The position numbers and the translations under genes are program-made. Shown piece by piece: positions 1 through 64,000 of a DNA stretch of 64,000 nt; position 1 is the stretch's first letter, and each line of letters opens with the position of its first letter. The notes below the pieces were generated by a model. The model was not told the origin of the DNA. It saw only the letters and a program-made list of their open reading frames with translations, and ran no database searches. The DNA is from Bryobacteraceae bacterium (lineage in GTDB: Bacteria > Acidobacteriota > Terriglobia > Bryobacterales > Bryobacteraceae): NCBI GenBank assembly GCA_026002855.1, contig BPGD01000001.1, positions 1,930,001-1,994,000 of the forward strand, read 5' to 3'.

Positions 1-1920
<1,920 letters not shown>

Positions 1921-2003
1921 AGATTTACACTGCACACAGAACCCGCTCTGCGGCTTCCACGGTTTGCCCGTCAATATTCAGCCATCCACAAGCTCTCCAG
2001 GCT

Positions 2004-2119
<116 letters not shown>

Positions 2120-2126
2120 TTATGAC

Positions 2127-2164
2127 AAAGGCTCCAGCCAACGGCTGGAGCCTTTGCCTTTTCT
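2127..2164 (+). terminator. rRNA operon terminator
   Basis: A perfect 13-base-pair stem (arms 2127-2139 and 2143-2155) with a three-base loop, followed by GCCTTTTC. It sits 8 bases after the 5S gene. The arms begin with AAA and end with TTT, so the hairpin is nearly symmetrical and may also stop rsmE transcripts arriving on the minus strand, whose stop codon is only 21 bases to the right. Confidence 0.9.
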
Positions 2165-2184
2165 GATCCCTGCTCCGCCCCGTT

Positions 2185-2904
2185 CTACCCACCCCTCTCC
2201 TTCGCCGCCATCACCACCGCCACCGCCGCCAGCGCCGCCGTCTCCGCCCGCAGGATCATCGGCCCCAGCGAAACCGCGGTCCAGCCAACCGCTGCCGCGG
2301 CGCTCCGCTCCCGCTCCTCCCAGCCGCCCTCCGGACCGCAAAGCAGCGCCACGCGGCCCGCTGCCGCTCCGAGCACATCCAGAATCGGCCTCGCCCCAGG
2401 CTCTTCTTCCAGCCACAGCCGCTGATCCGCTTCGGACTGCAAGGCATCCTTCAACTCCAGCACTTCCTCCAGCACGGGGGGGCGGACGCGCCGCGACTGC
2501 TGCCCCGCTTCACGCAAAATCTTCTGCCAACGCTCGCGCCGCTTCCGCGCCGCCGCCTCAAGGCCCCTCTCCGAGCGCAGGCTCGCCACGGGCGTGATTT
2601 TCGCCACGCCGAGCTCGGTGGCCTTCTCGAGCATCCACTCGAAGCGATCAAACTTCACCAGCGCGGCCAGCAGATGGACGTCCGCCGGCGCCCGCACCAG
2701 CGCCGCCGGGGCGAGCAGTTCGAACTCCACTTCCTCCCGCCCGCAATGGCCGATGCGGCCCAGCCATACCGCCTCGCCGTCGGAAAGCTCGTACACCTGG
2801 CCAGGCTCGGCGCGGAGCACGCGGCGCAGGTGCTCGGCGGTCTCACCGCGCACCCACGCCCGGCCGGCCCGGATTTCGTCCACATAGAACAGCCGCCGCG
2901 CCAT
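2185..2904 (-). CDS. rsmE: 16S rRNA (uracil-1498-N3)-methyltransferase RsmE
   Basis: Uses S-adenosylmethionine to methylate N3 of U1498 in the 30S decoding region; cytoplasmic. The product is 239 residues, a normal length. It starts MARRLFYVDEI, then has a PUA-like N-terminal part and a SPOUT (trefoil-knot) C-terminal part. Family signatures are FEWMLEKATELGV in the centre, LLCGPEGGWEERE, and the final SLGPMILRAETA knot motif. The frame stays open upstream to 3108, but that stretch runs into ruvA and is unlike the family, so the ATG at 2904 was chosen. It is divergent from ruvA across 54 bases. Confidence 0.95.
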   Translation of the reverse strand: MARRLFYVDEIRAGRAWVRGETAEHLRRVLRAEPGQVYELSDGEAVWLGRIGHCGREEVEFELLAPAALVRAPADVHLLAALVKFDRFEWMLEKATELGVAKITPVASLRSERGLEAAARKRRERWQKILREAGQQSRRVRPPVLEEVLELKDALQSEADQRLWLEEEPGARPILDVLGAAAGRVALLCGPEGGWEERERSAAAAVGWTAVSLGPMILRAETAALAAVAVVMAAKERGG

Positions 2905-2958
2905 TTCTTCCCAGCATATCGCCCGCGGCCGCGCGGGCCTGCGAAAATGGAAATCACC

Positions 2959-3558
2959 ATGATCGCCCACCTGCGCGGCATTCTGCTCGAAAAGCATCCC
3001 AACCAGGCGATTGTCGAGGCGCAAGGCGTCGGCTACGACGTGGCCATTCCGATCTCCACCTTCACGGCGTTGCCCTTGCCGGGCGAGGAAGTGAGGCTGA
3101 AGATTCACACCGTCGTGCGCGAGGACTCGATCCAGTTGTTCGGATTCCTCACCGCGGAGGAGAAAACGCTGTTTGAGAAGTTGATCACCGTGAGCGGCGT
3201 CGGGCCGAAGCTCGCGCTGACGGTGCTGAGCGGGATCGCCGCGCCCCAGCTTGCCGAAGTCATCCGCGCCGCCGACATCCAGAAGTTGACGCGGGTTCCG
3301 GGCATCGGGCGCAAGACCGCCGAGCGGATCGTGCTCGAGCTGCGCGACAAGATCGACGAAAGTCCGCGCCGCGCCGCCGGCGCGGCGGGCGCGCCAGCGG
3401 TCATCCTTTCGCAGGACGAAGCCGATGTGGTGAGCGCGCTCGTCAACCTGGGCGCGCAGCGCGCCGCTGCGGAAACGGCCGCGCGGCGCGCTGCGCAGGA
3501 GCTCGGCGGTGCGAGCTTCGAAGCGCTCTTCCGCCGCGCCCTCGAGCTGCTGCGATAA
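2959..3558 (+). CDS. ruvA: Holliday junction DNA helicase subunit RuvA
   Basis: Tetrameric DNA-binding subunit that recognises Holliday junctions and loads the RuvB motor for branch migration. The product has 199 residues. It begins MIAHLRGILLEK, matching the family start MI.RL.G, with the OB-fold motif GVGYDV. Two helix-hairpin-helix motifs follow: VSGVGPKLAL and VPGIGRKTAER. A C-terminal RuvB-binding domain ends at ALELLR. An ATG 12 bases upstream (2947) is in frame, but 2959 fits the family start and has GGAAA just upstream. ruvB follows after 6 bases, so the two are co-transcribed. ruvC is not in the window. Confidence 0.96.
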   Translation: MIAHLRGILLEKHPNQAIVEAQGVGYDVAIPISTFTALPLPGEEVRLKIHTVVREDSIQLFGFLTAEEKTLFEKLITVSGVGPKLALTVLSGIAAPQLAEVIRAADIQKLTRVPGIGRKTAERIVLELRDKIDESPRRAAGAAGAPAVILSQDEADVVSALVNLGAQRAAAETAARRAAQELGGASFEALFRRALELLR

Positions 3559-3564
3559 TCGAAG

Positions 3565-4614
3565 ATGCCGGGCCTGATGGCAGACCAGAACAAATCGCGC
3601 CGTTTTGTTTCAGCCGAAGCGGCCCCCGAGGAGCTTCAGTTCGAGGCCGCGCTGCGGCCGCGGAAGCTCGGCGACTTCACCGGCCAGGAGAAGGTGAAGG
3701 AGCTGCTTTCGGTGACGATCGAGGCGGCCCGGCTGCGCGGCGAGGCGATGGACCATGTGCTGCTGATCGGGCCGCCGGGGCTCGGCAAGACGACGCTGGC
3801 GCACATCATCGCCGCCGAGCTCGGCGTGCCGATTGATCTTTCCAGCGGTCCGCTGCTCCAGCGCAAGATCGACCTCACCGGCATCCTCACCAATCTCCGC
3901 CAGCGCCAGGTCTTCTTCATCGACGAGATCCACCGGCTGATGCCCGACGTCGAAGAAGTGCTGTACTCGGCGCTCGAGGACTTCCGCATCGACGTCGTCA
4001 TCGGCCAGGGCCCCGGCGCGCGCACGCACTCGCTGCCGCTGAACCGCTTCACCGGCGTCGGCGCCACGACGCGGCAGGGGCTGCTGAGCGCGCCCCTGCG
4101 CAGCCGCTTCGGGCTCATCCTGTATCTCAAGCATTACGACGTGCCCGAGATGACGCGCATCGTCGAGCGCGCGGCGAGGCTGCTGGAGACGCCGATTGAC
4201 GGGGACGCGGCCGAGGAGATCGCCCGCCGCAGCCGCGGCACTCCGCGCATCGCCAACCGGCTGCTGAGGCGTGTCCGCGATTATGCGCAGGTGCGCGCCT
4301 CGGGCCACATCACGCTGCCGGTGGCGCGCGACGCGCTCGACCTGCTCGAAGTCGACCGCTACGGGCTCGACGAGGTGGACAAGAAGATCATGCTGACGAT
4401 CCTCGAAAAATACGGCGGCGGGCCCGTGGGACTCGGCACCATCGCCGCCTCCACCGACGAGGAGCCGGACACGATCGAAGAGGTCTACGAGCCCTATCTG
4501 ATGCAGCTCGGATTTCTGGACCGCACGCCGCGCGGCCGCGTGGCCACGCCCCGCGCCTTTGAGTACTTTGGCGTGCCCTACCGCGCCGGCTGGGGCCAGA
4601 ACCGCCTGTTCTGA
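3565..4614 (+). CDS. ruvB: Holliday junction DNA helicase motor RuvB
   Basis: AAA+ ATPase that drives branch migration of Holliday junctions together with RuvA. The product has 349 residues. It shows Walker A GPPGLGKT (69-76), Walker B FFIDEIH (117-123), sensor-1 GATTR (166-170) and the arginine-finger segment PLRSRFG. The C-terminal winged helix begins near VDKKIMLTILEKYGGGPVG. It starts 6 bases after ruvA. M1 or M5 (3577) could be the start; the extra residues do not affect the call. The stop lies 9 bases from the stop of the convergent minus-strand gene, with no visible terminator between. Confidence 0.97.
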   Translation: MPGLMADQNKSRRFVSAEAAPEELQFEAALRPRKLGDFTGQEKVKELLSVTIEAARLRGEAMDHVLLIGPPGLGKTTLAHIIAAELGVPIDLSSGPLLQRKIDLTGILTNLRQRQVFFIDEIHRLMPDVEEVLYSALEDFRIDVVIGQGPGARTHSLPLNRFTGVGATTRQGLLSAPLRSRFGLILYLKHYDVPEMTRIVERAARLLETPIDGDAAEEIARRSRGTPRIANRLLRRVRDYAQVRASGHITLPVARDALDLLEVDRYGLDEVDKKIMLTILEKYGGGPVGLGTIAASTDEEPDTIEEVYEPYLMQLGFLDRTPRGRVATPRAFEYFGVPYRAGWGQNRLF

Positions 4615-4623
4615 TTCGCGCCC

Positions 4624-7107
4624 CTAAAACAAGCGCCGTGCCTCGGCGTTGCTGAAAATGCGCCGGGTCCCGTCTTCCATTTCCAGCGTGAGCACGGCCG
4701 CGATGCGCGAAGCGTCGCCCCATTCATCGGCGAGCGCGCTGGTCGCGGCCAGGAAGAACAGCGGCCCGAGCGCGAGGAAATCATTTCCTGCATAGAGCCG
4801 CCGCAGCCTGCGGTGAAATGTCTCGGCTACCTCGCGGGTGAAGCGGGCCAGCTCGCCTACGGCCGCGCGGGGCGAGGTGCGGGCCAGCCGGTCGAGCTCG
4901 CGCGCGCATTCGGCCAGGTGCAGCACGCTTTCCACGAGAAACGCATCGGCCGCCAGCAGGGCCACCAGATTGCGCTGCTGGCGGCGCACGTTGGCGAGGA
5001 TGTAGCGCGCGTCGGCCGGTTCATAGTAGCCGGCCGTCTGCTTCCGTCCCGCATCGACGAGCGTCTGGTGCACACTCTCCAGCCGCTCGCGGAAGGCGGG
5101 CAGGCAGGCCTGCAACACGGCGTCGAGGACCTTCGGATCCATGAAGTCATAGGTGAGATCCCGCTTGCGCGGGCCGGAAGATGGCGGGCTCGAGGCCCAG
5201 GCCAGCAGCGGATGCACGGCGCTCGGGCGGTTGTAGCAGTCGAGGGAGTCGAGATAGAGCGCCGGCAACCACTCGCGGGCCATTGTCTGGACGGCGAGTG
5301 CGGCGCGGCCCATCGCCGGCAGGTAGGCCGAGGCGCCCGGCAGCGGCGCGCGCAGCCAGGCCTCAGCGAGCGTCCCGGGCAACCGCAGCGCGAGCACTGC
5401 CGTGCAGGGCCCGCCGGGCTCGGGAAGATCAGTGAGTCCGTACAGGCTGAGCACGCGCCGGTAAGACACGCGGAAGCCGCCCGGCGGCAAGGCGCGGCGG
5501 TCCGTGAAGCTGAGCACGAACTGGTCGCGCACGACTTCGCCGCTGCGGACAGCGAGAGCCGCCGAAAGGAGCAGCGCCGTCTGGTTGCGGAAGTCCGTGG
5601 CGAGGACGTCGGCGGCATCGGCGCGATAGTTCACCTGCACGCGGCCGTCTTCGGTGACGGCAGCTTCAGCCGTTGCGATGGAGGCGAGGTCCTTCTGCTT
5701 GCGGCGCAGCCGCAGGAAGGGCAACTGCACCTCGACGAAGCAACGGCGGGCGAAGGTGTCCGTCAGCAGGCCGCGGCGCAGGCGGAGCAGGGCGGCGCCG
5801 GCGAAGAGCGGATCCAGATCGCCGGCCACGACGCGGGCAGCCGCGGCCAGACCCCCGGCGTCGAGCCGGAATGTGGCATCGGCGACGGCGTCCTCGCGGC
5901 GCATCGTGCTCAGACTGGCGGCCATGCGGAGCTCAAACTGCTTCTGTACGGCCAGAGCCGCAGCCTGCGCGATGCGCGCCGCCGCCTCATCCCAGGCGCC
6001 TTGCAGCGCCTGGTCCGCCATCCTGACGCCGACGCCGAACAGCTCCTCCAGCCGGCCTCGCGCCCAACTGCCCAGAGAGGCCGGGTTGAGTTCGCTGGCG
6101 GCCGCCGCGGGCAGAGCCCGCAGGATGTTTTCGGCGCCGTCGACTTCCAGCGTGCGGAGCATCGCCTGCGCGGCCCCGCAAATGTGGCCCGCGGCTTCCG
6201 GGGCGTTCGCGGACACTCCGGCCGCCTCCAGGACAGCGTCGGCCCAGCCGGCAACGTGCCGGAGCGGATGATCGGGAGCGGTGGCCAGCGCGTCCCGCAC
6301 GAGACTCAGCAGCGGCGCCCCACCTTCGAGACGCGCGGCGCTCGAGAGAAAAGCGCGGAACGTCTGCCACCGTTCGGGCTGCTCGAGAATGGGCCAGAGG
6401 GCGGCCTCCATGCGGGCGCTGAGAGACTGCCAGAGGGTGCGCACCGCGTCCAGCGCGCGGAGCGAGCCGCCAGCGGCCCTGGCGAACTCCTCGACGCGCC
6501 GGCTGCCGAGCTCGTTGAGCAGGCTGCGGACCCATTCGAGCGGGTGAATGCCCAGCAACGCGGCCACCATGTCGCGGACCGATGCCTGGCCGGCGGGCTC
6601 CATCGAGGCGCGCCAGCGGAGAGACGCCCCCGCGGCGGCGCTGCGTTGCCAATGGCGAAATACGGCAACGCGGATGCCGGGCATGCCTTCGACGTCCTCA
6701 CGGCGAAGGGCGGCGAGCCATTCTCCACTGAACTGGCCGCGCAGCCGCACCTGGCCGGCCGACTGAAGCCGGACGCCCGCGGCGCCGCGAAGGACGCCCT
6801 CGGCGGTCTCCTTCAACCAGTGAATGTCCGTGCCGAAGGGCCACGGAGCATCGAAGCGGAGCGCGGACGACGCCGTCCTGAGCAGCACGGCACCGGCCGG
6901 AAAGTCAGCGGCCGAGAGCGCCTGCTCCAGGCTCCGGGGCGCCGGAGTTGCCGCGGGGAGATTCCTGTCGACGCCAACCCACCAGCCATTCTCTCCGCTT
7001 TGCCAGCGGAGGTTTTCCCCTGGGACAGGCAGAAAATCCGGCGGCAGGAAACCGGCCGGGCTGCTGAATTCCGTGACAGGATCCACAGGCAGAAGCTCGG
7101 AAGGCAT
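4624..7107 (-). CDS. Unrecognised large protein (827 aa)
   Basis: I do not recognise a family. The product is soluble-looking: no signal peptide and no clear membrane segment. It starts MPSELLPVDPVTEF and is rich in Ala, Leu and Arg. The middle part (about 150-480) looks strongly helical and the last 250 residues are also helical. The C-terminal third contains DLTYDFMDPKVLDAV and PADARYILANVRRQQRN, which look well formed. The start at 7107 is supported by GAGGAG about 6 bases upstream. The frame stays open further upstream, but through a terminator hairpin, so that part was excluded. It is convergent with ruvB. A structural or scaffold role is possible, but nothing in the sequence shows it. 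Confidence 0.75.
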   Translation of the reverse strand: MPSELLPVDPVTEFSSPAGFLPPDFLPVPGENLRWQSGENGWWVGVDRNLPAATPAPRSLEQALSAADFPAGAVLLRTASSALRFDAPWPFGTDIHWLKETAEGVLRGAAGVRLQSAGQVRLRGQFSGEWLAALRREDVEGMPGIRVAVFRHWQRSAAAGASLRWRASMEPAGQASVRDMVAALLGIHPLEWVRSLLNELGSRRVEEFARAAGGSLRALDAVRTLWQSLSARMEAALWPILEQPERWQTFRAFLSSAARLEGGAPLLSLVRDALATAPDHPLRHVAGWADAVLEAAGVSANAPEAAGHICGAAQAMLRTLEVDGAENILRALPAAAASELNPASLGSWARGRLEELFGVGVRMADQALQGAWDEAAARIAQAAALAVQKQFELRMAASLSTMRREDAVADATFRLDAGGLAAAARVVAGDLDPLFAGAALLRLRRGLLTDTFARRCFVEVQLPFLRLRRKQKDLASIATAEAAVTEDGRVQVNYRADAADVLATDFRNQTALLLSAALAVRSGEVVRDQFVLSFTDRRALPPGGFRVSYRRVLSLYGLTDLPEPGGPCTAVLALRLPGTLAEAWLRAPLPGASAYLPAMGRAALAVQTMAREWLPALYLDSLDCYNRPSAVHPLLAWASSPPSSGPRKRDLTYDFMDPKVLDAVLQACLPAFRERLESVHQTLVDAGRKQTAGYYEPADARYILANVRRQQRNLVALLAADAFLVESVLHLAECARELDRLARTSPRAAVGELARFTREVAETFHRRLRRLYAGNDFLALGPLFFLAATSALADEWGDASRIAAVLTLEMEDGTRRIFSNAEARRLF

Positions 7108-7121
7108 GGCGGATTCTCCTC

Positions 7122-7150
7122 TGAAAAAGAAAAAGCCCGCCGCGGCGGGC
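7122..7150 (-). terminator. Hairpin with T-rich tail just upstream of the 827-aa gene
   Basis: A perfect 16-base palindrome (7135-7150, GCCCGCCG/CGGCGGGC). Read on the minus strand it is followed by TTTTTCTTTTTC, the form of an intrinsic terminator. It ends only about 15 bases before the ATG at 7107, overlapping the leader of that gene. It may end transcripts from the small genes at 7300-7984, or act as an attenuator. Confidence 0.8.
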
Positions 7151-7299
7151 CCCTGGTTTTCCGATGTGTCGCGCGGGCAGGGCGGCCGGCAGGCCAAACC
7201 GCGCCAGCGCGCGGGCGGACACACGTCCTGCTTTCAGGATATCGGACGCGTCAAGAAAATCGGCCTGGATGACGGAACAAATCAGCCGGGATTATGCGG

Positions 7300-7584
7300 C
7301 TAAAAGGGAGGAATTGCAAGAATTTTCCGGCGCACGGATTTTTTGTGCAACGGCTGTGACGGCCTCCTGCGGCGCTGCCGTTCGAGCCAGGCGTTCATTT
7401 CGCCGAGCGAGGCGAAGAAACCGGCGAAGCGCGGGTCGTAGCGGCCCGGGGCGCGCAGCGACGGGCGGAAGTCGCGCGGCGTGAAGATGCCGCCCGCGTG
7501 GATGACGGCGGCGCCCATGGGGCGGTATTCGTGCGTGCCCTGGGCCCAGGCGAGTTCCTCATCGAGCCAAAGTGCGAAGCCCAT
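7300..7584 (-). CDS. Small conserved-looking hypothetical protein (94 aa)
   Basis: Function unknown. The product starts MGFALWLDEELAWAQG and contains EYRPMGAAVIHAGG and TPRDFRPSLRAPGRYDPRF, then a basic tail rich in Arg and Lys. No signal peptide or membrane segment is visible. Its ATG lies one base after the TGA of the acetyltransferase gene (TGACATG), so the two are almost certainly translated from one message. The tight coupling supports it being a real gene rather than a shadow frame. A terminator-like hairpin lies 150 bases downstream. Confidence 0.7.
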   Translation of the reverse strand: MGFALWLDEELAWAQGTHEYRPMGAAVIHAGGIFTPRDFRPSLRAPGRYDPRFAGFFASLGEMNAWLERQRRRRPSQPLHKKSVRRKILAIPPF

Positions 7585-7585
7585 G

Positions 7586-7984
7586 TCAGCGCAGCTCTCC
7601 GGGCAGGATGGTCCAGGCGGACGGGTGTCGAGTGAAGCCGATGCGGGGGTAGTAATCGACGGCCTTCGGGGCGGCCAGCAGGACGATGCGGCATGGGGCG
7701 GCGCGGAGCACGGTGCGCAGGAGCTCTTTGCCGACGCCCTGGCGCTGGTATTCGGCGCGGACGGCGAGATCGCTGCAGTAGGTGACGTAGGCGAAGTCAG
7801 TGAAGCAGCGTGCCGCGCCGGCGAGTGTCTCACCGTCCCAGCAGGTGGCGAGGAGGTTGGCGTGCTCCAGCATTCTGGCGATGGCAGAGCTGTCCTGCAC
7901 GGGGCGGCGTTCTCCGAGTCCGGAGCTGTTGAGCAGCGCGATGTATTCTTCCGGCGTGATCCGGCGCTCGATTGTGTATACCAT
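7586..7984 (-). CDS. GNAT family N-acetyltransferase
   Basis: Probable acetyl-CoA-dependent N-acetyltransferase of unknown substrate; cytoplasmic. The product has 132 residues. The acetyl-CoA-binding signature is AEYQRQGVGKELL, preceded by the beta-4 strand CSDLAVRA and followed by the C-terminal beta strand and loop DYYPRIGFTRH typical of the fold. The start MVYTIERRITPEEY at 7984 lies only 31 bases from the divergent ATG at 8016. The longer reading of this frame to 8392 is inside the opposite gene and was rejected. It is coupled to the 94-residue gene downstream. Confidence 0.88.
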   Translation of the reverse strand: MVYTIERRITPEEYIALLNSSGLGERRPVQDSSAIARMLEHANLLATCWDGETLAGAARCFTDFAYVTYCSDLAVRAEYQRQGVGKELLRTVLRAAPCRIVLLAAPKAVDYYPRIGFTRHPSAWTILPGELR

Positions 7985-7987
7985 CTT

Positions 7988-8000
7988 GCTATACGATAGC
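7988..8000. promoter_or_regulatory. Short inverted repeat between divergent starts
   Basis: GCTAT-ACG-ATAGC, a perfect 5-base inverted repeat inside the 31-base space between the divergent start codons at 7984 and 8016. The AT-rich bases could hold overlapping -10 elements. An operator role is inference only. Confidence 0.3.
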
Positions 8001-8015
8001 TTGCGAGGCTGAGCC

Positions 8016-8858
8016 ATGACACGGAAAGAATTCATCGTCTCCGCGGCTGCGCCCCTGGCGGCGGCCGCGCAACCGGCGGAACCGAGAGTCCAGCGGAAGA
8101 ACCGGCTGAAGCAGGGCGTCTGCCCGGGCGTCTTCGGGCGGAACATGCCGTTCGAGGAGCGCGTGCGCCACGCGGCGCGGCTGGGCGCGCACTGCTTTGA
8201 CCTGCAAGGGCCGCAGAACTGGCCGATCATCAAGAAGTACGGCCTGGTGCCGACGGTCGTTCCGGGCGGCGGCCGGCTGACGGACGGCTGCAACGACAAA
8301 GCCCTGCACGAGAAAATTCTGGCGGAATTCCGCGAGAATATTCCCCGCGCCAGAAAGGAAGGTGTGCCGAATGTGATCACGTTTTCCGGCAATCGCCGTG
8401 GAAAAAGCGATGAGGAGGGGCTGGAAAACTGTTACCTGGTGCTGAAAGAGGCGGTGAAAATCGCTGAAGACAACGAGGTCACCATCGTGATGGAGCTGCT
8501 GAACTCCAAGGTGGACCACAAGGACTACCAGTGCGATCACACGGCCTGGGGCGTGGAGCTGTGCAAGCGGGTGAATTCGCCGCGGTTCAAGCTGCTGTAC
8601 GACATCTACCACATGCAGATCATGGAGGGCGACGTCATCCGCACGATCCGGTCGAACATTCAGTACATCGGCCACATGCACACGGCCGGCAATCCGGGAC
8701 GGCACCAGTTTGACGACACGCAGGAGCTGAATTACCGCGGCATTGCGCGGGCGATTGTCGATGCCGGCTACACCGGGTATCTCTCGCACGAGTATTCGCC
8801 CACGACGCCGGACCCGGTGAAGACGCTGGACGAAATGATGACGATCTGCGACGTATAA
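8016..8858 (+). CDS. Exported hydroxypyruvate isomerase-like TIM-barrel protein
   Basis: Member of the xylose-isomerase-like / AP-endonuclease-2 TIM-barrel superfamily, closest in character to hydroxypyruvate isomerase (Hyi). The product has 280 residues. It opens MTRKEFIVSAAAPLAAAA, a leader resembling those of exported proteins in this phylum but lacking a clear RR pair. Family marks are the metal-ligand segments VMELLNSK, LLYDIYHMQIMEGD and the late GYLSHEYSP, with Glu, Asp, His and Glu at the expected places. Hyi interconverts hydroxypyruvate and tartronate semialdehyde. A glycerate 2-kinase for the next steps lies at 52358. An SMP-30 lactonase lies nearby, so sugar-acid turnover is plausible. 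Substrate not proven. Confidence 0.8.
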   Translation: MTRKEFIVSAAAPLAAAAQPAEPRVQRKNRLKQGVCPGVFGRNMPFEERVRHAARLGAHCFDLQGPQNWPIIKKYGLVPTVVPGGGRLTDGCNDKALHEKILAEFRENIPRARKEGVPNVITFSGNRRGKSDEEGLENCYLVLKEAVKIAEDNEVTIVMELLNSKVDHKDYQCDHTAWGVELCKRVNSPRFKLLYDIYHMQIMEGDVIRTIRSNIQYIGHMHTAGNPGRHQFDDTQELNYRGIARAIVDAGYTGYLSHEYSPTTPDPVKTLDEMMTICDV

Positions 8859-8867
8859 TCGCCTGCC

Positions 8868-10679
8868 ATGCCGGGGCCGTCGCGACGCCAGATCCTGTTT
8901 TCCCTGTTTGCGGCGGCACAGTCTGAGCCGCTGCGGCGGCGGGTGTTCGTGGAAATGCCTGCGCGCGCGCCGGTGGAGCTGGCGGCCGGGCGGGCGCACG
9001 AAGTGGGGCCGCTTGTCGTGGATCTGCGCCATGCGCCGGTGGCGGACGTGCATGCACGGGAGCCGGCGGCGTTCAATCTCGAATGGCGCTACGAGGTTCC
9101 GGCAGGGGCGACGTTCTATTCCTGGCGCGGGAAGGAGACGGCGCGGGTCGAACTGACGCAGGACACGGGCGAAGACGACCGGCGCAGGCTTCCGGCGCAA
9201 CTGTTCCCGTTTGCGGCGGCGCTGTCCGGAGGCGCGCTGCACGGCGCCGTGGGCGAGTGTCCGGGGCTGTGGGAGAACCGTTCGCAGCAGGTGCTGGACC
9301 CGGAGGGCGGATGGTTTGCGCTGCGGACGGGGGACGGATCGCCAAGCCGTGTTGTGAAGAAGATCTGGGGCGATCCGACAGATTTTTATTCGGGCGAAGT
9401 GGACGGATGGCAGCATCTGGCGCGGGGCGAGACGCGGCGGTACGAAGTCTTCGAATTCAGCGAGCCGGCGCGGACGCTGTATGGCGTGCGGCTGGCGGCG
9501 CACCGCGCACTGGCGCGGGCGAAGGGCTGGGACCGCGGGCCGGTGGAGGCGATTCTGCGCAACACCGCGTACCTGCACCTGAGAAGGAATCTGCTGCGTC
9601 CGGAGAGCCGCTACATTTTCACGAGCGGCGTCACTTACGGATGGAAACAGTGGGCCTCCGATGCGGCGATGACGGCGCTGGGGCTGGGCGATGCGGAGAT
9701 GCTCGCCGAGGCGATGCGCGGGCTGTTTTTTGACCGGCTGAATTACGAGGACAACGCGCAGTGGTACCTGATCGCGACGGCGGTGGCGGCGCGCGCCGGC
9801 TACCGGCCGAATTTCGCGCTGTGCCGGCGGGCGTATGAGTTCCTGCGCGGCCACGAAGAGCGCGGCGCGTATCAGCCGCCGCGGCTGAATGTTCCGAACG
9901 CGGGGCTGGGGTGGCGCACGTACATGGATCTGTTTTATTACGAGGACGGCGACGTGCCGTCATCGAACCAGGGATTTCATTGCGGGGCGCATCTGGCGGC
10001 GCGGGAGTTGGGCCTGGGGGCTTCGGAAGAGGATTTTCGCGCCGCGTGCCGCGCCTACGTGGACATCTTCTACGCCGACGGCGGGTACTTCCCGACGAGC
10101 CTGCGGCGCAAAGACGTATTTGGGGGCGATGCGCTCTACGGCGCGGCAGTGACGTTTGCGGCGTTCGGGCGGAAATGTCTGCCGGACGAACTGGTGCTGC
10201 GGCATTGCCGGCACGCGATGAGGATCCGGACGCCGTTCGGGCTGCGGGTGGTGTGCAAGGCCAACGGGGATCTGCTGGAAAAAGACCAGTACGGGCCGGA
10301 CAATCCGCACGGGCTGGAGCCGGAGAAGGCGGGCGCGTATGTGCAGGGCGGGTCGTGGTTCTTCTGCGACGCCGGGACGTGGCTGGCCGGGCTGGTGCAT
10401 GGGCTGCCGGCGCGCCAGGTGGATCAGTTGCTGGTGGAACGGATCCGGGCCGAGCTCGACGAGATGCCGGCGTTCAGCGAGTCGATCCACACCCGCACGG
10501 GGGCGCACCATGGGAACGTGTTGTATGGGGCGAACGGGTTGTATGTCTGGATGCGGCGGGAGATCCGGGCCCGGCTGGGCATGCGCGGGCCGGACCCGGT
10601 GGAGGCGGAGGTGGGGCGGTGGCTTGGATCGAAGGCGGCGGCGGGGACGGGCCAGGAGGCCGGCCGAGTTCGCGGATAA
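8868..10679 (+). CDS. Secreted six-hairpin glycosidase-like protein
   Basis: The product has 603 residues and an N-terminal leader (MPGPSRRQILFSLFAAAQ) with a twin-arginine-like RRQI. The N-terminal third is beta-rich. From about residue 215 there is a helical barrel-like part with aromatic motifs SGVTYGWKQWASDAAM, NYEDNAQWYLIATAV, YMDLFYYEDGDVPSSNQGF and AYVQGGSWFFCDAGTWLAG. These resemble the (alpha/alpha)6 barrels of glucoamylase- and rhamnosidase-like hydrolases, with acidic residues in helix-capping loops. The exact family is not recognised. The gene starts 9 bases after the Hyi-like gene, so the two are probably one operon for a carbohydrate. The C-terminal 30 residues are low-complexity. 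Confidence 0.7.
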   Translation: MPGPSRRQILFSLFAAAQSEPLRRRVFVEMPARAPVELAAGRAHEVGPLVVDLRHAPVADVHAREPAAFNLEWRYEVPAGATFYSWRGKETARVELTQDTGEDDRRRLPAQLFPFAAALSGGALHGAVGECPGLWENRSQQVLDPEGGWFALRTGDGSPSRVVKKIWGDPTDFYSGEVDGWQHLARGETRRYEVFEFSEPARTLYGVRLAAHRALARAKGWDRGPVEAILRNTAYLHLRRNLLRPESRYIFTSGVTYGWKQWASDAAMTALGLGDAEMLAEAMRGLFFDRLNYEDNAQWYLIATAVAARAGYRPNFALCRRAYEFLRGHEERGAYQPPRLNVPNAGLGWRTYMDLFYYEDGDVPSSNQGFHCGAHLAARELGLGASEEDFRAACRAYVDIFYADGGYFPTSLRRKDVFGGDALYGAAVTFAAFGRKCLPDELVLRHCRHAMRIRTPFGLRVVCKANGDLLEKDQYGPDNPHGLEPEKAGAYVQGGSWFFCDAGTWLAGLVHGLPARQVDQLLVERIRAELDEMPAFSESIHTRTGAHHGNVLYGANGLYVWMRREIRARLGMRGPDPVEAEVGRWLGSKAAAGTGQEAGRVRG

Positions 10680-10956
10680 GCTGCTGGAGCGGTGTAGAAG
10701 GCGCTTCTGAGTGTCGAGTCAGGCGGCGCGAAGCGCTGCGAGAACGGAGCCCGCATGACTGTGCGGGAATCGGCGGGGATGAAAATCGCCGCTGCCGGCG
10801 GCGCCTGTGGGAGCGAACCGACAGACGGTTGAGCAGACCATCGGGTCTGGAACATCGCAGGATGTTCTGGTGTGGCCGCGAACGCGCCAGCTCGCCACCA
10901 GACGTGCGATTGGGCCAGGGGAAGGGCGCCGGGCCACGCCGTCGGTTTCGTAACCC
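10680..10956. other. Intergenic stretch, no gene seen
   Basis: 277 bases between convergent stops at 10679 and 10957. Frames run through it but have no start site or family signature. Bases 10731-10747 (AAGCGCTGCGAGAACGG) match 36168-36184 in another intergenic gap at 15 of 17 positions, so the stretch may carry part of a dispersed intergenic element. No terminator with a T-run was seen. Confidence 0.5.
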
Positions 10957-11967
10957 TCACCATCCGGCGCCGCGGGTCTTCGTTCTCACGCGGCAAAGGT
11001 ACATGTCCGCGGTGATGTAGAGCGTGGATCCATCGTCGCCCCAGGCGACATTGGCGGTGGCTTCGCCGGTGTCGATGCGTCCAAGCCGCCTGCCGTCCGG
11101 AGCGTAGATGTGGACGCCGCCCGGCCCGGTGGCCCAGAGGTTGCCGCGGGTGTCGACCTTCAGCCCATCGGGCAGGCCAGGCAGGTCACTACTGACCATG
11201 GAGGTCACATCGGCGAAGACGCGGCCAGGACCGAGAGTGCCGTCTTCCTTCACCGGGTACGCCATCCAGATGGCGCGTCTGGGGTCGCTGTTGGCCACGT
11301 ACAGAGTCTTCTCGTCGGGCGAGAAAGCGATGCCGTTGGGCCGGCTCAACTCGGCGGTGAGAAGCGTGAGCCTCCAGTTCGACCAGCGGTAGACGCCGCA
11401 GAAGTCGAGCTCGCGGCGCGGGTCGTCCCAGCCTTTGGGCAGTCCGTAGGGGGGATCGGTGAAGTAGAGGTCGCCATTGGATTTCAGCGCTCCGTCGTTC
11501 GGGCTGTTCAGGCGCTTGCCCTCGTAGCGGTCGGCGAGTGTGATCTTGCCTCCGTCGGGATCCATGCGGGCGACGCGCCGGTCGCCGTGCTCCATCAGGA
11601 TCAGGCGCCCCTGCGGGTCGATCAGCAGGCCGTTGCTGCCGGGCTCGCGGCCATAGTCGGCCGCACCGGTGTAGCCCGAGGGCCGGAGGAAGAGCTCCAC
11701 GCCCCGTTGCCGCGTCCAGCGGTAGATCGAGTTCTTCGGAATGTCGGAGAACAGCAGATGGCCCGCCTTGCGATCCCACACCGGGCCTTCGGCCCAGTCG
11801 AAGCCGGTGGCGAGCACCTCGATTCTTGCGTCCGGTGCGAGCAGCTCGTCCAGACGGGGATCTTCGCGGATGATTTTGCCGAGCACGGGATAGGAGCGGG
11901 GCGGCTGGGCGAGCGCCGCCAGCGCCAACCATGCCAGACCCATTGCGGGCGCAGCGATCCGTTTCAT
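10957..11967 (-). CDS. SMP-30/gluconolactonase family protein, secreted
   Basis: Six-bladed beta-propeller that hydrolyses sugar lactones (gluconolactonase/regucalcin type); probably periplasmic. The product has 336 residues with signal peptide MKRIAAPAMGLAWLALAALA. Propeller motifs are FDWAEGPVWDRKAGHLLFSD, GSNGLLIDPQGRLI, LNSPNDGALKSNGDLYFTDP (metal-ligand Asn/Asp) and SRPNGIAFSPDEKTLYVANS. The start at 11967 gives a clean signal peptide. An ATG at 11979 (MDDAMKR) is also possible, and the further upstream frame is unlike a protein. It is convergent with the glycosidase-like gene, and sugar-acid metabolism is a common theme. Confidence 0.9.
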   Translation of the reverse strand: MKRIAAPAMGLAWLALAALAQPPRSYPVLGKIIREDPRLDELLAPDARIEVLATGFDWAEGPVWDRKAGHLLFSDIPKNSIYRWTRQRGVELFLRPSGYTGAADYGREPGSNGLLIDPQGRLILMEHGDRRVARMDPDGGKITLADRYEGKRLNSPNDGALKSNGDLYFTDPPYGLPKGWDDPRRELDFCGVYRWSNWRLTLLTAELSRPNGIAFSPDEKTLYVANSDPRRAIWMAYPVKEDGTLGPGRVFADVTSMVSSDLPGLPDGLKVDTRGNLWATGPGGVHIYAPDGRRLGRIDTGEATANVAWGDDGSTLYITADMYLCRVRTKTRGAGW

Positions 11968-12097
11968 GGCGTCGTCCATTCTACCGCCGATCCGTTGCTC
12001 CGCAACCCCGGGCCGGCGCTGGACCGGAGCGAGGCTGCCTGCGGGCGGCTGGGGGAAGAGGGGAGGAGGATTTTTCACGATCTCGTGCGATTTTGCT

Positions 12098-12125
12098 TTG
12101 CATCGGGCGGCGGGTCTGCTATGCT
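12098..12125 (+). promoter_or_regulatory. Candidate sigma-70 promoter of the RRM gene
   Basis: TTGCAT (12098-12103), a 16-base spacer, then TATGCT (12120-12125), in the AT-richest part of the gap between the lactonase and RRM genes. Transcription would begin near 12132 and give a leader of about 110 bases, as is common for genes of RRM cold-shock-like proteins. Seen by eye only. Confidence 0.45.
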
Positions 12126-12242
12126 GGAGGCGTATTTTGATCGCCCGCGTCAGTTAGGATCGAGTCTGGCCTCCGTGGTTTCCTCCCCTGTCCGAACTCC
12201 CCTTAGCTAGCGCCCGGTGTCGAAATACAAGGAGTGTCACAA

Positions 12243-12569
12243 GTGAAGAACATTTTCGTTGGAAACCTGAGTTTCAACTCGAGCGAGGAAGCCGTTCGGG
12301 GGTTGTTTGAGAATTACGGGACCGTGGACCGGGTGAGCATCATCACCGACCGCGACACGGGCCGCAGCCGCGGGTTCGCCTTTGTCGAAATGGCCAATGA
12401 CGACGAGGCCGAGCGTGCCATCAATGCGTTGAACGGCACCGACTTCGGCGGCCGCAAGATCAACGTGAACGAGGCCCGGCCGCGCGAGGAGCGCGGTTTC
12501 GGCGGCGGGCGCGGCGACCGCGGCGGCTACGGCGGTGGCGGCGGACGCCGGCGCGAACCGCGCTGGTAA
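12243..12569 (+). CDS. RNA-binding protein, RRM domain with glycine-rich tail
   Basis: Single-stranded-RNA-binding protein of the bacterial RRM (Rbp) kind, which often acts as an RNA chaperone or in cold response. The product has 108 residues. RNP2 is IFVGNL (4-9), RNP1 is RGFAFVEM (43-50), followed by a Gly/Arg-rich tail (GFGGGRGDRGG...) ending RREPRW. The start is decided by the ribosome-binding site AAGGAG at 12229-12234, eight bases before the GTG at 12243. An earlier GTG at 12234 overlaps that site and cannot be used with it. A GC-rich hairpin follows the stop. Confidence 0.95.
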   Translation: MKNIFVGNLSFNSSEEAVRGLFENYGTVDRVSIITDRDTGRSRGFAFVEMANDDEAERAINALNGTDFGGRKINVNEARPREERGFGGGRGDRGGYGGGGGRRREPRW

Positions 12570-12591
12570 GCCTTCCTTCGGAATCGCAGTG

Positions 12592-12617
12592 CCGGGGCCG
12601 CCCTTGGGCGGCTCCGG
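12592..12617 (+). terminator. Hairpin after the RRM gene
   Basis: Eleven-base-pair stem with one G-U pair (arms 12592-12602 and 12607-12617) and loop CTTG, 22 bases after the RRM stop. There is no T-run after it, so it may be a weak or Rho-assisted terminator or a 3'-end protecting structure. Confidence 0.45.
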
Positions 12618-12783
12618 TACGCACGCCCTTGGCTGTTCGTGTGCTCGCGGAATGCGAGCCTGCCCCTGCCGTTTCTCCTCCCTCCGCCCCCGCCAGGTCT
12701 GACCGCATATTTTTCACCCGCACGCCGCCCACGCGCATGATGTGCATCGGAAGGGTTCGCACTGCGCGTCCCGCGCAGGCTGG

Positions 12784-12859
12784 TGGTGGGCCCTGCAGGA
12801 CTCGAACCTGCAACCAACGGATTATGAGTCCGCTGCACTAACCATTGTGCTAAGGGCCC
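12784..12859 (-). tRNA. ileX: tRNA-Ile (anticodon CAU)
   Basis: 76 bases including an encoded CCA. The acceptor stem is GGGCCCT/AGGGCCC, the T arm is GTTCGAGTC and the anticodon loop is CTCATAA. CAU could mean Met, but the body closely follows the known tRNA-Ile2 pattern (CCTTAGC...TGGTTAG...ACTCATAATC), so its wobble C is expected to be modified to lysidine by TilS to read AUA. Upstream on the minus strand are a TATAGT -10-like element (12896-12891) and a small GC hairpin. Confidence 0.93.
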
Positions 12860-12940
12860 GGACGGGCGGCTCCAGACCGCCCCATCCGTTACTATACCGC
12901 CGCCGGAACGGCCCCGGCGCCTGCGGCTTACAATGAAGAC

Positions 12941-13717
12941 ATGGACACGCCGTTCACCGTCGCCGGCCGCACCTTCCGCTCCCGTCTGATGATCGGGACG
13001 GGCAAGTACCGCAGCTTCGACGAGATGGTCCGCTGCCATGAAGCCAGCGGGGCGGAGGTGGTCACCGTGGCCGTGCGGCGGGTGAACCTGACGGACCGGT
13101 CGAAGGGGTCCATGCTCGACTACATCGACCGGACGAAGTACTTTATCCTGCCGAACACGGCCGGCTGCTACACCGTGGACGATGCCGTGCGCACGGCCCT
13201 GCTGGCGCGCGAAGTGGGCCTGTCGAACTGGATCAAGCTGGAGGTCATCGGCGACGAAAAGACGCTGTTTCCCGACGTCTTCGGGCTGGTGGAGGCGACG
13301 AAGGTCCTCGTCAAAGAGGGCTTCGTCGTGCTGCCGTACACCAACGACGACCTGATCACCGCGCGCCGCCTCATCGACGCCGGCGCCGCCGCGGTGATGC
13401 CGCTGGCTGCCCCGATCGGCAGCGGCCTGGGCATCCAGAACTACACCACCCTTCGCATCCTGCGCGAGCAGATCACCGAAGTGCCGCTGATTGTCGACGC
13501 CGGCGTGGGCACGGCTTCCGACGCCTGCATCGCCATGGAGATGGGCTTTGACGGCGTGCTGCTGAACACCGCCGTCGCCGCCGCGCGCGACAGCGTGGCC
13601 ATGGCGGCGGCCATGAAGCACGCGGTGGAGGCCGGCCGGCTCGCCTACCTGGCCGGAAGGATGGAGCGGCGCCTGTATGCGAGCGCGAGCTCGCCGCTTG
13701 CCGGCGTGATCCGCTGA
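12941..13717 (+). CDS. thiG: Thiazole synthase ThiG
   Basis: Forms the thiazole phosphate moiety of thiamine from deoxyxylulose-5-phosphate, dehydroglycine and ThiS-thiocarboxylate; cytoplasmic TIM barrel. The product has 258 residues, a normal length. The Schiff-base lysine is in [17 protein letters not shown] (K99). Phosphate-binding loops are [15 protein letters not shown] and [27 protein letters not shown]. It stands alone: no thiS, thiE, thiH/thiO or thiF is nearby, so its partners must lie elsewhere. The stop is 4 bases from the convergent barrel gene. Confidence 0.96.
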
Positions 13718-13721
13718 AACG

Positions 13722-14279
13722 TCAGAAGGTCAGACCGAACAACAAGTCCGCCTGGTTCTGTTTCGTGGCAAACCCGTCGGCGGGGCGGTTCAGATCCACG
13801 GACCGGCCCTCTCCGTAGCGGCTCCACCGCAGCCCCATCGAAAAGCGCACCGGCCCGGCGCCGAAGCGCACCCCGCCGCCCAGCGCGAACCCCTTCGTGG
13901 CGTTGCCCTCCAGCCGCGGCAGATTGCCGAGCGTACGGAAGGTGGGCCCGGCCTCCAGATAGTACCGGGCCCCTTCGCCCGGCAGATAGTACTTGAGCAG
14001 GATCGGCACGGTCCAGGAGTTCGCCGTCGACTCGCGCGGGTCCTCGTAGGCGAGCCGGCGGTAGAGGATGTCCATCCCGGCGGCAAACCCGAACGGAAGG
14101 CTCAGCTCCGCGGTCGGCCCGAGCGTCCAGTGCCGGGAGGCGGCGCGCAGGCTGCCGCGGGAGTCGATCACATCCTGCATGGCAAAGCCGCCCCGCAGCC
14201 CGAAATGGAGCGGCTGCGCGGCCGCGGACAACGGGAGGGCCGCGAGAGAAACCAGAATCACCACGAATTGTTTTTTCAT
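13722..14279 (-). CDS. Outer-membrane beta-barrel-like protein
   Basis: The product has 185 residues with a clear signal peptide, MKKQFVVILVSLAALPLSAAAQ. The mature part alternates aromatic and small residues in strand-like stretches (FGLRGGFAMQDV, AAGMDILYRRLAYE, PILLKYYLPGEGARYYLEAG, FALGGGVRFGAGPVRFSMGLRWSRYG) and ends in a hydrophobic ADLLFGLTF. This fits an eight-stranded OmpA-like or OmpW-like barrel with a C-terminal Phe. The start lies 4 bases after the stop of the oxidoreductase gene, so the two are likely coupled. Role unknown. Confidence 0.8.
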   Translation of the reverse strand: MKKQFVVILVSLAALPLSAAAQPLHFGLRGGFAMQDVIDSRGSLRAASRHWTLGPTAELSLPFGFAAGMDILYRRLAYEDPRESTANSWTVPILLKYYLPGEGARYYLEAGPTFRTLGNLPRLEGNATKGFALGGGVRFGAGPVRFSMGLRWSRYGEGRSVDLNRPADGFATKQNQADLLFGLTF

Positions 14280-14283
14280 GCTT

Positions 14284-15456
14284 TCAGGATACGGTGACCA
14301 GGTCGTCGGCCAGGCGCACGGCCCGTCCCAGGTCCATCGCGATGTTGGCCAGATGCGGGCCGGCCACCGCCCGCTGGCCGATTTCCACGGTGCAGTTCGG
14401 CTGCTTCCGGGTGCGGATGCAGTCGAGGAAGTTCTGGATGTGGGTCTCAATGGGGATCGGCGACTTGTCTTCATACACCGGCGTGCGGTTGTTCTTCCAG
14501 GGCTCCTTCCACACGGTGACGCCCGAGTCGTTCAGCAGCATTGTGCCTTCGTCGCCCATGAAGAGGATGGACCAGCTATCGTCGAAATCATTGCAGTAGT
14601 TCAGCTCCCAGCAGGCGAGGAAGCGCCCGTAGTCGAAGGTGGCGCTGAAGACCTCGGGATGTTCGGCGCCCTCGTTCTTGGCCACGAAGCCCATGGCCAC
14701 GGCCGAGCGCGGCGGCGGGCTGTTGGTGAACCACTGCACGACGTCCATCAGATGAGTGCCCTGGTCGGTCATGTTGCCGCCGGCATAGTCGCGGAACCAG
14801 CGCCAGTGACGGAGACGGCGCGGCTCCATGGGGCGTTTCGGCGCCGAACCGAGGAAGCGCTCCCAGTCCACCTTGCCGGGGAAGGGGTCGTTGTTCAGCG
14901 GCCGGGCCGTGTTCCAGTGCCACTTGGCTTTGACCATTGTGATCCGGCCGAGAATGCCGCCGTCGACCATCTCCTTGGCCTTGATCAGGCCCGGGGCGCT
15001 GCGCCGCTGCATGCCCACCTGGACGATCCGGCCGCTGCGGCGCACGGCCTCCACCATGACAGCGCTCTCGTGCAGCGTTTTCGACAGCGGCTTTTCGGCA
15101 TAGACGTCCTTGCCGGCGTTCAGCGAGTCGATCAGATGGGCGCAGTGCCAGTGGTCGGGCCCGGAAGAGATGGTGAAATCGATCCCCTTGTGCGCCAGCA
15201 GTTCCTCGTGATGGTAGTAGGTCTTCGCGTTCGGGAAGTCCTTCAGCGCCTCCTGGAGGCAATCCTCGCGCACATCGCAGACGGCGGCGCACTCGGCGCC
15301 GAGCCTGGCGAAGTATCGCGCCAGATAGCGGCCCCGGCCCCCGGCGCCGATCACTCCGAAGACGGGCCGGTCATTGGCAGCGGTGGAGGCGGGAGAGCCC
15401 TGCAGGATGGCGGGAGCGGCGGCCATCGACAGGAAGCGGCGGCGGTTGGTTTGCAT
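14284..15456 (-). CDS. Gfo/Idh/MocA family oxidoreductase, Tat-type leader
   Basis: NAD(P)-dependent sugar or inositol dehydrogenase-like enzyme. The product has 390 residues. It starts MQTNRRRFLSMAAAPAIL, a twin-arginine signal (NRRRFL), so it is probably exported folded with its cofactor. The Rossmann motif is GVIGAGGRGRY (34-44), followed by EKPLSK, the family's catalytic-lysine segment, and a C-terminal beta-sheet domain with GNMTDQGTHLMDVVQWF. AAGGAA lies 7 bases before the ATG. Many such exported members occur in Acidobacteriota and Planctomycetes. The substrate cannot be read from sequence. Confidence 0.93.
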   Translation of the reverse strand: MQTNRRRFLSMAAAPAILQGSPASTAANDRPVFGVIGAGGRGRYLARYFARLGAECAAVCDVREDCLQEALKDFPNAKTYYHHEELLAHKGIDFTISSGPDHWHCAHLIDSLNAGKDVYAEKPLSKTLHESAVMVEAVRRSGRIVQVGMQRRSAPGLIKAKEMVDGGILGRITMVKAKWHWNTARPLNNDPFPGKVDWERFLGSAPKRPMEPRRLRHWRWFRDYAGGNMTDQGTHLMDVVQWFTNSPPPRSAVAMGFVAKNEGAEHPEVFSATFDYGRFLACWELNYCNDFDDSWSILFMGDEGTMLLNDSGVTVWKEPWKNNRTPVYEDKSPIPIETHIQNFLDCIRTRKQPNCTVEIGQRAVAGPHLANIAMDLGRAVRLADDLVTVS

Positions 15457-15504
15457 GGCTCGGTTCCTTTCACGTTTACTCTAACGCAACCTCACGCCCG
15501 CGCG

Positions 15505-15532
15505 TCTGTTCAGCGTGGCCGTTTGGTATAAT
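15505..15532 (+). promoter_or_regulatory. Promoter of tRNA-Gln
   Basis: A perfect TATAAT (15527-15532) lies 14 bases before the tRNA. The matching -35 is weak (TCTGTT, 15505-15510, spacer 16). Its position fits initiation near 15539. Confidence 0.6.
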
Positions 15533-15546
15533 GACAGTGGCCTCGC

Positions 15547-15620
15547 TGGGAGGTCGTCTAATGGTAAGACGGCAGACTCTGGATCTGCTTATCGGGGTTC
15601 GAGTCCCTGCCTCCCAGCCA
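15547..15620 (+). tRNA. glnT: tRNA-Gln (anticodon CUG)
   Basis: 74 bases with an encoded CCA. The acceptor is TGGGAGG/CCTCCCA with a U at position 1, as usual for tRNA-Gln. The D arm is GTCTAATGGTAAGAC, the anticodon loop is CTCTGGA (CTG) and the T arm is GTTCGAGTC. A frame from 15515 reads through the tRNA into the next gene and is not used. Confidence 0.95.
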
Positions 15621-15646
15621 CTTCCTCCCCGATAGGCTCTCCAAGG

Positions 15647-16468
15647 ATGCGTCTCACAGTCAACGCCCTCGTCTCCGTTTTGCTCGGCCTTTCCGCCGCC
15701 GGTCAGCAGGCGACGAGCACCGGGTTCAACCGCCCGCCGGCCGGAGTGGACGAGGCCCTGCGGGCACGGATCCAGCAATTCTACGGGCTGGAGCAGCAGG
15801 GCAAGTTCCGTCAGGCCGAGGCTCTGGTGTGCGAGGAGAGCCGGGACCGGTATTACGACATGGAAAAGAGGCGCTGGTCGAGCGTCCAGCTTCTGTCCAT
15901 TGTTTACGAAGAGAACTTCACGCGCGCCAGGGCTTCCGTGGCTCTCGGCACCACGATGAACACGCTCTCGGGGCCGATTCCGGTCACTGCGCCGTTGTCG
16001 TCCCTGTGGCGCCAGGAGGGCGGTGAATGGTGCCGGTACATCCCGGATCCCGCCAAGGATGGCGTAGCCACTCCCTTCGGTACCATGCGCTCGGTTCCCG
16101 CCGCGGGGAACTCTCCGGCAGGCAGCCCGGTTCCCGCGCCCATGCGGATGCCGACCTCGGCCGAAGAATTGCGTGCCATGGTTCGGCTGTCCCGAGAATC
16201 CGTGACGCTTCCGCTGTCGGGCGGGGCAGAAGAGGTGGAGATCCACAACGCGATGCCAGGCACGGTCGAGTTGCGCGTGGTGGCTCCAACCGTACAAGGA
16301 CTCGAGGCATCTCTGTCCTCACCTACGATCGAGGCGGGAGGGAAGTCCACGCTGAAGATTTCCTGGTCGCCACCCGAGGGCGCCGCACCGCCGCCCCAGT
16401 GTACGCTCCGCGTCGTGGCTGAACCCATTGGCGCGGAGAAATACGTTCGCATCGAATTCCGCAAGTAG
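15647..16468 (+). CDS. Secreted hypothetical protein (273 aa)
   Basis: No family recognised. The product has a signal peptide MRLTVNALVSVLLGLSAAGQ. An N-terminal helical part (RARIQQFYGLEQQGKFRQAEALVCEESRDRYY, split here as RARIQQFYGLEQ and KFRQAEALVCEE) resembles a tetratricopeptide-like or nuclear-transport-factor-like segment. A Pro-rich linker follows, then a C-terminal beta domain (EVEIHNAMPGTVELRVVA, GGKSTLKISWSPPEG, EKYVRIEFRK) that looks like an immunoglobulin-like or DUF1573-like domain. AAGG sits immediately before the ATG. It begins 26 bases after the tRNA-Gln gene. Confidence 0.75.
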   Translation: MRLTVNALVSVLLGLSAAGQQATSTGFNRPPAGVDEALRARIQQFYGLEQQGKFRQAEALVCEESRDRYYDMEKRRWSSVQLLSIVYEENFTRARASVALGTTMNTLSGPIPVTAPLSSLWRQEGGEWCRYIPDPAKDGVATPFGTMRSVPAAGNSPAGSPVPAPMRMPTSAEELRAMVRLSRESVTLPLSGGAEEVEIHNAMPGTVELRVVAPTVQGLEASLSSPTIEAGGKSTLKISWSPPEGAAPPPQCTLRVVAEPIGAEKYVRIEFRK

Positions 16469-16538
16469 TCTGCCGGGCGATGCCGGCCCATCCCCCTCGT
16501 CGCGGTTGTTTGGCATGCCGCATGCACCAGCTGGGGGC

Positions 16539-17219
16539 ATGACAACGAACCCAGCCTCGCGATCCAGCCCGTTGTCTTCCTGGCTCGAATCGGCCGGCCC
16601 GGCAGCAAACCGGCCGCAATCCCGCACAAGTGACTCGGAAAGCTTCGCTTCTGCCTTCGCGGGCGGTGCCGGTTTCGAAGAGCCCCGGTCAGCGCCGCAG
16701 TCTTCGGGTTTGACGCCATTTGCATCCCGACCGGGCTCCGGTCTCCCCGGTCTCATTCCGGCACAGGCGGAGTTCCAAAGTGGAACCGCAGCTCCCCATT
16801 GCCAACCGCCCACCCAGGGGGCTGAGCAAAGCGCCTCCACTGCCCAGACCACGACCGTATGGGGCCCTGAGGGCTACCCCTTCCAGGACGTCGAAGATTC
16901 TCAGATTGAGCCGGACAACGCCATTCTCCTCTGGCGTCGGCCGGACGAGCTGCCTTCCCTGGCTCGGGAGGCGAAGCTGGCGCTGGCGGAGGCGCTGCGA
17001 AAGGCCGGCCTCAACCCCAGGGAGTTTGCCGTTTCGTATTGGGAAACCCTCGGAGAGAATCCGTGGGGCCGGCAGGTCATCCCGGAGCTGACCGTGGTCC
17101 TACCCAACGGCAGAAAAGTGGACGTGAGCGCCACATGGACGCGGGAGACACCAGAAGCCGCCCTCGAGGATATCCGCAGAGCCATGGCAGCGCCTCCGAT
17201 CTCCGAAGTGGACAGCTGA
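16539..17219 (+). CDS. Hypothetical protein with low-complexity N-terminus (226 aa)
   Basis: Not recognised. The first 120 residues are Ser/Pro/Ala-rich and look disordered. The last 95 residues look folded: NAILLWRRPDELPSLAREAK, LAEALRKAGLNPREFAVSYWE, then the strand and helix ELTVVLPNGRKVDVSATW and ETPEAALEDIRRAM. The start is uncertain; ATGs at 16539 (after GGGGG) and near 16515 are both in frame. It lies 70 bases downstream of the secreted 273-residue gene on the same strand and may be co-transcribed. No signal peptide is visible. Confidence 0.6.
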   Translation: MTTNPASRSSPLSSWLESAGPAANRPQSRTSDSESFASAFAGGAGFEEPRSAPQSSGLTPFASRPGSGLPGLIPAQAEFQSGTAAPHCQPPTQGAEQSASTAQTTTVWGPEGYPFQDVEDSQIEPDNAILLWRRPDELPSLAREAKLALAEALRKAGLNPREFAVSYWETLGENPWGRQVIPELTVVLPNGRKVDVSATWTRETPEAALEDIRRAMAAPPISEVDS

Positions 17220-17363
17220 CCCTTGACCTCAACGCCGGGCTTTGCCGGTGGGACCAGGGAGCCATTTTCGCGCGGCACCGCAGTTTGTGCCTTACCGGCT
17301 GCTACAGGAGACTTCCTTGGAGCCGTCTATGGCTCACGCGGCGGGGAACTGGCAACGAAGGAC

Positions 17364-18665
17364 TCAGAAGCCGGGCGCTTTCCAGACGATCTCGCCGCTG
17401 ACGATGGTGACGATGGGACCGCCGCGGAATGTGCGCCCGTTGAAGGGCGTGTTCGAGCTTTTCGAAAACGAATTCTTCACGTCGTAGGTCCAGGGGTATT
17501 CCGGGTGGAAGATGGTGACATCGCCGGAATAGCCGGGCTTGAGTGCGCCACGGGCCTGGTCGCCTTTCCAGCCGATGACGCGCGCCGGCTCGCTGGTAAA
17601 CAGCGCCACCAGCCGGTTGAGGCTGATGCGGCCGCTGTGCACCAGCACCTCCAGGGCCACGCCAAGGGCCGTTTCCAGCCCGATGATGCCGAACGGGCAG
17701 CGCTCGAACTCCTGCATCTTGTCGTCGCCGGCGTGCGGGGCGTGATCGGTGGCGAGACAATCGACGGCGCCGGAGACGATGCCCTGGATGACGGCCTCCA
17801 CGTGCTCCGGCCCGCGCAGGGGTGGCTTCATCTTGAAGTTGGAATCGTAGGGGCGCATCTGGCCGGTGTCGAGCGCGATGTGGTGCGGCGTGGCCTCGCA
17901 GGTCACCGGCAGGCCCTGACGGCGCGCCCAGGCCACCATCGCGACCGCGTTCTTTGTCGAGATGTGAGCCACGTGGTAGCGAGCGCCGGTGAGCTCGGCC
18001 AGCAGGAGATCGCGCGCCACCATGACGTCCTCGGCCGCCGCCGGGATGCCGCGCAGGCCCAGCCGCACGCTGTCGGCGCATTCGTGCATGTCGCCGCCGG
18101 CGGAGAGGTGCAGGTCCTCGCAGTGCTGGATGACCGGGATGTCGAGGACGCGCGCGGTCTCCATGGCGCGCCGCATGACGCGCGCGTTCATTACCGGTCG
18201 GCCGTCGTCGCTGATGGCGACGGCGCCGGCGGCGACCATGGAGCCGATGGCGGCCAGCTCCTCGCCCTCGCTGCCCCGGGTGATGGCGCCGATGGGGAAG
18301 ACGTGCACGACGGCCTCGCGGCGCGCCTTTTCGACGATGTAGGCGGTCACCGTCGCCGAATCGTTCACCGGGTTGGTGTTCGGCATGCAGCAGACGGTGG
18401 TGAAGCCGCCGGCGGCGGCGGCGCGCGAGCCGGTGGCGATGGTCTCGGCGTGGGTGAAGCCCGGCTCGCGCAGGTGCACGTGGATGTCGATGAAGCCAGG
18501 CGCGACGACGAGACCGGCGGCGTCCAGCGTTTCCGCGCCGGGCGCGCTCAACTGCTCGCCCACGGCGGCGACGCGTCCGTCCTCGATGAGCACGTCCGCC
18601 ACCGAGTCGATGCCCGACGCCGGGCAGATCACCCTTCCATTGCGGATGAGCAGCTTCTTCACCAC
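17364..18665 (-). CDS. pyrC: Dihydroorotase PyrC (class I)
   Basis: Zinc amidohydrolase that cyclises carbamoyl-aspartate to dihydroorotate, the third step of pyrimidine synthesis. The product has 433 residues. The metal motif is GFIDIHVHLREPG (H62, H64), followed by MPNTNPVND, HCEDLHLS, CEATPHHIALD and CLATDHAPH with the catalytic Asp. The length and the HVHLREPG motif indicate class I. Its start overlaps the end of pyrB by 7 bases, so translation is coupled. It is the last gene of pyrR-pyrB-pyrC. Confidence 0.97.
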   Translation of the reverse strand: MVKKLLIRNGRVICPASGIDSVADVLIEDGRVAAVGEQLSAPGAETLDAAGLVVAPGFIDIHVHLREPGFTHAETIATGSRAAAAGGFTTVCCMPNTNPVNDSATVTAYIVEKARREAVVHVFPIGAITRGSEGEELAAIGSMVAAGAVAISDDGRPVMNARVMRRAMETARVLDIPVIQHCEDLHLSAGGDMHECADSVRLGLRGIPAAAEDVMVARDLLLAELTGARYHVAHISTKNAVAMVAWARRQGLPVTCEATPHHIALDTGQMRPYDSNFKMKPPLRGPEHVEAVIQGIVSGAVDCLATDHAPHAGDDKMQEFERCPFGIIGLETALGVALEVLVHSGRISLNRLVALFTSEPARVIGWKGDQARGALKPGYSGDVTIFHPEYPWTYDVKNSFSKSSNTPFNGRTFRGGPIVTIVSGEIVWKAPGF

Positions 18666-19570
18666 AGCAACGTCCTTTCGAGCACCGCCATGCGGACGGG
18701 CACGCCGTTTTCCACCTGGTTGAGGATCATCGACCGTTGCGAATCGGCCACTTCAGACGAGATCTCGCGGCCGCGGTTCATCGGCCCGGGGTGCATGACG
18801 ATGACGTCCGGATGCGCCAGCTCGACGTGCTCCTGCCGCAGGCCGTAGAAGCGGAAGTATTCTCCGGCCTGCATCGGCGGCTCATGAATCCGTTCCAGCT
18901 GCACGCGAAGCATCATGATGACGTTGGCATCGCGCACGGCGCGCCGCATGTCGTATTCCAGCTCGACGCCCGGCGCCAGTTGCGCCATCTCGCGCGGCAG
19001 CAGCGTGGGCGGGCCGCACAGGACCACGCTGGCGCCGAACTTCGACAGCAGGAAGACGTTGGAGCGCGCCACCCGGCTGTGCTGGATGTCGCCGATGATC
19101 GCCACGCGAAGGCCTTCGAGCCGTCCCAGCCGGTCGAGGATGGTGCGCGCATCGAGCAACGCCTGGGTGGGGTGTTCATGCGTTCCGTCGCCGGCGTTGA
19201 TGATCGGCGTGGAAAGATGCCGCGCCAGGAAGTGGGGCGCGCCGGAGGCCTGATGGCGCATCACGATCACCGACGGCCGCATCGCCGCGAGCGTATTCAG
19301 CGTGTCCACGAGACTTTCGCCCTTGGCCACGCTGGAGCCGGCGGCGGTGATGGAGAGCGTGTCGGCGCCCAGCCGGTGGGCCGCGATCTCGAAACTCGAA
19401 CGCGTCCGCGTCGAGTTTTCGAAAAACGCGTTCACTACCATCATGCCGGTGCAGGTGTTGACCTTGGCAAAGTTCGGCCCGCCGTGCGGCTGGAAAGCCA
19501 CGGCGCGGTCGAGAATGCGTTCGATCTCGGCCCGGTCCAGGTCCTCAATGCCGAGCAGGCTGCGGCCCAT
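18659..19570 (-). CDS. pyrB: Aspartate carbamoyltransferase catalytic subunit PyrB
   Basis: Joins carbamoyl phosphate and aspartate, the committed step of pyrimidine synthesis. The product has 303 residues. The carbamoyl-phosphate loop is FFENSTRTRSSFE (49-61), with RHQASGAPHFLA, INAGDGTHEHPTQALLD and the late MHPGPMNRGREI. No regulatory PyrI gene is present. Together with the following pyrC this is the ATCase-DHOase order seen in many bacteria. It starts 12 bases after pyrR. Confidence 0.97.
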   Translation of the reverse strand: MGRSLLGIEDLDRAEIERILDRAVAFQPHGGPNFAKVNTCTGMMVVNAFFENSTRTRSSFEIAAHRLGADTLSITAAGSSVAKGESLVDTLNTLAAMRPSVIVMRHQASGAPHFLARHLSTPIINAGDGTHEHPTQALLDARTILDRLGRLEGLRVAIIGDIQHSRVARSNVFLLSKFGASVVLCGPPTLLPREMAQLAPGVELEYDMRRAVRDANVIMMLRVQLERIHEPPMQAGEYFRFYGLRQEHVELAHPDVIVMHPGPMNRGREISSEVADSQRSMILNQVENGVPVRMAVLERTLLW

Positions 19571-19582
19571 GGCGCGCCTCCT

Positions 19583-20134
19583 TCAGTCGACCTTCTCGAC
19601 CAGCATCACCTTTTCGACGCCGTCGATCTCCTGGAACTTCACCTCGATGATCTCCCGCGACGAGGTGGGGACCTTGCGGCCGATGAACTGCGCCTCGATG
19701 GGCAGCTCGCGGTGGCCGCGGTCGATCAGCACCAGAAGCTGCACGCGCGCCGGGCGGCCGAGTTCAAACAGCGCGTCCAGCGCCGCGCGCACGGTGCGGC
19801 CCGTGTAGAGCACGTCGTCCATCAGAATGACGTCCTTGCCGGTGATTGGGAAGTCGATCTGCGTGGCCGAGACCACCGGCTTGGGGCCGATGGTCGACAG
19901 GTCGTCGCGGTAGAGGGTGATGTCGATGGCTCCGACGGGCACGCGAATGTTTTCGAGAGATTCGATCTTGCGCGCGATCCGCTCGGCCATGGGCACGCCG
20001 CGGCGGCGGATGCCGATGAAGGCGAGATTGGCGGGATTGCTCGTCTTCTCGAGCACCTCGTGGGCCAGCCGCACCAGCGTGCGGTCCATCTCGGAGGCGC
20101 TCATCAGTTGGGCTTTTTCTCGGGTGGCGCTCAT
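19583..20134 (-). CDS. pyrR: Bifunctional pyr regulator / uracil phosphoribosyltransferase PyrR
   Basis: Binds pyr mRNA in a UMP-dependent way in Firmicutes and also converts uracil and PRPP to UMP. The product has 183 residues with an N-terminal extension MSATREKAQLMSASEM. The PRPP loop is VILMDDVLYTGRTVR (102-116) and the base-binding region includes LAFIGIRRRGVPMAERIA. It is the first recognised gene of the pyr operon. The spaces before it (20 bases) and after it (12 bases) are too short for the usual PyrR-responsive attenuator, so any RNA target must lie further upstream, or the protein serves mainly as the salvage enzyme. Confidence 0.95.
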   Translation of the reverse strand: MSATREKAQLMSASEMDRTLVRLAHEVLEKTSNPANLAFIGIRRRGVPMAERIARKIESLENIRVPVGAIDITLYRDDLSTIGPKPVVSATQIDFPITGKDVILMDDVLYTGRTVRAALDALFELGRPARVQLLVLIDRGHRELPIEAQFIGRKVPTSSREIIEVKFQEIDGVEKVMLVEKVD

Positions 20135-20154
20135 CGGAGTTCAGTGTACTAATT

Positions 20155-20505
20155 TCAGTGGCGCTTCATCCGTTCGCGCACGCGCCGGCTCAGCCGCTCA
20201 AGCTCCTCCAGATCCTTCAGCGCCCTGAGCGAGAGCACATGTCCCTGGCTTTTCTCGATTTCGGCGCGGACCGAGTCCAGGATCTTTCTCATCTGCTCCA
20301 GGTCCTTCAGGTTCGCCTCGTAGTTGGCCTTGAGCACGGCCTCCGACCACAGGCGGCCGTCGGGGAGGCGCTTTGGTTCGTCGGGACGCGGCGGAAGCGT
20401 CTGGATCTGCGCCGTGGACATGCCCGCGGCAGCGATGAGCGCCAGCGGGACGGCCAGCAGGCGCCTGCTAGACTGAACTCTGATGAAGGGCGTCGGAATT
20501 GGCAT
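20155..20505 (-). CDS. Small exported coiled-coil protein (116 aa)
   Basis: Not recognised. The product starts MPIPTPFIRVQSSRRLL, followed by a hydrophobic leader AVPLALIAAAGMSTAQ, then Pro-rich QTLPPRPDEPKRLPDGR. A highly charged helix of about 70 residues follows (DLEQMRKILDSVRAEIEKSQ, ALKDLEELERLSRRVRERMK) that should form a coiled coil. The start at 20505 overlaps the divergent hom gene by 23 bases; a non-standard start further in is possible. It lies 20 bases upstream of pyrR on the same strand. Confidence 0.65.
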   Translation of the reverse strand: MPIPTPFIRVQSSRRLLAVPLALIAAAGMSTAQIQTLPPRPDEPKRLPDGRLWSEAVLKANYEANLKDLEQMRKILDSVRAEIEKSQGHVLSLRALKDLEELERLSRRVRERMKRH

Positions 20506-21787
20506 TATCGGCCTCGGCAACGTGGGCAGCGGAACCCTTACCATTCTCGCGGAAAATGCTGCGGAAATCGCCCGCAAGCTCGGCTTCCCGCTGCGCGTCG
20601 TGGCCGTATGCAGCCGCAACCCTCAGGCGAAGACGCTGCCCGCCGGCGTCGAGCCTGCGCTCATTACCAGTGACTGGCGCCAGGTGGTGGCGCACCCGGA
20701 AGTCGAGATCGTCGCCGAGCTCATTGGCGGCGTCACCGTGGCGGGCGAGATCGTCGAGGCCGCGCTGCGCGCCGGCAAATGCGTGGTCACCGCCAACAAG
20801 GAACTGGTGGCGCTGCGCGGCCCCGAGCTGTGCCTTCTGGCCGAACAGCACGGCGCAACGCTGGCCATGGAAGCCAGCGTCTGCGGCGGCATACCGATCC
20901 ACGCGGTGCTGCGCGAGGGCATCGCCGGGGACCGCATTGAGGCGCTGTTTGGCATCCTCAACGGCACCAGCAACTACATCCTCACCGAGATCGAACAGCA
21001 CGGCGCGGGCTTTGACGAGGTGCTCGGCGAGGCGCAACGGCTCGGCTACGCCGAGGCCGATCCGGCGGCCGACGTCGATGGCTGGGACGCGCGCTCCAAG
21101 CTTGCGTTGCTCGCCTCGCTCGCCTTCGGCGTGCGGCTGGAGCCGGCCTCCATCCCGACGGAAGGCATCCGGCGCGTTTCGCCCATCGACTTCGAATACG
21201 CGCGCCAGCTTGGCTCCACCATCCGCCTGCTGTGTTCGGCGCGGCGCGCCGATGGCGGGCTGTTTGTCAGCGTGCGGCCTTCGCTGCTGCCGCTGAAAAC
21301 GATCATGGCCGGCGTGCGCGGCGCCTATAACGCCGTGTGGGTGCGCGGCACTTATGGCGCGGACACGTTTTACTACGGCCGCGGCGCCGGGCCGCTGCCG
21401 ACGGGCGTTGCCGTCGCGAGCGACCTGATGCGCGTGGCGCGCGAGCTGCGCCCGGCGCCCGACCACCGCGTGCCGCCCTTCGCCGCACGCACCCTCGAGC
21501 CGGTCAGCCCGCTGCCCGTCGGCCGGCAGCAACGGCCCTGGTACCTGCGCTTCCGCATCAAGGACCGGCCGGGCATCATCCGCGACCTTTCCACCATCCT
21601 GGCGCGCCATGCCATCTCGATCGACGCGGTGCTTCAGCTGCCCGGGCAGGACAAGCAGAACCTGCCGTTCGTCATCACGCTGGAGAGCTCGCCCGAGGCG
21701 GCGGTGCGCGCCGCGCTTGAAGAGATGCAGGCGCTCGACTTCATGGTCGAGCCGCCGCTGGCGATGCCGATCGAAAGCGGCCTTTAG
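20483..21787 (+). CDS. hom: Homoserine dehydrogenase
   Basis: Reduces aspartate semialdehyde to homoserine in the threonine/methionine branch. The product has 434 residues. The Rossmann motif is GIIGLGNVGSG (7-17), TANKELVA has the conserved Lys (K106), and the catalytic region is GILNGTSNYIL and EAQRLGYAEADPAADVDGWDA. A C-terminal ACT domain (about 355-434, RIKDRPGIIRDLSTILARH) implies feedback by threonine. The start is opposite to and overlapping the small exported coiled-coil gene. It is monocistronic here. Confidence 0.96.
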   Translation: MKGVGIGIIGLGNVGSGTLTILAENAAEIARKLGFPLRVVAVCSRNPQAKTLPAGVEPALITSDWRQVVAHPEVEIVAELIGGVTVAGEIVEAALRAGKCVVTANKELVALRGPELCLLAEQHGATLAMEASVCGGIPIHAVLREGIAGDRIEALFGILNGTSNYILTEIEQHGAGFDEVLGEAQRLGYAEADPAADVDGWDARSKLALLASLAFGVRLEPASIPTEGIRRVSPIDFEYARQLGSTIRLLCSARRADGGLFVSVRPSLLPLKTIMAGVRGAYNAVWVRGTYGADTFYYGRGAGPLPTGVAVASDLMRVARELRPAPDHRVPPFAARTLEPVSPLPVGRQQRPWYLRFRIKDRPGIIRDLSTILARHAISIDAVLQLPGQDKQNLPFVITLESSPEAAVRAALEEMQALDFMVEPPLAMPIESGL

Positions 21788-21910
21788 TCAGGAGTGCCCG
21801 GGCATTGCCTTCCCGCCCCGGAAAAGGGGCGGGACGATGGCAGGCTGGTGATCCTGCGGTTGCGGACTCTTCCAGTCGCGAGCTCCACGCCTGGTGTACG
21901 AAGAAGGGCT

Positions 21911-21964
21911 CTTTCCGCCCGGCCCTGGCGGGCTCGCTCCGGTCGCGGCTCAGAAGGGCGAGGG
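21911..21964 (+). repeat. Dispersed palindromic intergenic repeat, copy A
   Basis: Pattern TCCGCCCGGCC, short loop, GGGCTCGCTCC, then GGTCG and CGGCTCAGAAGGGCGAG. The first two blocks can pair. It matches copies at 27041, 36239, 45497 (minus), 45631 and 56705 (minus), all in gaps between genes. Confidence 0.6.
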
Positions 21965-22037
21965 AATCAGCGCGAGGCGCCGCGGGATCGATCCTCGGTG
22001 ACCCAGCCGGACATCGGCAGGGTGGTGGGGAACCATG

Positions 22038-22086
22038 CGAAAAAGAGGATCGCCGGGCGGCGGAGGAGAGAACCGCCCGGCGATCC
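22038..22086 (-). terminator. Ferredoxin gene terminator
   Basis: A perfect 14-base-pair stem (arms 22047-22060 and 22073-22086, core CGCCGGGCGG) with a 12-base loop. Read on the minus strand it is followed by TCTTTTTCG. It begins about 40 bases after the ferredoxin stop. The rest of the 339-base gap 21788-22126 holds repeat copy A and no gene. Confidence 0.9.
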
Positions 22087-22126
22087 GGCGGAGGAGCGGG
22101 GAGAATCGCGTTGCTGGAACGGCGCC

Positions 22127-22381
22127 TCAGGCGTTGTAATACGCCGCGTTTTTCTCGGCGAAATGCTTCAGCTCTTCCGGCAGCTCATCGAGGATGTAGA
22201 TCGAGTTGGTCGGGCACACCGGCACGCACGCTCCGCAGTCGATGCATTCCGTGGGATGGATGTAGAGCTGCGGGGCTTCGTCGTAGCCGGGCTCATCAGG
22301 CGTCGGATGAATGCAGTTCACCGGGCACGCCTCGATGCAGTGGTTGTCCTTGGTGCAGGTGTCGACAATGACGTATGCCAT
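22127..22381 (-). CDS. fdxA: 7Fe-type ferredoxin
   Basis: Small soluble electron carrier with one [3Fe-4S] and one [4Fe-4S] cluster. The product has 84 residues and starts MAYVIVDTCTKDN. Cysteines lie at 9, 15, 19, 23, 46, 49, 52 and 56. The second set, CIDCGACVPVCP, is a full CxxCxxCxxxCP. The first set has C-x5-C-x3-CP in place of CxxCxxC, the pattern of 7Fe ferredoxins. Upstream in-frame codons to 22474 are unlike the family, so 22381 was chosen. It is divergent from the OPT transporter and followed by a strong terminator. Confidence 0.93.
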   Translation of the reverse strand: MAYVIVDTCTKDNHCIEACPVNCIHPTPDEPGYDEAPQLYIHPTECIDCGACVPVCPTNSIYILDELPEELKHFAEKNAAYYNA

Positions 22382-22571
22382 GTTGTTTTCGGGCTCCGGC
22401 GTTGTTGCAGCAACTGAAATGCCAAACAGGCACCTGCTCAACTCTTGGCTTTTCAATGGGCCGGGGGCCACCACCCGGAGGAGGAGGCCCCCCTCGGTGG
22501 GGCATTTCGCGCACTAGCGGAAACTGCCCCGGAACGGGTATGATCGAGGGCGATTGTCCGGAGCGAGCAAC

Positions 22572-24602
22572 ATGGCCAACCAGCAAACCTCCCACAGGCC
22601 CTTCGTTCCCCCTGACCTGACGATGACCGAGTTCACGTTGCGCGCGGTGGTTCTCGGGCTCGTGATGACCGTCATTCTGGGCGCCGCCAACGCCTACCTT
22701 GGTCTGCGCGCCGGCCAGACCATCGCCGCCACCTACCCGGCGGCGGTGATCAGCATGGCGGTGCTGCGGCTGTTCCGAGGCTCGATCCTCGAAGAGAACA
22801 TGGCGCGCACGGTGGGCAGCATCGGCGAAAGCGTCGCCGCCGGGGCCATCTTCACGATCCCTGCCTTTGTCATCGTCGGCGCCTGGCAGAAGTTTGACAC
22901 GTTCGAGGCCTACTGGCAGTCCAGCGCGCTGATGCTGGTGGGCGGCACGCTGGGGATCCTGTTCGTCACGCTGCTGCGCCGCGTGATGGTGGAAGACCCC
23001 GAGCTGCCCTTCCCGGAATCAAAGGCCGCGGCCGAGATCCACAAGGCCGGCCAGCGGGGAGCGGACGCTGCCAGGACGCTGTTCCAGGCGATGGGCGTGG
23101 GCGCGTTCGTGTATCTTCTTGGCGAGTTCCGGCTGTTTTCCGCCAGCCGGGATTTCCTGCTGAAGATCGGCGAACTGGGCAAGAGCGTCGTGCGGCTCGG
23201 CAGCGCCGGCACCGCCTCCGTGGGCGGGTTCACGAAGTTCTCTCTGCCGGCGGTGGCGCCGGCGTACCTCGGCGTCGGCTTCATCATCGGCCCGAGGCTG
23301 GGCGCGTTGAACTTCGCCGGCGGGCTCACCGCCTGGGGGCTGCTGGTGCCGCTGCTGGTCTATTTTCTGGGGCCTGAGCTGGCGAAAAATATTCCTCCGG
23401 GCGGCGGCCACGCGGCCTGGGACGCCATTGCCAGCCAGGTGTGGCGCAACATCGTGCGGCCGATCGCGGTGGGCGGCATGCTGGTGGGCGCGGCCACGAC
23501 GATGTTCCGGATGCGCAAATCGCTCGCCGCCGGTCTTCAGCGCGCGGTGGCGGACCTGCGGAAGGCCGGCGGGCAGGCCGAGGCCGTGGATCGCACCCAG
23601 GTGGACCTGAGTTTCCGCGTGGTTCTGCCGGGGCTGATCATCACTTTCGTTGCGATGGCTGTCCTGTACCAGTTTTTTGCGCAGTCCTGGCCGGGCGCGC
23701 TGGTGTCCGCGGTGGTGATGATCGTGCTGGGATTCTTTTTTGCCGCCGTCTCGGGCAACCTGGTGGGCATCATCGGCTCTTCGAACAATCCCATCAGCGG
23801 ACTGACGCTTTCGACGCTCATCGTCGCCGCCCTGCTGATGGTGGCCATTGGCGTGAAGGGCCTGTCCGGCGTGGCGGCGGTGCTTGGCGTGGCGGCGGTG
23901 GTGTGCGTGTCGTCGGCCGTTGCGGGCGAGATGTTGCAGGACCTCAAGGTGGGCCACATCCTCGGCGGCACGCCGAAGTCGATGCAGATCGGCGACCTGA
24001 TCGGCGTGCTGGTCAGCGGACTGCTGCTCTACTTCCCGCTCTGGATCCTGCATGAGGGCAACATCCGCGAGGGCGGCATCGGCTTCGGCGATCCGAAGCT
24101 GTCGGCGCCGCAGGCGGGGCTGATGGCGATGCTCAGCCAGGGCATCGTGGGCGGCTCGATGGCGTGGCCGCTGGTGCTGGTGGGCATCTGCATGGGGCTG
24201 GCGCTGGTGCTGTTGCAGGTGCGGAGCCCGATGCTGTTCGCCGTCGGCATGTACCTGCCGCTGGAGACGACCTTCGCCATTTTTACCGGCGGCGTGATCC
24301 GCTGGCTGATGGACCGGGCGCGCGACCGGAGCAACTTCAACGAGTCGCAGAAGGCGCGCATCGAGAACGCCGCCGTGCTCATCGCCAGCGGCCTCATCGC
24401 CGGCGAGGCGCTGATGGGCATGGTGAAGGCAGGCTTCGCCATCGCCGACCGGCCGCTGGCGTCGATCTTCAGCTTTTTCAAAGAACCGCCTGCCATGGCC
24501 GGCCTGATCGTGCTGGCGCTGCTGGCGCTGCTGCTCGTCCGCTGGCCGCTGGCCAAGGCGGGCGATCCGAACGAGCCCGCGCCACCGGCGGCCATCGTCT
24601 GA
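22572..24602 (+). CDS. OPT family oligopeptide transporter
   Basis: Inner-membrane transporter of the OPT family, which carries oligopeptides or metal chelates. The product has 676 residues and about 15 hydrophobic segments. Family signs are the first membrane region with ANAYLGLRAGQTIAATYPAA, VGSIGESVAAGAIFTIPAF, SSNNPISGLTLSTL (the NPxxG-like segment) and YLPLETTFAIFTGGVIRW. The start at 22572 has GGAGCG about 7 bases upstream. It is followed on the same strand by the spermidine-synthase-like gene after 36 bases, so the two may be co-transcribed. Substrate unknown. Confidence 0.94.
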   Translation: MANQQTSHRPFVPPDLTMTEFTLRAVVLGLVMTVILGAANAYLGLRAGQTIAATYPAAVISMAVLRLFRGSILEENMARTVGSIGESVAAGAIFTIPAFVIVGAWQKFDTFEAYWQSSALMLVGGTLGILFVTLLRRVMVEDPELPFPESKAAAEIHKAGQRGADAARTLFQAMGVGAFVYLLGEFRLFSASRDFLLKIGELGKSVVRLGSAGTASVGGFTKFSLPAVAPAYLGVGFIIGPRLGALNFAGGLTAWGLLVPLLVYFLGPELAKNIPPGGGHAAWDAIASQVWRNIVRPIAVGGMLVGAATTMFRMRKSLAAGLQRAVADLRKAGGQAEAVDRTQVDLSFRVVLPGLIITFVAMAVLYQFFAQSWPGALVSAVVMIVLGFFFAAVSGNLVGIIGSSNNPISGLTLSTLIVAALLMVAIGVKGLSGVAAVLGVAAVVCVSSAVAGEMLQDLKVGHILGGTPKSMQIGDLIGVLVSGLLLYFPLWILHEGNIREGGIGFGDPKLSAPQAGLMAMLSQGIVGGSMAWPLVLVGICMGLALVLLQVRSPMLFAVGMYLPLETTFAIFTGGVIRWLMDRARDRSNFNESQKARIENAAVLIASGLIAGEALMGMVKAGFAIADRPLASIFSFFKEPPAMAGLIVLALLALLLVRWPLAKAGDPNEPAPPAAIV

Positions 24603-24638
24603 AGGGCCCCGGCCGGGGCGACCGGATATCATGGTGGT

Positions 24639-27005
24639 TTGTCGGTCGTCTCCTCGCCGCTTGCCGCCAGAAGGCCCCCGTGGCCGTTTCTGTATGCTGC
24701 CATCCTGCTGACGGCCGCGGCGGCGCTGATCACCGAAATCTCCTTCACGCGGATTTTTTCGGTGGTCTTCTACTACCACTTCGCCTTCCTCGCCGTCTCC
24801 GTGGCCCTGTTCGGGCTCGGGGCCGGCGGCGTGCTGGCTTACTATTTTGCGAAGGCCGGTCCGCTGTATCACCGCCTCGGCCTGCTGTCGCTGGCCAACG
24901 CCGTGTCGGTGACGGCGGCGCTGGCGGTGGCGGTGCGCGCCGGCGCCTGGCCCGCCGGGTTCCTCACCTACGCCGCTGTCTATTTCGCCACCGCCGTGCC
25001 CTTCGTGTTGTCGGGCATTGTGCTCTCGCTGATCGTCGCCGAGACGATCGATCGCGTGGACCGGGTCTACTTCTTCGACCTGCTGGGAGCGGCTGCGGGC
25101 TGCCTCCTCGTCATCCCGTTCCTCAATCTGATGGGCGGCCCCGGCGCCATTCTTGGGGCGGCCGTGCTGCTGGCCGCGGCCGCCGCCATCTGGTTCGGAC
25201 TGGCCGGCGCGTGGGCGGGCCGCGCGCTGGCGACCACCGTCGCCCTGGCGCTGGTTGGCCTGCTGGTGGCCAACCGCAGCCTCCGCCTGGTGGACGTCAC
25301 CGCCGCCAAGGGCAGGGACCTGGGTCCCGAGCTCTTCGTGCAGTGGAACAGCTTTTCCCGCGTGAGTCTCGTTGAAGACAGCCGCGGCGAGCCGTTGATT
25401 CTCATCGACGCCGACTCAAGCAGCCGTATCCCGACCTTCGACCCACTGGCGCTCCGCCCCGAGGAGCGGGAGCGGCTGCTGCTGCGCGGGCCGGGGTACG
25501 CCTTCCGGCTCCGCCCCGGCGGCCGCACGCTCGTCATCGGCGCCGGCGGCGGCTGGGACGTGGCCCGCGCCATTGCCTCCGGTTCGAAGCGCGTCACCGC
25601 CGTCGAGATCAACCCGATCATCGCCGACACGATCATGCGCGGGCGCTTCCGCGACCTCAGCCGCGGGCTCTTCCTCCGGCCCGAGGTCCGCGTCGTCGTC
25701 GAGGACGGGCGCAGCTTCGTCCGGCGGACGGCGGAGCGCTACGACCTGATTGTGGCCACCCTTGTCGACACGCGCGCCTCCACCGCCGCCGGGGCCTACG
25801 CGCTCAGCGAGAACAGCATCTACACTGTGGAAGCGGTGGCCGACTGCCTGGCGCGGCTCAACCCTGGCGGCGTTCTCTCTTACACCCGCTGGGGCTTCGA
25901 CCCGCCGCAGGAATCGCTGCGGCTGGCGGCGCTTGCGCGCCGCGCGCTCGAAGTTGGCGGCCGCCAGGAGCCGTGGCGCCATGTGATCGTCCTCCGCGAA
26001 CAGGCCGAAGCCGCCGGAGCGCCCGCCCTGGACACGGTGCTGGTGAGCCCGGACCCGTTCCCGGTGGAAGAGCTGGAGCGCGCCGCGCTTGAGGCCTCCG
26101 AGGTGGGCCTCGAAATTGTCTACATGCCGGGCCAGGCGGCTGACGGGCCCTTTGCCACGCTCCTTGCCTCGGCCGATCCACGGCCGTTTCTGGAATCCTA
26201 CCCGTACGACGTCCGTCCCGTCTCCGACGACCGGCCGTTTTTCTTCTTCTTCTCGCGCCTGGACCGCTGGTTGCGCAACTCGGGCAGCGCGCCGCAGCCG
26301 GACGACCCCTCCGCCCCGGCCGCGCGCACGCTGTTTGCGCTGCTTGGCGTGAGCCTGCTGGCCGTGGCCGCGACGCTGGCGCTGCCGCCTGTCCTGCTCG
26401 GTGCGCGTCTTGAGTCGGCTGCGGGCGTCAGAAGCTTCCTGGCGTACTTTGTGTGCCTGGGGGCCGGATACGTCCTCGTCCAGGTGGGCCTGATCCAGCG
26501 CCTCGTTCTGTTACTCGGCCACCCGACTTACGCGCTCACGGTGGTCGTCTTCGCCATGCTGCTGTTTAGCGGTCTGGGAAGCTTTGCCAGCCGCCGGCTT
26601 GTCCACGGCGATGACGTCCGCCTGGCGCGCGCCCTCGGCGCTGCCGCGGCGCTCATCGCCGCCGGAGCGCTTCTGGCCGGTCCCTTCATCGACGCCGGCG
26701 CGCGTTGGACGCTTCCGGTCAAGATGCTCGGCGCCGCGCTTTTCATCGCCCCGCCCGCCTTCGTCATGGGCATGGCTTTCCCGGCCGGCCTGCAACGCCT
26801 GGCGCGCCTGCGCCCTGCCGCCGTGAAGTGGGCCTGGTCGATCAACGCTGCCTCAAGCGTGTTCGGCTCCTGCGCCGCCGTCTTTCTGGCGATCCTGGCG
26901 GGACTGCGCGTCACGCTGCTGGCGGGCGCCATGATGTATCTGGCCGCGCTGGCGGTTCTGCTGGCCGACACGCGCATCCGCGGCGATTGGGCAAGCCGCA
27001 AATGA
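24639..27005 (+). CDS. Membrane-embedded spermidine-synthase-like protein
   Basis: Three-part protein of 788 residues. Residues 1-220 contain about six membrane segments (starting FLYAAILLTAAAALITEI). The middle (about 230-560) is a soluble class I methyltransferase-fold domain of the spermidine/spermine synthase kind with TLVIGAGGGWDVARAIASG, VTAVEINPIIADTI and VVVEDGRSFVR. The last 230 residues again hold membrane segments. Such fusions are widespread but poorly understood; aminopropyl transfer has not been shown for most. The only in-frame start upstream is TTG at 24639. Membrane-bound alkyl or aminopropyl transfer on a lipid or peptide is a reasonable guess. Confidence 0.85.
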   Translation: MSVVSSPLAARRPPWPFLYAAILLTAAAALITEISFTRIFSVVFYYHFAFLAVSVALFGLGAGGVLAYYFAKAGPLYHRLGLLSLANAVSVTAALAVAVRAGAWPAGFLTYAAVYFATAVPFVLSGIVLSLIVAETIDRVDRVYFFDLLGAAAGCLLVIPFLNLMGGPGAILGAAVLLAAAAAIWFGLAGAWAGRALATTVALALVGLLVANRSLRLVDVTAAKGRDLGPELFVQWNSFSRVSLVEDSRGEPLILIDADSSSRIPTFDPLALRPEERERLLLRGPGYAFRLRPGGRTLVIGAGGGWDVARAIASGSKRVTAVEINPIIADTIMRGRFRDLSRGLFLRPEVRVVVEDGRSFVRRTAERYDLIVATLVDTRASTAAGAYALSENSIYTVEAVADCLARLNPGGVLSYTRWGFDPPQESLRLAALARRALEVGGRQEPWRHVIVLREQAEAAGAPALDTVLVSPDPFPVEELERAALEASEVGLEIVYMPGQAADGPFATLLASADPRPFLESYPYDVRPVSDDRPFFFFFSRLDRWLRNSGSAPQPDDPSAPAARTLFALLGVSLLAVAATLALPPVLLGARLESAAGVRSFLAYFVCLGAGYVLVQVGLIQRLVLLLGHPTYALTVVVFAMLLFSGLGSFASRRLVHGDDVRLARALGAAAALIAAGALLAGPFIDAGARWTLPVKMLGAALFIAPPAFVMGMAFPAGLQRLARLRPAAVKWAWSINAASSVFGSCAAVFLAILAGLRVTLLAGAMMYLAALAVLLADTRIRGDWASRK

Positions 27006-27040
27006 CGCCGCGCGAAGCGGCCTGCTTCCGCACCGATCCA

Positions 27041-27086
27041 TCCGCTCGCCCTGGCGGGCCCGCTCCAGCCGCGCCTTTCGAGGCGC
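27041..27086 (+). repeat. Dispersed palindromic intergenic repeat, copy B
   Basis: TCCGCTCGCC, CT, GGCGGGCCCGCTCC, AGCCG, then a diverged right part with its own hairpin (GCGCCTTTCGAGGCGC). The left half matches copies A, C and F closely. It fills most of the 81-base gap between convergent genes. Confidence 0.5.
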
Positions 27087-28243
<1,157 letters not shown>

Positions 28244-28247
<4 letters not shown>

Positions 28248-29521
28248 GGCGTTTCCTCTCCCCGTGTATTCAGGGTACGCCAAACGGTGGGGAAGCCGCC
28301 GGGCAGTTTCCCGCGCCGGCCGCTCACCAGCAGGATGGCCGAGCCCGGCGCCGCCTGCCCCATTTCCACCGGGATCATGCGCAACTGCGGACGCACGTTG
28401 CGCAGCACCAGCTCCATTGAGCGGGCCAGGTCCGGCAAAACGAGTTCCGCACGAAAACGGCCGGATTTGTTCTCAAAGGAGAACGTGCCGGGCGCCAGCG
28501 CAAAGAAGCAGTGGCTGATGGGATAGTCGCGGCAGGCCATGTGGTCCAGCCGCAGCGTCACGCGCGCGCCGCGCGGCAGCCACACCGTGCCGCCGCGCAC
28601 GGCGTTGCGGGTCACCTCGAAGACGACCGGATCGCCCATGGCCGCCTTTGCCAGGTCGAGCGGCTCGACCAGCCGCATCCGCACCTCGAGATCGGCGGGC
28701 AGCGTCCATTCCACCGGCGGCTGGGCCGCGGGAGCCTCCGGCGGCGGCTCCTCAAAGACGAGGCGCGTCTCGCCCTGATATTGCCGGCAGCCGCTGAACA
28801 CCGCACGGTTGCGGCTCTCGCCGCCGTTCAGCCCCACCAGCGTCATGTCCACCGACGCCGGCAGCACATGGCGCGCACCGGCGATCTCCATGGGCGCATA
28901 ATCAATCACCTTGTGGCCCTCTTTCAGCGGCAGGTACGGCGGCACTTCATCAATGTGAATTTCGATGCGCGCGATCTCCAGCGTTTCGGCATCGTTGTAG
29001 ACATGGCCCTGGTAGCCGACCGGCCCCTCGGCCCTGCCGATGCGCAGGATGTAGCGGCTATCGGCCATCGGCACGCGATAGTGAAACACGTGCACGCGGC
29101 GCCCGCGGAGCTCCTCCGTGCCCTGATAGGTGAACCGCGCCGAGCCGCTCAGGTAAATGCTTTTCGCGTGCAGCGCGAAATCGCCGGTGCCAATGGCGCC
29201 GCCGCCCACCATGTCGCGGAGGTCGCGTTCCTCGAAGCGCGGCGAGCCGGGCCAGGCGTAGAGCTCCTTGCCCTCCACCAGGGCCACCTCCAGCCGGATG
29301 TTGTCGAGGAAGCGGAAGCGCTTTGAGCCCGGCTCGCGCTCGGACCGTTCGATCGTCTGAAGGCAGGTGAAGTCCGGCAGGCGCGCCAGGTTCTCGCTCA
29401 CCACGTTGCGGATCCGCGCCAGCAGGATCGTCTCCGGCTTCAGCGGCGCCAGCGGCTCATAAGGCTCCTGCGCCGTCAGCAGGAAGCAGCCCAGCAACGC
29501 CAGCCCAGGCATCCGCCCCAT
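28244..29521 (-). CDS. Secreted hypothetical protein (425 aa) coupled to GH88
   Basis: No family recognised. The product has a short signal peptide (MGRMPGLALLGCFLLTAQ) and a repetitive beta-rich body: LLARIRNVVSENLARLPDFT, RLEVALVEGKELYAWPG, SIYLSGSARFTYQGTEEL, RYILRIGRAEGPVGYQGHVY and later VEWTLPADLEVRMRLVEPL, VFEVTRNAVRGGTVWLPRGA. The last part resembles domains with a hydrophobic barrel. ATG at 29521 or 29512 may be used. It overlaps the GH88-like gene by 4 bases (GTGA), which suggests related roles, possibly polysaccharide binding at the cell surface. That role is inference. Confidence 0.75.
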
Positions 29522-29564
29522 ATCCCCAAGTATAGGGATCCGCCGCTTTGCTATCCTCCCGGAT

Positions 29565-29807
29565 ATGGCAGTGAAGGTGACCGTCATCAACAACGGGCCT
29601 CTCCGGATTGAGGGCGAGCCCTCAGAATTCATTCTCTGCGACGCCCAGGGCAGGGAGTTCGGCCTCGGCGGGCGCCGGGCCGTCTCCCTCTGCCGCTGCG
29701 GCCACAGCGCCAACAAGCCGTTCTGCGACGGCGCCCACGCGCGCCAGGGCTTCCAGAGCGTGTGCGAGGCGCGCGAGCTGCCCCCGCCGGCGCCGCCGAA
29801 GGCCTGA
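29565..29807 (+). CDS. CDGSH iron-sulfur domain protein
   Basis: Small protein (80 residues) with one CDGSH [2Fe-2S] motif: CRC at 43-45, then CDGAH at 54-58, giving the CxC-x8-CDGxH spacing with three Cys and one His ligand (C43, C45, C54, H58). The N-terminal part (VKVTVINNGPLRIEGE) is the strand typical of bacterial members. Its role is probably electron transfer or redox sensing; no partner is obvious. It lies 43 bases from the divergent 425-residue gene and 24 bases before plsC. Confidence 0.92.
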   Translation: MAVKVTVINNGPLRIEGEPSEFILCDAQGREFGLGGRRAVSLCRCGHSANKPFCDGAHARQGFQSVCEARELPPPAPPKA

Positions 29808-29831
29808 GCCGCGCTGCGGAAAGGCTCCGGG

Positions 29832-30599
29832 ATGGATCTCCGGCGGCGGCCCTGGACCGGGTATCTGCGGTCCTGGCTGTGGACAATACCCGCCGCGAGC
29901 CTGGTCACCGCGGCGCTGGTCACCTTGGCCGTTGTCACCTCGCCCTTCGCCCTGGCCGCCTGGCAGACGCGGCTCTACCGCCTGTGGGCGCGCGCGGTGC
30001 TGAAGCTGTTCGGCGTCCGGGTGCGCATTACCGGCGCGGAGCATCTGCGGCCCGGCGGCCACTATGTGATCGTCTCGAATCATCTCTCGCTGGCCGACAC
30101 GCCGGTGATGCTGCATGCGATTCCCGTTGAGTTCCGGTTCCTCGCCAAGCGCGAGCTGGAGCGCGTGCCGTTCATCGGCTGGTATCTGCGCCGCGCCGGG
30201 CACCTCACCGTCGACCGCCGCTCGGTCCGCTCCTCCATGGAGAGTCTGAACGAAGCGGCCCGGCTCATCCGCGAACAATCTCGCTCGGTTCTGATTTTTG
30301 CCGAAGGCCGCCGCAGCCCGGACGGCACGCTCCAGCCGTTCCGCGACGGCGCCGCCTGGCTGGCCATCCAGTCCGGCGCGGAGACGGCCCCGGTGGCCAT
30401 TGCCGGCACCGAACGCGTCCTGCCCGCCAAAGACAGTTGCATCCTGCCGGGCGAAGTGGAAGTCCGCATCGGAGAGCCGGTCAGTCCGGCCGGCTTCACG
30501 CTGCGCGAGCGCGCCGCCTTCACTCACCTGCTGGAAGAACGCGTGCGCTCGCTCCTTGCCGGCGCAGCCAGTCCACCGCAATCGAGACAAGCTGGCTGA
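29832..30599 (+). CDS. plsC: 1-acyl-sn-glycerol-3-phosphate acyltransferase (PlsC family)
   Basis: Membrane enzyme that acylates lysophosphatidic acid to phosphatidic acid. The product has 255 residues. A hydrophobic segment (about 20-45) anchors it. The catalytic HX4D is NHLSLADTP (H84, D89), the phosphate-binding motif is EGRRSPDG (158-165, usually EGTRS) and the PVAIAGTERVLP block follows. It may form an operon with the CDGSH gene (24-base gap). Its last 80 bases overlap the end of the convergent S41 protease gene. Confidence 0.92.
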   Translation: MDLRRRPWTGYLRSWLWTIPAASLVTAALVTLAVVTSPFALAAWQTRLYRLWARAVLKLFGVRVRITGAEHLRPGGHYVIVSNHLSLADTPVMLHAIPVEFRFLAKRELERVPFIGWYLRRAGHLTVDRRSVRSSMESLNEAARLIREQSRSVLIFAEGRRSPDGTLQPFRDGAAWLAIQSGAETAPVAIAGTERVLPAKDSCILPGEVEVRIGEPVSPAGFTLRERAAFTHLLEERVRSLLAGAASPPQSRQAG

Positions 30600-32328
30600 C
30601 GAAAGGCCTTCCGTTTTCGACAAGATTCTGCCGTGTCATCAGGTCCAGCTCGACGTCCGGATGCACGCCGGCGTTTTCCAGGAACGCCGTGGGCGGCAGG
30701 CCCGGGTGCTGATACTGGCGCGCCCGCGTGCCGAGCGAATAGCTGAGCGCCACCGAGGCCTCCGCATAAAAGCCGAGGGGCGACTCCAGCGAGAGCCCCC
30801 CGCCGCCCGCCGTGGGCATGCCGACCACCAGCGCCCGGCCGGCGTCCTGAAGCACGGCCGGAAAGCTGTCGGCAGCGGACGTCGAGAAATCGTCCACCAG
30901 CACGAGCATCGGCCTGTCATAGGCGAGCACCGTGCCGTCGGCCGCCCGCCAGGGTTCCAGATCGAGGAACAGGCCGCACACCGGCAGCGGGCCGGTGATG
31001 CCGCGGTACTCGAAGTAGGCGGTCTCGACATCGCGCAGGAACGCCTCCAACATGTACAGCGTGAGCCAGTCCGCGCCGGAGTTGCGCGCATCCTCCACGT
31101 CCTGCCGGAACCAGTTGACGATTTCCAGAGTGGGACGGATCTCGTCGCCGGTGGTCCGGAACGGGTAAGGAATCAGCCGCCGCAGGATCTCATTGGTCAG
31201 GCACTGGTCGCCGCCGGGATTGCGCATCACGTCGACGATGAGCCCGTCGGTGTTCGAGCGGTGCCAGAGGATCTCCGACTCGACCTGCCGCAGCATCGCG
31301 CTGCGCTCGATGGGCGTGGAAGGGAACTGCGGCAGGCGCAGATAGCCGATGCGGTAGCCCGAAGCTTCAAACCAGCCGGAGTAGATGCGGTCTGACGTGC
31401 TGCGTCCGAGCCGCACGGTGAAATTGTCCGGCAGCGCGAAAACGGGTGTCACGCGGCCGAAACCGCGCAGCCGCTTCGGACGTGGAAGCCGGCGCACGCT
31501 GGGAACGGAGCGCGCGGCGGGGAACAGGTCCTCCTCCGCCTGGCCCGCTTCCAGAGCCATCCCTGCGTCGGTCCCCGTGCCGGCGGCCGGGTCCGGCACC
31601 GGGCCGATCCGTTCGAGCGGCCTGCCGCGCTTGATCCACGGGATGCGGACCACGATGTCCGGCCCGGAGGGCGAGCGCCGCACGACGACCTCCGCCGCAT
31701 CGCCGATCTGATGCGCGCGCGGCAGCACGGACTGCTGGCGGTAGGCGATCTGCTCAATCGCCCAGCGGCGCGTGGCGCGCTCATTCGAGAACGATTGCAG
31801 CCTGGAAACGTAGCGGATCCACTCCTCCGGCGTGATTCCATCCACCGAGACCAGCTCGTCGCCCGGCTCGATCGGATAGCGCGAGGCCGGCAGATAGCTG
31901 CGGTCGACATACTCGATGAGCGCCTTGCCGTCGTAGAGATCGACGTAGATGGGCAGCTCGGCGCTGAAGTCGCTTGGCAGAAAGTAACCGGAGTGGAGGT
32001 CGCGCAGGCTGGCCACGTATTCCATGCAGAGCTCGAAGTATTCGAGGTCGTCGCGGACCTGGCCGAGCCGTTCCATCCAGGGCTTCAACTGAAGCGCGTC
32101 GTAGCCGAAGGCCTGGATCTTCCAGGCGTAGGGCGCATACTGCTTTGCGATGGCGGCGGCGATCTGCTCGAAGTCCGCGCGGCGCTGTGCGGGCGTCATC
32201 TGCGCCGCGGCCGGCGGGGCCGCCAGTGCCAGCAGCAATGCGGCAGCCGTGAGGGCATGGGCCTTGTTGATAGAATGAACGCTTGCCGTTGCCGCGGCGC
32301 GTGGAGGCAGTGTGAAGTTGTTGGCCAT
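30520..32328 (-). CDS. S41 family peptidase, exported
   Basis: Tail-specific (C-terminal processing) serine protease family, probably periplasmic. The product has 602 residues; a hydrophobic leader HALTAAALLLALAAPPAAAQ precedes the mature part. A PDZ-like region is at EPGDELVSVDGITPEEWIRY. The catalytic region has DGLIVDVMRNPGGDQCL and VDDFSTSAADSFP with the nucleophilic Ser and a downstream Lys-less variant GMPTAGGGGLSLESPLG, so the usual Ser-Lys dyad is not obvious. The start is uncertain. At 32328 it overlaps the divergent 4-TM gene by 17 bases, and its 3' end overlaps plsC by 80 bases. Confidence 0.88.
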   Translation of the reverse strand: MANNFTLPPRAAATASVHSINKAHALTAAALLLALAAPPAAAQMTPAQRRADFEQIAAAIAKQYAPYAWKIQAFGYDALQLKPWMERLGQVRDDLEYFELCMEYVASLRDLHSGYFLPSDFSAELPIYVDLYDGKALIEYVDRSYLPASRYPIEPGDELVSVDGITPEEWIRYVSRLQSFSNERATRRWAIEQIAYRQQSVLPRAHQIGDAAEVVVRRSPSGPDIVVRIPWIKRGRPLERIGPVPDPAAGTGTDAGMALEAGQAEEDLFPAARSVPSVRRLPRPKRLRGFGRVTPVFALPDNFTVRLGRSTSDRIYSGWFEASGYRIGYLRLPQFPSTPIERSAMLRQVESEILWHRSNTDGLIVDVMRNPGGDQCLTNEILRRLIPYPFRTTGDEIRPTLEIVNWFRQDVEDARNSGADWLTLYMLEAFLRDVETAYFEYRGITGPLPVCGLFLDLEPWRAADGTVLAYDRPMLVLVDDFSTSAADSFPAVLQDAGRALVVGMPTAGGGGLSLESPLGFYAEASVALSYSLGTRARQYQHPGLPPTAFLENAGVHPDVELDLMTRQNLVENGRPFVSQLVSIAVDWLRRQGASARVLPAGE

Positions 32329-32719
32329 GTTGCTCCGTTTCTACAGCTACCTATTCTCTCTTCTGTTCGGACTCTTTCTGGCGGGCATCGCTTCCGTCAT
32401 CCTCATCAGTGGCGCGAAGAATTACCGCTTCGACATGATCCCCTGGGTGAAGGGCGAGACCGTGCTGTACGTGCTGCTGCTGGCGGGGCTGGCCGGCGCG
32501 GTGGCGGCGGTGCTGGCGCTGGCCGGGCGCTGGAAGCCGCTGCTGGTGGCGTTCACGTTCCTCAGCTTTGCGCTGCTGGTCTACGGCTTCTTTGTGAGTC
32601 CCGTGTACCGCTTCTACGGCCCGGACCAGGCCAAATCGGTTGCCTGGCTCTCCGTCGCCGCGCTGGGCGCGTTTGTCGGGTCGCTGATGCAGTATTATCC
32701 GGCCGCGCGGCGGCGCTGA
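32312..32719 (+). CDS. Integral membrane protein, four segments (135 aa)
   Basis: Not recognised beyond its membrane nature. Hydrophobic segments lie at about 7-33, 50-70, 75-97 and 108-125 (for example LFSLLFGLFLAGIASVILI and YVLLLAGLAGAVAAVLALAG). The ends are basic (RFYSYLF, ARRR). It starts with GTG at 32312 after GGAGG about 5 bases upstream, overlapping the divergent protease start. No charged catalytic motif is visible. Confidence 0.75.
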   Translation: MKLLAMLLRFYSYLFSLLFGLFLAGIASVILISGAKNYRFDMIPWVKGETVLYVLLLAGLAGAVAAVLALAGRWKPLLVAFTFLSFALLVYGFFVSPVYRFYGPDQAKSVAWLSVAALGAFVGSLMQYYPAARRR

Positions 32720-32729
32720 GGCGGCGCGC

Positions 32730-34082
32730 TCAGCCCCAGAGCTCGTGCACGGGGCCGTATTCCTCTTCCTGATTGCTCGGCACGAGCGCGAAGCCGCGGC
32801 CCAGCGGGTCGTCGTGATAGACCTTCGTATAGTCGATGCCGAGGGCTGAGTAGATGGTGGCTTCGATGTCCTCGGGGCGGACGTCGCGGTTCTTCGACCA
32901 GCCCGGATCCACGGTGAAAGCGCCGGTGTCATTGGTCTGGCCGATCACCGTGCCGCCTTTCACGCCGCCGCCGGCAAACAGCACCGCCTGCTGCTGGAAG
33001 TGATCGCGCCCGTTCTGGCTGTTCAGCGGTCCGACGGTGCGGCCGAACTCGCCCATGCAGAGGATGAGCGTGCGGCTGAGCAGTCCATCGGACTTGAGGT
33101 CGGCGATCAGTTCGCCGAGGGCCAGATCGAAGGTTCGCGCCAGCGAAGCGGGGTTGGCCGGATTCAGCGCGCCCGTGTAGATGTTGGAGTGGTTGTCCCA
33201 GCCGCCCAGCGTGATCTGGATGAAGCGCGGCCCGAGGTTGGAACGGACCAGGTTGCGCGCCGCCAGGCAGGCCCGCCCGAAGGCGGTGTTGCCGTAGCGC
33301 TGCGTTTCATCGCTCGAGAAGGTGAAGACGCGGGTGACGTCGTCGTTGTACATCAGGGTGCGGGCCGTCAGGTTGAACTGTTCGTACTCGCCCACCACCG
33401 GACCGATCTCCTCGAGGGCGCGAGTTTCGGCGTCGAGTTCGAGCAGCAGCCCGTAGCGGCGGTCGAAGGCGGCTGGGCCGACCGGCGAGGTTGAGTTCGG
33501 CAGGCCGCGGCCCGCGGGGGTCACATAGAAAGGCTCCGTCCACGGCTCCAGGTAGCCGCGGTTCGGCCCGCCGCCGGAGTTCAGCGAAAGGAACGGCGGC
33601 AGCACCGCCTTTGCATCGCCCAGCTCGCGCGCCACCACGCTGCCGATGTGCGGGGCGATCTTCGAAAGGCCGGAGAGCGGGTTGCGGCCGATCTGGATCC
33701 AGGTCTGCATCAGCCCGTGCACCACCGCGTGCGTGCGCGCGCTGCGCAGGAGCGCGATGGCGTCCAGGTGTTCGGCCAGGCGCGGCAGCAGCCCGCGCGG
33801 CCAGCGGATGGGGCCGTAAGAGGTCGGCTCCATTTCGGGCGGCGTCCAGGGGCCTTCCTTGAAATCAAACGTGTCCACATGGCTGGGCGCGCCGGCCATG
33901 TTGACGAAGATCACGTATTGCGCCGTGCCCTTCACCGGAGCGTTGGCCCGCGCGATGGTCTCGAGCGACCGCCCGGGCAGGAAGAAGCTGCCCGCGACGG
34001 CGGCGCCGAGATGGCGGAAGAACACGCGGCGGTCCAGCGCCGGACGCCGCCAGAACGGTGCAAATGCAGGATTCGAGGTCAT
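32730..34082 (-). CDS. DUF1501 family protein, Tat-exported
   Basis: Sulfatase-like alkaline-phosphatase-superfamily protein of the DUF1501 family, common in Planctomycetes, Acidobacteriota and Verrucomicrobia. The product has 450 residues. The leader carries a twin-arginine-like segment (LDRRVFFRHLGAAVAGSFFLPG). Family marks are QYVIFVNMAGAPSHVDTFD, FIQITLGGWDNHSNIYTG, LILCMGEFGRTVGPLN and NGRDHFQQQAVLFAGGG. It directly follows the DUF1549/1553 gene (13 bases), the standard pairing. The function is unknown, though it may involve surface-polymer breakdown. Confidence 0.92.
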   Translation of the reverse strand: MTSNPAFAPFWRRPALDRRVFFRHLGAAVAGSFFLPGRSLETIARANAPVKGTAQYVIFVNMAGAPSHVDTFDFKEGPWTPPEMEPTSYGPIRWPRGLLPRLAEHLDAIALLRSARTHAVVHGLMQTWIQIGRNPLSGLSKIAPHIGSVVARELGDAKAVLPPFLSLNSGGGPNRGYLEPWTEPFYVTPAGRGLPNSTSPVGPAAFDRRYGLLLELDAETRALEEIGPVVGEYEQFNLTARTLMYNDDVTRVFTFSSDETQRYGNTAFGRACLAARNLVRSNLGPRFIQITLGGWDNHSNIYTGALNPANPASLARTFDLALGELIADLKSDGLLSRTLILCMGEFGRTVGPLNSQNGRDHFQQQAVLFAGGGVKGGTVIGQTNDTGAFTVDPGWSKNRDVRPEDIEATIYSALGIDYTKVYHDDPLGRGFALVPSNQEEEYGPVHELWG

Positions 34083-34095
34083 CGCCGCCCCTCCT

Positions 34096-35997
34096 TCAGT
34101 AGCTGAACAGAAACTCGATCCTGTTCATCAGCGCCCAGGCGAGGTCTTCCACCGCGGTGACGCGCGCCTGGGCGGTCGCGGCCTTTTCAAGCGTCTTCAG
34201 CGCCACGCCGCGCTCGTATGGCGTGGGCTGGCGCGAAAGAAAGGTCAGAAACATTTCTTCCACAATCTGTTCGTTGGACGCGCTGCGCGCGAGCGCGGCC
34301 AGCAGCGGCGAGGCGTTGGCGCCGCTGGCGCGGGCGCGATTGTTGGTGAACGGCGAGTTCATCAGCGTCAGCCACATCAGGATGGAGCCGTCCCGGTTGC
34401 GCTGGAGCGTGTCCCGGTTGCCGCGGTTGAAGGCGTCGAGGAAGGCGCGCGTCGTGCCGTTGGAGCGGGGCTCGCTCGTGTCCGGCAACTGCACGGCCCA
34501 GACGAAGGGCTGGTCGAAGCCCTGGACCGTATAAGGCTGCGGCAGTTGCGTGGCCTTGACGATGGCGTCGTGGATCTCTTCGGCATCGAGCCGGCGCGGC
34601 AGGCGGCGTGCGAACAGCGGAGCTTTGGTGATGTCCCAGTCGCCGTCGTAGCGCGAGCTGAGCTGATAGGCGGTGCTCCGGGCGATGAGGCGGAGCGTCT
34701 CGCGGAGGTGGAAGTCGGTCGAGCGCGCGTGTTCGGCCAGCTTTTCGAGCAGCCACGGATGCGAGGCCTGATAGGTCCAGCCCTCCGGCGGGGCCACGCG
34801 CGGGTCCAGCCGCGCCGGGTCGAGCCCGTCGACGGGCTCGGCCAGGGCGAGGCCGAACATCGCCTTCCACACCCGGTTGGCGTAATTGCGCGTAAACATC
34901 GGGTCGGCGATCATCGCCCGCACGAGCGACTCGCGCCAGTTGCCCGTGGCGGGACGGCCGTCCCGGTAAACGGGGGTGAGGTTTGTGACCGTGCGGCCGT
35001 CGACCAGCGCCGGCGCGCGGTTCGGCCGGTTGCCCGCGTTTGTATTGAGCACGTAAGCGCCGTTGGAGCGTTCGCTCACGTCCCAGGACTGGTAGTAGTA
35101 GTCCGTGGTGTCGGTGCGGCGCGCGGTCATGCTGATGCGGGCGAAGTGCGCCGCCATCTGCTGGGCCTCGAGCCGGGTCACCTTCGCGCCCCAGGCCGAA
35201 ACCATGTCGAGGTGGTACTTGCCGTTGTGGCACAGCAGGCAGTCGTAGTGACCGATGCCGAGAAAGGTGCTGGCGGTCTTCACGAGCAGCAGGTCATAGG
35301 TGTCCTGCGCCGGGCCCATCGGGGCAAAGCCGCGGATGAGAAAATTCGTGCCGGCGGTTCCGGCGTCGTAGTTGTTGCCGTTGATGGTGATGATTTCGGT
35401 GGCGATGTCGCGCCAGCTCTTGTCTTCCTTCAGCGCGTTCCGGATCCATCTGTAGAAGGCATTGCGCCCGTTGATCTGCTGGCTGCGGTTCTGGGCGATG
35501 GCCGCATTCTGGAACAGGTCGCCGAGCCAGAGCGTCCACTTATCGATGAATTCCTCGCTCGCCAGCAGCCGGTCGATCAGGCGGTCGCGCTTGTCCGGCG
35601 CCTGGTCGGCGACGAAGGCGCGGATGTCGGCCGGCGAAGGGATGCGCCCGGTGAGATCCAGCGTGACGCGCCGCAGGAACTCTTCGTCGCCGGCTATCGG
35701 CGCTGCCGGGACGCCTTCTGCCTGAAGGCGGGCGAAGATCTCCTCATCAATGAAGTTGCGCACCGGCAGCTCCGAGGCGTGCACCGTGCGCGCCGCGCGC
35801 ATCTTCGGCAGCGACCGGGCAAACTCCAGTGTGCGTTCATAGGCTTCCCGCCGCGCCCGCAGGCCGCGCATCTGCACCTGTTCCGGCGCGGCGATCCAGC
35901 TACAGTTCTCGGCGGAAACAGCCGGCCATCCGTCCTGTTGTGCCTGCCCCGCTGATGCCAGCAGCGTTCCCAGGAGAATCAGCGGTTTCCACGGCAT
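34096..35997 (-). CDS. DUF1549/DUF1553 family protein with CxxCH motif
   Basis: Large exported protein (633 residues) with signal peptide MPWKPLILLGTLLASAGQAQ. DUF1549 covers about 60-260 (VRNFIDEEIFARLQAEGV, RLIDRLLASEEFIDKWTLW). A CxxCH haem-type motif is DCLLCHNGKYH. DUF1553 occupies most of the C-terminal half (YANRVWKAMFGLALAEPVDG, RSTDFHLRETLRLIARSTAYQ). GGAGGGG lies about 7 bases before the ATG. Companion of the DUF1501 gene downstream. A haem or redox link is suggested by the CxxCH but not proven. Confidence 0.92.
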   Translation of the reverse strand: MPWKPLILLGTLLASAGQAQQDGWPAVSAENCSWIAAPEQVQMRGLRARREAYERTLEFARSLPKMRAARTVHASELPVRNFIDEEIFARLQAEGVPAAPIAGDEEFLRRVTLDLTGRIPSPADIRAFVADQAPDKRDRLIDRLLASEEFIDKWTLWLGDLFQNAAIAQNRSQQINGRNAFYRWIRNALKEDKSWRDIATEIITINGNNYDAGTAGTNFLIRGFAPMGPAQDTYDLLLVKTASTFLGIGHYDCLLCHNGKYHLDMVSAWGAKVTRLEAQQMAAHFARISMTARRTDTTDYYYQSWDVSERSNGAYVLNTNAGNRPNRAPALVDGRTVTNLTPVYRDGRPATGNWRESLVRAMIADPMFTRNYANRVWKAMFGLALAEPVDGLDPARLDPRVAPPEGWTYQASHPWLLEKLAEHARSTDFHLRETLRLIARSTAYQLSSRYDGDWDITKAPLFARRLPRRLDAEEIHDAIVKATQLPQPYTVQGFDQPFVWAVQLPDTSEPRSNGTTRAFLDAFNRGNRDTLQRNRDGSILMWLTLMNSPFTNNRARASGANASPLLAALARSASNEQIVEEMFLTFLSRQPTPYERGVALKTLEKAATAQARVTAVEDLAWALMNRIEFLFSY

Positions 35998-36395
35998 GGA
36001 ACACCCCTCCACGGCTCGATAACAAGAAGCATACACTCCGGGACGAAATTCTCCAAGCAGCGGATGACACGAAAGAGGGCCAAAAAATGACTGAACCTGG
36101 CGCGAGTACGGCGCGATTGGCTCCAATCGAACATCATCGTCTTCCGAGCCGTGAGTGAAGCAGCACGAGGCGCTGCGGGAACGGGCGGCCAGCGGCGCAG
36201 CCTGAGCCTGCGCAGCGGCTGGCCGCAACCGCTCCTTCCGCTCGCCCCGCGGGCGAGCTCCAGCCGGGGCTCAAAAGCGCGAGTGAAGGGCATGATTTCC
36301 GGCGGCGTGGAGCTGCCGGGTGCGAGGGCGGTGAGGTGCACAGGGTGCAGCACTCCGACGGGGACGAAAGTCGGAGAGCGGCTGACGGGGTCAGT
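35998..36395. other. Intergenic region with hairpins, no gene seen
   Basis: 398 bases between the DUF1549/1553 start and the stop of the next minus-strand gene. Contents: a hairpin with 9-base arms (GCGGCCAGC, 36185-36193, and GCTGGCCGC, 36218-36226), repeat copy C, and a 17-base match to 10731-10747 at 36168-36184. No protein with a start site and family signature was found. Any promoter for the DUF1549/1553 gene should lie at its left end. Confidence 0.55.
36239..36285 (+). repeat. Dispersed palindromic intergenic repeat, copy C
   Basis: TCCGCTCGCC, CCGC, GGGCGAGCTCC, AGCCG, GGGCTCAAAAGCGCGAG. The second half is identical to copy D (45497-45552, minus strand) over the 15 bases GGCTCAAAAGCGCGA. 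GCTCGCC and GGCGAGC form a hairpin with a variable loop. Confidence 0.65.
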
Positions 36396-38225
36396 TCAAT
36401 TCAGCCAAATTTGGTGCCGGCCCGGAGGCAGATAGCGGACGCGCCCGCTGCCGGCATAGATGGCGATGGCGCGGACGCGGCTTTCGTATTCCATCCTCCA
36501 CATGCCGTCTACCTGGTCGACGGAGAGGATGGAGCCGTTGAAGTCTTCGAGCACCGGATCCACGTCTGTCCGGCAGCGCTCCACCCGGTTCCTGCCCGGC
36601 GGCAACAGCAGCCGGCCCTGGGACCGGATGGGCCACGGCCTGCCGTTGACCTCGGCACAGCCTTCCCATCGGAGGGCCACGGGGTGTGTTGACTCGACCC
36701 ATGCGGCCCCGTCCGTTTCTTCCTTCCAGGTGGCGCGCGCGGCGGCCGCGGCCAGCAGCGGCCAGTCCGGGGCGAGGATCGAGTTCTCGAAGTAAATAGC
36801 CACCTGATCGAACGACCGCGAGGCCCAGTGCAAGAGCTGGAAGAGCTCGCCGCCGGTCTGGTGTTTCGTCGGGTAGACGTCCTGATAGCGCTCGACGATG
36901 TTGATGTCGGCGCCCAGCCGCACTCCCTTGGGAACAATGGGCGCGTAGCGGCGCGCCAGTTCCGCATAGCGTTCCGGGCCGAGGTTCCAGATGGTCGCCG
37001 GATCCTCCACGAGAAACGTCGCGCCGAAACGCGCCGCCTCGGGCAACAGCGCCGCGGCATCGGCGCCGAGATTGTCCCGCATCGTCGTGTCGAAGCGGTC
37101 ATCGACGTGAGTCAGCACGACGTCCAGCGCCCCGCGCGCGTCGGCGATGCGGCGGATCTTTTCCAGCCATTCCACCTGCAACCGGTGCGCCAGCCGCGCG
37201 CGGAAGTCGAGAAAGCGCCGCATGGGGGCGCTGTCGCGGTAGTGATAGAAGCGCGAGGCGGGGTTGTACAGATCGGCGGGGTCCACGCCCGTTTCCCTTT
37301 GGAACTGGCGGCGCACGGTTTCGTTGAACGGGGTAAAGCGCGCCGGATTGAGATACCCTTCCAGCGACTCGAAGTAGAGCTCGGCCAGATTCACACCGTC
37401 CCAATCGAAGCGCGTCAGCAGTTGCCGAAGCCCTGTCTCCACGGCGGCCGCGCAATCCGGGTCCGCCAGGTTCATGAGTTTGCGCCAGTCCAGCCTGGCG
37501 TCCTGCCCCGTGGCGGTCTTTTCGCGCCACCCGGGGTGCGCGTCCCAGAAGGCGTCGCTGACGTGCGGCAGCTCGATCCAGGCATAGACGTGGATGGCGC
37601 GCCGGTGGCAGGCTTCGATCAGACGCCGCAGATAGGCGTCGCGCGCCCCGTCCGGCTCCCAATACTGCCAGGCGGCCACGTGGATGGCGCTGAAGCCGGA
37701 GCGCCGCCAGCGGGCCGCCAGATAATCGGGATCGGCGCGGAGACGATAGGAAGAGTCAAAGAACGCCCACAGAGAGCGGGACTCCACCCGCGGCGCCAGC
37801 CCCAGTTCGACGAGCGCCTGCGCCAGATAGGGATATCGCTCGTAGCCGCGGTCGCCGACCGCCGTGGCCGTCCAGAAGACGATTCGACCGCCGTCGCGGA
37901 AGCCCGCCGCCAGCGGCGCTCCGGTCCACCGTTCCCGCGTGAAGACGGTGGCCCGTGGCGGCACTTCAAAGCGCGGGACGCTCACCGGCTTTTCCCAGAC
38001 GATATGGAGCGACGGCAGAAACGTGTCCGTCACGCTGCGGACCTCCACCCGCTCCCGCGTGGGGTGGAACCCTGCCGCGCGGGCCTGCGCTGAATCACCC
38101 TCCAGCCATACGAGTCTTGAGCCGTCCAGTCCCGTCGATTCAAGCACGCGCTGCCAATTGCCCTGCGCCGGCGTCAGCCACAGCGCCGCGATCAGACAGG
38201 CCGCGCTAATACCGCGTGTGCGCAT
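36396..38225 (-). CDS. Secreted glycoside-hydrolase-like TIM-barrel protein
   Basis: The product has 609 residues with signal peptide MRTRGISAACLIAALWLTPAQG. After an N-terminal beta-rich stretch, residues about 170-420 look like a (beta/alpha)8 barrel of the GHL10 or PgaB C-terminal type: FSAIHVAAWQYWEPDG, AIHVYAWIELPHVSDAFWDA, DWDGVNLAELYFESLEGYLN, DVVLTHVDDRFDTTM. A C-terminal beta part follows. The first coding bases overlap the TPR/barrel gene by 20 bases. A polysaccharide-processing role tied to the outer-membrane partner is inferred from context; the family assignment is moderate. Confidence 0.72.
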   Translation of the reverse strand: MRTRGISAACLIAALWLTPAQGNWQRVLESTGLDGSRLVWLEGDSAQARAAGFHPTRERVEVRSVTDTFLPSLHIVWEKPVSVPRFEVPPRATVFTRERWTGAPLAAGFRDGGRIVFWTATAVGDRGYERYPYLAQALVELGLAPRVESRSLWAFFDSSYRLRADPDYLAARWRRSGFSAIHVAAWQYWEPDGARDAYLRRLIEACHRRAIHVYAWIELPHVSDAFWDAHPGWREKTATGQDARLDWRKLMNLADPDCAAAVETGLRQLLTRFDWDGVNLAELYFESLEGYLNPARFTPFNETVRRQFQRETGVDPADLYNPASRFYHYRDSAPMRRFLDFRARLAHRLQVEWLEKIRRIADARGALDVVLTHVDDRFDTTMRDNLGADAAALLPEAARFGATFLVEDPATIWNLGPERYAELARRYAPIVPKGVRLGADINIVERYQDVYPTKHQTGGELFQLLHWASRSFDQVAIYFENSILAPDWPLLAAAAARATWKEETDGAAWVESTHPVALRWEGCAEVNGRPWPIRSQGRLLLPPGRNRVERCRTDVDPVLEDFNGSILSVDQVDGMWRMEYESRVRAIAIYAGSGRVRYLPPGRHQIWLN

Positions 38226-39954
38226 ACCAGACTCCGGTGCGGAAATCCCAATAGTTTGGTCCCCACGGGTTCAATGCATTGCGCAGATGCGCGCCCCGCA
38301 CAAATTCGGCCCGCCAGGTCATCCCCGAAGGCAGAAAGGGCCCGCGGAGGCGCACACCGAGGCCCGCTTCGGCGAAATTGCCCCAATACTCGCCCTTCCG
38401 GTCCACGGTGACGTTCCATACGGCATAGATCTGCGCCTGCGCGCCCGACGGTGCGGCCGGCAGGGTGAATCCGCTGCGGTTCTGCACATAGGCGAGCATG
38501 TTGTGGCGGAACCGAGACGCATACACGCCGTCCACGTTCAGCTCATGGAACCAGCCCTGGCCTCGCCCGTTCAGCAGATGGCCCCAGCCTTTCAGCAGCG
38601 ACACTCCACCTCGGCCGTCCCAACGGGAGCGGCTCTCGTAAAAGCGGCGCTCGCCGTAGGTGAAGGCGCGGCCCGCCTCAAACCAGACGAAGGCCGCCGG
38701 GTGGAGGGCGCGAAACAGTCCCACGGCGCCGATCAAGCTCTTCTCGCTGAGATACAGCGGCAAAGCGGCGCGCGCCGATTCGCGGCCGCCCGCCGTGTCG
38801 CCGACAAGCCGCAGCGAGAGATACGGCGAGACGGGCAGCCCGGGGAGCCGCCACTGGCCCTTCACCTGCCCGTAGGCGAACCCGCCTCGCCAGCGGGAGG
38901 AATAGATCGGGATCGCCCAGACGTCCGTCGTGAAGCGGCTGTACTTGGGTAGCAGTGCAAGATACCCTTCGCGGGCCCGGGCGGCGATTTCCGGGTCCGC
39001 GGCGCGGCGCGCCCGGGCGAACCAGCGCAAAGCCTCTTCGTCCCGCCCGAGCAGGTTGGCGGTGACGCCCGCCATGTATTGTGCGCGGGCATCCTGCGGA
39101 TTCTCATCGACGGCGAGGCGGAAGTAGCGGTAGGCGTCCTGAATGAAGCTCGACGCCAGCGACCGCTCTCCCATCTCAAAGGGAGGCAGCGGCGCGGCCG
39201 CGGCCACTTCCACGTCCGGCCGCACCGCCGGCACGGCCAGTTCGGCGTCGCCGTCGCCGGGCGGTTGTCCATTCATCATTTCGCGGGCCAGCTCGCCGAT
39301 GCGCGTGGAGCCGCGCCGCCACGCCGTGGCCAGGGCGGCGCGCGCCTGTGGTTCGCGCCCCAGCTCGCGCCAGACGCGCGCCATATCGAGCAGCAATTCG
39401 TACTTCTGGGGCCGCAGCTTCCAGGCCAGCTCATAATGTTCGGCGGCCAGCGTCAGCTCGTCCCGCATTTCGGCCAGCCGGGCCAGCTCTTCGTGGCCCG
39501 ACCACTGCTGCGGAGCCCGGCGCACGGCCTCGCTCCATTGCGCGATCCCTTCCCGCAGGGGACGATCCACGCGTTCGAAGGCGTCTTCGGCCGTGCGCCG
39601 GACGGCCGGATCGCGCGCGCCGAGGCGCAGCCCGTGGAAGACGCGCCGCGCCTCCTGCACCATGCGCGTCTCGTAGCACAGAAAGGCATATTCCAGCGCG
39701 GAGGTTTCATCGGAGGGGTCCTCGCGCCGCAGCCGGTCAAACTGTTGCCGCGCCTGCTCCCGGTCTCCGCGGCGCAGCAGGGTGTAGGCCAGGTCCTTGC
39801 GCACGTGGCGGAGGCCCGGGTCGGCCTCCAGCGCCTGCTCGAACGCCTGCACGGCGTCGTCGTAGCGGCCCGCGCGCAGGGCCTCGTAGCCCCTGTCGGC
39901 CAGCGCCGCAGCCTCGCTGAACAGGCCTGGCAGCAGGAGGAGCGCAACCAGCAT
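38206..39954 (-). CDS. TPR protein with C-terminal outer-membrane barrel-like domain
   Basis: The product has 582 residues with short signal peptide MLVALLLLPGLFSEAAA. Residues 15-330 hold tetratricopeptide repeats (YEALRAGRYDDAVQAFEQAL, KDLAYTLLRRGDREQARQQF, YMAGVTANLLGRDEEALRWF). Residues 340-582 look like membrane beta strands (GGFAYGQVKGQWRLPG, LVGDTAGGRESARAALPLYL, NFAEAGLGVRLRG, FRTGVWYAHTRY). This layout recalls PgaA, PelB and NfrA, which export or bind exopolysaccharides. It overlaps the glycoside-hydrolase-like gene by 20 bases. No glycosyltransferase is adjacent. The frame extends to 40014, but the ATG at 39954 fits the signal peptide. Confidence 0.75.
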   Translation of the reverse strand: MLVALLLLPGLFSEAAALADRGYEALRAGRYDDAVQAFEQALEADPGLRHVRKDLAYTLLRRGDREQARQQFDRLRREDPSDETSALEYAFLCYETRMVQEARRVFHGLRLGARDPAVRRTAEDAFERVDRPLREGIAQWSEAVRRAPQQWSGHEELARLAEMRDELTLAAEHYELAWKLRPQKYELLLDMARVWRELGREPQARAALATAWRRGSTRIGELAREMMNGQPPGDGDAELAVPAVRPDVEVAAAAPLPPFEMGERSLASSFIQDAYRYFRLAVDENPQDARAQYMAGVTANLLGRDEEALRWFARARRAADPEIAARAREGYLALLPKYSRFTTDVWAIPIYSSRWRGGFAYGQVKGQWRLPGLPVSPYLSLRLVGDTAGGRESARAALPLYLSEKSLIGAVGLFRALHPAAFVWFEAGRAFTYGERRFYESRSRWDGRGGVSLLKGWGHLLNGRGQGWFHELNVDGVYASRFRHNMLAYVQNRSGFTLPAAPSGAQAQIYAVWNVTVDRKGEYWGNFAEAGLGVRLRGPFLPSGMTWRAEFVRGAHLRNALNPWGPNYWDFRTGVWYAHTRY

Positions 39955-40012
39955 CCTGCAAGAGTAGTGGCCTGCGGCGCGCGGAATTCTCACCCGGCCC
40001 CAACGGCTTACC

Positions 40013-41191
40013 ATGAAACATATGGCCGCCTATCACGGTTTCGACTACCTGCTCATCGACAGCCAGCTTACCGAGGACGAAAAGCTGGTCCGCCAAACCA
40101 CCCGCCAGTGGGTGGAGGACCGTGTCGTCCCGATCATCAAGGACTGTTACAACGAGGGCCGCTTCCCCTCCGAGCTGATCCGCGAGATGGGCGAGATGGG
40201 CTTCCTCGGCGCCAACCTGGAGGGTTACGGCGCGGCCGGCATGAGCAACGTTGAATACGGGCTCATCATGCAGGAGCTCGAACGCGGCGACTCCGGCCTG
40301 CGCAGCTTCGCCAGCGTGCAGGGCGCGCTCGTCATGTATCCCATCCTCACCTATGGAAGCGAAGAGCAGAAGAAAAAGTACCTGCCCAAACTCGCCACGG
40401 GTGAGTTCATCGGCTGCTTCGGCCTCACCGAGCCCGGCTTCGGCTCCAACCCCGGCGGTATGACCACCACGGCCGTGCGCGACGGCAGCCACTGGGTGCT
40501 GAACGGCGAGAAGACCTGGATCACCAACGGCAGCGCCGCCGATGTGGCCGTCGTCTGGGCCCGCACCGCCGAGGGCATCCGCGGTTTTCTCGTCGAAAAG
40601 GACACGCCGGGCTACCGGACGTCGGACATCCACGGAAAGCTGTCGATGCGCGCCTCGGTCACCTCGTCGCTGTCGTTCACGGATTGCCGGATCCCCGAGG
40701 CGATGCGCCTGCCCGATGCGATCGGGCTGAAGGCGGCGCTGTCCTGCCTGTCGCAGGCGCGCTATGGCATTGGTTGGGGCGTACTGGGTCCGGCGATGGA
40801 GTGCATGGAAGTGGCGCGGCGCTACGCGATCGAACGAAAGCAGTTCGACAACCGCCCCATCGCCTCCCACCAGCTTGTTCAGGAGAAGCTGGCCTGGATG
40901 GCCACCGAGATCACCAAGGGGCAGTTGCTGGCGCTGCACTGCGGGCGGCTGAAGGACCAGGGCCGGCTCGACTTCGCCCACATTTCGATGCTCAAGCGCA
41001 ACAACGTGGCCATTGCGCTGGAATGCGCGCGGCTGGCGCGCGACCTGCTGGGCGCCAACGGCATTGTGGACGACTATCCCATCATGCGCCATCTGTGCAA
41101 TCTCGAGACGGTGAAGACCTACGAGGGCACGGATCACATCCACGCGCTCGTCATCGGCGAGCGGCTCACGGGAATCGCCGCCTACAAGTAA
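40013..41191 (+). CDS. gcdH: Glutaryl-CoA dehydrogenase-like acyl-CoA dehydrogenase
   Basis: FAD enzyme that oxidises and decarboxylates glutaryl-CoA to crotonyl-CoA in lysine/tryptophan breakdown. The product has 392 residues. The catalytic Glu lies in KTYEGTDHIHALVIGERLTG (E371). An Arg at the place that binds the glutaryl carboxylate is present in DSGLRSFASVQ (R97). FAD and substrate segments CFGLTEPGFGSNPGG and GEKTWITNGSAADVAVVWAR are intact. The in-frame ATGs at 40013 and 40022 give only a three-residue difference. The CusF-like gene follows after 26 bases. Confidence 0.92.
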   Translation: MKHMAAYHGFDYLLIDSQLTEDEKLVRQTTRQWVEDRVVPIIKDCYNEGRFPSELIREMGEMGFLGANLEGYGAAGMSNVEYGLIMQELERGDSGLRSFASVQGALVMYPILTYGSEEQKKKYLPKLATGEFIGCFGLTEPGFGSNPGGMTTTAVRDGSHWVLNGEKTWITNGSAADVAVVWARTAEGIRGFLVEKDTPGYRTSDIHGKLSMRASVTSSLSFTDCRIPEAMRLPDAIGLKAALSCLSQARYGIGWGVLGPAMECMEVARRYAIERKQFDNRPIASHQLVQEKLAWMATEITKGQLLALHCGRLKDQGRLDFAHISMLKRNNVAIALECARLARDLLGANGIVDDYPIMRHLCNLETVKTYEGTDHIHALVIGERLTGIAAYK

Positions 41192-41217
41192 CATGGATCT
41201 TTCGGAGAACTGTCCCC

Positions 41218-41532
41218 ATGCAACGGCGCCATTGGCTGATTCTGATGTCCGGACTCGCGGCCGCCTGCACCGGCCGGCGGGAGCCGAAGTTCGATTATGG
41301 CGAGCCGAAACAGCGCTACCAGCTCCACGGCAAGGTGCTGCGGCTGCGGCCCGAGGCGCGCATCGCCAGCATCCAGCACGAGAAGATCGACGGCTGGATG
41401 GAGGCGATGACGATGGAGTTCCCCGTGCCGCGCGAGGAGGACTTCGCGAAGCTGAAGGAAGGCGCCGTGATCCGCGCCACCGTCAATGTCAACGACCTGA
41501 ACTATTGGCTCACGGACATCGTCGTGGAGTAG
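41218..41532 (+). CDS. CusF-like copper-binding lipoprotein
   Basis: Small exported protein (104 residues) with a lipoprotein signal: MQRRHWLILMSGLAAACTG, lipobox LAAAC, Cys17. The mature part has the CusF/CopK-type beta-barrel sequence HGKVLRLRPEARIASIQHEK and DGWMEAMTMEF with His54, Trp60, Met64 and Met66. CusF uses one His, two Met and a Trp to bind Cu(I) and Ag(I), and the spacing here is W-x3-M-x-M rather than W-x2-M-x-M. It probably acts in envelope copper handling. It is followed by an exported methyltransferase 3 bases later. Confidence 0.85.
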   Translation: MQRRHWLILMSGLAAACTGRREPKFDYGEPKQRYQLHGKVLRLRPEARIASIQHEKIDGWMEAMTMEFPVPREEDFAKLKEGAVIRATVNVNDLNYWLTDIVVE

Positions 41533-41535
41533 TGC

Positions 41536-42189
41536 ATGCGGTTTTTCATCGCCCTTTGCGTGGCCGCGTCGCTCGCCTCCGTCCACGCGCAGTCCCGCCG
41601 GCGTCCCTCGCAGGACTGGGACCAGATTTACCTGAACCCGGACGCACGCGTGCCCGTCAACCCCAGCGCGCTTGTGCTGGAGACCACTGCCAACCTCAAG
41701 CCCGGCGCGGCGCTGGACGCCGGCATGGGCAACGGCCGCAACGCCATCTACCTGGCGCGCAAGGGCTGGAAGGTGACGGGCATCGATCTGTCGCAGGCGG
41801 CCGTCCGGCACGCCCGTGAGGAGGCGTCGCGGCTGAAGGTGGATTTCGACGCACGCGTTGGCGACGTGGAGACCATGACCCTGCCGCGCGCTGCCTACGA
41901 TCTGATCCTCTGCCTGTACACCGAGCCGCTTGCGGTGCGCGCGGCCCGAAAGTTCATGGACGCGCTCAAGCCAGGCGGGCTGCTGGTCATTGAAGGCCGC
42001 CACGTGGAAGGACTCGCCCACTCGGGGGGGCATGACACCGCCAGCGGCTTTCATGACAACCAGTTGCTGCACGTCTATGACCGGCTCCGCATCCTGCGTT
42101 ACGAGGACCGTCCGATGCCGGCCGAGTGGGGCAACCACGGTGACGAGGCGCGCGGCCGCGTGGTGCGGCTGGTGGCGCAGAAGCGCTGA
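41536..42189 (+). CDS. Exported class I SAM methyltransferase
   Basis: The product has 217 residues. It begins MRFFIALCVAASLASVHAQ, a clear signal peptide, followed by a compact Rossmann methyltransferase: ALDAGMGNGRNAIYLARKGW (SAM motif I), VTGIDLSQAAVRHA, YDLILCLYTEP and ALKPGGLLVIEG. Export is odd because SAM is cytosolic, so either the signal is not cleaved and it is a membrane-anchored cytosolic enzyme, or it works in the envelope on an unknown substrate. It begins 3 bases after the CusF-like gene. A tellurite/thiopurine-type role cannot be excluded. Confidence 0.85.
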   Translation: MRFFIALCVAASLASVHAQSRRRPSQDWDQIYLNPDARVPVNPSALVLETTANLKPGAALDAGMGNGRNAIYLARKGWKVTGIDLSQAAVRHAREEASRLKVDFDARVGDVETMTLPRAAYDLILCLYTEPLAVRAARKFMDALKPGGLLVIEGRHVEGLAHSGGHDTASGFHDNQLLHVYDRLRILRYEDRPMPAEWGNHGDEARGRVVRLVAQKR

Positions 42190-42276
42190 GCGTCGCGGGC
42201 TTTTCGTTTTTTCATCCGGCCTGGCCTGGGCTACAGTGAAAGTGTCCGGCGGAGGATTCTTGTCCGCCGCGGCCGC

Positions 42277-42365
42277 GCCCGGGTGGCGAAACTGGCAGAC
42301 GCAACGGACTTAAAATCCGTTGGCCCGAAAGGGCCGTGCGGGTTCGAGCCCCGCCCCGGGCACCA
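42277..42365 (+). tRNA. leuZ: tRNA-Leu (anticodon UAA)
   Basis: 89 bases with an encoded CCA and the long variable arm of class II tRNAs. The acceptor is GCCCGGG/CCCGGGC, the anticodon loop is CTTAAAA (TAA), the variable arm is built on GGCCCGAAAGGGCC and the T arm is GTTCGAGCC. A TACAGT element near 42232 may be the -10 box. Confidence 0.96.
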
Positions 42366-42429
42366 GGTTCTCCTGCGCCAGTTCCGCCCGTGTCTGCATC
42401 CTGCCGGCGCGCGCGTCATCTGAAACAGC

Positions 42430-42957
42430 ATGACGCGACAATTTCTGCTGACAGGAGCGCTTCTCATGGCCATGGCCGCATTCGCCGCCTCTTCGATTTA
42501 CGAGTTCACGCTGAAGACGATTGACGGCGCGCCAGCGCCGCTTTCGCAGTATCAGGGCAAGGTTGTCCTCATCGTCAACGTGGCCAGCCGCTGCGGCTAC
42601 ACGCCCCAGTATGCGGGTCTCGAAAAGCTCTACCGGAAGTACAAGGACCGCGGCTTCGTCATCATCGGCGTGCCCGCCAACAACTTCGGCGGGCAGGAGC
42701 CGGGCACCGAAGCTGAAATCAAGGAATTCTGCAAGCGCAACTACGACGTCACTTTCCCGATGATGTCCAAGGTCAGCGTGAAGGGCGCGGACATGGTTCC
42801 GCTTTACCAGTACCTGACCTCGGCCACTGGCGGCGATGTCCGGTGGAACTTCACGAAGTTCCTTGTGGGCAAGGACGGCAGGGTGATCGCGCGGTTCGAG
42901 CCCAACGTGGCCCCGGATTCGCCGGAGCTGATCGCGGCCATCGAAAAGGCTCTCTGA
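42430..42957 (+). CDS. Glutathione peroxidase family protein, exported
   Basis: Thioredoxin-fold peroxidase that reduces hydroperoxides; a signal-like leader MTRQFLLTGALLMAMAAFA suggests an envelope location. The product has 175 residues. The catalytic set is complete: Cys55 in NVASRCGYTPQY, Gln89 in FGGQEPG, Trp139 and Asn140 in WNFTKFL. Cys101 (EFCKRNYDVTFP) is at the place of the resolving Cys of thioredoxin-dependent members, so thioredoxin rather than glutathione is the likelier reductant. It is followed by a terminator. Confidence 0.94.
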   Translation: MTRQFLLTGALLMAMAAFAASSIYEFTLKTIDGAPAPLSQYQGKVVLIVNVASRCGYTPQYAGLEKLYRKYKDRGFVIIGVPANNFGGQEPGTEAEIKEFCKRNYDVTFPMMSKVSVKGADMVPLYQYLTSATGGDVRWNFTKFLVGKDGRVIARFEPNVAPDSPELIAAIEKAL

Positions 42958-42997
42958 CCCTGGCTGACCGCAGGCACGGCCATCTGATACCTTGAAG

Positions 42998-43031
42998 GGG
43001 CGGCGGCCCGGAAGGCTGCCGCCCTTTCTTT
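42998..43031 (+). terminator. Terminator after glutathione peroxidase gene
   Basis: Stem GGGCGGC (42998-43004) with GCCGCCC (43018-43024), an inner GCC/GGC extension, then TTTCTTTCT. It ends 10 bases before the galE ATG. Confidence 0.85.
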
Positions 43032-43040
43032 CTCGCTGCG

Positions 43041-44018
43041 ATGGCATCGATTCTCGTCACCGGAGGCGCCGGCTACATCGGCGCGCACACGGCCCGGCTG
43101 CTGCTGGAAGAGGGCCACGACGTGCAGGTGGCTGACGACCTGAGCAAGGGCTACGCGCACAACGTGCCGAAAGGGCGGCTGAACATCATCAACCTGCACG
43201 ACGTGGCAGCGCTGGATGCACTCTTCGCCCGCCACCGTTTCGACGCCGTCATTCACTTTGCCGCGCTCATTGCCGTCGGCGAGAGCGTGCGCGAAGCGGA
43301 GCGCTACTTCCGCAACAATGTGGGCGGCTCGCTGGCCCTGTTCGAGGTGATGCGCCGCCACGGGGTGCGGCGGCTTGTGTTCAGCTCGACGGCGGCCGTC
43401 TACGGGGATCCGGACACGACGCCCATCCCCGAAGACGCTCCCCTGCGGCCGAAAAGCCCATACGGCGAGTCCAAGCGCATGGTGGAAAAGGTGCTGGAAT
43501 GGCTCGACCGGACCTCGGGGCTGCGCTCGGTCAGCCTGCGGTATTTCAACGCCTGTGGCGCCGAGCCCCGATACGGGATCGGCGAGGAGCATCAGCCGGA
43601 AACGCACCTGATCCCGCTGATTCTGCGGGCCGTCCTGACGGGCGAGCCGCTCACGGTTTACGGGAACGACTATCCCACGCCGGACGGCACCTGTATCCGC
43701 GACTATATCCATGTCACCGACCTGGCGGCCGCCCACGTGCGGGCGCTCGACTACCTGATGCAGGGCGGCGCCACGGACGTATTCAACGCGGGCACCGGGC
43801 AAGGCCATACGGTCCTCGAGGTGATTCGCGCCGCTGAGCGCGCCACCGGCCGCCCCGTGCCCTTCCGTTTCGGCCCGCGCCGGGAAGGCGATGCCGCCGT
43901 GCTGGTGGCGGACAGCTCGAAGCTCAAGAAAACATTGGGCTGGCGGCCGCAATACGAATCTCTGGAAGAGATGGTGGCCTCCGCCTGGCAGTTCGAGAAG
44001 AACCGCCGCCGGAGCTGA
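43041..44018 (+). CDS. galE: UDP-glucose 4-epimerase GalE
   Basis: Interconverts UDP-glucose and UDP-galactose; NAD-bound short-chain dehydrogenase. The product has 325 residues. The NAD motif is GGAGYIG (8-14), and the catalytic set is Ser/Thr in VFSSTAAVYGDP and Tyr141/Lys145 in SPYGESKR. DGTCIRDYIHVTDLA and FNAGTGQGHTVLEV close the substrate site. No ribosome-binding sequence is visible before the ATG, which lies 10 bases after a terminator, so the message may be leaderless or nearly so. It supplies sugars for envelope polysaccharides. Confidence 0.95.
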   Translation: MASILVTGGAGYIGAHTARLLLEEGHDVQVADDLSKGYAHNVPKGRLNIINLHDVAALDALFARHRFDAVIHFAALIAVGESVREAERYFRNNVGGSLALFEVMRRHGVRRLVFSSTAAVYGDPDTTPIPEDAPLRPKSPYGESKRMVEKVLEWLDRTSGLRSVSLRYFNACGAEPRYGIGEEHQPETHLIPLILRAVLTGEPLTVYGNDYPTPDGTCIRDYIHVTDLAAAHVRALDYLMQGGATDVFNAGTGQGHTVLEVIRAAERATGRPVPFRFGPRREGDAAVLVADSSKLKKTLGWRPQYESLEEMVASAWQFEKNRRRS

Positions 44019-44111
44019 TGGCGGAAGGTCCGGGTAACCGGGCCGCCGTCTGAATGCGCCTTTTCGCTTGAAGGCGCGTCCAAGTTTGAGAGAAAGGATT
44101 TCCGTGTCTCC

Positions 44112-45425
44112 ATGCCGGCGATGACCCATCCCGTGCCCCAGCCCGCCCCCGGGCAGGAACCTGCCGTCGCGCCGCCGCGCCGCCCGTCGCTGGTGCGGCC
44201 GCTGGTCATCCTGCTCCTGCTTGTCGTGGCAGGCGGCAGCGCCCTTGTATACCTCCAGACGGCGAAGCGGGCGGGCGCCGCCCGGGAGGCCCTGGCGGTC
44301 ACACGCACCGCCATGGTGGAGCGCGGCAGCCTCGAAGTACGGCTGCGGGTCGCCGGAACGACGGCGGCGCAGGAGTTCGTCAACATTACCGCGCCGATGT
44401 TGCGCGGGCCTGAGGCCGGCCCGATGATCATCCTGAAGCTGGCCGCGCCGGGAACGATCGTTCGGCCGGGCGACGTGGTGCTCGAGTTCGACCCGCAAAG
44501 CATGAAGGATCATCTCGACGACACGATCGACGGCCTGCGGGACCGGCAGAACGACGTGGCCAAGCGCAAGGTGAACAACGAACTCCAGATGGAGAACCTG
44601 CGGCAGTCCCTGCGGGTGGCCAAGGCAGCGGTGGACAAGGCGGCGCTGGACTACAAGACCCTGGAAGTGCGCACCGACATCGACCGCGAGCTGCTGAAGC
44701 TGGCCCTCGAAGAGGCCCAGGCGGCCTACAAGGAGATGCTTCAGGAAGTGGAACTCACCCGGCAGTCGCTTGCCGCCGATCTGCGCGCCGCCGAAATCGC
44801 GATGAAGATGGAGGAGCTCCACGTCGAGCGCCATGAGAACGACCTGAAAAAGCTGGTCGTTCGCGCTCCGATCGGCGGCATGGTCGTCCTCCAGACGATG
44901 TTCCGCCCCGGCGGCGACCAGGTGACCGTCGCCGTGGGCGACCGCATGGGCCCTGGACAGCCGGTGATGAAGATCATCAACCCCGAAAAGATGGTCCTCG
45001 AGGGCACGGTCAACCAGGCTGAGGTGACGCGGTTGCGCATCGGCCAGCCGGCCACGATTGGACTGGATGCGTTCCCGGACGCGTCTTACCAGGGCGAGCT
45101 TCATTCGATTGGCGCCATCGCTGTCGGCAGCCGGCGCGAGAATTATTACATCCGGAACATCCCGGTGAAAATCACCATCAAGAACCCGGATCGGCGCGTC
45201 ATCCCCGACCTGTCGGCCTTCGCCAACGTCCTCATCGACAGACAGGAAAACGTTCTTCTGGTTCCCGCCGCTGCCGTGGGCGAGCAGAACGGACAGCACT
45301 ACGTCTACGTGCGCACCGAGAAAGGCTTCGAGAAGCGGGCCGTGAAGATCGGCCTCACCAACGGAACGCAGACGGCCATCCTCGAAGGCCTGAAACAGGG
45401 CGAAGTCGTCCGCGCCCAGTTCTGA
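44112..45425 (+). CDS. HlyD/MFP-type efflux periplasmic adaptor
   Basis: Membrane-fusion protein that bridges an inner-membrane transporter to an outer-membrane channel. The product has 437 residues. One N-terminal membrane segment (LVILLLLVVAGGSALVYL, about 31-50) is followed by a biotinyl-lipoyl-like half, a long coiled-coil hairpin (about 130-260) and the second lipoyl half VVRAPIGGMVVLQTMFRPGG, then the beta-barrel and membrane-proximal parts. No transporter or outer-membrane factor is adjacent, so its partners lie elsewhere. Two small hairpins lie between galE and this gene. Confidence 0.88.
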   Translation: MPAMTHPVPQPAPGQEPAVAPPRRPSLVRPLVILLLLVVAGGSALVYLQTAKRAGAAREALAVTRTAMVERGSLEVRLRVAGTTAAQEFVNITAPMLRGPEAGPMIILKLAAPGTIVRPGDVVLEFDPQSMKDHLDDTIDGLRDRQNDVAKRKVNNELQMENLRQSLRVAKAAVDKAALDYKTLEVRTDIDRELLKLALEEAQAAYKEMLQEVELTRQSLAADLRAAEIAMKMEELHVERHENDLKKLVVRAPIGGMVVLQTMFRPGGDQVTVAVGDRMGPGQPVMKIINPEKMVLEGTVNQAEVTRLRIGQPATIGLDAFPDASYQGELHSIGAIAVGSRRENYYIRNIPVKITIKNPDRRVIPDLSAFANVLIDRQENVLLVPAAAVGEQNGQHYVYVRTEKGFEKRAVKIGLTNGTQTAILEGLKQGEVVRAQF

Positions 45426-45496
45426 CCCGGGAGGGGTTCGGGCCTGTGCTTTTTGCCCCTCCGGAACCGCGACTGAATCAACGCGAACCGCAGCGC

Positions 45497-45552
45497 ACCA
45501 GTTTGCTCCCCTCGCGCTTTTGAGCCGCCAAACGGAGCTCGCCAAAAGGCGG
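45497..45552 (-). repeat. Dispersed palindromic intergenic repeat, copy D
   Basis: On the minus strand: TCCGCCCGCC, TTTT, GGCGAGCTCC, GTTTG, GCGGCTCAAAAGCGCGAG. The GGCTCAAAAGCGCGAG block is shared exactly with copy C, while the loops differ. This is what a conserved RNA or DNA hairpin under selection would show. Confidence 0.65.
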
Positions 45553-45630
45553 GCGGAGTGAGCGGTTTCGACCAACCACCGCGCGGGTTCGGGCCGCGGC
45601 GCGGTCTGCCGCGCGCGTAACCGCTCATCG

Positions 45631-45665
45631 TGCTCGCCCTGCGGGCGAGCTTCATTCGCGGCGGT
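45631..45665 (+). repeat. Dispersed palindromic intergenic repeat, copy E (partial)
   Basis: GCTCGCC, CTGC, GGGCGAGCTTC, ATTCG, CGGC. The hairpin arms match copies B and C, and the right-hand CTCAAAAG block is missing. It lies 80 bases from copy D in the opposite orientation. Confidence 0.5.
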
Positions 45666-45714
45666 GTTGTGAACCCCGCGTTGACGCCTGGTCGGGCGGC
45701 CGAGGTGGCCGCGT

Positions 45715-48700
45715 TTACCAGAAAATTTTCATGGCGAACTGGAACTGGCGCGCGTCGTGAGCGGAGGTGTAGGCCAGCGGGGTCGTGGCCGAAGGGCCGC
45801 GGAAGGCGCGCACCGGCTGGGGCAGCGCGCTGAGAGGCACGGCTCCTACCGTGTTGTTCACGGTGCGGAAATTCGTGCGGTTGGCCAGATTGAAGCCCTC
45901 GGCGATCAACTCGAGCGCGGCCGCCTCGCGCGGCAGGCGGAAGCGGCGCGAAAGGCGCATGTCCCAGGTGTAGAAATTGGGTCCGCGGCCGATGTTGCGC
46001 CCGGCGGGGTAGGGCCGGTCGTTGGTGGTGTAGTTGTCGCCGTTGACGTCGAGTCCGGCCAACACGTTGAACGGCCGCCACGAGTTGGCCATGAAAATCG
46101 GGGCCACGGTCCAGCCGCGCAGCAGGGCGTGCTGAGCGGACGACTCATACAGGGCGTGAATCACCACCCGGTGCGTGTGATGGAACGCCGAAAGGGACCG
46201 CTCGCAGCGTTTACAGAGCTGATCCATCGGCGAAAAGTCCGAGTTGAAATCCGTGAAATCGTCGATCGCCTTCGACCAGGTGTAGTGGCCGGCGAGGGCG
46301 AAGTTGCGGCGCAGGCGGCGCTGCACCTGCACGATGCCCGCATGGTAGAGCGTGTTGCCGTCGTAGGTGAAGATGTTCTTCTGGAGCAGCGTCGGGTCGA
46401 TGCGGGCATACTGCGGCGTGCCGTTGGGGTTGCGCTGGCCGGTGTAGACGAGGTTGCGGCCGCTGATGCGCGCAAAGCCGAGGCCGTGGTTGTAATTCCA
46501 GGCCGCTGAGACCGCCCATTCGCCGAAGGCGCGCTCGATTTCGAAGCTCGCCTGCTGGGCGTAGCCCTGCCGCAGTGGATCCGAGCCGAACTCGACGCGA
46601 AGCGGCAGTCCGGGGCCCACCGGGACGCCGAACTGTTTCAGGTCGTCGGCGGTGATGCTGCGCCGCCCGATGACGCCCTGGCGGAGCAGCCCCTGATAGA
46701 TGTCAGCCGAGGTCGTCGGGCGGCCCGTGGCCGGGTTGATGATGAGGGGGATGCCGGTGAGCGGGACGAACACCTGATTGATGTAGCGTCCGCTGAGGGC
46801 GTCGGCCACGTTGGCGATCTGAAGGTTCGTCGGCGCGTAGTAAACGCCATAGCCGCCGCGGATGGCGGTGCGGCCGCTCCGGCCAGGCGACCAGGCGAAG
46901 GCGAAGCGCGGGCTGAAGTTGTTTTTGTCCGTGCCGAGCACCGGTTCGTTGCCTTCCAGGTCGTAGCGGAGCCCGAAGTGCAGCGTGAGGTTGCGGCGCG
47001 CGCGCCAGGCGTCCTGCACGTACAGGCCGAAGCGCTTGGACCATCCGGTCCAGCGTGGATCGCCGAAGCCCTGCTGGTAGAAGGTGGGCAGCCCGAGCGC
47101 AAAGGCCTGAAGCGCGCTCACCGGCTGCGCGAGCACCGGCAGGAGCGAGGCCTGGCCCGTCGCCTGAAGATACTGGCTGATCTGTTGCACAGCGGCCGTG
47201 CCCGCGGCGCCGGCGATCACGTTTTGCAGGGGCACGGCCTCGCCAAAGCTGAAGCGCCCGCTGAAGAAGGTCTCGGTGTTGGCGAAGTCGCGCACCGGGT
47301 TGACGTCGAAGCCGAACTTCAGGTCGTGCGCGCCCGAATGGCGGCTCCAGTTCTGGATGATCTGATAGTGGCGTTCCTCGGTGCGGGAGGGCAGGAAGAT
47401 CTCGCGGCCGAAGAAGCCGAAGCCCGTCACGTTCAGTTCGGGCCCGTAGGGATCGACGGTGCGGACGGCGATGCGGTTGTAGTTGAACATCAGCCGCGTT
47501 TCGACCACCCAGTTCGAGCTGAGGATGATGGAATCGCTCAGCATCGACGTGCCGTCCCAGATGTCGAAATTGCGCCCGCGGTTGTAGGCGACGAGCGCGC
47601 CGAACTGGTTGTTCTGGTTGTCGAGCGTGCCCAGGCTGCCGCGCCAGTAGATACTGTGGCGGTCGCTGAGGCGGTGGTCGATGCGGGTGGAGAAGAGATT
47701 GCTCGCCTCGCTGAACGGGAACACGCCGCTGTTGGCCTGGAAGACGCCGGTGACGAAGGGATTCGAGGCGGGCGTCAGCGCGCCGGCCAGCGCCTGGGCG
47801 AGCCCGGCCAGTTGCGGGACGCCGCTCGAGCGCAGGGCGGCGAGCAGCGCCTGCTGCGGCGGCGTGGGCGCGTTGAAGGCGCTGCGGTCGGCGAGGATCG
47901 GCACAAAGGTGGACTCATGCCGGTCCAGCCGCTCATAGGCGCTGAAGAAGAAGGTGCGGTCGCGGCGGAGCGGCCCGCCGGCGGTGGCGCCGGCCTGGGA
48001 GCGCGTGTAGGCGGATTTCTGCGGATCGAAGTAGTTTCGGGCCTGGATGTCGCGGTGGCGCAGGAATCCAAACAGATTCCCGTGAAATTGATTTCCGCCG
48101 CTGCGGGTGACGATGTTCACCGTGCCGCCGCTCGACCAGCCGAACTCGGCCGAGGCGGTGTTGCGGTTGATCTGGAACTCCTGCACCGCCTCCTGGCTGA
48201 CGCTGAGCCGCACGCCGCCGGAGTTGATGTAGTTCTCCACGCCGTCGACGAAGAAGCCGTTGCCGCGGCCGTTGCCGCCGCCGAAGCTGATGCCGGACTG
48301 CGGCGTCTGCGCCACGCGGTAGTCGGTGCCGTCGGCGAGGTCCTGCGTGGAAGCCGTGGCCGGCGACAGGAGCGCGAAATCGAGGTAGTTGCGGCGGTTG
48401 ATGGGGAGCTCGGCGATGCGCGCGCGGTCGATGGTGGTGGCCTGCTGCGCGCGCTCGCTGTCGATGACCGGCGCTTCGGCCAGCACTTCGACAACCTGCT
48501 GCAATTCGCCCACCTCCATCCGCACCGGCAGCGTGTAGACGTCGCCCACCCGCACTTCGACGCCCTCAAACACCTGGGGCGCGAATCCCTTCGCCTCGAC
48601 GCGCACGCGGTAGCGGCCCGGCGGCAGCAGCGGGAAGACGAATCCGCCGTCTTCGCCCGTTTCGGCCGAACGCTGGATGGCGCGGTCCGGATCAACAGCC

Positions 48701-48840
48701 TGGAGCGTGGCGCCGCGAATCGCCGAGCCGCTGGCATCAAGCACCGTACCGCGGATTTCACCGGCGTTGCTCTGCGCCTGAGGATATGCTGGAAGGCAGG
48801 AAACGGCCGCCGTGGCCAGGAGGATCACCATCGACTTCAT
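45715..48840 (-). CDS. TonB-dependent receptor, Oar-like, with carboxypeptidase-regulatory domain
   Basis: Very large outer-membrane receptor (1041 residues) of the acidobacterial Oar-like type. Signal peptide MKSMVILLATAAVSCLPAYP. Residues about 25-105 form a carboxypeptidase-regulatory-like (TTR-type) fold (EIRGTVLDASGSAIRGATLQ, PPGRYRVRVEAKGF). A plug domain follows (about 110-230, NYLDFALLSPATAST, EFQINRNTASAEFGWSSGGT), then a long beta-barrel ending FQFAMKIFW with a C-terminal aromatic. GGGAG lies about 7 bases before the ATG. The frame extends to 49845 but through unrelated sequence. It probably imports oligosaccharides or other large substrates. Confidence 0.93.
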   Translation of the reverse strand: MKSMVILLATAAVSCLPAYPQAQSNAGEIRGTVLDASGSAIRGATLQAVDPDRAIQRSAETGEDGGFVFPLLPPGRYRVRVEAKGFAPQVFEGVEVRVGDVYTLPVRMEVGELQQVVEVLAEAPVIDSERAQQATTIDRARIAELPINRRNYLDFALLSPATASTQDLADGTDYRVAQTPQSGISFGGGNGRGNGFFVDGVENYINSGGVRLSVSQEAVQEFQINRNTASAEFGWSSGGTVNIVTRSGGNQFHGNLFGFLRHRDIQARNYFDPQKSAYTRSQAGATAGGPLRRDRTFFFSAYERLDRHESTFVPILADRSAFNAPTPPQQALLAALRSSGVPQLAGLAQALAGALTPASNPFVTGVFQANSGVFPFSEASNLFSTRIDHRLSDRHSIYWRGSLGTLDNQNNQFGALVAYNRGRNFDIWDGTSMLSDSIILSSNWVVETRLMFNYNRIAVRTVDPYGPELNVTGFGFFGREIFLPSRTEERHYQIIQNWSRHSGAHDLKFGFDVNPVRDFANTETFFSGRFSFGEAVPLQNVIAGAAGTAAVQQISQYLQATGQASLLPVLAQPVSALQAFALGLPTFYQQGFGDPRWTGWSKRFGLYVQDAWRARRNLTLHFGLRYDLEGNEPVLGTDKNNFSPRFAFAWSPGRSGRTAIRGGYGVYYAPTNLQIANVADALSGRYINQVFVPLTGIPLIINPATGRPTTSADIYQGLLRQGVIGRRSITADDLKQFGVPVGPGLPLRVEFGSDPLRQGYAQQASFEIERAFGEWAVSAAWNYNHGLGFARISGRNLVYTGQRNPNGTPQYARIDPTLLQKNIFTYDGNTLYHAGIVQVQRRLRRNFALAGHYTWSKAIDDFTDFNSDFSPMDQLCKRCERSLSAFHHTHRVVIHALYESSAQHALLRGWTVAPIFMANSWRPFNVLAGLDVNGDNYTTNDRPYPAGRNIGRGPNFYTWDMRLSRRFRLPREAAALELIAEGFNLANRTNFRTVNNTVGAVPLSALPQPVRAFRGPSATTPLAYTSAHDARQFQFAMKIFW

Positions 48841-48903
48841 CGCACAACTCCCAATCGTCCCTCTGACAGGGAGAGACTCTCCGGATTGTAACAGGAAGCG
48901 GTC

Positions 48904-50253
48904 ATGAGAGTACCAGTCCTTCTGGCGGCGGCGTGGTGGATGCTGGCCGGGGCGGCCGCCGCGGCGCCCCGCATGAAGGCCGGCGCCGCGCGGATTGACA
49001 TCACGCCCGAAGGCCCCATCTGGATGTCCGGCTACGCCGCGCGAACCCGGCCGAGCGAGGGCGTGCTGACGCCGTTGTGGGCCAAGGCGCTGGCGCTTGA
49101 GGATGCGCGCGGACACCGCGCCGTCATCGTCACCACGGATCTGATCGGCCTGCCGATGGAACTCACCGACCTGGTGGCGGCGCGGGCCATGGAGAAATAC
49201 GGGCTGGAGCGGGCATCGCTCGTGTTCAACTCCTCGCACACGCACACGGGCCCGGTGGTGCGCGGCAACCTGAGCGTGATGGAGTCGCAGCAGGCGCCGC
49301 AGAGGCAGGCGATCGAGGCCTACCGGCGGCAGTTGCAGGAGAAGCTGTTTCAGGTGATCGGCGGGGCGCTGGCCGACCTGGCGCCCGCTGAGATTGCCTT
49401 CGGCTCCGGCGAGGCGCGCTTTGGCGTCAACCGCCGCCAGTTCACTGAAAAGGGCGTCATCATCGGCGTCAACCCGGACGGGCCGACGGATCCGCGCGTG
49501 CCGGTGGTGCGCGTGACCTCGCCTTCCGGCAAGGTGCGGGCGATCCTGTTTGGCTACGCCTGCCACAACACGACGCTGACGGCGGAGTTTTACCAGCTGA
49601 GCGGCGACTACGCCGGCTACGCGCAGGCGGAGCTCGAAAGGGAGTTCCCCGGGGCGGTGGCGCTGTTCCTGCAACTGTGCGGCGGCGACCAGAACCCACA
49701 CCCGCGCAGCCGGCTGGAATACGCCGAGCAGCACGGCCGCACGCTGGCGGCGGAAGTGGCCCGCCTGGCCCGCACTCCCATGCAGCCCGCCGCCGGGCGG
49801 ATCCGCGCCGCCTATCAGGTGGCTGCGCTGCCGTTCGCACCGCACACGCGCGAGCAGTTCGAACAGGAGCTGAAAGACCCGAACGTCTTCCGCCAGCGCC
49901 GCGCGGCGCTGATTCTGAAGCTGTACGACGAACGGCGCGAGCCGCGGCTGCTGCGCTATCCGGTGCAGGCGGTGCGGCTGGAAAACGGGTTCACGCTGGT
50001 CGCGCTGGGCGGCGAGGTGGTGGTTGATTACGCTCTGTGGGCTTACCGGACCTGGCCGCGGGAGCGGCTGATCGTGGCCGGATATTCCAACGACGTGGCC
50101 TGCTACATCCCGAGCGCGCGCGTGTTGCGCGAGGGCGGCTATGAGGCGGTGGACTCGATGATCTACTACGGGCAGCCCGGGCCGTTCACGGAAGAGGTGG
50201 AGGCGCGCATCCAGGACGCGGTGCGGCAGGTGATGCGGCGCATAGGGCGGTGA
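48904..50253 (+). CDS. Neutral/alkaline ceramidase-like secreted protein
   Basis: The product has 449 residues with signal peptide MRVPVLLAAAWWMLAGAAAA. N-terminal neutral/alkaline non-lysosomal ceramidase domain: AARIDITPEGPIWMSGYAAR, VIVTTDLIGLPMELTD, the His-rich zinc segment FNSSHTHTGPVVRG and GYACHNTTLTAEF with a second His. These enzymes split N-acyl sphingosine, but shorter members such as this may act on other amides. The C-terminal domain of full-length ceramidases is missing or altered. It is divergent from the TonB receptor gene across 63 bases. Confidence 0.85.
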   Translation: MRVPVLLAAAWWMLAGAAAAAPRMKAGAARIDITPEGPIWMSGYAARTRPSEGVLTPLWAKALALEDARGHRAVIVTTDLIGLPMELTDLVAARAMEKYGLERASLVFNSSHTHTGPVVRGNLSVMESQQAPQRQAIEAYRRQLQEKLFQVIGGALADLAPAEIAFGSGEARFGVNRRQFTEKGVIIGVNPDGPTDPRVPVVRVTSPSGKVRAILFGYACHNTTLTAEFYQLSGDYAGYAQAELEREFPGAVALFLQLCGGDQNPHPRSRLEYAEQHGRTLAAEVARLARTPMQPAAGRIRAAYQVAALPFAPHTREQFEQELKDPNVFRQRRAALILKLYDERREPRLLRYPVQAVRLENGFTLVALGGEVVVDYALWAYRTWPRERLIVAGYSNDVACYIPSARVLREGGYEAVDSMIYYGQPGPFTEEVEARIQDAVRQVMRRIGR

Positions 50254-50376
50254 CTCCGGCGCCGGCGAGGCTCAGAAAGAAAACCGTCCAGAGAGATCAT
50301 CTCCGGCGGCGAGGCGGTGATGCAGCGGCTGGCCCGCCCCGGCGGGTGTCAGTGATCCACGCCCGCAGAGGCGCGG

Positions 50377-51069
50377 TCAGAAAATCTCAGCCAGATCGGC
50401 GAAGCGGTCGACGACAATCAGCCGTCCGGGGCCCGGACGGCGCAATTGGGTGCGCTCGAGCGCCCAGGTGCGGGCGTGAGGGACGAAGACGGCGTTGATG
50501 CCGGCCTCCAGCGCGGGGTTGATGTCGGACTTCGGCGAGTTGCCAATCATCCAGGTGCGCGCCGGGTCGAGCCCGCGCTCTCGCACCAGCGCTTCATAGG
50601 AGGTGCGGTCCTTTTCCCTGACGATGGCCGTGTGATGAAAATAGCGGCCCAGCCCGGAGCGGTCGATTTTCATGCGTTGCTCATCGGGGTGGCCCTTGGT
50701 GAACAGGGTCAGCTCGTGCCGGCGATGCAGGACGTCCAGCGTTTCTTCGACGCCCTCGATCAGCACGAGCGGCTGCTCGAGGATCCGCAGCGCGAATCCT
50801 TTCACCGTCTCGAGGTCTTCGGGACGGATCTCGCGCTCGGCCAGGCGCTGGTAGCACTGCTCAAGGTTGCGGGCGAAGTTCAGCGAGCCGTAGCCGTGGA
50901 TGCGGATGTTGGCGAGCTCGATTTCGTCGAGCACGGCGCGGATTTCCGCCGGGCTGAGGCTGGAGTGATCCAGATACTCGACGAATTGCTGGAAGGCCTG
51001 CTCGAAGTAGATGTTGTTTTCCCAGAGCGTATCGTCGGCGTCGATGAGCAGATGCTGCCGGGCGTGCAT
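50377..51069 (-). CDS. HAD superfamily hydrolase
   Basis: Phosphatase-like protein of 230 residues. Motif I is LLIDADDTLWENN (D10, D12), motif II is TLFTKGHPDEQ, and motif III/IV is Lys in REKDRTSYEALV with WMIGNSPKSDINPALEAG. A helical cap lies between motifs I and II (about 20-95). Similar to the YjjG/phosphoglycolate-phosphatase-like branch. Substrate unknown. It starts 10 bases after the LON-domain gene and shares its transcript. Confidence 0.9.
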   Translation of the reverse strand: MHARQHLLIDADDTLWENNIYFEQAFQQFVEYLDHSSLSPAEIRAVLDEIELANIRIHGYGSLNFARNLEQCYQRLAEREIRPEDLETVKGFALRILEQPLVLIEGVEETLDVLHRRHELTLFTKGHPDEQRMKIDRSGLGRYFHHTAIVREKDRTSYEALVRERGLDPARTWMIGNSPKSDINPALEAGINAVFVPHARTWALERTQLRRPGPGRLIVVDRFADLAEIF

Positions 51070-51079
51070 CGGGGGCGGG

Positions 51080-51712
51080 TCATTCCGGCTGCGAGTAGAG
51101 ATGGCGGCCGTGGCCGTTGGAGCGGACGACCTTCTCCATCGCCTGCCGGATCTTTTCTTTTTCCGCCAGCCGCTTCAGGTGGGCGATGGCCGCTTCCAGC
51201 CGTTCGCGCTCGCTCTGCATTTCGAGCAGCCGCTGGCGGAAGTGCAGATCGGGCGAGATGTCGCACAGCAGGAAGCTGAGCTGGGGGTGGTGGATGTCTG
51301 GCGCCTCGAGGCCGGCGTCTTTCGCCTTCACCACTTCCAGCCACGCGGCCAGCGCCTCGCGCACGAGCCTGCGGTCCGGCGGCGGCTCGTCCCGGTCGCC
51401 AAAGATGACGGCCTTGCCGCGGAGATAGCTCTTGCCGGGGAACACTTCCTGGAGGGCGAAGCGGCGGCGGCCGACGGTGAGGATGTCCATGCGCCCGTCT
51501 TCATGGCGGCGGAGCACCTCTTCGATGGAGGCGGTGCAGCCGACGCGCAGCAGGCCGCCGCCGCGCGCCTGCACCACGCCGAACTCCTGCCCGCTCTGGA
51601 GACAGTCGCCGATCATCTCCTTGTAGCGGTCCTCAAAGATGTGCAGGCGCAGCTCGCAATGTGGCAGGAGGACGGTCTCCAGCGGAAACAGCGGAAGCAT
51701 CTCCTCCTGCAT
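51080..51712 (-). CDS. LON substrate-binding domain protein
   Basis: Stand-alone version of the N-terminal domain of Lon protease (PF02190-like), 210 residues, without the ATPase or peptidase parts. It begins MQEEMLPLFPLETVLLPHCEL, followed by LHIFEDRYKEMIGDCL and GCTASIEEVLRRHEDGRMDILTVGRRRF, then a helical coiled-coil C-terminus (FRQRLLEMQSERERLEAAIA). The start is uncertain: ATGs at 51730, 51712 and 51700 are in frame, and AGGAGG lies very close to the last. Its role is possibly in protein quality control or as an adaptor. Confidence 0.88.
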   Translation of the reverse strand: MQEEMLPLFPLETVLLPHCELRLHIFEDRYKEMIGDCLQSGQEFGVVQARGGGLLRVGCTASIEEVLRRHEDGRMDILTVGRRRFALQEVFPGKSYLRGKAVIFGDRDEPPPDRRLVREALAAWLEVVKAKDAGLEAPDIHHPQLSFLLCDISPDLHFRQRLLEMQSERERLEAAIAHLKRLAEKEKIRQAMEKVVRSNGHGRHLYSQPE

Positions 51713-51818
51713 GCTTGTATTATGGCTCATACGGATTGTTGAACCAGCCCATGCATGAGAAGCGCCGCAAAGCGGGCCCGGCGGCGGAGGCGCCGCCGCG
51801 GGCAAGGAAGCGTGCCCG

Positions 51819-52346
51819 ATGATCCTGAAGCTGAAGCGCACGCCGGGGATCTATCTGGTCGGTTTCATGGGTTCCGGCAAGACGACCGTCGGCCGCATGC
51901 TGGCGCGGCGGCTTGGCTGGCGCTTCGCGGATCTCGACGAAGACATCGAGGCGCACGCGCAGATGTCGATCAACGAGATTTTCGACCGCTTTGGCGAAGA
52001 GCATTTCCGTCAACTCGAGCACGAGGCCCTGCGGCGGCGAGTGGCCGACATCGCCCGCGGCGTGCCCTGGGTGGTGGCCGTCGGCGGCGGCTGTTTCGCC
52101 CAGCCGCGCAACTACGAGCTGATCTCGAACAACGGAATTTCCATCTGGCTGGACGCGCCGCTGGAGATGATGCGCGCCCGCGTGGCGCAGTCTTCCACGC
52201 GCCCGCTGGCGCGTGATCCGGCAAAGTTCGAGGAGCTGTACCAGGCGCGGCGGGCGTCGTATGAAAAGGCGGACTACCGCATTGAGATCGGGCCCGGCGG
52301 TTCGGCCGAAGCGGTGGAACAGATCCTTCAGCTTCCGATTTTCTGA
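51819..52346 (+). CDS. aroK: Shikimate kinase
   Basis: Phosphorylates shikimate at O3 in aromatic amino acid synthesis. The product has 175 residues. P-loop GFMGSGKTT (15-23), shikimate-binding ADLDEDIEA with Asp residues, GGGCFAQPRNYELI with the GGG loop, and lid Arg in STRPLARD. Alone here among aro genes. The glycerate kinase gene follows after 11 bases. An upstream divergent gap of about 90 bases separates it from the LON gene. Confidence 0.95.
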   Translation: MILKLKRTPGIYLVGFMGSGKTTVGRMLARRLGWRFADLDEDIEAHAQMSINEIFDRFGEEHFRQLEHEALRRRVADIARGVPWVVAVGGGCFAQPRNYELISNNGISIWLDAPLEMMRARVAQSSTRPLARDPAKFEELYQARRASYEKADYRIEIGPGGSAEAVEQILQLPIF

Positions 52347-52357
52347 CGGGCAACGCC

Positions 52358-53674
52358 ATGCAGACCGGGAAACTTCTCCGCCGCCACGCCCTGGCGATCT
52401 TCCGCGCCGCCGTGGCCGCCGCCGATCCGCGCCGCACGGTGCGGGAAACGCTCCGCGGCATGGATCTGTCGCGCTACCGGCGCATCTTTGTCGTCGGTGC
52501 GGGCAAGGCCTCCGCCGCCATGGCGCAGGCCGCCGAACAGGTGCTGGGCCGCCGCATTCACGGCGGCTGGATCAACACGAAGGACGGCCATCTGGCGCCG
52601 CTGCGGCGAGTGCACCTGCATGAGGCCAGCCATCCGGTGCCCGATGAGCGGGGCGTGGAAGGCGCGCGCCGCATCGCCGAACTGGCCGCCCAGGCCGGCG
52701 AAGGGGATCTGCTGCTGTGCCTGATCAGCGGCGGCGGTTCGGCGCTGCTGCCGCTGCCGATGGCGCCGCTGACGCTTGCCGAGAAGCAGGAGACAACGCG
52801 GCTGCTGCTGGCCTGCGGAGCGACAATTCATGAGATCAACGCGGTGCGCAAGCACCTGTCGGCGATCAAGGGCGGGCGGCTGGCGCGGCTGGCCGCTCCG
52901 GCGCATGTGCTTTCGCTGCTGCTGTCCGACGTGATCGGCGATCCGCTCGACGTCATCGCCTCCGGCCCCACGGCGCCGGATCCGTCCACGTTCCGCACCG
53001 CCTGGGACGTGATCGAGAAGTACCGCCTTGAGGACAGGATTCCCGCCACCGCACGCCGGCTGCTCGAAGACGGGCTGGCGGGCAGGATGGAAGAAACGCC
53101 CAAGCCCGGCGACGCCTGCTTTGCCCGCACGCGGAATCTCATCGTCGGCTCGAACCGCCTGGCGGTGGATGCCGCCGCCCGCAAGGCGCGCGAGCTCGGC
53201 TATCGTCCGCTTGTGCTTTCGACGACGATCGAAGGCGAGACGCGCGACATCGCCCTGATGCATGCGGCCATCGCGCGGGAGATCGTCGAATCGGGCCGGC
53301 CGGCGCGCCCGCCCGTGTGCGTCATCAGCGGAGGCGAGACGACGGTGACGCTGCGCGGCCAGGGGCTCGGCGGGCGGAACCAGGAATTCGCGCTCGCCGC
53401 CGCCATCGCCCTCGACGGCCTGCCCGGCGTGCTCGCCTTCAGCGCCGGCACCGATGGGACCGACGGCCCGACGCCCGCCGCCGGCGCGATGGCCGACGGT
53501 GCCACGGTCGGCCGCGCCGCAGCCCTGGGGCTGGACGCACGCAAAATGCTCGCAGCCAACGATTCGTATCATTTCTTTGAGCCGCTCGGCGATCTTGTCG
53601 TGACCGGCCCCACCGGAACCAACGTGATGGACGTCCGCCTGCTTCTGATCCAGGCGGCGAAGGCGAGATCCTGA
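52358..53674 (+). CDS. gckA: Glycerate 2-kinase (MOFRL family)
   Basis: Converts D-glycerate to 2-phosphoglycerate; bacterial class II (MOFRL) glycerate kinase. The product has 438 residues. The N-terminal domain has FVVGAGKASAAMAQAAEQ, LCLISGGGSALLPLP, GATIHEINAVRKHLSAIKGG and LSDVIGDPLDVIASGPT. The C-terminal MOFRL domain has VISGGETTVTLRGQGLGGRN and FSAGTDGTDGPTPAAGA. It probably acts with the Hyi-like protein at 8016 and sugar-acid enzymes in glycerate/hydroxypyruvate metabolism. It starts 11 bases after aroK, so the two are co-transcribed. Confidence 0.94.
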   Translation: MQTGKLLRRHALAIFRAAVAAADPRRTVRETLRGMDLSRYRRIFVVGAGKASAAMAQAAEQVLGRRIHGGWINTKDGHLAPLRRVHLHEASHPVPDERGVEGARRIAELAAQAGEGDLLLCLISGGGSALLPLPMAPLTLAEKQETTRLLLACGATIHEINAVRKHLSAIKGGRLARLAAPAHVLSLLLSDVIGDPLDVIASGPTAPDPSTFRTAWDVIEKYRLEDRIPATARRLLEDGLAGRMEETPKPGDACFARTRNLIVGSNRLAVDAAARKARELGYRPLVLSTTIEGETRDIALMHAAIAREIVESGRPARPPVCVISGGETTVTLRGQGLGGRNQEFALAAAIALDGLPGVLAFSAGTDGTDGPTPAAGAMADGATVGRAAALGLDARKMLAANDSYHFFEPLGDLVVTGPTGTNVMDVRLLLIQAAKARS

Positions 53675-53710
53675 CGCGGCGTCTGGAGGCAGGCCGGCCA
53701 GCCGCACCCC

Positions 53711-54247
53711 TCAGTCGGCCGGCGGCGCCTCCTCCAGCTCTTCGAGACGGTCCGCCTGCCCGGAATACCGTTTCAGGGCGCGGATGGCCGCGCCGGAACT
53801 GAACCCCGCGTGGCGTAGACGGCGATAGGCGGCTGCCAGCCTCGCCGGCTGCGCGAGCACCGCGACGAGGTCCTGGTTGCGGTATTTCCGCTCGAGCCAT
53901 TCCGCCGCCATGCGGTCTTCGTCCAGCCCTTCAAAGGCTCGCCGCACCGCCTGCTCGGCCACCCGGGGCGCGACTTTCCGGTTGAGGAGCTCCGCCAGCA
54001 CGCGGGTCCTTCCATACTGGCCGGAGGCGGCGCGGGCGGAGGAGAAACTGTCGGCGAAGCGGCGGTCGTCGAGCGCGCCATATTCCTTGAGCTGGGCCAC
54101 GATGCGCTCGACGCTGGCCGGGTCGGCGGCCCGCGGCCGCAGGCGCTGCTTCAGTTGCGCCACCGTCAGCGCGCGCGCCGCCAGAAGGCGCAGGGCGTAG
54201 TCCCGAAGCTCGGTCTCTTCCAGAAGCTGCCCGCGCCGTTTTCGCAT
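53711..54247 (-). CDS. recX: Recombination regulator RecX
   Basis: Inhibits RecA filament growth. The product has 178 residues. Three tandem three-helix (RecX) repeats are visible: YALRLLAARALTVAQLKQRL, then VAQLKEYGALDDRRFADSF, and the C-terminal YRRLRHAGFSSGAAIRALKR. A Glu/Pro tail ends it. recA is not in the window. It is convergent with the glycerate kinase gene (36 bases), with a GGCCGGC-type inverted repeat between that lacks a T-run, and divergent from the YtxH gene. Confidence 0.92.
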   Translation of the reverse strand: MRKRRGQLLEETELRDYALRLLAARALTVAQLKQRLRPRAADPASVERIVAQLKEYGALDDRRFADSFSSARAASGQYGRTRVLAELLNRKVAPRVAEQAVRRAFEGLDEDRMAAEWLERKYRNQDLVAVLAQPARLAAAYRRLRHAGFSSGAAIRALKRYSGQADRLEELEEAPPAD

Positions 54248-54297
54248 GGCTCGCTTTTATTGTGAGTGGAGTACACTGGAGTCAGCAAGGAGCAGCC

Positions 54298-54621
54298 ATG
54301 GAGACCGATAAAAAGTTTTCGTATTTCTTCCTTGGCTTGGGCATCGGAGTAGCCGTGGGCATTCTGTTTGCTCCCAAGTCTGGAGCCGAAACCCGCGAGC
54401 TGCTGAAGGAAAAGGCGGACGAGGGCAAGGAATACCTGAAGCGCCGCAGCCAGGAGCTGCGCGACAGCGCGGCCGAGGCCATTGAGCGCGGCAAGCAGGC
54501 TGTGGTGCGCCAGAAAGAAGTCCTCGCCGCTGCGGTGGAGGCCGGCAAGGCCGCTTACCGGGAGAAAACGGAGGCCGGCGCGGCGGCGCCTCCGGCCGAT
54601 GATGTGGCGCAGGGAATCTAA
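54298..54621 (+). CDS. YtxH domain protein
   Basis: Small membrane-anchored protein (107 residues) of the YtxH/DUF3618-like kind. One membrane segment at about 8-26 (SYFFLGLGIGVAVGILFAP) is followed by the PKSGAETRELL motif typical of YtxH, then a long charged helix and an Ala/Pro-rich end. Often stress-linked; the mechanism is unknown. AAGGAG 6 bases before the ATG at 54298 sets the start. The DUF948-like gene begins 12 bases later, the pairing seen in many Gram-positives and Acidobacteriota. Confidence 0.92.
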   Translation: METDKKFSYFFLGLGIGVAVGILFAPKSGAETRELLKEKADEGKEYLKRRSQELRDSAAEAIERGKQAVVRQKEVLAAAVEAGKAAYREKTEAGAAAPPADDVAQGI

Positions 54622-54633
54622 GGCGGGGGCGTG

Positions 54634-55140
54634 ATGCAGTCGGAGGCAGCCCTCGTTCTTCTGGCGATTGCTGTCGCGGTCTCCAGCCTGGCGCTGCTGG
54701 CCCAGGCGATTGTGGCCGTGCGGATCATGCGCTCGGTCGAGCAGCTCAAGGCGGAGATCCTGCCGCTGATTCCGCAGGCCAAAGAGACGCTGCGCGAAGC
54801 CCAGGAGGCGGTCAAGCTCGCCGCGGCGCGGATCGAGGAATCCGCGGAGATGACCAGGCGGCTTCTCCAGGCCGCGCAGCAGCAGGTGGATGGCATCGAC
54901 CAGGCCCGGCGCGAACTCGCCGCCCAGTGGCGCGTCCAGAGCGAGCGGCTGGAGCTGGTGCTCGAAGACATCCTCAGCCGCGTCCAGGACGTCGTGGCGG
55001 TCCTGCATGGAACGGTGATGCGCCCGGTGCGCGAGGTCAGCGGCATGGTGGCTGGCGTGAAGGCCGCGCTCCAGACCCTGCTGATGGCCCGGCGGCCCAC
55101 CGTCGACCGGGCCACCAATGAAGACGAATTGTTTATCTAG
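54634..55140 (+). CDS. DUF948-like membrane-anchored coiled-coil protein
   Basis: The product has 168 residues. An N-terminal membrane segment (LVLLAIAVAVSSLALLAQAI, about 7-28) is followed by a long helical region with heptad-like repeats (EILPLIPQAKETLREAQEAV, RIEESAEMTRRLLQAAQQQV), and the conserved block RPVREVSGMVAGVKAALQTL before a short tail. This matches the general build of DUF948 proteins, which sit beside YtxH genes. The start may be GTG at 54631 or ATG at 54634. Confidence 0.85.
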   Translation: MQSEAALVLLAIAVAVSSLALLAQAIVAVRIMRSVEQLKAEILPLIPQAKETLREAQEAVKLAAARIEESAEMTRRLLQAAQQQVDGIDQARRELAAQWRVQSERLELVLEDILSRVQDVVAVLHGTVMRPVREVSGMVAGVKAALQTLLMARRPTVDRATNEDELFI

Positions 55141-55421
55141 CCGGACGCGAAGGCGCGGGCGCACGCTCCGCCGATCCACGGCTCCCCGCAAGGCCTCGGC
55201 CGAAGCTCCGGCCTCATCCCCGCGCCTTTGATAACGACGGCCTTCTGATCCGGGGGAAGCAGCGCTTCCCGATGCGACAACCGGCGGCCACAGCGCGGCC
55301 GCCGGTTCGCGGCAATGCATCCCTGCCGATGTCGCGCGGGGGATTGGCGGCTGGCCCGCGCTGAGGAAAATAGTCCGCAAATGCCCGCAAGACTCTCGCC
55401 GGCTGGCCGATAAGAGCCTTG
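55141..55421. other. Intergenic stretch, no gene seen
   Basis: 281 bases between the DUF948-like and HEAT-repeat genes. It contains several short GC-rich inverted repeats (for example around 55190-55225) but no start site, RNA gene or clear terminator. A promoter for the HEAT-repeat gene probably lies in its last 100 bases. Confidence 0.4.
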
Positions 55422-56561
55422 ATGGCACAACCTGCCGGTGTGGCGTCTTTCTCTCGTCCCGAGCCACAGCCTTCCCATATCGCGCAGGCTCCATTCACCG
55501 GAGAACCGGGCAGGAGTGCGGATGGCATGCTCGTCCTCGAGGGAGCAGCTTTGTTGCGGGAGGCGAAGGAGACGCCAGGAGCGCGGCGGCTGATCGCAGC
55601 GCTCCTTTCCCGCGGACTGCTTGCGCCGGTCTGCCGCCAGATCGCCCACACTGATCCGGGCGCAGCCGCCGGGCTGTTTCTGCTGGCCGCAAGGCTGAAT
55701 TCCGGAGCAGAGCACATTCTGGAGACAGGGGATAGCGCCTCCCTCCCGCCCCTGACTGCGGATCAGATGGACCCGCTGGCCGAGGCAGCCCTGCTGCTGG
55801 CGCAACTGGCCCGGCAATTCAGCGGCGGGGTTCCAGATGCGCGGCTGCGTTCGCGCCTGGCGTTGCTGTGGGGACGGCTGGCCACGGCGGCCCGGCTCGC
55901 CGAACTGTACTTTGACGACCCCGATCCACGCGTGCGCGCCAACGCCATCGAGTCGCTCTGGGGCAGAGATGATGAAGAAGCGGTGGCCCGCTATCGGCGG
56001 GCGCTCCAGGATCAGTCCCCGCGAATTGTTGCCAACGCCTGCGTCGGCCTCTATCTGGCCGGCCGCACGGAGGCGTTACGCGAGCTCAAGGCCCTGGGCG
56101 AGCATCCCGAACCGCGCTTCCGCGCTGCCGGCGCCTGGGCGATGGGGCGCACCGGCGATCGGCGGTTCCTTCCCGTTCTCGCGGAAATGCGCAAGGCGAG
56201 TCCGGTGCCGGTGGCGCTCCTGAAAGGCATCGTCCAGGCCCGGGAGCGCATCCTTGCGGCCGAACGCCTGCCCCGCCAGAACGTTCTCCTGTCGTTTGCC
56301 ATTCGCCAGACAGAACACCCGCTGACTGTCGAAGTGCACCTGGAAACGCCTCCTGAGGGCTGTCCGGTGCTGCCAGTCCACTGGGGCATCGAGACCAACG
56401 GCGCCACGGTGTGGGAGTTTGAGGCCGCGCCAGTCGCCGAACCTGCGAACACAACCTGGGTGCTCAACGCGCTGGCCACCCCCAGCGAGATCGTGCGGAC
56501 GGTGACCATTACACTGCATGCCGGCGCCTGTTCCGGCCGTGCCGAGAAGGAACTTGCATGA
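55422..56561 (+). CDS. HEAT-repeat-like hypothetical protein
   Basis: The product has 379 residues. No signal peptide is obvious; the first 40 residues are low-complexity. Residues 150-270 contain HEAT-like helical repeats with the usual pattern of decreasing-hydrophobic turns: FDDPDPRVRANAIESLWG, DQSPRIVANACVGLYLAG, EPRFRAAGAWAMGRTGDRRF. A C-terminal beta domain follows (NVLLSFAIRQTEHPLTVEVH, NTTWVLNALATPSEIVRTVT). Such proteins act as scaffolds or lyases; the function here is unknown. The start may be TTG at 55419 or ATG at 55422. Confidence 0.75.
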   Translation: MAQPAGVASFSRPEPQPSHIAQAPFTGEPGRSADGMLVLEGAALLREAKETPGARRLIAALLSRGLLAPVCRQIAHTDPGAAAGLFLLAARLNSGAEHILETGDSASLPPLTADQMDPLAEAALLLAQLARQFSGGVPDARLRSRLALLWGRLATAARLAELYFDDPDPRVRANAIESLWGRDDEEAVARYRRALQDQSPRIVANACVGLYLAGRTEALRELKALGEHPEPRFRAAGAWAMGRTGDRRFLPVLAEMRKASPVPVALLKGIVQARERILAAERLPRQNVLLSFAIRQTEHPLTVEVHLETPPEGCPVLPVHWGIETNGATVWEFEAAPVAEPANTTWVLNALATPSEIVRTVTITLHAGACSGRAEKELA

Positions 56562-56704
56562 ACCCCTTGCGCCAACGGCGAGCCAGCGGCCGGGCAGGTG
56601 CGGCCAATCTGGATCGTTCGCTCCGGCGCTCGTGCCTCGGGCAAAAGCGGGGCCGCCAAGTGCCGCGCCTCAGCAGTCACAAGTCACAACTCGAATCGTA
56701 GTGT

Positions 56705-56745
56705 GAGCCGCGGCTCAGGCGAGCCCGTCCGGCAGAGCGGAAGGG
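56705..56745 (-). repeat. Dispersed palindromic intergenic repeat, copy F
   Basis: On the minus strand: TTCCGCTCTGCC, GGAC, GGGCTCGCC, TGAGC, CGCGGCTCA. The GGGCTCGC and CGCGGCTCA blocks match copy A, with four of five spacer positions differing. Confidence 0.5.
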
Positions 56746-56983
56746 CGCCCATCCCCCCGCGGGACATCAACCGGGATCGAACTCGCCTCGGGCCGCGCCG
56801 GCCTCGGTGAGATCCTCGGTCCGGCAACGCCTCGCGCGGCTTCCATCGCGGCCAAAAAGGAGATCATTTTCGAGGCTCCGGCTCACCCGCAGCCTGAACT
56901 CGATCGTCAGGGCTTGTGCCTGCCCGTTGCCCCGCATTTCAGGCGAGTGCCAAGGCCGCTGCCCTCCCTTTGCGAGGGACCCT

Positions 56984-57022
56984 CCAAAAAAAAGAGCCGG
57001 TGGCGTTTCCGCCATCGGCCCG
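56984..57022 (-). terminator. Terminator of molybdopterin-binding gene
   Basis: On the minus strand: GCCG-AT-GGCG, loop GAAA, CGCC-AC-CGGC, then TCTTTTTTTT. A near-perfect stem with GNRA-type loop and a long T-run, about 70 bases after the stop at 57090. Confidence 0.93.
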
Positions 57023-57089
57023 AGTCCTGTCGGGATAGGGTCTGCTCAGGATGAATTCCCGGAGATGAACGGAAGGTGCCAAAGATCGC

Positions 57090-58061
57090 TCAGGCCAACA
57101 GGCCGCCGTGGCCCAGGGCAGCGATTTCCCATCCGGATACGCGGTAGCGCGCCAGCAATGGCGGCAGCACCAGATCCACCACGTTGGGCTTCGCCGACCG
57201 GTAGCAGCCCGGAGCCGAGACGATCGGGATCGAATCCCGATAGCCCAAAAGCAGCAGGTTGCCGGGCTCGACGGGCGCGAGGAAACGTTCGAATCGGGCG
57301 CCCAGGCGGGTCATCGCGCGGCCGATGGTGTCCTCCGGGCCCGCCGGCGCAGTCGTCGAAGCGACCAGCACGACGTTCGGCTCCATGCGCAGCAGGTGGC
57401 CGAGCGCCTTGACGACTTCCGCTTCCGTCTCCGCGCAGGCTAGCGTGTAACGGGGCGCGGTCTGGAAGCGGGCCAGACGCTGGCGAACCACGGACTCAAA
57501 CAGCAGCCGGGCGCGCTCGCCATCATAATGGTCGCTGTAAAGCACCGCCACCACCGGGTTGCGCACCGGGCGCGCCTGAAGAAGCGGGCCGCGTTCGCCC
57601 AGGATTCCGAGGGTCACCTCCAGCTCCTGCTGCGCCACGGCGAATGGAGCGCTCTTCACGGTGGCGACCCGGTCGCCCGCGCGCGCGTAGCTGAAGTTCG
57701 GCGCGGTGGCAATCACTACCGACGATGTGCAGTTGATCTGCCGAAGCAGGTCATCGTCGACGAGGACGCAGACGTCCTCGGTGGCGACCAGGTTCGCCCT
57801 GCCTCCGGCTGCCAGGCGTACCTCGAGCGATCCGCAGCCCATGGCCGCGCCCACCTGAAGCACGGCCTGATCCTCGGCAACCTCGCCCTCTTCGAGCTCG
57901 GTCACCCAGACCGTCCGAAGCCCCTCCATTTCCAGGAGCTGGACATCTTCTTCGCTCAGCACATGGCCCTTTGAGAGCAGCTTCTTGCCGCCGGGGCGGA
58001 AGATGGTCGAGCAGAGAACCCTGCCGTGGGCCTGACGCACATCGAGCGTCTGGGCGCGCAT
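57090..58061 (-). CDS. Molybdopterin-binding (MoeA/MoCF-like) protein
   Basis: The product has 323 residues. The N-terminal half resembles the leading domains of MoeA or the molybdopterin-binding part of MocA-type fusions (QTLDVRQAHGRVLCSTIFRPG, VLSEEDVQLLEMEGLRTVWV). The C-terminal half has a MoCF_biosynth-like fold (NVVLVASTTAPAGPEDTIGR, MTRLGARFERFLAPVEPGN, YRDSIPIVSAPGCYRSAKPN). It probably binds molybdopterin or takes part in cofactor insertion. GGAGG lies 4-5 bases before the ATG. A terminator follows. No other molybdenum gene is nearby, so the partner enzymes are elsewhere. Confidence 0.85.
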   Translation of the reverse strand: MRAQTLDVRQAHGRVLCSTIFRPGGKKLLSKGHVLSEEDVQLLEMEGLRTVWVTELEEGEVAEDQAVLQVGAAMGCGSLEVRLAAGGRANLVATEDVCVLVDDDLLRQINCTSSVVIATAPNFSYARAGDRVATVKSAPFAVAQQELEVTLGILGERGPLLQARPVRNPVVAVLYSDHYDGERARLLFESVVRQRLARFQTAPRYTLACAETEAEVVKALGHLLRMEPNVVLVASTTAPAGPEDTIGRAMTRLGARFERFLAPVEPGNLLLLGYRDSIPIVSAPGCYRSAKPNVVDLVLPPLLARYRVSGWEIAALGHGGLLA

Positions 58062-58091
58062 GTATCCTCCAGTGATCTGCGACTCGTTGTT

Positions 58092-58125
58092 GCCGCCGCC
58101 TGCGCCAGCGGGCGCTGTCGGCGGC
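58092..58125 (-). terminator. Hairpin after arg operon
   Basis: Stem GCCGCCG (58092-58098) with CGGCGGC (58119-58125) and an internal GCGC/GCGC pair, 79 bases downstream of the last arg gene on the minus strand. No T-run follows, so termination would need Rho or only 3'-end protection. Confidence 0.4.
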
Positions 58126-58203
58126 CTACGCAATGAAGTGGCCGACGAGGAGGAAAATTCTCAGGCGAGTTTGGTACTCCTGGTACCCCGAGCCGACCGA
58201 TTC

Positions 58204-58737
58204 TCAGTTGCCGCGAACCACCGGCAGGGGAATCAGCGCATCGGCCAGCGGGTCAGAGGCCCGAAGAGTCCGCTCGGCCTCCGGTTTCAGCCACTTGAGC
58301 ACCGCGATCTCATCACAGGCCTGGAACTTGGGGCACCGCAGGCAGTCCTTCCAGGCCTTGAGCGGCAGCTCGCTGCGGTCGACCTGGCGGTAGCCGAGCC
58401 GGGCGAAGAAATCAGGAACGTAGGTGAAGGCGAACAGCAGATCCAGCCCGAAGAGCCGGGCCTCTTCTTCCACGGCCTCCATCAACTTCCGGCCGAGCCC
58501 GGCCTTCTTCATGGCCGGATCCACGGCCAGCGAGCGGACCTCCGCCATCGAGGGTCCGTAAAAGTGCAGGGCGGCGCAACCGTGCACGGCGTCGGCGGCC
58601 GCCGCCACGGTAAAATCCCGGATGTTTTCGGCGAGCTCGAACCCGTTGCGCGGCAGCATGAGTCCCTGGGCGGCGTAGCCGTTGATCAGCCGGAGGATGC
58701 CCGGGATGTCGCTCATGCGCGCCTTGCGAAGGGTCAT
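58204..58737 (-). CDS. argA: Short N-acetylglutamate synthase-like acetyltransferase
   Basis: GNAT-fold acetyltransferase that probably makes N-acetylglutamate, the first step of arginine synthesis. The product has 177 residues, the length of short ArgA. Acetyl-CoA motif RSLAVDPAMKKAGLGRKLM, DLLFAFTYVPDFFARLGYRQ, and near the end a CLRCPKFQACDEIAV segment with three Cys that is typical of short NAGS-like proteins. It is the third gene of argC-argB-argA and overlaps argB by 4 bases (ATGA type). No amino-acid kinase domain is attached, since ArgB is separate. Confidence 0.85.
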   Translation of the reverse strand: MTLRKARMSDIPGILRLINGYAAQGLMLPRNGFELAENIRDFTVAAAADAVHGCAALHFYGPSMAEVRSLAVDPAMKKAGLGRKLMEAVEEEARLFGLDLLFAFTYVPDFFARLGYRQVDRSELPLKAWKDCLRCPKFQACDEIAVLKWLKPEAERTLRASDPLADALIPLPVVRGN

Positions 58738-59537
58738 TCTTCGTCCTCGGGCTCGTCCACGGGCTCCCAGTTCCAGCTCAGCAGCGTGCCGGCGGGCTCG
58801 CCCGCAGCCAGACGGTCCAGCACGCCCGGGGCGGCGCCAGGAGCGATGACCACCTCGTGCACGCCGTGATCCACCGCCTCGCAGGCAGCCTCGAGTTTGG
58901 CCTGCATGCCGCCGGTGGCGATGCCTGTCTGGATCAGTTTCTTCGCGTCGTCCGGCGTCAGGTGGGAAAGAATGGCGCCGCCGGCGCCGCGGACGCCCTC
59001 CACGTCGGTGAGAAACAGCAGCCGGTCGGCCTGAAAGGCCACCGCCAGCGCGGAGGCCATCTGGTCGGCGTTGACATTGAAGATCCGGCCCTCGCCATCG
59101 CCGGCTACGCAGGCCACTACCGGCAGGTACCCGGCGTCGCAGAGCACGTCCAGCAGTTCGGCGTTCACGCGCGTGATGCGGCCCACCGCGCCCAGTTCCG
59201 CATTCATCTGCCGCGCCTCGGCCAGGCGGGCGTCAATGCCGCTGAGTCCCACGGCCGGCGCGCCCTCGGCCACAAGCGCCGAGACCAGAAGCTTATTCAC
59301 GCTGCCGGCGAAGACCTTCAGCACCGCGTCGAGCACCTCGGGCGTCGTCACCCGCAACCCGCCCACGAAGCGGCTCTCCACGCCCCGCTCTTCCAGAAAT
59401 TTCGTCATCTGCCGGCCGCCGCCATGCACCACCACCGGCACCGTCCCGGCCGGCAGGGCGGCGATCTGCGAGGCGAGCGCCTTCAGTGTTTTCGGCTGGT
59501 CGAGCAGCGTGCCGCCCAGCTTGATCACAACTCGCAT
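58734..59537 (-). CDS. argB: Acetylglutamate kinase
   Basis: Phosphorylates N-acetylglutamate in arginine synthesis. The product has 267 residues. VVIKLGGTLLDQPK at the N-terminus (Lys8 region), VVHGGGRQMTKFLEERG, FVGGLRVTTPEVLD, YLPVVACVAGDGEGRIFNVN and IATGGMQAKLEAACEAV complete the amino-acid-kinase set. Overlaps argC by 13 bases and the short argA by 4 bases, so the three are translated as a coupled unit. Confidence 0.96.
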   Translation of the reverse strand: MRVVIKLGGTLLDQPKTLKALASQIAALPAGTVPVVVHGGGRQMTKFLEERGVESRFVGGLRVTTPEVLDAVLKVFAGSVNKLLVSALVAEGAPAVGLSGIDARLAEARQMNAELGAVGRITRVNAELLDVLCDAGYLPVVACVAGDGEGRIFNVNADQMASALAVAFQADRLLFLTDVEGVRGAGGAILSHLTPDDAKKLIQTGIATGGMQAKLEAACEAVDHGVHEVVIAPGAAPGVLDRLAAGEPAGTLLSWNWEPVDEPEDEE

Positions 59538-60541
59538 GACAATCCCTCCGCCTCGGGGAGTCCCAGCATCAGGTTCATGTTCTGCACCGCCTGGCCGGCC
59601 GCTCCTTTGCCGAGGTTGTCAATGCAGACTACCACGACTGCCCGCCGTGTGGCAGCATCCGCGCGCACTCCAAGCAGGCACAGGTTGGTGTGCTGGACGG
59701 GACGCAGGTCCGGCATCGCGCCCGGTGGATAGAGCCGAACGAAGGGCTCGTTCGCGTAGGCCGCCTGCCAGGCGGCCAGCAGCGTCTGCTCGGCGGCGCC
59801 TTCCACCGCCCGAAAATAGATCGTCTCCAGGATGCCGCGGTGGATGGGAATCAGGTGCGCGGTGAAGCTGAATTCCCGCTCCTCCAGGCCGCTGTTCATC
59901 AGCACCTCGGGCACGTGGCGGTGGCCGAGCACGGAATAGGCGCTGAAATTCTCGGTCACTTCGCAGAAGTGCGTCCTGAGCGACGGCTTGCGGCCCGCGC
60001 CGCTGACGCCGCTCTTGGCATCGCAGACGATGCCATGCGTCCGGTCAATGAGTCCTGCCTGAACCAGCGGCCGCAGGGCGAGATTGGCGGCGGTCGGATA
60101 GCAGCCGGGGTTGGCCACCAGGCGCGCCGTGCGGATGCGGTCCCGGTAGAACTCCGGCAGCCCGTAAACAGCCTCTTCGAGCAGCGCGGGCTGGGTGTGC
60201 TGTTCCTTATACCAGCGCTCGTAGCGCTCGACGGTCTTCAGCCGAAACGCGCCGCTCAGGTCCACCACGCGGATGCCCGCCCCGAGAAACCCCGGAGCGA
60301 GTTCCATGCTGACGTCGGCGGGCGTCGCCAGAAAGACAACCTCAAGGCCCGCCTCGCACGCCGCTTCCGGCGTGGCCGGGATCCGGGCCGGCCCCTGCCA
60401 GCCCAGCGGCTGCACCTCGGCGGCCGCCTCCGAGCGATGCTCCATCAGCACCGGCTCGGCGTGCGGATGAGTGCGCAGGATGCGCACCAGCTCCATGCCG
60501 CTGTAGCCGCGGAAGCCAACGATACCGACCCGGTGCGTCAT
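59525..60541 (-). CDS. argC: N-acetyl-gamma-glutamyl-phosphate reductase
   Basis: NADPH reduction of acetylglutamyl phosphate to the semialdehyde in arginine synthesis. The product has 338 residues. NADP motif GIVGFRGYSGMELVRIL, catalytic Cys in LVANPGCYPTAANLALRPLV, catalytic His in LIPIHRGILETIY, and SGVSGAGRKPSL. It is the first gene of the operon. The leader has an inverted repeat (60550-60575) that may be an ArgR site or an RNA hairpin. The usual ribosome-binding sequence is missing in the normal place. Confidence 0.96.
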   Translation of the reverse strand: MTHRVGIVGFRGYSGMELVRILRTHPHAEPVLMEHRSEAAAEVQPLGWQGPARIPATPEAACEAGLEVVFLATPADVSMELAPGFLGAGIRVVDLSGAFRLKTVERYERWYKEQHTQPALLEEAVYGLPEFYRDRIRTARLVANPGCYPTAANLALRPLVQAGLIDRTHGIVCDAKSGVSGAGRKPSLRTHFCEVTENFSAYSVLGHRHVPEVLMNSGLEEREFSFTAHLIPIHRGILETIYFRAVEGAAEQTLLAAWQAAYANEPFVRLYPPGAMPDLRPVQHTNLCLLGVRADAATRRAVVVVCIDNLGKGAAGQAVQNMNLMLGLPEAEGLSCEL

Positions 60542-60549
60542 GGCGTGGT

Positions 60550-60575
60550 TATTTATTCACTCCTATGAATAAATA
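60550..60575 (-). promoter_or_regulatory. argC leader inverted repeat (candidate ARG box or SD hairpin)
   Basis: TATTTATTCA (60550-60559) and TGAATAAATA (60566-60575) form a perfect 10-base inverted repeat around CTCCTA. TGAATAAATA resembles half of an ARG box (TGAATWWWWATTCA). On the minus strand the loop reads TAGGAG, a ribosome-binding-like sequence 18 bases before the ATG. Both readings are inference. Confidence 0.5.
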
Positions 60576-60630
60576 TAACATTTAGCGGTCTCATTTGGGT
60601 AGGCTCGCGGCGGGGTGGTGGAAACAAAAT

Positions 60631-61134
60631 TCACTTTTGCTCAGCGACGCTGCGCTCGGCCAGCTCGCCGATGATGGGCAGGCGGACGTCGTCGCCGGCG
60701 TTGACGCGAATCATCATGTAGACCCAGAGGCCGAGCACGGCGAGCTTCATCATGCCGCCGGCGAAGCGCAACGCCGGAGCGTAGCCGGTCATCGGGCCGA
60801 AGACCCAGTCGGCGAAGAGCCAGACGACGAACAGGTAAAGCCCCTGGAAGGCGTGGAAACGCACGGTGCGGTCGTTGCGGAAGCGTTCAGCGGCGAGCAC
60901 GACGATGCTCATGATCCAGCCGACCAGCGGCACATAGCACAGCAGCGCGGCGCGGCGGGCCGGCATGCGGGCAAGGAAATCCTCGCTGCGGGAGGCGCCG
61001 GCGCGGGCCGAATCGCCGGCAAAAGCGGATGCCCCTGGCGGCGGAGGCGCGCCCTCGCGCTGCGGGGCGCCGCAGGCGGGGCAGAACCGGGCCGCCTCGT
61101 CCACCTGACAGCCGCACTTCGTGCAGAAGGGCAT
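60631..61134 (-). CDS. Zinc-ribbon membrane protein
   Basis: The product has 167 residues. The N-terminus is a zinc ribbon (MPFCTKCGCQVDEAARFCPACG, two CxxC pairs), followed by a Pro-rich linker and three membrane segments (AALLCYVPLVGWIMSIVVLA, FQGLYLFVVWLFADWVFG, MMKLAVLGLWVYMMIRV), a DUF4870-like layout. GGAA lies just before the ATG. It is upstream of argC on the same strand by 89 bases and divergent from the metallo-beta-lactamase gene. Function unknown. Confidence 0.85.
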   Translation of the reverse strand: MPFCTKCGCQVDEAARFCPACGAPQREGAPPPPGASAFAGDSARAGASRSEDFLARMPARRAALLCYVPLVGWIMSIVVLAAERFRNDRTVRFHAFQGLYLFVVWLFADWVFGPMTGYAPALRFAGGMMKLAVLGLWVYMMIRVNAGDDVRLPIIGELAERSVAEQK

Positions 61135-61208
61135 TTCCGTTTCCCGTAGTGTACTACGGGCTTTTTGTAACGAAAGTTCCGCCGGCGCGGGAGTGATAGG
61201 ATGCTGGC

Positions 61209-62216
61209 ATGAGGAAGCGCGCGATCCTTCCACTTCTGGCCGGCCTGGCGCTGGCAGCGCCGGCGCAACCGCTCCGGATGGTCTTTGTGGACACCGAGGG
61301 CGGGCAGGCGACGCTGATCGTCACGCCGCCCGGCGAGTCCCTGCTGGTGGACGCGGGCTTTCCGGGCAACAACGGGCGCGACTCGGACCGCATTGTCGCC
61401 GCCGCGCGCCGGCTGGGGATCCACCGGATCGACTATCTGCTGGTGACGCACTATCACCTGGACCACGTGGGCGGCGTGCCGGAGGTGGCGGCGAAGATCC
61501 CGGTGAGTGTTTTCATCGACCACGGGAGCAACACCGAGACGTCAGCGCAGGCGAAGGCGCTCGAAGAGGCCTACCAGAAGGTGCTGGCCACGGGCGCGAG
61601 GCGGCTGACGGTGAAGCCGGGCGACGTGCTGCCGCTCAAGGGCGTGCGGGTGGAGATCGTCGCCGCGCGCGGCGAGAGGATCGCCGGGGCCATTCGTGGG
61701 GGCGGGCAGCCGAACCCGCTGTGCGCGCAGGCCGAGCGGCGCCAGGACGACCCGACGGAAAATGCGCGCTCCATCGGCTTTGTGTTGACCTACGGCCGCT
61801 TCCGCTTCGCCGACCTGGGCGATCTCACCTGGAACAAGGAACTCGAGCTGGCCTGCCCGGAGCACCGGATCGGGCCGGTGGACCTGTACCTGACCACGCA
61901 TCACGGCTTCGACCAGAGCGGCTGCCCGCAGATGGTGCACGGGATGCGGCCGCGGGTGGCGATCATGAACAACGGGGCGCGCAAGGGCGGCTCGCCGGCG
62001 GCGTGGCGGATCGTGGCCTCGTCGCCCGGGCTGGAAGACCTCTGGCAACTGCACTACTCGCTGGCCGGTGGCAAGGAGGCCAACGTCAGCGAGGAGCGGA
62101 TCGCCAACCTGGAGGAGACATGCCAGGGATTCGGCATTGAGGTGGAAGCCACCCCGGACCGCGTTTTCACGGTGCGCAACCAGCGCAACGGGCATGCGAA
62201 AACGTACCGCCCCTGA
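61209..62216 (+). CDS. Secreted metallo-beta-lactamase-fold hydrolase
   Basis: The product has 335 residues with signal peptide MRKRAILPLLAGLALAAPAQ. The zinc motif is VTHYHLDHVGG (H81, H83, D85, H86), with VFIDHGSN, FVLTYGRFRFADLGDLTWN (Asp bridging) and YLTTHHGFDQSG (His). It resembles ComEC-type and other MBL-fold hydrolases of unknown substrate. Divergent from the zinc-ribbon gene across 74 bases. The haem-binding gene follows after 54 bases. Confidence 0.9.
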   Translation: MRKRAILPLLAGLALAAPAQPLRMVFVDTEGGQATLIVTPPGESLLVDAGFPGNNGRDSDRIVAAARRLGIHRIDYLLVTHYHLDHVGGVPEVAAKIPVSVFIDHGSNTETSAQAKALEEAYQKVLATGARRLTVKPGDVLPLKGVRVEIVAARGERIAGAIRGGGQPNPLCAQAERRQDDPTENARSIGFVLTYGRFRFADLGDLTWNKELELACPEHRIGPVDLYLTTHHGFDQSGCPQMVHGMRPRVAIMNNGARKGGSPAAWRIVASSPGLEDLWQLHYSLAGGKEANVSEERIANLEETCQGFGIEVEATPDRVFTVRNQRNGHAKTYRP

Positions 62217-62270
62217 AAGGGCCGCGCGCGGGCTTGCCACAGGCGGGCGTGTTTGTGCATCAATAGTCAC

Positions 62271-62708
62271 ATGAGGGTGCGCTGGGTCCGCTGGGCCGTG
62301 ATTGTTCTTGCAGCCGCTTTTGTGGGCGCGCAGGCTGTGCGGCCGGAGAAGTCGAATCCTCCGGTCGTTGCGCAGAACACGCTTCAGGCGCAGTACGAAG
62401 TGCCGCCGGAGGTGCAGCGGATCCTCGAGCGCTCCTGCGGCGACTGCCACTCGAACCGCACGCGCTGGCCCTGGTACAGCCATGTGGCGCCGGTTTCGTG
62501 GATGCTGGCCGATCACGTCAAAGACGGCCGGCGCCACTTCAACATGGACGACTTCACCGAGGAGATGTCGCTCAAGGACGTCTGCCAGGAGATCCGCGTC
62601 GGCTCCATGCCGCTGAAGGGCTACGTGCTGATGCACCCGGAGGCGAAGCTCACGGGCGCGGAGATCCAGACCGTCTGTGCGTGGACGCGCGAGGCGCGGC
62701 CGAAGTGA
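62271..62708 (+). CDS. Haem-binding domain protein, membrane-anchored
   Basis: The product has 145 residues. An N-terminal membrane segment (WAVIVLAAAFVGAQAV, about 8-23) is followed by a cytochrome-like CxxCH in ERSCGDCHSNRTRWPWYSH (C56, C59, H60) with VAPVSWMLADHVKDGRRHFN. This matches the haem-binding domain family (Haem_bd) common in Bacteroidetes and Acidobacteriota. Probably a periplasmic electron-transfer or sensing protein. The start may be TTG at 62253 or ATG at 62271. The yggX gene follows 69 bases later. Confidence 0.9.
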   Translation: MRVRWVRWAVIVLAAAFVGAQAVRPEKSNPPVVAQNTLQAQYEVPPEVQRILERSCGDCHSNRTRWPWYSHVAPVSWMLADHVKDGRRHFNMDDFTEEMSLKDVCQEIRVGSMPLKGYVLMHPEAKLTGAEIQTVCAWTREARPK

Positions 62709-62777
62709 CGCCCGGCGGCAGGGCGCGGCTGCGCCGGCGCCCGGGATGAGGCAAACTGCAAGAGGAGGTTGGAATCC

Positions 62778-63068
62778 ATGGCGGAAGCCAAACCGAAGCG
62801 CATGGTGCACTGCGTCAAGTTCGGGCGCGAGATGGAGGGCCTCGACGAGGTACCCTTCGACAACCACCCGCTGGGCCAGCGGATCTACGAGAACGTCTCC
62901 AAGGAGGCGTGGCGCATGTGGGTGGAGCACATGAAGATGCTGATGAACGAGTACCGCCTGAACCTGGGCACGCGCGAGGCGCAGGAGTTCCTGTTGCGGC
63001 AGATGGAGCAGTACTTCTTCGGCGAAGGCTCGCAGTTGCCGCCGGACTACGTTCCTCCGGAGCGCTGA
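62778..63068 (+). CDS. yggX: Fe(2+)-trafficking protein YggX
   Basis: Small protein (96 residues) thought to protect iron-sulfur clusters and move ferrous iron. Family marks are MVHCVKFGREMEGLDEVPF (conserved Cys12), LGQRIYENVSKEAWRMWVEH, MLMNEYRLNL and FLLRQMEQYFFGEG. AGGAGG at 62763-62768 with a 9-base spacer sets the ATG at 62778; the TTG at 62769 would be too close to it. Follows the haem-binding gene, an iron-related neighbour. Confidence 0.95.
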   Translation: MAEAKPKRMVHCVKFGREMEGLDEVPFDNHPLGQRIYENVSKEAWRMWVEHMKMLMNEYRLNLGTREAQEFLLRQMEQYFFGEGSQLPPDYVPPER

Positions 63069-63107
63069 ATTATCTCCGCGCGCCGCCTCCGCACGGCGAA
63101 ACAGGCG

Positions 63108-64000
63108 TCAATATTCGAGCCACGTGCCGGCGATGTGGCGCGTGCCATCGTGCCGCTGGAAGTAATACACGACGAGCGCGCGGCGGCCCGGCAGCGCCAC
63201 GGCCCACGGGTAGCCGAGATCGGCGCCGCCGCCATCGTCACGGAGCGTGAATTCTTCGGCCTCGGCAAAGTCCGTGCACTCCGGGTTCAGGATGCGGGCG
63301 CGGATCCCGTAAGGCGGGTGACGGTATCCGTAGACGAGCAGGACGCGGCCATCTTCCAGCCGCACGGCGTGGAATGGATGTCCGCGCCAGCCCGCGTCCT
63401 GCCAGCCTTGCCAGCGTCCGGCGCGCGGGTCGTAGCGCACCACCACGGCGTGATCGTCGAGTCCGGCGGTGCGGACAAAGGCAACCAGCGCACCGGAAGG
63501 CGTCTCGTAAAGCGATGTCTCGTTGAAGGACACGCGGCTGTCGGAGGCGATCGCGCCGCGGTACCGCCATGTGAGGCCGCCGTCGGCGGACGTCATCCAG
63601 TGGATGTCCGTGCCGGCGGCCCGTTCGCGTCCTTTCGGGTAGGCCACGGCCCAGTGGACGGTGCCATCGCGCGTCTGGCACAGCGCACCGCGGTTGTAAG
63701 CGGGCAGCGGTGCGCCATAGCAGTCCGGCACGTCCCGGCCGGGTGCCGGCGGAGGGGTGATGGGCCCGTGCCAGGTGCGGGCGCCGTCGCGCGAGCGCAC
63801 CAGATATCCGCCCTGGAAGGCGTAATCGCCGAGCCAGACGGCGGCGGGCACGGCATTGCGCACGGCGGGCTCGACATGGATCCACAGATAGGAAGCGCAC
63901 AGGATCGTGCCATCGCGCAACACGAGCAGGCACGGGTCCTGCGAGCCCCCGAGCGGATGGGCAAACAGCAGTTCAGGTTCGCTCGTCCAGCTCCGGCCCG
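63108..64000 (-). CDS. Sialidase/BNR-repeat family protein (5' end outside window)
   Basis: The frame enters the window from the right edge at 64000 and ends at 63108, so the N-terminus is missing. Sialidase-fold signs: SDGGLTW-like Asp-box in TSADGGLTWRYRG and SRDGARTWHGPI, plus FNETSLYETPSGALVAFVRT and AVRLEDGRVLLVYGYRH. The segment before the internal GTG at 63923 reads GRSWTSEPELLFAHP, itself Asp-box-like, showing that the gene continues to the right. It could be an exo-alpha-sialidase or a BNR-propeller protein; catalytic Arg residues cannot all be placed. Confidence 0.85.
   Translation of the reverse strand, partial: GRSWTSEPELLFAHPLGGSQDPCLLVLRDGTILCASYLWIHVEPAVRNAVPAAVWLGDYAFQGGYLVRSRDGARTWHGPITPPPAPGRDVPDCYGAPLPAYNRGALCQTRDGTVHWAVAYPKGRERAAGTDIHWMTSADGGLTWRYRGAIASDSRVSFNETSLYETPSGALVAFVRTAGLDDHAVVVRYDPRAGRWQGWQDAGWRGHPFHAVRLEDGRVLLVYGYRHPPYGIRARILNPECTDFAEAEEFTLRDDGGGADLGYPWAVALPGRRALVVYYFQRHDGTRHIAGTWLEY

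Follow-up and report, generated by a model that had tools for sequence, protein, structure and literature searches.

The question raised by this locus is which pathway, if any, is served by two overlapping genes that have the parts of a polysaccharide exit apparatus and no synthase gene beside them. The genes lie in a 64,000-nucleotide stretch of the genome of a Bryobacteraceae bacterium (the window), and an earlier note read them as a polysaccharide exit module in reduced or unlinked form. We suggest that the pair is probably the exit-and-trimming module of a scattered, Nfr-type synthase-dependent exopolysaccharide pathway and is unlinked rather than reduced. Computation backs both ORFs, the predicted folds, a conserved coupled overlap, co-occurrence with a synthase, and the gene neighborhoods of homologues.

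Organization and conservation of the gene pair

The two ORFs and the overlap of exactly 20 bases that the earlier note described are confirmed. Their features are as follows.

38206..39954, minus strand: TPR and outer-membrane barrel protein P0002, 582 aa, the proposed exit channel, NfrA-type in role
38941..39915, minus strand: TPR helical domain, residues 14-338 (model and Pfam)
38212..38934, minus strand: predicted 12-stranded barrel, residues 341-581 (AlphaFold2 model; barrel profile A6)
38206..38225, minus strand: 20-base overlap of both genes (ORF comparison)
36396..38225, minus strand: secreted-looking glycoside-hydrolase-like (GHL) protein P0001, 609 aa
37782..38138, minus strand: N-terminal region, residues 30-148, which aligns with a weakly DUF4350-matching part of long fusion proteins and is shortened in P0001
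36732..37772, minus strand: TIM barrel, residues 152-498, for which VIA-align ranks the PgaB C-terminal domain first
37380..37382, minus strand: Glu282 codon, after strand beta-4, which a motif reading equates with the catalytic Asp of PgaB
36402..36713, minus strand: C-terminal beta domain, residues 505-608 (model)

The barrel protein is 582 aa long when translated from the ATG at 39954 and 602 aa from an upstream ATG at 40014. The ATG of the hydrolase gene (38225-38223) sits inside the Tyr-Ala codons of the C-terminal WYA motif of the barrel protein.

This arrangement is conserved. A contig search with a single protein as query found no relatives; with an alignment as query, it found 266, and the top 80 of these served as the named loci. 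The barrel gene is directly upstream of the hydrolase gene in 77 of these 80, and in 73 of the 77 the hydrolase gene has an ATG with an open frame whose overlap with the barrel stop is 17 or 20 bases. The Tyr codon containing the overlapping ATG is TAT in 74 of 75 cases; at the other positions of these genes, TAT accounts for 688 of 1904 Tyr codons. The codon that holds the overlapping start is thus nearly fixed. Because adjacency, overlap, and codon bias at the overlapping start are all kept, the pairing of the genes is not due to chance.

As had been claimed, there is no glycosyltransferase or deacetylase alongside, according to a Pfam scan of eight proteins, the pair included, encoded between ∼30.5 and 43.0 kb of the window. 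Frequent neighbors across 40 loci are members of an acyl-CoA dehydrogenase family and of a family of ∼440-aa proteins without annotation (12 each) and a regulator labeled MerR-like by eye (6); none of these accounts for the pair. A profile search of ORFs in the 80 named loci (1.43 Mb) identified a PgaC-like glycosyltransferase in two, a GT4 glycosyltransferase in three, and WecB in one; PgaB-type deacetylases, DUF2334, and the GT2 of the fusion clusters described below were found in none. A linked synthase was rejected as a general rule.

Predicted structures of the two proteins

Structure predictions yielded a TIM barrel in P0001 and a barrel in P0002. The AlphaFold2-type model of P0001 has a pLDDT of 90.8 and a pTM of 0.90, and the protein is predicted to have the TIM-barrel fold of the PgaB hydrolase domain (GH153). 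The top match in VIA-align is the C-terminal domain of PgaB (Z 24.9, rmsd 3.4, 317 residues aligned), followed by GH42 (Z 22.7). The Foldseek matches, ordered by E-value, are led by lacto-N-biosidase and beta-amylase, with PgaB in 32nd place; PgaB has the highest target-normalized TM-score (0.67) among the 50 Foldseek matches listed. Glu282 is invariant (69 of 69 rows) and corresponds, by a gapless reading of the motif rather than by superposition, to the catalytic Asp of PgaB, reported as D474 in Bordetella (PMC5933820).

The proposal that P0001 resembles PgaB-type or GHL10 hydrolases therefore stands for the fold and not for membership by sequence. Comparison to a single E. coli PgaB sequence by hhalign detected no sequence homology (probability 0.5%), and Pfam scans of P0001 and its family members found no deacetylase family. 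GHL10 is matched at E up to 0.1 by 28 of 37 members of the hydrolase family, P0001 included (best 1.1e-7), but P0001 itself scores 15.3 bits, under the curated cut-off of 27.9. A sequence search of the PDB with the hydrolase profile recovered no relative (best E 0.16).

In P0002, the layout of TPR repeats followed by a barrel is borne out. The repeats match Pfam TPR_19 (E 1.8e-22), and in the AlphaFold2 model (pLDDT 91.1, pTM 0.54) TPR helices extend to residue 338 and are followed by 12 strands over residues 341-581. The pTM leaves the relative placement of the two domains loose, and residues 246-252 of the TPR domain form a low-confidence linker (pLDDT <50) where relatives have extra repeats. 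TPR domains fill the VIA-align list, so that this comparison bears little on the barrel fold itself; BcsC is among the Foldseek matches (E 2.9e-6).

The likeness of P0002 to PgaA and NfrA is in layout, and its sequence fails the tests for both. P0002 has 12 predicted strands, versus 16 in each of the PgaA and BcsC barrels (PMC9384988). It scores 11.9 bits with the NCBIfam model for PgaA (TIGR03939; cut-off 366.65), and comparison to one E. coli PgaA sequence gave nothing significant except the TPR repeats. NfrA_C (PF13283) has no match in P0002 at E up to 1, whereas E. coli NfrA itself matches at 9.7e-68, and hhalign of the barrel profile against one E. coli NfrA sequence detected no homology (1.8%).

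Homologues of both genes are encoded beside polymer genes

Homologues in other Acidobacteriota connect each protein to polysaccharide synthesis. In two genomes of the phylum from outside the window's family (L199 and L200), the barrel gene adjoins a gene for an NfrB-type glycosyltransferase (GT), separated from it by 27 bp in L199 (longest frame) and overlapping it by 4 bp in L200. The barrel profile matches five of 297 genomes of the phylum, all of which are among the 13 that carry an NfrB-type GT; this barrel is absent from the other eight. The partnership of the TPR-barrel with an NfrB-type synthase thus appears, from gene content and order, to be a genetic association. No GHL match was found in the two genomes in which the barrel gene is beside the GT gene, which leaves the hydrolase without a tie to the NfrB-type GT there.

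Relatives of the hydrolase point in the same direction by a different route. The C-terminal part of a DUF2334 fusion is a homologue of P0001 (29% identity over 600 columns, E 2.4e-69), and such fusions, found in other Acidobacteriota and one relative of the same order (L151-L157 and L163), align across P0001. All eight have the DUF2334 segment in front of the hydrolase, Glu282, Asp375, Glu407, Asp408, Asp440, and Asn442 are kept in seven of eight, and Glu480 is kept in all. They differ from P0001 in gene context, with GT2 in each of the seven loci L151-L157 and WecB in five, and they fall outside of the clade of stand-alone hydrolases in the tree. Their GT is PgaC-like and differs from the NfrB type (one was scanned; the others are its relatives).

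The pair was also considered as the scattered remains of such a fusion cluster. An orthologous fusion-cluster GT2 is present at high score in one of 61 relatives (G037, 7.7e-179), and the best match in the window's genome is another GT2 (4.7e-41). DUF2334 does not track the pair: it occurs in eight of the 61 genomes, above cut-off in four, and is absent from the window's genome. Therefore, the pair is not a remnant of that cluster. The small barrel-like protein of the fusion clusters was likewise dismissed as a relative of the P0002 barrel (hhalign 0.9%).

These neighborhoods bear on the possibility that the pair functions in foraging, with the GHL protein released or near the surface to cut outside polysaccharides, the TPR-barrel importing the products, and the link to NfrB coincidental. 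Bryobacteraceae live amid plant and microbial polymers, and 12-stranded barrels include oligosaccharide porins. The P0001 TIM barrel is also like that of degradative GH42 enzymes, with a Z-score ∼2 below that of PgaB, and the first Foldseek matches are degradative. However, barrel homologues are located beside NfrB-type synthases, long relatives of the hydrolase have GT2 and, in most cases, WecB genes alongside, and no sugar-uptake or catabolic gene recurs in the neighbor families looked at, although most neighbors lack annotation. We regard foraging as unlikely.

A distant NfrB-type synthase co-occurs with the pair

A candidate synthase for the exit-and-trimming module, P0011, is encoded on the same chromosome 1.84 Mb from the pair. 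Over 492 columns, P0011 shares 35% identity with E. coli NfrB, and in alignment it keeps D169, D267, and W330, the three GT residues reported as mutated in NfrB (PMC8669469). With the sister model NCBIfam PRK14716.1-3 it scores above the cut-off (454.5 bits vs 409), and with the full-length NfrB equivalog model below it (307.3 bits vs 1170); no MshEN domain was found on it. The genome also has two UDP-GlcNAc 2-epimerase (WecB-family) genes.

The distribution of this GT follows that of the pair. Of the 37 genomes sampled from the window's family, 35 have both genes of the pair, and across 61 relatives the hydrolase and barrel occur in an identical set of 41. In raw genome counts, which ignore shared ancestry, 38 of the 61 have the pair and the NfrB-type GT, three have the pair alone (G013, G023, and G025), two have the GT alone (G007 and G020), and 18 have neither. 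The five mismatching genomes are all drafts of at least 480 contigs and are 62-92% complete, which does not prove that genes were missed. Beyond the window's family (24 genomes), the pair and the GT are found in the same six, one of which has both while two other sampled congeners have neither.

In one locus, an NfrB-type synthase is close to the pair. In L109, an NfrB-type gene truncated at the end of the contig (54% identity with P0011 over 336 columns) is located 2.2 kb from the pair and oriented divergently, with phosphoesterase-like and transposase-like genes (labels by eye) in between. L109 is a 7.7-kb MAG contig that could be misassembled. It is the single case among the 80 named loci, and there is none in 40 further loci (1 of 120 in all). 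The pair is thus nearly, but not quite, always apart from such genes, a pattern that the earlier note would have counted against its reading.

Together, these patterns change the standing of the exit-module reading. It gains good support as an unlinked module because the NfrB-type synthase tracks the pair and because homologues adjoin GT2 and WecB-type genes in other Acidobacteriota. The "reduced" form becomes unnecessary, given that the genome encodes an NfrB-type synthase and has two genes of the WecB family.

The pair could instead be a real polysaccharide processing unit whose synthase is another glycosyltransferase, with the match to NfrB reflecting shared genome ancestry. The GT2 family PF13641 is matched 25 times in the window's genome, three of whose GT2 proteins were profiled across relatives, and the match between pair and GT is broken in five of 61 genomes. 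Against this, pair and GT coincide without exception in the 24 genomes from outside the family, and the barrel and NfrB-type GT genes adjoin in two other genomes and are near each other in L109, making this alternative improbable. Another GT2 of the genome is present in 59 of 61 genomes (E up to 1e-20) and does not track the pair. P0010, an MshEN-GT2 considered as a c-di-GMP-controlled synthase, was dropped as a general partner as it occurs in five of 61 (E up to 1e-60).

Comparison with known systems

The proposed exit-and-trimming module and its synthase most resemble parts of the E. coli Nfr/NGR system (NfrB, NfrA, YbcH, and WecB), known as a phage receptor pathway and reported to have sporadic homologues in other Gram-negatives (PMC8669472). 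The likenesses are an NfrB-type GT2 with kept catalytic residues, a TPR and barrel partner, WecB-family genes, and a periplasmic accessory protein. Unlike the single operon of E. coli, the genes here are scattered. P0011 is without MshEN, P0002 is without an NfrA_C match, and the accessory is a GHL protein, whereas YbcH is DUF4434; comparison of P0001 to one E. coli YbcH sequence detected no homology. YbcH is reported not to be essential (PMC8669469).

The poly-GlcNAc proteins PgaA and PgaB of E. coli also place a TPR and barrel protein next to a periplasmic hydrolase, one of the same TIM-barrel fold as P0001. They share no recognizable sequence with the pair apart from TPR repeats, and they differ in strand number, in having Asp rather than Glu at the catalytic motif position, and in the deacetylase domain that P0001 lacks. 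PgaA is reported to bind PgaB via this domain, with the hydrolase domain dispensable for binding, and its co-expression to raise the hydrolase activity of PgaB (PMC9384988). Docking by the PgaA-PgaB route is therefore not supported for P0001.

Translocation of the GHL protein to the cell surface by its TPR-barrel neighbor, as in Slam (type 11) secretion, in which a protein of this layout is likewise coupled to a secreted neighbor, is very unlikely: the genes are adjacent and coupled, and 36 of 38 barrel-protein family members match Pfam TPR_Slam at an E of 0.1 or lower (best 1e-10), but cross-matching among TPR models is common, P0002 scores 22.6 bits versus a cut-off of 35.2, the Slam barrel family has no match in P0002 at E up to 1, a loose lipobox pattern is present in nine of 73 GHL N-termini, and in two genomes that lack a GHL match barrel homologues are encoded next to a synthase.

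A predicted pathway and its implications

For the exit-and-trimming module, we infer the polymer, its sugar, its export, its cutting, and the docking as follows. A WecB-type epimerase would produce UDP-ManNAc, which the NfrB-type membrane glycosyltransferase, encoded elsewhere, would polymerize into a chain that it pushes into the periplasm. The TPR domain of P0002 may guide the chain and dock the GHL hydrolase, which would cleave a stalled or over-long chain, and the chain would leave through the 12-stranded barrel.

Acidobacteriota are abundant soil bacteria and reported makers of exopolysaccharides (PMC5259719). In the open-access literature searched, few genes for these polymers are named, and no description of the pair or of an Nfr-type system in the phylum was found. 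NfrB-type synthase, WecB, TPR-barrel, and hydrolase constitute a candidate gene set for one such polymer. The findings suggest that the Nfr pathway is also present in another phylum, Acidobacteriota, and that synthase-dependent export can be split over the chromosome; operon-based surveys would therefore miss such genes.

On balance, we lean toward a broader view in which Bryobacterales have a conserved, chromosomally scattered Nfr-type pathway, with a 12-stranded TPR-barrel in the role of NfrA and a fusion-homologous hydrolase tied to it by an overlapping start as a two-gene exit and trimming cassette. Acidobacteriota would then combine channels, synthases (NfrB-type or PgaC-like), WecB, and hydrolases in various ways. 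One such combination is a fusion of NfrB-type GT to WecB-type epimerase, seen in L200, where the GT frame runs on into Epimerase_2 (E 3.1e-101).

Conservation and Coupling of the Gene Pair

The two overlapping genes described in the earlier note are confirmed in the window, which is part of a single-contig genome of 4.44 Mb (G000), and their overlap is 20 bases:

36396-38225, minus strand: hydrolase-like protein, 609 aa
38206-39954, minus strand: TPR/barrel protein, 582 aa, TPR repeats and a C-terminal barrel

By inspection of sequence, both proteins appear to have a signal-peptide-like N-terminal stretch. Searches for the same pair in other genomes recovered the hydrolase from 41 of the 61 relatives (including 35 of the 37 in the window's own family), and the same 41 also have the barrel part. 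Of the best 80 loci among 266, 77 have the barrel gene immediately upstream of the hydrolase gene; two of the remaining three are at contig ends and in one (L086), the genes are truly separate. In 73 of the 77 loci (69 if limited to chosen gene starts), a hydrolase ATG with an open frame overlaps the barrel stop, by either 17 or 20 bases. This ATG falls within Tyr-Ala codons of the last strand of the barrel, and the Tyr codon is TAT in 74 of 75 cases versus 688 of 1,904 Tyr codons elsewhere in the same genes (binomial p = 9e-32, ancestry ignored). The pair is conserved and coupled, and coupled translation would hold levels of channel and hydrolase in step.

No other general neighbor of the pair was found among the loci compared. 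Just downstream in the window are a DUF1501 gene and a PSCyt2/PSD1 (DUF1549/DUF1553) gene (32730-36228, minus strand), with the DUF1501 family present in only 4 of 40 loci examined. In 8 of 80 loci, including L091, L108, L125, L126, and L128, the gene that immediately follows the hydrolase gene encodes a member of one family of ∼500 aa.

Predicted Folds

The hydrolase model (pLDDT 90.8, pTM 0.90) best matches the C-terminal domain of PgaB in VIA-align (Z 24.9, rmsd 3.4, 317 residues), followed by Bordetella PgaB (Z 23.7) and GH42 enzymes (Z 22.7); when matches are ranked by Foldseek E-value, lacto-N-biosidase and beta-amylase lead the list. Twelve residues are invariant in 69 of 69 aligned rows (Asp157, Glu218, Asp246, Asp276, Glu282, Glu286, Asp375, Glu407, Asp408, Asp440, Asn442, and Glu480), as would be expected of an active enzyme. 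By motif reading rather than superposition, Glu282 is at the motif position of the catalytic Asp of PgaB described in PMC5933820.

The model of the TPR/barrel protein (pLDDT 91.1, pTM 0.54) has predicted TPR helices to residue 338 followed by 12 strands, with the relative placement of the two halves being uncertain. Within the TPR region (window 38941-39915), a low-confidence linker lies between TPR blocks, and in the window's genus this protein falls ∼75 residues short of the median length among relatives (582 vs. 657 aa).

A Candidate Synthase and Its Association with the Pair

We infer the function of the pair from co-occurrence and neighborhood. By analogy with known systems, the pair would act as exit channel and trimmer of a polymer that is produced by P0011, an NfrB-type glycosyltransferase (GT) encoded 1.84 Mb away (G000:C1:3806018-3807490). 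P0011 is the best of 25 matches in G000 to GT2 family PF13641, is 35% identical to Escherichia coli NfrB, and keeps the three catalytic residues that were mutated in the work reported in PMC8669469. PMC8669472 and PMC8669469 describe NfrB and NfrA of E. coli as making and exporting a polymer that needs WecB, and the authors propose ManNAc as a component. The window's barrel protein is likened to NfrA in role, and its partner to PgaB as a trimmer, but sequence tests place neither protein in the PgaA, NfrA, or PgaB families. The exit module proposed in the earlier note is supported in its unlinked form.

P0011-type GTs are in 40 of 61 relatives. Pair and GT are both present in 38 and both absent from 18; three have only the pair (G013, G023, and G025) and two only the GT (G007 and G020). 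Outside the window's family, each is in 6 of 24 genomes, the identical six (Fisher p = 1.7e-10 for the 61 and 7e-6 for the 24, ancestry ignored). A control GT2 of G000 is in 59 of 61. In the phylum sample, the barrel profile matches 5 of 297 genomes, all among the 13 with an NfrB-type GT; two of the five belong to other families, one within the window's class and one sharing only its phylum. In the loci of these two, the barrel gene is 27 bp upstream of the NfrB-type GT (L199; longest frames; 541 aa with TPR) or shares 4 bp with it (L200; 434 aa, TPR not found by Pfam).

Other observations count against reading the pair as the exit and trimming parts of a P0011 pathway. Five of 61 genomes break the co-occurrence pattern, 8 of the 13 phylum genomes with an NfrB-type GT have no match to the window-type barrel, the two genomes with barrel beside GT have no hydrolase profile match, and fused relatives of the hydrolase accompany another type of GT. 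An NfrB-type gene is near the pair in only 1 of 120 loci examined. In this locus, which does offer a physical link (L109, a 7.7-kb contig of a Bryobacteraceae MAG), the NfrB-type gene is truncated by the contig end, shares 54% identity with P0011 across 336 columns, and is on the opposite strand to the pair at a distance of 2.2 kb, separated by a phosphoesterase-like and a transposase-like gene (both named by eye). As described in PMC9384988, hydrolase activity of PgaB rises with co-expressed PgaA, but their binding runs via the deacetylase domain of PgaB. This caveat and the L109 linkage bear on the exit-module reading in opposite ways, with no net change in its odds.

Three Bryobacteraceae loci have a phosphoesterase-like gene, named by eye, adjoining the NfrB-type gene:

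L109:1189-2025
L206:8843-9748
L208:10710-11585

Domain and profile searches of G000 found neither DUF2334 nor the GT2 of the fusion clusters described below, and a domain scan of P0011 found no MshEN. G000 encodes an MshEN-GT2 protein twice (L168:8404-10296 and G000:C1:3471221-3473113; 96% identity), the first copy adjoining a protein that is barrel-like by eye with no Pfam match. The two copies probably represent a second, c-di-GMP-linked polymer system that was recently duplicated.

Fused Relatives of the Hydrolase

Of 297 phylum genomes, 11 match the hydrolase profile: three from the window's family and eight others. Seven of these eight have the hydrolase inside a long open frame (∼1290-1660 aa), and the remaining one (G184) gives a weak match, also within a long frame. 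The seven and a fusion from an order relative (L163) all have a DUF2334 segment (by Pfam for four), which we take to be deacetylase-like by clan. One fusion can be aligned with the stand-alone hydrolase across 600 columns (29% identity). A tree of 47 rows places 38 stand-alone hydrolases in one supported group (100/100), outside of which are the eight fusions and one short paralogue.

All seven fusion loci (L151-L157) contain a GT2 from a single family, and five contain WecB; in the two that lack WecB (L152 and L154), the GT2 is cut by the contig end or the contig is short. The one GT2 scanned is PgaC-like, its 145.5 bits being far below the PgaC cut-off of 422.3. The five loci combining WecB, fusion, and PgaC-like GT2 (L151, L153, L155, L156, and L157), two of which also encode a small protein of barrel-like appearance, may represent an as yet undescribed locus for exopolysaccharide in other Acidobacteriota.

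In Acidobacteriota G261, one open frame (L200:9582-12926) encodes an NfrB-type GT followed by a WecB-type epimerase, a fusion relevant to the question of which sugar NfrB-type enzymes use. Among other NfrB-type loci, WecB is close by in L201, L204, and L205, and a DUF2334 protein in L201 and L203. A small protein of ∼250 aa, barrel-like by eye, is common to L204 and L205 and to fusion loci L155 and L156 (>100 bits). Taken together, the loci suggest recombination of channel, synthase, WecB, and hydrolase genes within one theme.

In G057 (L068:8529-11809), a stand-alone-type hydrolase gene overlaps that of a second, divergent paralogue, which groups with the fusion of G037; the TPR-barrel gene of this genome is on a different contig.
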